In this document: positions 1 through 13,043 of the stretch, piece after piece
How positions within the stretch are numbered: position 1 is the first letter of the stretch
How the letters are laid out: each line of letters starts with the position of its first letter
From: Robiginitomaculum sp.
GTDB taxonomy: Bacteria; Pseudomonadota; Alphaproteobacteria; Caulobacterales; Maricaulaceae
NCBI GenBank assembly: GCA_026993275.1
Contig: JALWUB010000404.1
Coordinates: 1 to 13,043 of the forward strand
Reading direction: 5' to 3'
DNA: 13,043 nt
Program-made: the position numbers and the translations under genes
Notes under the pieces: model-generated
What the model was told of the DNA's origin: nothing
Databases searched by the model: none
Seen by the model: only the letters and a program-made list of their open reading frames with translations

Positions 1-37
1 GTCTTAATCCCTTTTTCTTCAGGGCATGTCTTCGAAC
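1..37 (-). CRISPR. CRISPR repeat at the window edge (leader-proximal repeat)
   Basis: A 37-base unit has the look of a type III repeat. Read on the minus strand it starts GTTCGAAGAC, contains CCCT and AGGG arms around an 8-base A-rich loop, and ends GGGATTAAGAC. The last eight bases, ATTAAGAC, would be the crRNA 5' handle. It sits beyond cas2' at the end of a type III-A cas operon, where an array is expected, and the window stops exactly here. Only one copy is visible, so the call rests on form and position rather than on repetition. The array should continue leftwards in the same direction as the cas genes. No second copy occurs elsewhere in the window. Confidence 0.68.
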
Positions 38-252
38 GCCTCGTCATGAATCTTGCCGAGTTTCCAATGGGTTGGCGGCAGGGTTGGGAAAAATGCACGA
101 CCGTGCAGGAGCTAACCCCTCTGTCCGCCTGTCCATCCCAAAAAGATCAACAATTTCAAAGAGCATTTTTCTCGTTGGTGTGCATTGCCGGCCGGAGCCG
201 GTCCAGGGTCCACAACATGACCATAGCATGCTCCTGGCGCCCGGCAAAGCGC
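38..252 (-). promoter_or_regulatory. Putative CRISPR leader between cas2' and the first repeat
   Basis: These 215 bases lie between the cas2' stop and the repeat, and hold no convincing gene. Their central part is more AT-rich than the flanking coding DNA, as leaders usually are; read on the minus strand it includes TGCTCTTTGAAATTG and a T-rich stretch. The leader contains a tandem pair CTGTCC-GC-CTGTCC (121-134) and a hairpin followed by five T (89-107). A TTGAAA at 154-159 (minus strand) could be a -35 element, but I see no good -10 at the right distance, so the array promoter is not assigned. Cas1-Cas2 would integrate new spacers at its left border. Confidence 0.6.
89..107 (-). terminator. 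Hairpin plus T-run in the leader: possible terminator of the cas operon
   Basis: On the minus strand TGCAC and GTGCA arms flank the tetraloop GGTC and are followed directly by TTTTT. This is the layout of a short intrinsic terminator about 145 bases after the cas2' stop. The stem is only 5-6 pairs, so termination would be partial. If it works, the array promoter must lie between it and the repeat; otherwise the element may be a leader motif for spacer integration. Confidence 0.4.
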
Positions 253-567
253 TCAATCCTGATCCGGACAGGCCCGCCAGCAATGGTGAAACCGCTCATA
301 AAGCGCATCATGCACGCCTTCGCTCCAGGGCGGACGCCCGTAAAGCCGCGCCCAGGCATTGCTGCCAAAGGGATAAAGGCGCACATCATCTTCCCCCCGG
401 TCGATCACTCCCTCCAGGGCCGCGGCCAGATCATGGCCGACAGCATGCCCCCCGGGCAGCCAGAACAGGGAGTATTGCAGGCGATACCCGGCCCGGCCGA
501 CAAGCTTGTAAACCTTGCGCCATCGTTTGGGCGCGCTGATGTCATAGGCCACGAGCCAGCCCATCAT
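253..567 (-). CDS. cas2: Second Cas2 protein (Cas2', CRISPR adaptation)
   Basis: A 104-residue protein that opens with the Cas2 signature: a first beta strand ending in AYDIS (Asp9 is the conserved Cas2 acidic residue), then a basic helix, a G-Y-R-L-Q-Y-S-L-F strand and a later DDVRLYPFG strand. Cas2 forms the dimeric core that bridges Cas1 dimers in the spacer integration complex. Its first codon shares ATGA with the stop of the Cas1-like gene, so the two are probably translated together; two ATG codons stand in tandem at the start. It is clearly different from the other Cas2 of this locus (2408-2686), which has the HGGQKSVWEC version of the second motif. It is the last gene of the operon before the leader. 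The family is secure; its distinct role is inferred. Confidence 0.85.
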   Translation of the reverse strand: MMGWLVAYDISAPKRWRKVYKLVGRAGYRLQYSLFWLPGGHAVGHDLAAALEGVIDRGEDDVRLYPFGSNAWARLYGRPPWSEGVHDALYERFHHCWRACPDQD

Positions 568-1433
568 TGCCGCCTTTCCTGCTTGGAGAACCCCGGCTGA
601 TGCTGATGCGTCAGTTCCAGCAAATGCCGGTACAAGCGCATCACGTCACGCACCAGAGAGCGGCGCAGGGCCGGCACGGTTGCTTCCACAGCCCTGGCCA
701 GGGCCGGGCCGGTAACCGGCCGGGGCTTCAGGCCATCCTTGCGCAGGGCCTTTTGCAAGGCCTTGCGTCCCTGGCTGGTGGTGGCCCGCCGGGCCAGCCG
801 CCACAAGATGATCTGGGCAAAGAGCGGCGCCAGGTTGCGGTCCGGGTCCGGGTCACTGCCCAGCCAGCGCGCCGGACACCCGCCCTCGCGCAAAAAGCGC
901 TGGGCCAGCAGCAGCGCAAAGCTGCGCATTTCGTTTTCAAGGCGCTGGCGGCGCGCCCGCGACAGAGGCCCGGCGGCGCGCAGGATCATGGTCTGGGCGG
1001 CGCTCCAGCCCATGCGTGCCGCCAGCGCCGGATCCGGCAGCCGCAAGGCCCGCGCATGGCGCGATATTTCCGCCCGGCGCCAGTCTTCCAGCCGGTCCGG
1101 CCAGTCCTGCTGGTCTGCGAACCGGTCCAGGGTGCTGGCCAGGCTGGTGCGCCGGGTGTTGCAGGGCATCAGCAGGGCCTTGATGCGCCCCTCGCCATCG
1201 AGAATGCCCACGGCAATGCCTGCCTGGCCCAGGGCGGCCAGCGCCTCGCTCTGCCACCAGACATCGCCGCGCGCCGTCACCTGGTCAATCCGGTTCATGG
1301 GATGGAGCCGGTCTGCCTGGTCTGGCGTGCTGATGCGCAAGGCGGCTGATTCCCTGTATACATCACAGCGCTTTTCAGTGCCGTCCAGCACCAGATGGGC
1401 TCTGGTGCCCGGCGCGGGCATGGTCTTGCTCAC
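564..1433 (-). CDS. Cas1-like protein without a recognisable active site (Cas1')
   Basis: A 289-residue protein between cas1 and cas2'. Residues about 20-95 align by eye with the N-terminal beta domain of the neighbouring Cas1: a run ending in R-(I/L)-x-P before a helix, then 'EALAALGQAGIAVGILDGEGR' in the place of the Cas1 strand that reads ISVLFLSGRR. The rest is helical and basic. I find no counterpart of the Cas1 GMEG glutamate, the LHG histidine or the SLDLxEP aspartate. Cas1 is normally the metal-dependent integrase, so this copy looks non-catalytic, perhaps a structural partner. The start is GTG at 1433, which overlaps the cas1 stop as GTGA and has GGGAG eight bases upstream; an ATG four codons in is the alternative. 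It could instead be a strongly derived, separately named adaptation protein. Confidence 0.62.
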   Translation of the reverse strand: MSKTMPAPGTRAHLVLDGTEKRCDVYRESAALRISTPDQADRLHPMNRIDQVTARGDVWWQSEALAALGQAGIAVGILDGEGRIKALLMPCNTRRTSLASTLDRFADQQDWPDRLEDWRRAEISRHARALRLPDPALAARMGWSAAQTMILRAAGPLSRARRQRLENEMRSFALLLAQRFLREGGCPARWLGSDPDPDRNLAPLFAQIILWRLARRATTSQGRKALQKALRKDGLKPRPVTGPALARAVEATVPALRRSLVRDVMRLYRHLLELTHQHQPGFSKQERRQ

Positions 1434-2404
1434 GGGGCTTCTCCCGGCCAGATGTCCTTTTGCGCGCGCAGCCAGTGCACGGCAAAGCGGGCATGCTGGC
1501 GCGCCAGCCTGCGCAAGGGAGCGGCCTGTGCTTCCCAGGCCGTGTAAAAATGCTGCCGGCCGGCCTTGGCCAGCAACATGCCGCCTTCCGGCGTGGCCTT
1601 GAAATGCCGCGCTGTCAGGGTGCGGCGGGCAAAAAGGCCCTGGGTGAAGCGATCGACCAGCGGGCGCAAGGGCTCGACCAGATCCAGCGACAAGGCCGGG
1701 CGGCCATGGCCAAGGCCGTGCAGGGCACCTATGGCCGTATCCAGCCCGGCCAGGGCAGCGGCCCGGCCCGCCTCGAAGACAGCCAGCGTGTAGCCCAGGG
1801 AGAGCACCGCATTGACCGGGTCTGGCGGCGGCCGGCGCTTGCGGGCCTCAAACCCCAGCGATGGCGCAAAGAAGGCCTTGTAACTGCTGAAATAGCCGGC
1901 GGCTGCCGCGCCTTCCATGCCGCGCAGCCAGTCCAGACCAGGCCCGGACTGCTGCACGATCTGCTCTTGTGCCGTCTTTGTCGCGCGCAGGCCAGAAGCT
2001 GCCTTGCGGGCCCCGCCCGGGCAGGAATGCGCAAGGGTTTCCAGCACCCGGCGCTGACGGTGCAGCTTGGCCAGAACCAGCATGCGCGCCAGCTGGCATC
2101 GCGTTCGTGCATCCGCACAGGCCAGAACCTGGGCCACACGAATGCCCGCATCATTGTGCACGCCGCCATGAAAGCGCGCGCCCGGCTCGCTGCGCCTGCC
2201 GGACAGAAACAGCACGGATATGCGCCGCTCCCATAGTTGTGCGAGAAGCCCGGAAGTGCATGTCGCCGCGCCCCTGATGATCAGACGCTCCATGCCCCGC
2301 AAGGGAATGCGCCGGGGCCCGGCATCGGGCACACGCAGCTCCAGCGCGCCATCGCGATAGCCCAGAGCCGCATCCTTGCGGTCGATATAGACAGCCGCAA
2401 CCAT
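1430..2404 (-). CDS. cas1: CRISPR-associated endonuclease/integrase Cas1
   Basis: A 324-residue protein of normal Cas1 length. It cuts and joins prespacer ends into the first repeat, with Cas2. The N-terminal beta domain spans about residues 1-90 and the alpha-helical catalytic domain follows. Metal ligands are in their usual contexts: Glu164 in GMEG, His229 in ALHG, and Asp241 with Glu244 in SLDLVEPLRP. The RRPPPDPVNAVLSLGY segment (190-205) is typical for the family. The ATG lies three bases after the cas2 stop with only a weak ribosome site (GTGGGC), so translational coupling to cas2 is likely. The stop overlaps the GTG of the Cas1-like gene. This is the only Cas1 here that looks catalytic. 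Confidence 0.93.
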   Translation of the reverse strand: MVAAVYIDRKDAALGYRDGALELRVPDAGPRRIPLRGMERLIIRGAATCTSGLLAQLWERRISVLFLSGRRSEPGARFHGGVHNDAGIRVAQVLACADARTRCQLARMLVLAKLHRQRRVLETLAHSCPGGARKAASGLRATKTAQEQIVQQSGPGLDWLRGMEGAAAAGYFSSYKAFFAPSLGFEARKRRPPPDPVNAVLSLGYTLAVFEAGRAAALAGLDTAIGALHGLGHGRPALSLDLVEPLRPLVDRFTQGLFARRTLTARHFKATPEGGMLLAKAGRQHFYTAWEAQAAPLRRLARQHARFAVHWLRAQKDIWPGEAP

Positions 2405-2407
2405 GGC

Positions 2408-2686
2408 TCAGCCCACAAAGATGACGGGGTCATCCTCGGCCAGCACCGCGCGGCCCAGGGCCATGGCCTGGTCAAAACGGGGCAGCAGGAAAGCCAGCCG
2501 GTCTTCGCGCACATCCACATGGGCAAACAGGCCGGCCCCCATCTTCTGGCGCTCGGCGGGCAAGAGAAAACATTCCCAGACGGATTTCTGGCCGCCATGG
2601 GCCCAGTGGCTGACAGCAGCCCGCGTTCGGGCCAGACGGCGCGGTTCGCTGATGTCATAGGCAGACAGGATGCATTGGCGGGTCAT
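2408..2686 (-). CDS. cas2: CRISPR-associated protein Cas2
   Basis: A 92-residue protein with the Cas2 ferredoxin-like pattern: SAYDIS with Asp11 at the end of strand 1, a basic helix (EPRRLARTR), then HGGQKSVWEC and a strand with DVREDRLAF. It should pair with Cas1 in the integration complex. The order cas2-cas1 is the reverse of the commonest one. It opens the adaptation half of the locus after a 103-base gap. The ATG at 2686 has a strong GGAGG four bases away, but that ribosome site overlaps one arm of an 8-base inverted repeat (2693-2700 / 2726-2733), so its translation may be controlled. A 15-codon reading frame upstream ends in ATGA with this start. Confidence 0.9.
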   Translation of the reverse strand: MTRQCILSAYDISEPRRLARTRAAVSHWAHGGQKSVWECFLLPAERQKMGAGLFAHVDVREDRLAFLLPRFDQAMALGRAVLAEDDPVIFVG

Positions 2687-2730
2687 GTGTCCTCCATGAA
2701 GACCGGGGATCGTCCGCCCTCATTCTTCAT
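2683..2730 (-). CDS. Possible 15-codon upstream ORF coupled to cas2
   Basis: A small frame (MKNEGGRSPVFMEDT) starts at ATG 2730 in the csm6-cas2 gap and stops in an ATGA overlap with the cas2 start. A stop lies two codons upstream, so it cannot be longer. Its ribosome site is weak. Translating it would melt the inverted repeat that masks the cas2 ribosome site, which is what a coupling leader would do. It may equally be chance; no homologue is recognised. Confidence 0.2.
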   Translation of the reverse strand: MKNEGGRSPVFMEDT

Positions 2731-2733
2731 GGA
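2693..2733 (-). promoter_or_regulatory. Inverted repeat overlapping the cas2 ribosome binding site
   Basis: Perfect 8-base arms (TCCATGAA at 2693-2700 and TTCATGGA at 2726-2733) are separated by 25 bases. In the minus-strand mRNA the downstream arm, TTCATGGA, runs into GGACAC-ATG, so it covers part of the GGAGG that serves cas2. A hairpin here would hide the ribosome site and set adaptation proteins below the effector proteins. The gap also holds a CATGG/CCATG pair around 2729-2755. I see no clear promoter in it, only a weak TTGTCA. Confidence 0.4.
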
Positions 2734-2789
2734 TCAGCGCCGCTGGCCAGCCATGACAAGCTTGGCATGTGCCGGCAGGCTATGCGGAA

Positions 2790-4124
2790 TCAGAACCCTT
2801 TTGGCAGATGATCTGGCAGTTGCGGCAGGGTGGGCCGGCCCAGCAGGTCTTCCCAGAGGACCGCCTTCTTGTCATCAAACCAGGCCTTGGCCAGCACCCA
2901 ATCACGTTCACCAAGCGGCTTGAACCCGTGCGCCAGAATCGAATTATTGCGATTGCCCTGCCAATTTGGTGGGTTCTCCTTCCAGATACGGGCCAGTTTA
3001 TCCTTTGGGTCCTTGCAGGCGAGGTAATCCCTTGCATCTTTGAGGCCCAGCGGCACCGTTTCAGACGGCTTGCCGGTTTTGTGGTCCTCTCTGGGGCGCT
3101 GTTTCTCTCTTATTTCTGGCGGGAGATCAGCAAGAGGCACAGTTTTGGTGTTGATGCCAAAACGCTCATGAAGCCGGGCCTGCACGCTCGCTTCTGCCAG
3201 CCGGTAAAGCCGCGCAATGGCATCGTCAAACTGCCCCCTGTGCGCCCGGCGCAGGGCATTCAGCCACAAATCCTCAACCAAAAGCACGGACGGCAATCCC
3301 TTGACTCCCGCCAAGGCTTTCAGGCGGCCATCCAGCCTTGCCTGCACCAGCAATTCCGCCCAGGGCGCACCGTTTTCATGGGCTGTCTGCCAAGCGCGAA
3401 AGGCCCCGGCGTGATCAAAACGATCCCACAGATCAAGCACGGTCAGCCAATGCTTCCAGTTTGCCAGCCGCTTCATCCAGCTTTTGGGCGGCTTGATGGC
3501 CTGCCCATCTGAGCCGCCCATCATTCTTTGGGCTGTTTCTATGGCGGCGCGGGCAGCGGCATAATCGTAAGAGCTGACGAAGCCGCGCACGGTGGTGAAA
3601 ACCTGCGCGAAGCTCATCAGGTGCTGCGGGATTTCGGTGGCCGCCTCGCTGCCGCTTTCGACACGCACCAGATCGGTGCGCTTGCCCGCCATGAACTGCA
3701 GGCGCGCGCCTTCATGGCCCGTGGCCGCCATGACCAGCGCCGCCGTCATGCTCTTGGTGCCGCCGGTATAGTCGGCAATGACAGCATGATTTTTTCTGGC
3801 CAGTTCGGTCATAAGCGGTTCGATCAGGCTCAGGGCCTTGCCAGGATCGTCCGGGGGAACCTCAAGGCAATAGTACTGATCCGGGCAGCCCTCACAGTAT
3901 TGCAACCCGGTGGTTTGCTTTTCCTTGCCCCCTTGCGTGTAGGTGGCCACCTTGTCCTCAACCATGTTGCGTGAAGACTCGCTGCCATCCGAGCCATTGG
4001 AGACCACGAACACCGCATAATCGGGGCGGATGGTCCTGAGAGCCGTCTGCAAGGGCTCCGGGCTGCCGCCCACGGTGAGAAACAGGGCGGTTTTCTGCTC
4101 TTCATGGGTGTCGTTCGTCATCAT
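2790..4124 (-). CDS. csm6: Csm6-like CARF-HEPN ribonuclease (TIGR02710/Cas02710 family)
   Basis: A 444-residue protein. The N-terminal half is a CARF domain: TVGGSPEPL at residues 17-25 and ADYTGGTKSM at 117-126, the loops that hold cyclic oligoadenylate. The C-terminal half is a HEPN domain ending in the catalytic motif R392-NNSILA-H399 (R-X6-H), followed by GF, as is usual in the TIGR02710 family. The protein should be an RNase that Cas10-made cyclic oligoadenylate switches on, degrading RNA indiscriminately during infection. An unusual Cys77-x2-Cys80-x5-Cys86 group sits inside the CARF domain and might bind metal. The ATG (followed by a second ATG) shares ATGA with the csm5 stop and has AAAGG upstream. 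It ends the interference half of the locus. Some databases call this family Csx1 rather than Csm6. Confidence 0.88.
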   Translation of the reverse strand: MMTNDTHEEQKTALFLTVGGSPEPLQTALRTIRPDYAVFVVSNGSDGSESSRNMVEDKVATYTQGGKEKQTTGLQYCEGCPDQYYCLEVPPDDPGKALSLIEPLMTELARKNHAVIADYTGGTKSMTAALVMAATGHEGARLQFMAGKRTDLVRVESGSEAATEIPQHLMSFAQVFTTVRGFVSSYDYAAARAAIETAQRMMGGSDGQAIKPPKSWMKRLANWKHWLTVLDLWDRFDHAGAFRAWQTAHENGAPWAELLVQARLDGRLKALAGVKGLPSVLLVEDLWLNALRRAHRGQFDDAIARLYRLAEASVQARLHERFGINTKTVPLADLPPEIREKQRPREDHKTGKPSETVPLGLKDARDYLACKDPKDKLARIWKENPPNWQGNRNNSILAHGFKPLGERDWVLAKAWFDDKKAVLWEDLLGRPTLPQLPDHLPKGF

Positions 4125-5506
4125 GCCGGGCCTTTGATCTCCGAAACCTTGATGGTTTCAATATCGCCAAAAAAATCTACCCTGACCTCCGTTGACGTTG
4201 CTGTCACATCATCCAGCAAGGTGGCTTCTTCCCCGTCCGTCAGCAATATCTTCTGGCCCCTGGCATAGCGAAGCTGGCTGCCCAGAACGGTCTGCGGGCG
4301 GGACGGCTGGCTGCGGGCATGGCCGCCTGGCCGGATGGGTGCATGGGCACCCGGCGCAGGGGGCTTTAGCCAGGCTTGCGGGGCCTGCCAGCGATCCTTG
4401 CGCACCAGCAGGGCCCAGCCAAAGGGTGCCGGATGGCCATTGAGGTTGAGCACATGGCGAGTGCTGCCTTCCCTGGCGTATTTGTTGGTTTTGGATTGCG
4501 GCCTGAAAATATTGCGAAAACCCGCCACGGATTTTGATTCTGCATGACCGGCCCAGCCAAGGCGGATGAGCGCGGCGGCGGGGTCATCGCTGTTGCGGTC
4601 AAGATGATCAAAGAGGGCCAGGGCCTGGCGCAGCCGGTTGCCAGCATCACCCTTGAAAAACTTCTCCTCCACCTCGCGCTGCCACAGGGGGGCGTGATGG
4701 GCATTCAGGGCGGCCAGAATCTGCGCCATGGTTTCCGGCGTTTTTTTGGGCCATTTCCGTCCCTCGCTGCCCAGTGCAGAGCGGCTCTTGCGCACGGCGG
4801 CATCGCGCAAGCCAATGGCCAGGGGAATGAGGGGCGGCTCGCCGCCATCAACAACAGACAGCAGGCGTTCCTTGTGGAGCTGGCCTACGCTGGCAAATGT
4901 ATAGGTGCCCTCCTTTTTCTTCCAGGTATGCACCTGGTCGATGCGTGTTGCGCTTTTCAGCGGGCCACTGTCTTCAACCGTAACATCCCGCATGGGGTCG
5001 GTGTCTGTCTGGTTGTGCTGATCAAGAGCGAAGGCGCGCTGGACAAGCTGCGCGCCGCTTTTTGTAGAAAATCCTTGCAATTCGCGCGCGCACCTGGCCA
5101 GCCAGGCCGTGCGCAAGGCCCCCTTGAGCGAGGAGCCCGGCAGGAAGGGAGCGTTTGCGGCGCGGATAAAGGCGCTGATGGCATTCAGGCGCGGCTTGCC
5201 GCTGCCAAGCTCGTTTGCAGATTCTGCCCCCAGCGGAATGGTTTCCGTGACCAGGCCATGCGCTTCAGGAAGGCCCAGCACCCGGTCTATGGCCCCCTGT
5301 GCATCTTTGGCCACCCAATCCAGCATGGCCTGGCGTTCATTGGCATCCAGTCTGGCCAGCACGGCGCGGGCAGAAACCCGCTCCACCCGCCGGTTCCGGA
5401 TGCGGTAGTCCTCCGGCAGCCATTCTGCTTCTTCACCACCGCCCACATGAACAGGGGTCAGGGGCACGAACAGGAATTCTGTCATGTCAAACTGCGGCTG
5501 GCTCAT
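4121..5506 (-). CDS. csm5: Csm5, RAMP subunit of the type III-A effector
   Basis: A 461-residue RAMP protein that should cap the 3' end of the crRNA in the Csm complex. The N-terminus has FLFVPLTPVHVGGGEE (residues 11-26), and FLPGSSLKGALRTAWL (121-136) is the loop that also appears in Csm3 and is typical of both subunits. HPAPFGWALL near 358 is the late glycine-containing strand of the family. The start at 5506 was chosen because it overlaps the csm4 stop as ATGA, has GGAGG seven bases upstream, and begins directly before the RAMP domain; the frame is open further upstream but that part has no family character. After residue 370 there is a proline-rich linker and about 45 residues of alternating strands (QKILLTDGEE to IKVSEI), an unusual tail discussed in the findings. 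Confidence 0.87.
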   Translation of the reverse strand: MSQPQFDMTEFLFVPLTPVHVGGGEEAEWLPEDYRIRNRRVERVSARAVLARLDANERQAMLDWVAKDAQGAIDRVLGLPEAHGLVTETIPLGAESANELGSGKPRLNAISAFIRAANAPFLPGSSLKGALRTAWLARCARELQGFSTKSGAQLVQRAFALDQHNQTDTDPMRDVTVEDSGPLKSATRIDQVHTWKKKEGTYTFASVGQLHKERLLSVVDGGEPPLIPLAIGLRDAAVRKSRSALGSEGRKWPKKTPETMAQILAALNAHHAPLWQREVEEKFFKGDAGNRLRQALALFDHLDRNSDDPAAALIRLGWAGHAESKSVAGFRNIFRPQSKTNKYAREGSTRHVLNLNGHPAPFGWALLVRKDRWQAPQAWLKPPAPGAHAPIRPGGHARSQPSRPQTVLGSQLRYARGQKILLTDGEEATLLDDVTATSTEVRVDFFGDIETIKVSEIKGPA

Positions 5507-6438
5507 ATCGTTGCCTCCAGCGGGGCCTCGGCAAAGGGAATGGTGACATGAAAGCCATTGAGGCCAATTTCCGGGCGCTCCGGGTGGATGCCTGTCAGCC
5601 AGCGGCCACAGGGGCCGCTGCCTTCGGGCCTGAAACTCGTTCCGGGCCTGGTCAGCAAGACCGGTTTCTTGAAAGGGGAATAACCGCAAAGCGCAATCTG
5701 CGGCCCGGCGCGGCCAAAATGCGGCTCAAGCTTCCACAGGGCATCACGCATGGTCTCTGGAGTCAGAACACCGCGGGACAAACTCATGCGCCGATCGCCC
5801 TGGCCCTTGAGCAAGTCCTTCTCTTCCTCAATTGATTCCACAACCCAGCGCCCGCGCCCGGTCGAGGCATCGCGCCCGTATCCGGCCGCACCCAGCCGGG
5901 CGAACAGGCCTTTTACAGCTTCGCCGCCATCATCCGTTTCAACATAGATGTCCACCAGGTCCGGAGAGGCTTCCCCTTTTTCCTTTTCCAGCGCAAAGCG
6001 CCAGTCTTCTTCGAGAAAGAACAGGCCGCCTTTGTCCAGCGTGCCGCGCCCCTGACGGTCAATCACATTATGGGCGGTGCGGCGTGGCAGAGCGGCATCC
6101 TTTCGAAAATCATCCGTTGCAACCGCATATTCGTTCCAGTGCCCCTGATGCGCCAGCCAGGTCTTGCGCCGCACAAGGGTGCGTTTCTTGCGCTTTTTGT
6201 GATCCTCGGGCGGGGCAGCAGTCTGCACACGCGGACGGCACAGGGGTTTGGGCAGGAAATCGTGGGGAAAGCCGTCAGAAACACGCCACAATCGCTGTGG
6301 CTGGGCAAGCCAGTCCTCCAGTGCCGCTTCGCCTTCGGCCTCGTGCTTGACCCAGCACAACTGGCCAAAGACTGTCGGACTCGCCAGGGGCGTGCCAAGC
6401 GGTGCTGTCAGCCGCAGCGTGAGACGGTAGAGTGTCAT
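5503..6438 (-). CDS. csm4: Csm4, RAMP (Cas5-like) subunit of the type III-A effector
   Basis: A 311-residue protein. Csm4 holds the 5' handle of the crRNA and contacts Cas10 at the foot of the complex. The N-terminus (TLYRLTLRLTAPLGTPLAS, then a FGQLCWV helix) is the usual Csm4 opening, and the glycine-rich loop GYGRDASTGRGRW (residues 186-198) is the RAMP signature of this subunit. A markedly basic stretch (HKKRKKRTLVRRKTW, 80-94) lies in the middle and probably contacts RNA. The ATG at 6438 follows the csm3 stop by ten bases, and GAGGAG overlaps that stop as ribosome site. The stop overlaps csm5 as ATGA. Position between csm3 and csm5 supports the call. Confidence 0.87.
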   Translation of the reverse strand: MTLYRLTLRLTAPLGTPLASPTVFGQLCWVKHEAEGEAALEDWLAQPQRLWRVSDGFPHDFLPKPLCRPRVQTAAPPEDHKKRKKRTLVRRKTWLAHQGHWNEYAVATDDFRKDAALPRRTAHNVIDRQGRGTLDKGGLFFLEEDWRFALEKEKGEASPDLVDIYVETDDGGEAVKGLFARLGAAGYGRDASTGRGRWVVESIEEEKDLLKGQGDRRMSLSRGVLTPETMRDALWKLEPHFGRAGPQIALCGYSPFKKPVLLTRPGTSFRPEGSGPCGRWLTGIHPERPEIGLNGFHVTIPFAEAPLEATI

Positions 6439-6448
6439 GACCGGCTCC

Positions 6449-7246
6449 TCAGTTCAGCGCCTGTTCCACCTTGGCCAGAATGGCCGGATCGGGTTGCTCC
6501 GGTGAAAACCGGAGGGCCTGCAGCGGCGTTTCATTGTCATCAATGCGCACGTCCTTGCCGGCAGGCCCTGTCAGCGTCAGGTTCTCAAAGCTGATGCGGC
6601 CATAGCCACGCGAGCCGGAGCCTCCCAGGGCATCCTGTTCCAGCAGGCCAAGCCCCTGCAGCAGCCAGGCGAGGCACTCGCGGTCGCGCTTGCCGCCATC
6701 ACCGTCCACGTCATAAAGGCGGAAACGCGCCTCAAACTCGAACGCGGCCCCGGGGGGGACGCGTTCGGTCTGGCGGGGACCAGCTTTGCCGGCCTTTCCG
6801 GCAACGCGATCAATCAGGACCTCCGTCTTGGATTCGGTCAGTTCACGCCCGGCCTCAAGCACCTTGGCACGCCAGTTTTTGTTCAGCATGGCATCGCGCA
6901 TCAACAGGCGCGTGGGACCGGCACTCCAGGCCTCTTTTTTTGCTGGCGTGCCGAAAATGCGCAAAACCGGATCTTCGGGATCACAGCCGTCGTTCCCGCC
7001 GGTCCACGGACTGCCGTCCTGCGAGACCTTGTTGAAGGCCCATTCGAGCAAGAAGCGCAGCTTGCCCTTGAGAGACGAGCCGGGAATATAGGGATCACCC
7101 TCCGGCGTCTTGACCACCGGGTTGTCAATGCCGCCTATTTCGACGGCATCCTTGCCGGCACCGATGTGCAGCCCGGTATTGATCACGATCCTGCCCTTGA
7201 GCAAGGCCTGCCCGCAGGACCTAATGGGGACGCTGTTCTCTGTCAT
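6449..7246 (-). CDS. csm3: Csm3, backbone RAMP and target-RNA nuclease
   Basis: A 265-residue protein, the repeated backbone subunit that coats the crRNA spacer and cuts the target RNA every six bases. HIGAGKDAVEIGGIDNPV (residues 27-44) contains the catalytic Asp41 in the usual GG-x-D-xP context. YIPGSSLKGKLR (53-64) is the RAMP loop, and GGSGSRGYGRISF (208-220) is the glycine-rich loop. The start is set at ATG 7246 because AGGAG lies seven bases before it. A longer frame back to a TTG at 7282, which would overlap the csm2 stop, and an ATG at 7252 placed too close to that ribosome site, are less likely. This leaves a 32-base gap to csm2, the largest inside the interference half. Confidence 0.92.
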   Translation of the reverse strand: MTENSVPIRSCGQALLKGRIVINTGLHIGAGKDAVEIGGIDNPVVKTPEGDPYIPGSSLKGKLRFLLEWAFNKVSQDGSPWTGGNDGCDPEDPVLRIFGTPAKKEAWSAGPTRLLMRDAMLNKNWRAKVLEAGRELTESKTEVLIDRVAGKAGKAGPRQTERVPPGAAFEFEARFRLYDVDGDGGKRDRECLAWLLQGLGLLEQDALGGSGSRGYGRISFENLTLTGPAGKDVRIDDNETPLQALRFSPEQPDPAILAKVEQALN

Positions 7247-7278
7247 GTTCATTCTCCTGATCTGATCGGCAACTGCCT

Positions 7279-7743
7279 TCAACCCTTCCTGTTTTTCTTT
7301 GCTTCTTCCTTTTTCTCAAAGACCTTGTGCCAGGCCACGACGGCCTCGAAATGACGCACAAAATGGTCAAAATCGGCCAGGGTCTTGACCAGCCGGGCAT
7401 GATATTCGGCGAAATCGGCCAGGGGTTTACGGTCCTCGTCGCGCGCTGCCGTATAGGCCGTTGAGGCCTTGAGCATGGCCATGGCCACCTGGGCATCGCT
7501 GTCGGCAGGCTTGTTGCCGGTCTCCGCACTCAGGTCAAAACGGCGCTTGTCGGCCATGGCGGAGCCGAAGAAACGGCGCACCTGCGACGTTTTTATGCGA
7601 GCCCACAGTTTTGCCTCAGCCTGCGCTTCTTCGTCAAAGAGTTCCGGACGCAGATTGCCTTCTCTGTCCGTATAGGATTTTGGCTGCAGCGGCGGAGGCT
7701 TTTGCCCGGATTGAAAGCCTCTGTTGTGTTGTGACTGTGCCAT
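7279..7743 (-). CDS. csm2: Csm2, small subunit of the type III-A effector
   Basis: A 154-residue mostly helical protein. Csm2 forms the inner filament of the Csm complex beside the target RNA. The core VRRFFGSAM (residues 55-63) and the helices with HARLVKTLADFDHFVRHFEAVVAWHK (115-140) match the Csm2 pattern of a helix bundle with scattered basic residues. The first 30 residues are glutamine- and proline-rich and look unstructured; the last 12 are lysine-rich. ATG 7743 was preferred over ATG 7749 because AAGGAAG stands six bases before the former and directly touches the latter. It follows the cas10 stop by 13 bases. Small-subunit families diverge quickly, so position between cas10 and csm3 counts for much of the confidence. 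Confidence 0.85.
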   Translation of the reverse strand: MAQSQHNRGFQSGQKPPPLQPKSYTDREGNLRPELFDEEAQAEAKLWARIKTSQVRRFFGSAMADKRRFDLSAETGNKPADSDAQVAMAMLKASTAYTAARDEDRKPLADFAEYHARLVKTLADFDHFVRHFEAVVAWHKVFEKKEEAKKNRKG

Positions 7744-7756
7744 GGTCATCTTCCTT

Positions 7757-10351
7757 TCAGCGGTTGCGGTAGAGCGCATGGGTGAGGACGAAGCGGGCAA
7801 GGCCGGAATAACCTTGCTCGCGCAGGTCCTGATCGAGGCCAAAGAGCCTGGTCAGCATGCCGAACAGGCGCGCCTGCTCGGGGTCTGTGAAATGCTTGGG
7901 CAACTGCCGCGCCAAGTGATAACCCAGACGGGCCTTCCAGACATAATCGCCGGGCCGGATCTTGTTTTTGATACCTGACTTGCGACTGGCAAGGCGGCGG
8001 CGCGAATCGTCCAGGGACAAGAGGCGATAGAGGCCGCTGGTCGAGAGCAGGTCTTCACGCATGGCCAGGTTCAGCTCTTCCGCCTGTTTCAGTGCTCCGG
8101 CATAGTCCGGCCAGGTCATGGGAGAGGAGGAAATGGCACAAACCCGGTTGCGGCCGCTTTCCTTGGCCCTTTCCAGCCTGTCTTCAGCCTCCAGGGCGGC
8201 AATCGAAATGGGCGTGCGGGCATCGAACAGCGCCAGACCAGCCGACAGGGTCAGGTCGGGATTGCCAAGGGAAAATCGGGCAAAATCTTCCTGCAGGTCA
8301 CGAGCCAGATTGAACATGTCCCGCCAGGGCCCGACCAGAAAGAGGTCATCCCCGCCGGCATAAACCGTGTAGGTATCGGGGTAATGCTGTTTGAGCCACC
8401 AGGGCAGGCGGATGGTAAAATAACCATCCAGCATGCGCGAGAGCGCCGATTCGCGCGCAAGGCTCCAGCGCTCGCCAAGCCCGGATCCAAAGATCTGTCC
8501 CAGCCGGTCCACATCCGCCTTGAGCACGGCCAGCATGGGACGGCCCAGGCGCGTGCCGTTCACCAATTCGGTGGAATCGTGAGCAAGAGCCGCAAAGGTC
8601 TTGATGTGGCCAGCCTGTATCTCATCGGAGTCGTCCCGGTCATCGTCCATTTGGCGATAAGCCTTGAGCGTCTCTTCATCTTCCCCGAACAGGGGAACAT
8701 AGGCCTGGTTGTGACGAACCGGGGCAGGACCATGGGCGGCTTCGTCAAAACGCCAGCCCAGTTCGCCATCATGCGCCGCTCTGCCTTCGCCCAGGGGAAG
8801 AAGAACATTGCCGCCAAAAATGCTGTCTGCATCTTTCGCTGAAATCTTTCCGGGCGCCATGATGATGGCCCGGGCCTTGGGAAACCGCTGGCCATTTTCA
8901 TGCTCAGCCCTGCAGGCCACGCAGTGTCCATCCTCCTCTTGCGCGGGCCGGACACCGCAGGCTGCGCATACCCCGTGGGGATAGCGCATGTCCTGCACGG
9001 CCCTGGACGCTGGCCCCTGCAATTGGCGCAGCTTGGCTGCCTCAATGGCGTAACGCAGCTGTTGCCTGACCTTCCGGCTGCGCCTGATGGCGGGCGCCTT
9101 GTCCCTCTTCTCTTCTGGCAGTGGATAAAGATCGCCAGGCGCAAAGGGTTCGCTCAAGGCCAGGCCAAGACCCAGATCACCGCAATACTGACCGGCCAGC
9201 CAGTCATCGAAGGCACTGCGCAGTTCATCGACCTTGCGCCGCATGGTGTCTTCGCCCAGTTCAGGCAACAGCAGGGTAAAGCGCCCGCCGGCACTTTGCA
9301 GGGCCGCAGAGGTTGGCATGTCAAAAGCGATGAGGATTTTGCGAATGGCCATTTCCGCAATCAGCTGAAAACGCAGGGACCGGCCGCGCAAAATGCGATT
9401 CAATCCCTTGACCTGTTCGCTTTTCAGACGAAACAGGGTCGATTGCAGGCCGGAAAGATCGCCCACCAGAAAGCGCAACTTGTTTCTGTGCGGATCCCTT
9501 ATGGCGTCAATGTCCGTGAGTTCTTCACGGGCCTTGTGGTGGTGATACAGGGCCGCAGCAAACCCGGCCACCGCGCGGGCGTGGTCATAAAGCGAAACAT
9601 CGGGTTGATCGATCGTGGATGAAGGGACAGCCCAACATGTCCTTTCCATGAGCGAGAGAAGGCCTTCTTCAAAAGCGCGCGGATCACCGCCGGAATGCGC
9701 AGCAATCTGCGGCCAGCCGGTCTGAAATTCCTGCCACAAGGCCTTGTAGCCGTCTTCAACTTCAACCGGGTCATATTGTGCCTCTGGCATGAGGGCCTCG
9801 GCGCCAAAGCTGGCCGTCCGGTAATAGCCTTTCGTATATTGCCTTTGTGAATCACCGTCATTTTGCCCATCCCCCGCAAGACGTATGGCCGTTGTGATGC
9901 TGTCGAGAGGAGTCTTGCGAAAACCGGCACGCACCTTTTTGTCGGCTTCCGCCTCGGCATCCTTTTCCTTGCGCTCAAAGCCGGACGCTGCCCGGTCGGC
10001 CATGGTCACCAGCCAGGTGGTGGCCAGAAGGGGGTCCTTTTCATAAGCCTGCAGAGGCTTGTGGTGGTAAACCGCCAGATCGCGCACCCAGTGCCTGTTC
10101 AAGTCCTTCGGCCAGACCGTGCCTTGCTCTTCTGCCCAGTCGAAGAAGGCATCGCTCCAGAGCGCGTGCCAGTGACTTGGCCGCCCTTGCGGGTGCGGCA
10201 AAACATCTTCCTGGCGCGCGTAGACAGCTTCGGGCAGTCCCGTGTCGCCACCCGCACGCTGGGACAGTTTGCCAATATCATGCAGCAGTCCACCCAGGGT
10301 TACATCCCAAACGGAGGGGGCCGCTGCTTCCCGGATATGCTTCTTGCTCAT
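7757..10351 (-). CDS. cas10: Cas10/Csm1, large subunit with HD and GGDD cyclase sites
   Basis: An 864-residue protein with the complete Csm1 layout. The N-terminal HD nuclease domain shows His24-Asp25 in LLHDIGKLSQRAG, His96-His97, and Asp119 in MADRAAS. The first palm domain contains SLYDHARAVAGFAAALY (253-269) and DLSGLQSTLFRL to LRGRSLRFQL (298-330). A zinc ribbon follows with Cys462, Cys465, Cys477 and Cys480. The second palm has KADVDRLG (Asp613, Asp615) and AGGDD (Gly666-Asp669). Both activities, ssDNA cleavage and synthesis of cyclic oligoadenylate from ATP when target RNA is bound, therefore look intact. The ATG shares ATGA with the stop of the CARF gene upstream; AGG four bases before it is a modest ribosome site. 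The product should feed the two CARF proteins of the operon. Confidence 0.95.
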   Translation of the reverse strand: MSKKHIREAAAPSVWDVTLGGLLHDIGKLSQRAGGDTGLPEAVYARQEDVLPHPQGRPSHWHALWSDAFFDWAEEQGTVWPKDLNRHWVRDLAVYHHKPLQAYEKDPLLATTWLVTMADRAASGFERKEKDAEAEADKKVRAGFRKTPLDSITTAIRLAGDGQNDGDSQRQYTKGYYRTASFGAEALMPEAQYDPVEVEDGYKALWQEFQTGWPQIAAHSGGDPRAFEEGLLSLMERTCWAVPSSTIDQPDVSLYDHARAVAGFAAALYHHHKAREELTDIDAIRDPHRNKLRFLVGDLSGLQSTLFRLKSEQVKGLNRILRGRSLRFQLIAEMAIRKILIAFDMPTSAALQSAGGRFTLLLPELGEDTMRRKVDELRSAFDDWLAGQYCGDLGLGLALSEPFAPGDLYPLPEEKRDKAPAIRRSRKVRQQLRYAIEAAKLRQLQGPASRAVQDMRYPHGVCAACGVRPAQEEDGHCVACRAEHENGQRFPKARAIIMAPGKISAKDADSIFGGNVLLPLGEGRAAHDGELGWRFDEAAHGPAPVRHNQAYVPLFGEDEETLKAYRQMDDDRDDSDEIQAGHIKTFAALAHDSTELVNGTRLGRPMLAVLKADVDRLGQIFGSGLGERWSLARESALSRMLDGYFTIRLPWWLKQHYPDTYTVYAGGDDLFLVGPWRDMFNLARDLQEDFARFSLGNPDLTLSAGLALFDARTPISIAALEAEDRLERAKESGRNRVCAISSSPMTWPDYAGALKQAEELNLAMREDLLSTSGLYRLLSLDDSRRRLASRKSGIKNKIRPGDYVWKARLGYHLARQLPKHFTDPEQARLFGMLTRLFGLDQDLREQGYSGLARFVLTHALYRNR

Positions 10352-11436
10352 TGTGCCTGTGGTTCTCCTGCTTGTTCCAGAACAGGGACGACTCTGATTT
10401 CACTGGCATCCAGTGCCAGCCGGTAAATCGCATGCGCACGCGGGCCCGTGCGCTGGACAAGCCTAGCGCCCCTTGGCCTGATGCCACAATCACTGGCAAG
10501 CTTGGCAACTCTGGATGCCTTTTCCTCCATCCATTCCGGATCCAGAGGATCGCTTGTTCTTGACAGTGCATTTTGCACCTGGCGGGGGCTGGCAAAGCGC
10601 CTGTAGAATTTTATGAATTCAGCCAGCGGGCTGCCCACCCGGTCAAGCCCGGCATTGCCGTTTTGAAACTGGGCGGCAGCCAGCCATGCCAGCCATGCCG
10701 CAAGATTGGGCGGAAAGGACAATCGCTTGCCGTCCCAGAAAATACATCCTTGCGGCAGATCAATGACCAGACGCGCATCTGAAAGCACTTTGCTGGTCTG
10801 CTGGATCATTTCATCCAACGCATAGTTTCCTTCAGGCACAAACCGGCGCAAGCGAACATACGGGATTTCGAAAAGCTGCACCTCTGTCGCAGAGGCGTCC
10901 ATGACACCGCCGTCCCGGCCCGCCATCATCTGCGGTTCAGGCGGAGGATAGAAGAAGGACGGATTAAGCGTCACATTGTCCGGCACCAGAACATGACTCA
11001 GTTTGTCTTGCGGGCGGCCATAGAGAGACAGGGCCTGTGTCACCAAGGCAGATGCAGGCTTGCGGCCACCGGCAAGGGACACATGCAGCTGCGTGTCTTG
11101 GTCATCACAGATTTCACTGATGATCTCGGCAATGCGCGATGCAAACAGCAGAGTTGCGCGTGAAGCGTCAAGATCGCCACTGTCCGTATCAACAATCTCC
11201 AGTCTTGCCTGCTCGGCCAGTTTTCTGGCCCAGGGCGCGCGCCACTCCTTTGCATACCGGTAGAGTGCCCCATTATGACGATCGAGCAACAGATGGCGAC
11301 ACCCTTCCCCGCCGCTTCGGGTAGTGACCAGAACCAGTTGATCCGGTATCCAGTTGTCTTGACGATCCAGGGCGTAGAGGGTTTCCGTCACCACCTGTGG
11401 CGAAAGTCCAACCGTACAGAGAAGAACCTTCCTCAT
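10348..11436 (-). CDS. CARF protein of the NE0113 family (database name 'ring nuclease Csm6'), with a possible winged-helix C-terminus
   Basis: A 362-residue protein. Residues 1-200 are a CARF domain of the NE0113 family: CTVGLSPQVVTETLYAL (7-23), SLAGGRKPAS (120-129) and RPQDKLSHVLV (141-151). CARF domains bind cyclic oligoadenylate and in some families also degrade it. Unlike the Csm6-like protein of this operon it shows no HEPN domain; R329 and H335 are six apart but in a poor context. Residues about 222-255 (LVIDLPQG, WDGKRLSFPPN, AAWLAWLAAA) and 318-342 recall the helices and wing of an OmpR-like winged helix. It may thus be a sensor-regulator or a ring nuclease. The start at 11436 shares ATGA with the cas6 stop and has GGGGAG directly upstream; the open frame before it lies inside cas6 and has no CARF character. 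Confidence 0.83.
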   Translation of the reverse strand: MRKVLLCTVGLSPQVVTETLYALDRQDNWIPDQLVLVTTRSGGEGCRHLLLDRHNGALYRYAKEWRAPWARKLAEQARLEIVDTDSGDLDASRATLLFASRIAEIISEICDDQDTQLHVSLAGGRKPASALVTQALSLYGRPQDKLSHVLVPDNVTLNPSFFYPPPEPQMMAGRDGGVMDASATEVQLFEIPYVRLRRFVPEGNYALDEMIQQTSKVLSDARLVIDLPQGCIFWDGKRLSFPPNLAAWLAWLAAAQFQNGNAGLDRVGSPLAEFIKFYRRFASPRQVQNALSRTSDPLDPEWMEEKASRVAKLASDCGIRPRGARLVQRTGPRAHAIYRLALDASEIRVVPVLEQAGEPQAQ

Positions 11437-12353
11437 CTCCCCAGTTCCACCCGCCCCAGCCCCATGCTGGTGCCCTTGCCAACGTGCAAAACAGGCAGCC
11501 ATGCGAGGATGTGGCGCAATTGCGGACATCCGGTCATATCCAGCTTGATGCTGCCAAGAAGCCCGCCTATGGCCTGGCTGGATTTCTGACGGGAAGAATA
11601 TCGCCTCAGCTGATGCCACCGCAAATTTGCATCCAGCAGGACAAGACGGGAACTTTCCTGTTTCAGGGCCTTGAAATCCGGTCCGTCGTCAGAGTGGCCA
11701 AAGAACGCATTGATCAACCCCAGGCGCCGGGTCATCGCCATGGCAAGGGCTCCCGGATCAAAACTTTCACTGGTGCAGAATCGCCCAGCCGTCTTGATAC
11801 GCAAAGGGGTTCGAAAATGAAAAATGGCCGAAGTGCCCAAGGGGTTCGGTGCGCCTTGCATGACCGGCTCCGGGTAATGTCCTTCACCCGTCCATGGCGT
11901 GCCGGACTCCTCAGAAGTGGCGATACTGGATAGAGAGAAACGCGTTTTTTCCTTGCCAAATCCATATTGGCCCGCTTCCTCGAAGGCGCGCAAGACGAAT
12001 GGTGCTGCCTTGCAGGCATCACCGAAAAGCCGCAGTTTGAAGTGTATCCGCGCGTTATGCCCAGTTTGCCTGGCTCGTGCGTGCCGCATGTCTGTCACCA
12101 GCACAAAGGGGTGCGGTGCCCGCTTGTAACGGGTCATGATGCCGGCATCCGGCCGCGGCCGGGTTTCAAAAATGGTGGTATATGTACAAGCGTATTCCAA
12201 GGGACAGCCGGTACAGTCCCGAAGACGCATGGCGCACACCACGCGCTTCAGGGCATGTCCGAATATCCCTCTCAACATGGACCCCGGAAACTCAGGCTCT
12301 GCCCACGGCTCTTCAGACTCGTAGTCTAAGCGATATTCGCACCATGAAAGCAT
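11433..12353 (-). CDS. cas6: Cas6, pre-crRNA processing endoribonuclease
   Basis: A 306-residue RAMP protein that should cut the array transcript within each repeat and leave the 8-base 5' handle. The N-terminus has PGSMLRGIFGHALKRVVC (residues 23-40) and a cysteine group (Cys40, Cys47, Cys50, Cys56) of the DCTGCPLEYACTY type seen in this Cas6 branch. The C-terminus has LLGSIKLDM (264-272) and the glycine-rich HVGKGTSMGLGRVEL (290-304), the family's RNA-binding loop. The catalytic histidine is not assigned. ATG 12353 is the only reasonable start: a stop lies nine codons upstream. It has no ribosome binding site, but a predicted -10 element ends only seven bases before it, so the message may be leaderless. 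It is the first gene of the operon and overlaps the CARF gene as ATGA. Confidence 0.9.
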   Translation of the reverse strand: MLSWCEYRLDYESEEPWAEPEFPGSMLRGIFGHALKRVVCAMRLRDCTGCPLEYACTYTTIFETRPRPDAGIMTRYKRAPHPFVLVTDMRHARARQTGHNARIHFKLRLFGDACKAAPFVLRAFEEAGQYGFGKEKTRFSLSSIATSEESGTPWTGEGHYPEPVMQGAPNPLGTSAIFHFRTPLRIKTAGRFCTSESFDPGALAMAMTRRLGLINAFFGHSDDGPDFKALKQESSRLVLLDANLRWHQLRRYSSRQKSSQAIGGLLGSIKLDMTGCPQLRHILAWLPVLHVGKGTSMGLGRVELGR

Positions 12354-12360
12354 GGAGAGA

Positions 12361-12389
12361 ATGCTATGGCATAAAACTTATGCTTGCAA
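12361..12389 (-). promoter_or_regulatory. Predicted promoter of the cas operon, abutting the cas6 ATG
   Basis: On the minus strand TTGCAA (12389-12384) and TAGCAT (12366-12361) are separated by exactly 17 bases; each matches four of six consensus positions. The -10 ends seven bases before the cas6 ATG, which would put the transcription start at or next to the A of ATG. This fits the absence of a ribosome site. No better promoter is seen nearby. Confidence 0.45.
12369..12383. promoter_or_regulatory. Perfect palindrome in the cas promoter spacer (candidate operator)
   Basis: GCATAA and TTATGC are perfect inverted arms around AAC. The 15 bases lie wholly between the predicted -35 and -10 elements of the cas promoter, the classical place for a repressor to block polymerase. 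A 6-base arm can arise by chance in a window of this size; the position is what makes it notable. Its regulator is unknown; the CARF protein with a possible winged helix is one candidate. Confidence 0.4.
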
Positions 12390-12700
12390 GGCAACTGGGC
12401 CTGCCGCAGACCTGTTCCGCTCCTTTGACTTGGCGTTTGCTACAGGAGATGGCAACTTCGCACAAAAACCATCCGGAATTGCGAGCTGGGACGATCGTGT
12501 CGACCTTGCAAGCAGCTTGGCCATCAGCCGGTGGATCTCACCATATCCCGGCTCAGGCGCTCAAGCCGCCTGCCCACAGCAAAACGCCCCCAAGAGCCGA
12601 ACGGGTAAAGGTGCGGGGAATTAAGAGTCTCTATGCCCCGTCAGGGGCACGGGATATGCCACAATCCTTCGAAAAGGCGGCATAATGGCTCGTGCCTGCC
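12390..12700. other. Non-coding stretch between the cas promoter and the tRNA terminator
   Basis: About 310 bases in which I see no convincing gene. A 90-codon plus-strand frame (12352-12624) starts inside the cas6 start region, lacks family features and is not called; short minus-strand frames also have no good ribosome site. Visible elements are a GC hairpin (TGCCCC-GTCA-GGGGCA, 12634-12649), three copies of TATGCC/GGCATA at 12632, 12655 and 12679, spaced 23-24 bases apart, and an 8-base palindrome CTTGCAAG at 12505 that recurs at 12383. It may hold regulatory sites or be a remnant of the boundary between the CRISPR island and the chromosome. Confidence 0.5.
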
Positions 12701-12727
12701 AAACCCCCGTTTCCAGTGGGGCGGGGG
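12701..12727 (-). terminator. Likely intrinsic terminator of tRNA-Ala
   Basis: On the minus strand, directly after the CCA end, CCCCCG (12727-12722) can pair with CGGGGG (12709-12704), followed by TTT. The loop is 12 bases and the T-run short, but the GC-rich stem and position one base beyond the tRNA suit a tRNA terminator. Confidence 0.5.
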
Positions 12728-12728
12728 A

Positions 12729-12804
<76 letters not shown>

Positions 12805-12823
12805 GAAATACGCAGGTGGCGAG

Positions 12824-12853
12824 CCTATAGGGGGGCACAAGCGGTGCTGTCAA
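12824..12853 (-). promoter_or_regulatory. Promoter of tRNA-Ala
   Basis: On the minus strand a perfect TTGACA (12853-12848) is followed after 18 bases by TATAGG (12829-12824), which places the start of transcription about 12-15 bases before the tRNA. It is the best promoter match in the window and fits a stable RNA gene. Confidence 0.7.
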
Positions 12854-12909
12854 GCGCATCAGCGGCTCTTTGGGCCTGCCTTTTCAGCCGCGCGCCCGCG
12901 CGCGCATGC

Positions 12910-12938
12910 TTGCGAAGCCGGGCCGGGATGGTTACATC
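12910..12938 (+). promoter_or_regulatory. Weak candidate promoter for the yggT-like gene
   Basis: TTGCGA (12910-12915) and TACATC (12933-12938) are 17 bases apart and precede the ribosome site of the yggT-like gene. Only four and three consensus positions match. A GC-alternating tract (12897-12909) lies just upstream. The 158 bases between the tRNA and this gene must hold two divergent promoters; the plus-strand one is uncertain. Confidence 0.22.
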
Positions 12939-12962
12939 TGGGCGCAAATCTGGAGGCGACCC

Positions 12963-13043
12963 ATGGCCGTGGCAATCTATTGGCTTTTGAGCCAGCTCAT
13001 TTCCCTTTATATCCTGGTGATCATTGCCGGCGCCATACTGAGC
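12963..13043 (+). CDS. YggT-family membrane protein, N-terminal part (cut by the window)
   Basis: Twenty-seven codons are visible before the window ends. They encode MAVAIYWLLSQLISLYILV and a further IIAGAILS, one hydrophobic transmembrane helix with the LISLYxxVII-A-AILS pattern that opens YggT proteins (normally about 95 residues with two or more membrane segments). YggT proteins are small inner-membrane proteins of uncertain function, linked to osmotic or cell-division related roles in some bacteria. ATG 12963 has GGAGG six bases upstream, which decides the start. It is divergent from the tRNA and is unrelated to the CRISPR locus. With so little sequence, another small membrane protein remains possible. 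Confidence 0.68.
   Translation, partial: MAVAIYWLLSQLISLYILVIIAGAILS

Follow-up and report, generated by a model that had tools for sequence, protein, structure and literature searches.

The window, a contig of 13,043 bases from a 2.44 Mb draft genome, carries on its minus strand the genes cas6, NE0113-type CARF, cas10/csm1, csm2, csm3, csm4, csm5, CARF-HEPN, cas2, cas1, cas1' and cas2', in that order. TIGR and PADLOC profiles assign its CRISPR-Cas system to type III-A, with Cas10/Csm1 and Csm2 to Csm5 all present. The series opens with cas6 (11433-12353; PADLOC Cas6, E 1.8e-78) and the gene for the NE0113-type CARF protein (10348-11619), whose match to TIGR02584 (E 2.8e-43) spans residues 65-261 of a long ORF and whose real start probably lies inside that ORF, near 11436. 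These are followed by cas10/csm1 (7757-10351; TIGR02578, E 3.3e-151), csm2 (7279-7743; PADLOC Csm2, E 3e-17), csm3 (6449-7252; PADLOC Csm3, E 5.3e-60), csm4 (5503-6438; TIGR01903, E 6.7e-19), csm5 (4121-5512; TIGR01899, E 2.5e-12) and the gene for a CARF-HEPN (Csx1/Csm6-like) protein (2790-4124; TIGR02710, E 7.6e-44).

The type III-A locus ends in a four-gene module, cas2-cas1-cas1'-cas2', at 253-2686 on the same strand. Its first gene, cas2 (2408-2686), encodes a 92-residue protein of the GGQKS type that matches PF09827 (E 6.8e-6); cas1 (1430-2404) encodes a Cas1 of 324 residues (PF01867, E 6.3e-65), cas1' (564-1433) a diverged Cas1 of 289 residues that lacks the catalytic Glu and His (PDLC01185, E 5.7e-9), and cas2' (253-567) a 104-residue Cas2 of the RLQYS type (PF09827, E 5.4e-14). 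Three bases separate cas2 from cas1, cas1 and cas1' overlap in GTGA (1430-1433), and cas1' and cas2' overlap in ATGA (564-567). An earlier note on this DNA had described four tightly packed ORFs on one strand, with two unlike Cas2 proteins flanking two Cas1-type proteins; the packing is borne out at these exact coordinates, and the flanking arrangement by the PF09827 and PF01867 matches and the distinct GGQKS and RLQYS motifs. Beyond cas2', the stretch at 38-252 is by its position a probable leader, and a CRISPR repeat at 1-37, about 215 bases from cas2', is present in a single copy at the contig end, as the first of an array that lies outside the assembly. It has GCCCTGA and AAGGGATTAAGAC in common with the repeats adjoining the module in other loci; a chance estimate took its pattern from the window and is therefore not an independent test. 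In a separate survey of repeats, selection was by their last bases (GGATTAAGAC-like), so that constancy there is partly built in.

The product of cas1 is recognizable as Cas1 both by its profile match and by the catalytic Glu, His and Asp, and the set E164, H229, D241, E244 and K280 is kept in all 69 aligned loci, the window included. Cas1' reaches 22.1 bits against PF01867 (E 9.5e-5), just below the cut-off of 22.3, over residues 20-96 only, and is matched by PDLC01185 over residues 15-121. The name of that PADLOC profile, 'Cas1, diverged variant, second in the loci', fits both the protein and its place after cas1, which indicates that curators had already noticed the gene and its position; the entry consists of a profile and a name, and is silent on function, on the missing active site and on the presence of a second Cas2. 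Over its whole length Cas1' is homologous to Cas1 (hhalign probability 98.4, E 4.3e-15, 260 columns). Across the 69 loci, however, it has a gap where Cas1 has E164 and varied residues in place of H229, and at no column does D, E, H or K reach 90%. With the Glu and His gone, Cas1' is a Cas1-fold protein and not an active Cas1. The place of D241 is occupied by an Asp in 53 of the 69 loci, though not in the window's own Cas1', so that Cas1' may still have some role in metal binding or structure.

The AF2 model of Cas1' has a pLDDT of 89.3, and both predicted domains resemble Cas1 structures, the N-terminal one with 79 residues superposed on 7kft_D at 1.7 Å and the C-terminal one with 164 residues on 3god_A at 3.8 Å. 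Identity in the N-terminal domain versus the rest of the protein is 45% versus 50% in Cas1 and 39% versus 23% in Cas1'. Judged from these alignments, Cas1' is best preserved in its N-terminal domain, the part by which Cas1 monomers pair; looser constraint on its fast-evolving C-terminal domain would also explain the pattern. Because the pairing domain is kept and the active site is lost, Cas1' has the appearance of a dedicated non-catalytic monomer. No fusion occurs among its listed homologues (8 non-self ones in one listing, 44 in another), which are 189 to 308 residues long; scoring covered the 7,998 candidates with the most words in common, and lengths of at most 1.75 times that of the query, a range too short for a Cas1-Cas1' fusion. 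The weighted mutual information between Cas1 and Cas1' exceeds that of three re-paired controls, a result that co-inheritance gives as well.

The earlier note had proposed a search for the same gene order in other genomes, and the order recurs widely. A profile built from four cas2 proteins of the GGQKS type gave 3,472 protein matches, possibly including ordinary Cas2. When a motif derived from 36 proteins was used to scan a genome collection, it picked out 160 stretches; 148 were confirmed, and of these we analysed the best 80, ranked by closeness to P0061. The scan pattern, [TS]GGQ[KR]SV[HF]E, does not cover the GGQKSVWE of the cas2 in the window. Loci were called with the starting profiles; iterated profiles mixed cas2 and cas2'. 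In 67 of these best 80 of 148 loci we recognize cas2-cas1-cas1'-cas2' on one strand, a figure that is conditional on the cas2 motif and for which searches based on Cas1' provide an independent check. Two of the 67 complete loci contain a shortened gene (cas1' in L037, cas1 in L079). Among the 13 incomplete loci, five run off the contig (L046, L050, L070, L081 and L106), and in the eight that are broken (L032, L053, L055, L059, L067, L068, L085 and L101) cas1 is in every case shortened or missing. Shortened cas1' genes occur in L037, L055 and L101. Within the same best 80 of 148, cas1' is never absent where cas2 and cas1 are intact and enough contig is available, L037 being the case in which it is shortened. 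By record titles these 80 loci come from Pseudomonadota (72), Acidobacteriota (5) and Campylobacterota, Nitrospirota and Planctomycetota (1 each); the single-locus phyla need care, since many loci come from metagenome assemblies. The methanotroph Methylotuvimicrobium buryatense 5G carries the four genes at 8001-10299 of L036. In three loci, two of them near copies, a histidine kinase gene lies between cas1 and cas1'.

The first searches with a Cas1' profile yielded three clear non-self genomes (L023, L024 and L025; E 1e-12 to 4e-20), all with the full set. Fourteen weaker non-self matches were set aside, 13 as ordinary Cas1 with one Cas2 and the last (L022) as having no match to the profiles. 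A Cas1' search of 398 genomes drawn from the phylum returned 29 at E <= 1e-8, the window's own among them. Six of the 28 non-self genomes carry a true Cas1', five with the full set and one in which cas2 and cas1 are followed by a cas1' cut by the contig end; the other 22 matches are ordinary Cas1, with Cas1' absent from the stretch examined. The full module is thus present in eight of the nine non-self genomes found through Cas1', the ninth being cut by the contig end, and an active Cas1 adjoins Cas1' in all nine. Conversely, none of the 35 ordinary Cas1 loci (13 and 22) has a second Cas1 within the roughly 2 to 12 kb examined. A plasmid search with Cas1' found nothing, and nine Cas1' proteins used to scan genome contigs produced 68 pattern hits, none of them a relative. 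The earlier note had considered that Cas1' and Cas2' might prove to be mostly decaying or unlinked copies in relatives. The 80 loci do not bear this out: five of the 13 incomplete ones are contig-cut, and cas1 itself is damaged in the other eight. The four-gene set recurs as a widespread variant adaptation module, and is more general than the single locus that the note described.

The four genes also appear to share a history. In a tree of 26 cas1, 26 cas1' and 16 ordinary Cas1 sequences, each paralogue falls on one side of a branch (SH-aLRT 96 for cas1, 99 for cas1'), and the same holds in a tree of 29 cas2, 29 cas2' and 18 ordinary Cas2 sequences (SH-aLRT 98 for cas2, 88 for cas2'). Both trees were built quickly from selected representatives, the Cas2 alignment offering few columns and Cas1' having long branches, and they support the grouping, not the origin of Cas1'. 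Pairwise distances of the four proteins over the 69 loci correlate at 0.83-0.90, a level reached in none of 500 permutations, and the module is thus inherited as a unit. Median dN/dS in up to 39 close pairs is 0.167 for cas2, 0.194 for cas1, 0.199 for cas1' and 0.212 for cas2'; the pairs share loci and hence are non-independent, and 473 mostly distant pairs were dropped for saturation. By these values, purifying selection acts to a similar degree on all four genes in close pairs. Mean pairwise identity is 0.56 for cas2, 0.49 for cas1, 0.42 for cas2' and 0.28 for cas1', so that over longer times Cas1' changes fastest. That fast divergence, together with the three shortened cas1' genes, is what one would expect if the extra genes were tandem duplicates heading for loss, with no function of their own. 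We disfavour this explanation as very improbable, because cas1' and cas1 have equal dN/dS in close pairs (the largest single pair for cas1' reaching 0.55) and because each paralogue forms one clade instead of many recent copies.

The two Cas2 proteins differ in how they are conserved. Both pass the PF09827 cut-off of 23.8 bits (26.6 for cas2, 52.6 for cas2'), whereas against NCBIfam TIGR01573, with a cut-off of 24.5, cas2 falls below at 15.3 and cas2' lies above at 31.8. The GGQKS motif is found in cas2 of all 69 aligned loci, including the window's. The C terminus of cas2 is uniform, with 56 of 69 fitting [YFIL][VIFA][GS] at the end and 60 of 69 being 94 residues long, in contrast to cas2', which varies from 85 to 138 residues. 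In one system, according to PMC6977970, a C-terminal strand of Cas2 pairs with Cas1. The uniform end of cas2 beside a variable cas2' is a hint that the two have different partners, and it also suits an arrangement in which there are two complexes: an ordinary symmetric Cas1-Cas2 integrase, and a Cas1'-Cas2' accessory for prespacer capture, trimming or delivery or for recognition of leader DNA. Each Cas1 gene does adjoin one Cas2 gene, and the cas1/cas2 pair is better conserved than cas1'/cas2'. Neither pair is found working alone, however, given the absence of Cas1' from the 35 ordinary non-self loci and the active Cas1 beside Cas1' in each of the nine non-self loci, and a Cas1' that has the pairing domain and not the active site resembles a partner of active Cas1. 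On balance we regard two separate complexes as possible, though unlikely.

Dead paralogues often regulate their active kin. Cas1' and Cas2' might accordingly act in regulation, with a catalytically inert subunit competing against Cas1 and so limiting or timing spacer uptake, and the loci with an inserted histidine kinase gene indicate that control genes can enter the operon. A dispensable brake should often be lost, whereas in the 80 best loci cas1' is present, in L037 in shortened form, wherever cas2 and cas1 are intact and the contig is long enough, and we consider a regulatory role distinctly improbable.

In the well-studied Cas1-Cas2 integrase, four Cas1 and two Cas2 subunits form the complex that integrates spacers. 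We lean, with modest confidence, toward the view that the window encodes a distinct four-protein adaptation module, inherited as a unit and writing the neighbouring type III array, in which Cas1' is the permanent non-catalytic monomer of a Cas1-Cas1' integrase. Cas1 would pair with Cas1', the two ends of a Cas2 core would each bear one such heterodimer, Cas1 would perform strand transfer at both ends, Cas1' would be fixed as the dedicated non-catalytic protomer, and the module would write spacers into the adjacent type III array. The earlier note had argued that duplication split the catalytic roles between the two Cas1 genes. Divided roles are well supported for Cas1'. Of the two Cas1-type proteins Cas1' alone has lost the active site, both pairs co-occur in a conserved way, each paralogue forms a single clade, and Cas1' and Cas2' are under purifying selection; the origin of Cas1' by duplication is a separate matter, on which the trees do not bear. 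A Cas1-Cas1' heteromer is likely, and the note's suggestion that spacer orientation is fixed without host factors is speculation. An integrase with Cas1-Cas1' heterodimers at both ends would still be symmetric; its ends would differ only if the core were a mixed Cas2-Cas2' dimer, and if each Cas2 pairs with itself the ends of the complex will be alike. Only tentatively, then, do we entertain an obligately asymmetric integrase, in which two Cas1-Cas1' dimers sit on a Cas2-Cas2' core, the protomer roles reside in separate genes, and the leader side and orientation are set by the integrase itself.

The module resembles the canonical Cas1-Cas2 integrase in having an active Cas1 with Glu, His and Asp, a PF09827 Cas2 and an adjacent CRISPR array, but differs from it in carrying, as a conserved set within the same operon, a second, dead Cas1 and a second, unlike Cas2. 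In PMC12259127 the type I-F Cas1-Cas2/3 integrase is described as a C2-symmetric heterohexamer that must deliver its spacer in one orientation; the module described here instead encodes parts for an asymmetric integrase. PMC6977970 describes casposase dimers formed via N-terminal beta domains, with one catalytic monomer and one non-catalytic monomer whose active site points away from the DNA, and reports the same asymmetry for Cas1 dimers in Cas1-Cas2 integration complexes. Both casposase monomers come from one gene and act without Cas2, whereas in the module the roles would be split between genes. In open-access papers, searched by title and the start of the abstract, we found no functional account of the four-gene module, which is weak evidence that there is none. 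Neither the seen portion of PMC3150331 nor that of PMC5626976 describes it, and the two-cas1 strains in the latter carry their cas1 genes in separate loci.

The integrases in the cited papers are symmetric or consist of dimers of a single Cas1, but they must place every spacer in one orientation at one array end. A module in which both subunits have split into unlike pairs offers a direct way to ask what each protomer does and whether orientation is set by an asymmetric core. It also presents a dead enzyme kept as the fixed companion of a live one in loci spanning five phyla by record titles. If the interpretation is true, a memory-writing enzyme that is usually symmetric may here be built of unlike halves.

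Array-like repeats are found in 45 of 83 loci, and in the window the repeat at 1-37 places an array next to the module. In complete loci, arrays lie downstream of the module in 27 cases (median gap 153 bases) and upstream in 17 (median 333); at least one further array call, upstream in L083, differs from the usual repeat. Among the 63 loci of at least 7 kb, a cas10, csm3, csm4 or csm5 resembling that of the window is seen in 16 and a cas6 in 28, both counts being lower bounds given the flank length and the use of one query each. Further PF01867 matches occur in 13 of 14 genomes checked, in four of those 13 only weakly (below 60 bits), and with these other matches in the same genomes we infer from linkage that the module acquires spacers into the adjacent array. 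Three pairs of near relatives with similar repeats have no identical spacers in common (L035/L036, with 62 and 19 spacers; L083/L091, with 10 and 2; L084/L094, with 31 and 69), which suits turnover of the arrays. A search of phages for protospacers of two arrays gave no match, and one array compared with plasmids matched a single Thiothrix plasmid in eight pieces at 74%.

In three of the loci retrieved by our searches, we observed a histidine kinase gene inserted in the adaptation module between cas1 and cas1′, the diverged Cas1 gene whose product lacks the catalytic glutamate and histidine (L043:3933-4715, L045:1356-2147 and L051:1648-2442). HisKA and HATPase_c domains were found in both of the kinase genes tested for them, those of L043 and L045; the L045 and L051 loci are near copies of each other. 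Three further loci harbor broken modules (L055:1296-2457, L067:3894-4428 and L101:4955-5795), in which cas1 has been lost and cas1′ is either lost or shortened, with cas2 and the second, unlike cas2′ still recognisable.

The genome to which the window belongs also encodes an ordinary Cas1, followed by Cas2, on a separate contig (L026:9094-10236, contig G000:C477), and because of this pair it probably contains a second CRISPR system. At the type III-A locus itself, the contig terminates within the first repeat of the CRISPR array (window 1-37), and the spacers of this locus are therefore absent from the assembly. An array of another retrieved locus, L094, matches in eight pieces a 21.6 kb plasmid sequence from Thiothrix lacustris (NZ_CP133219.1), a match that may reflect a related CRISPR array carried by the plasmid.

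The single III-A locus encodes two unlike CARF proteins, a CARF–HEPN protein (window 2790-4124) and an NE0113-type CARF protein that NCBI names a ring nuclease (window 10348-11619). Some 375 bases separate cas6 from a tRNA-Ala gene (window 12729-12804) that lies upstream of it and shares its strand; islands often insert at tRNA genes.
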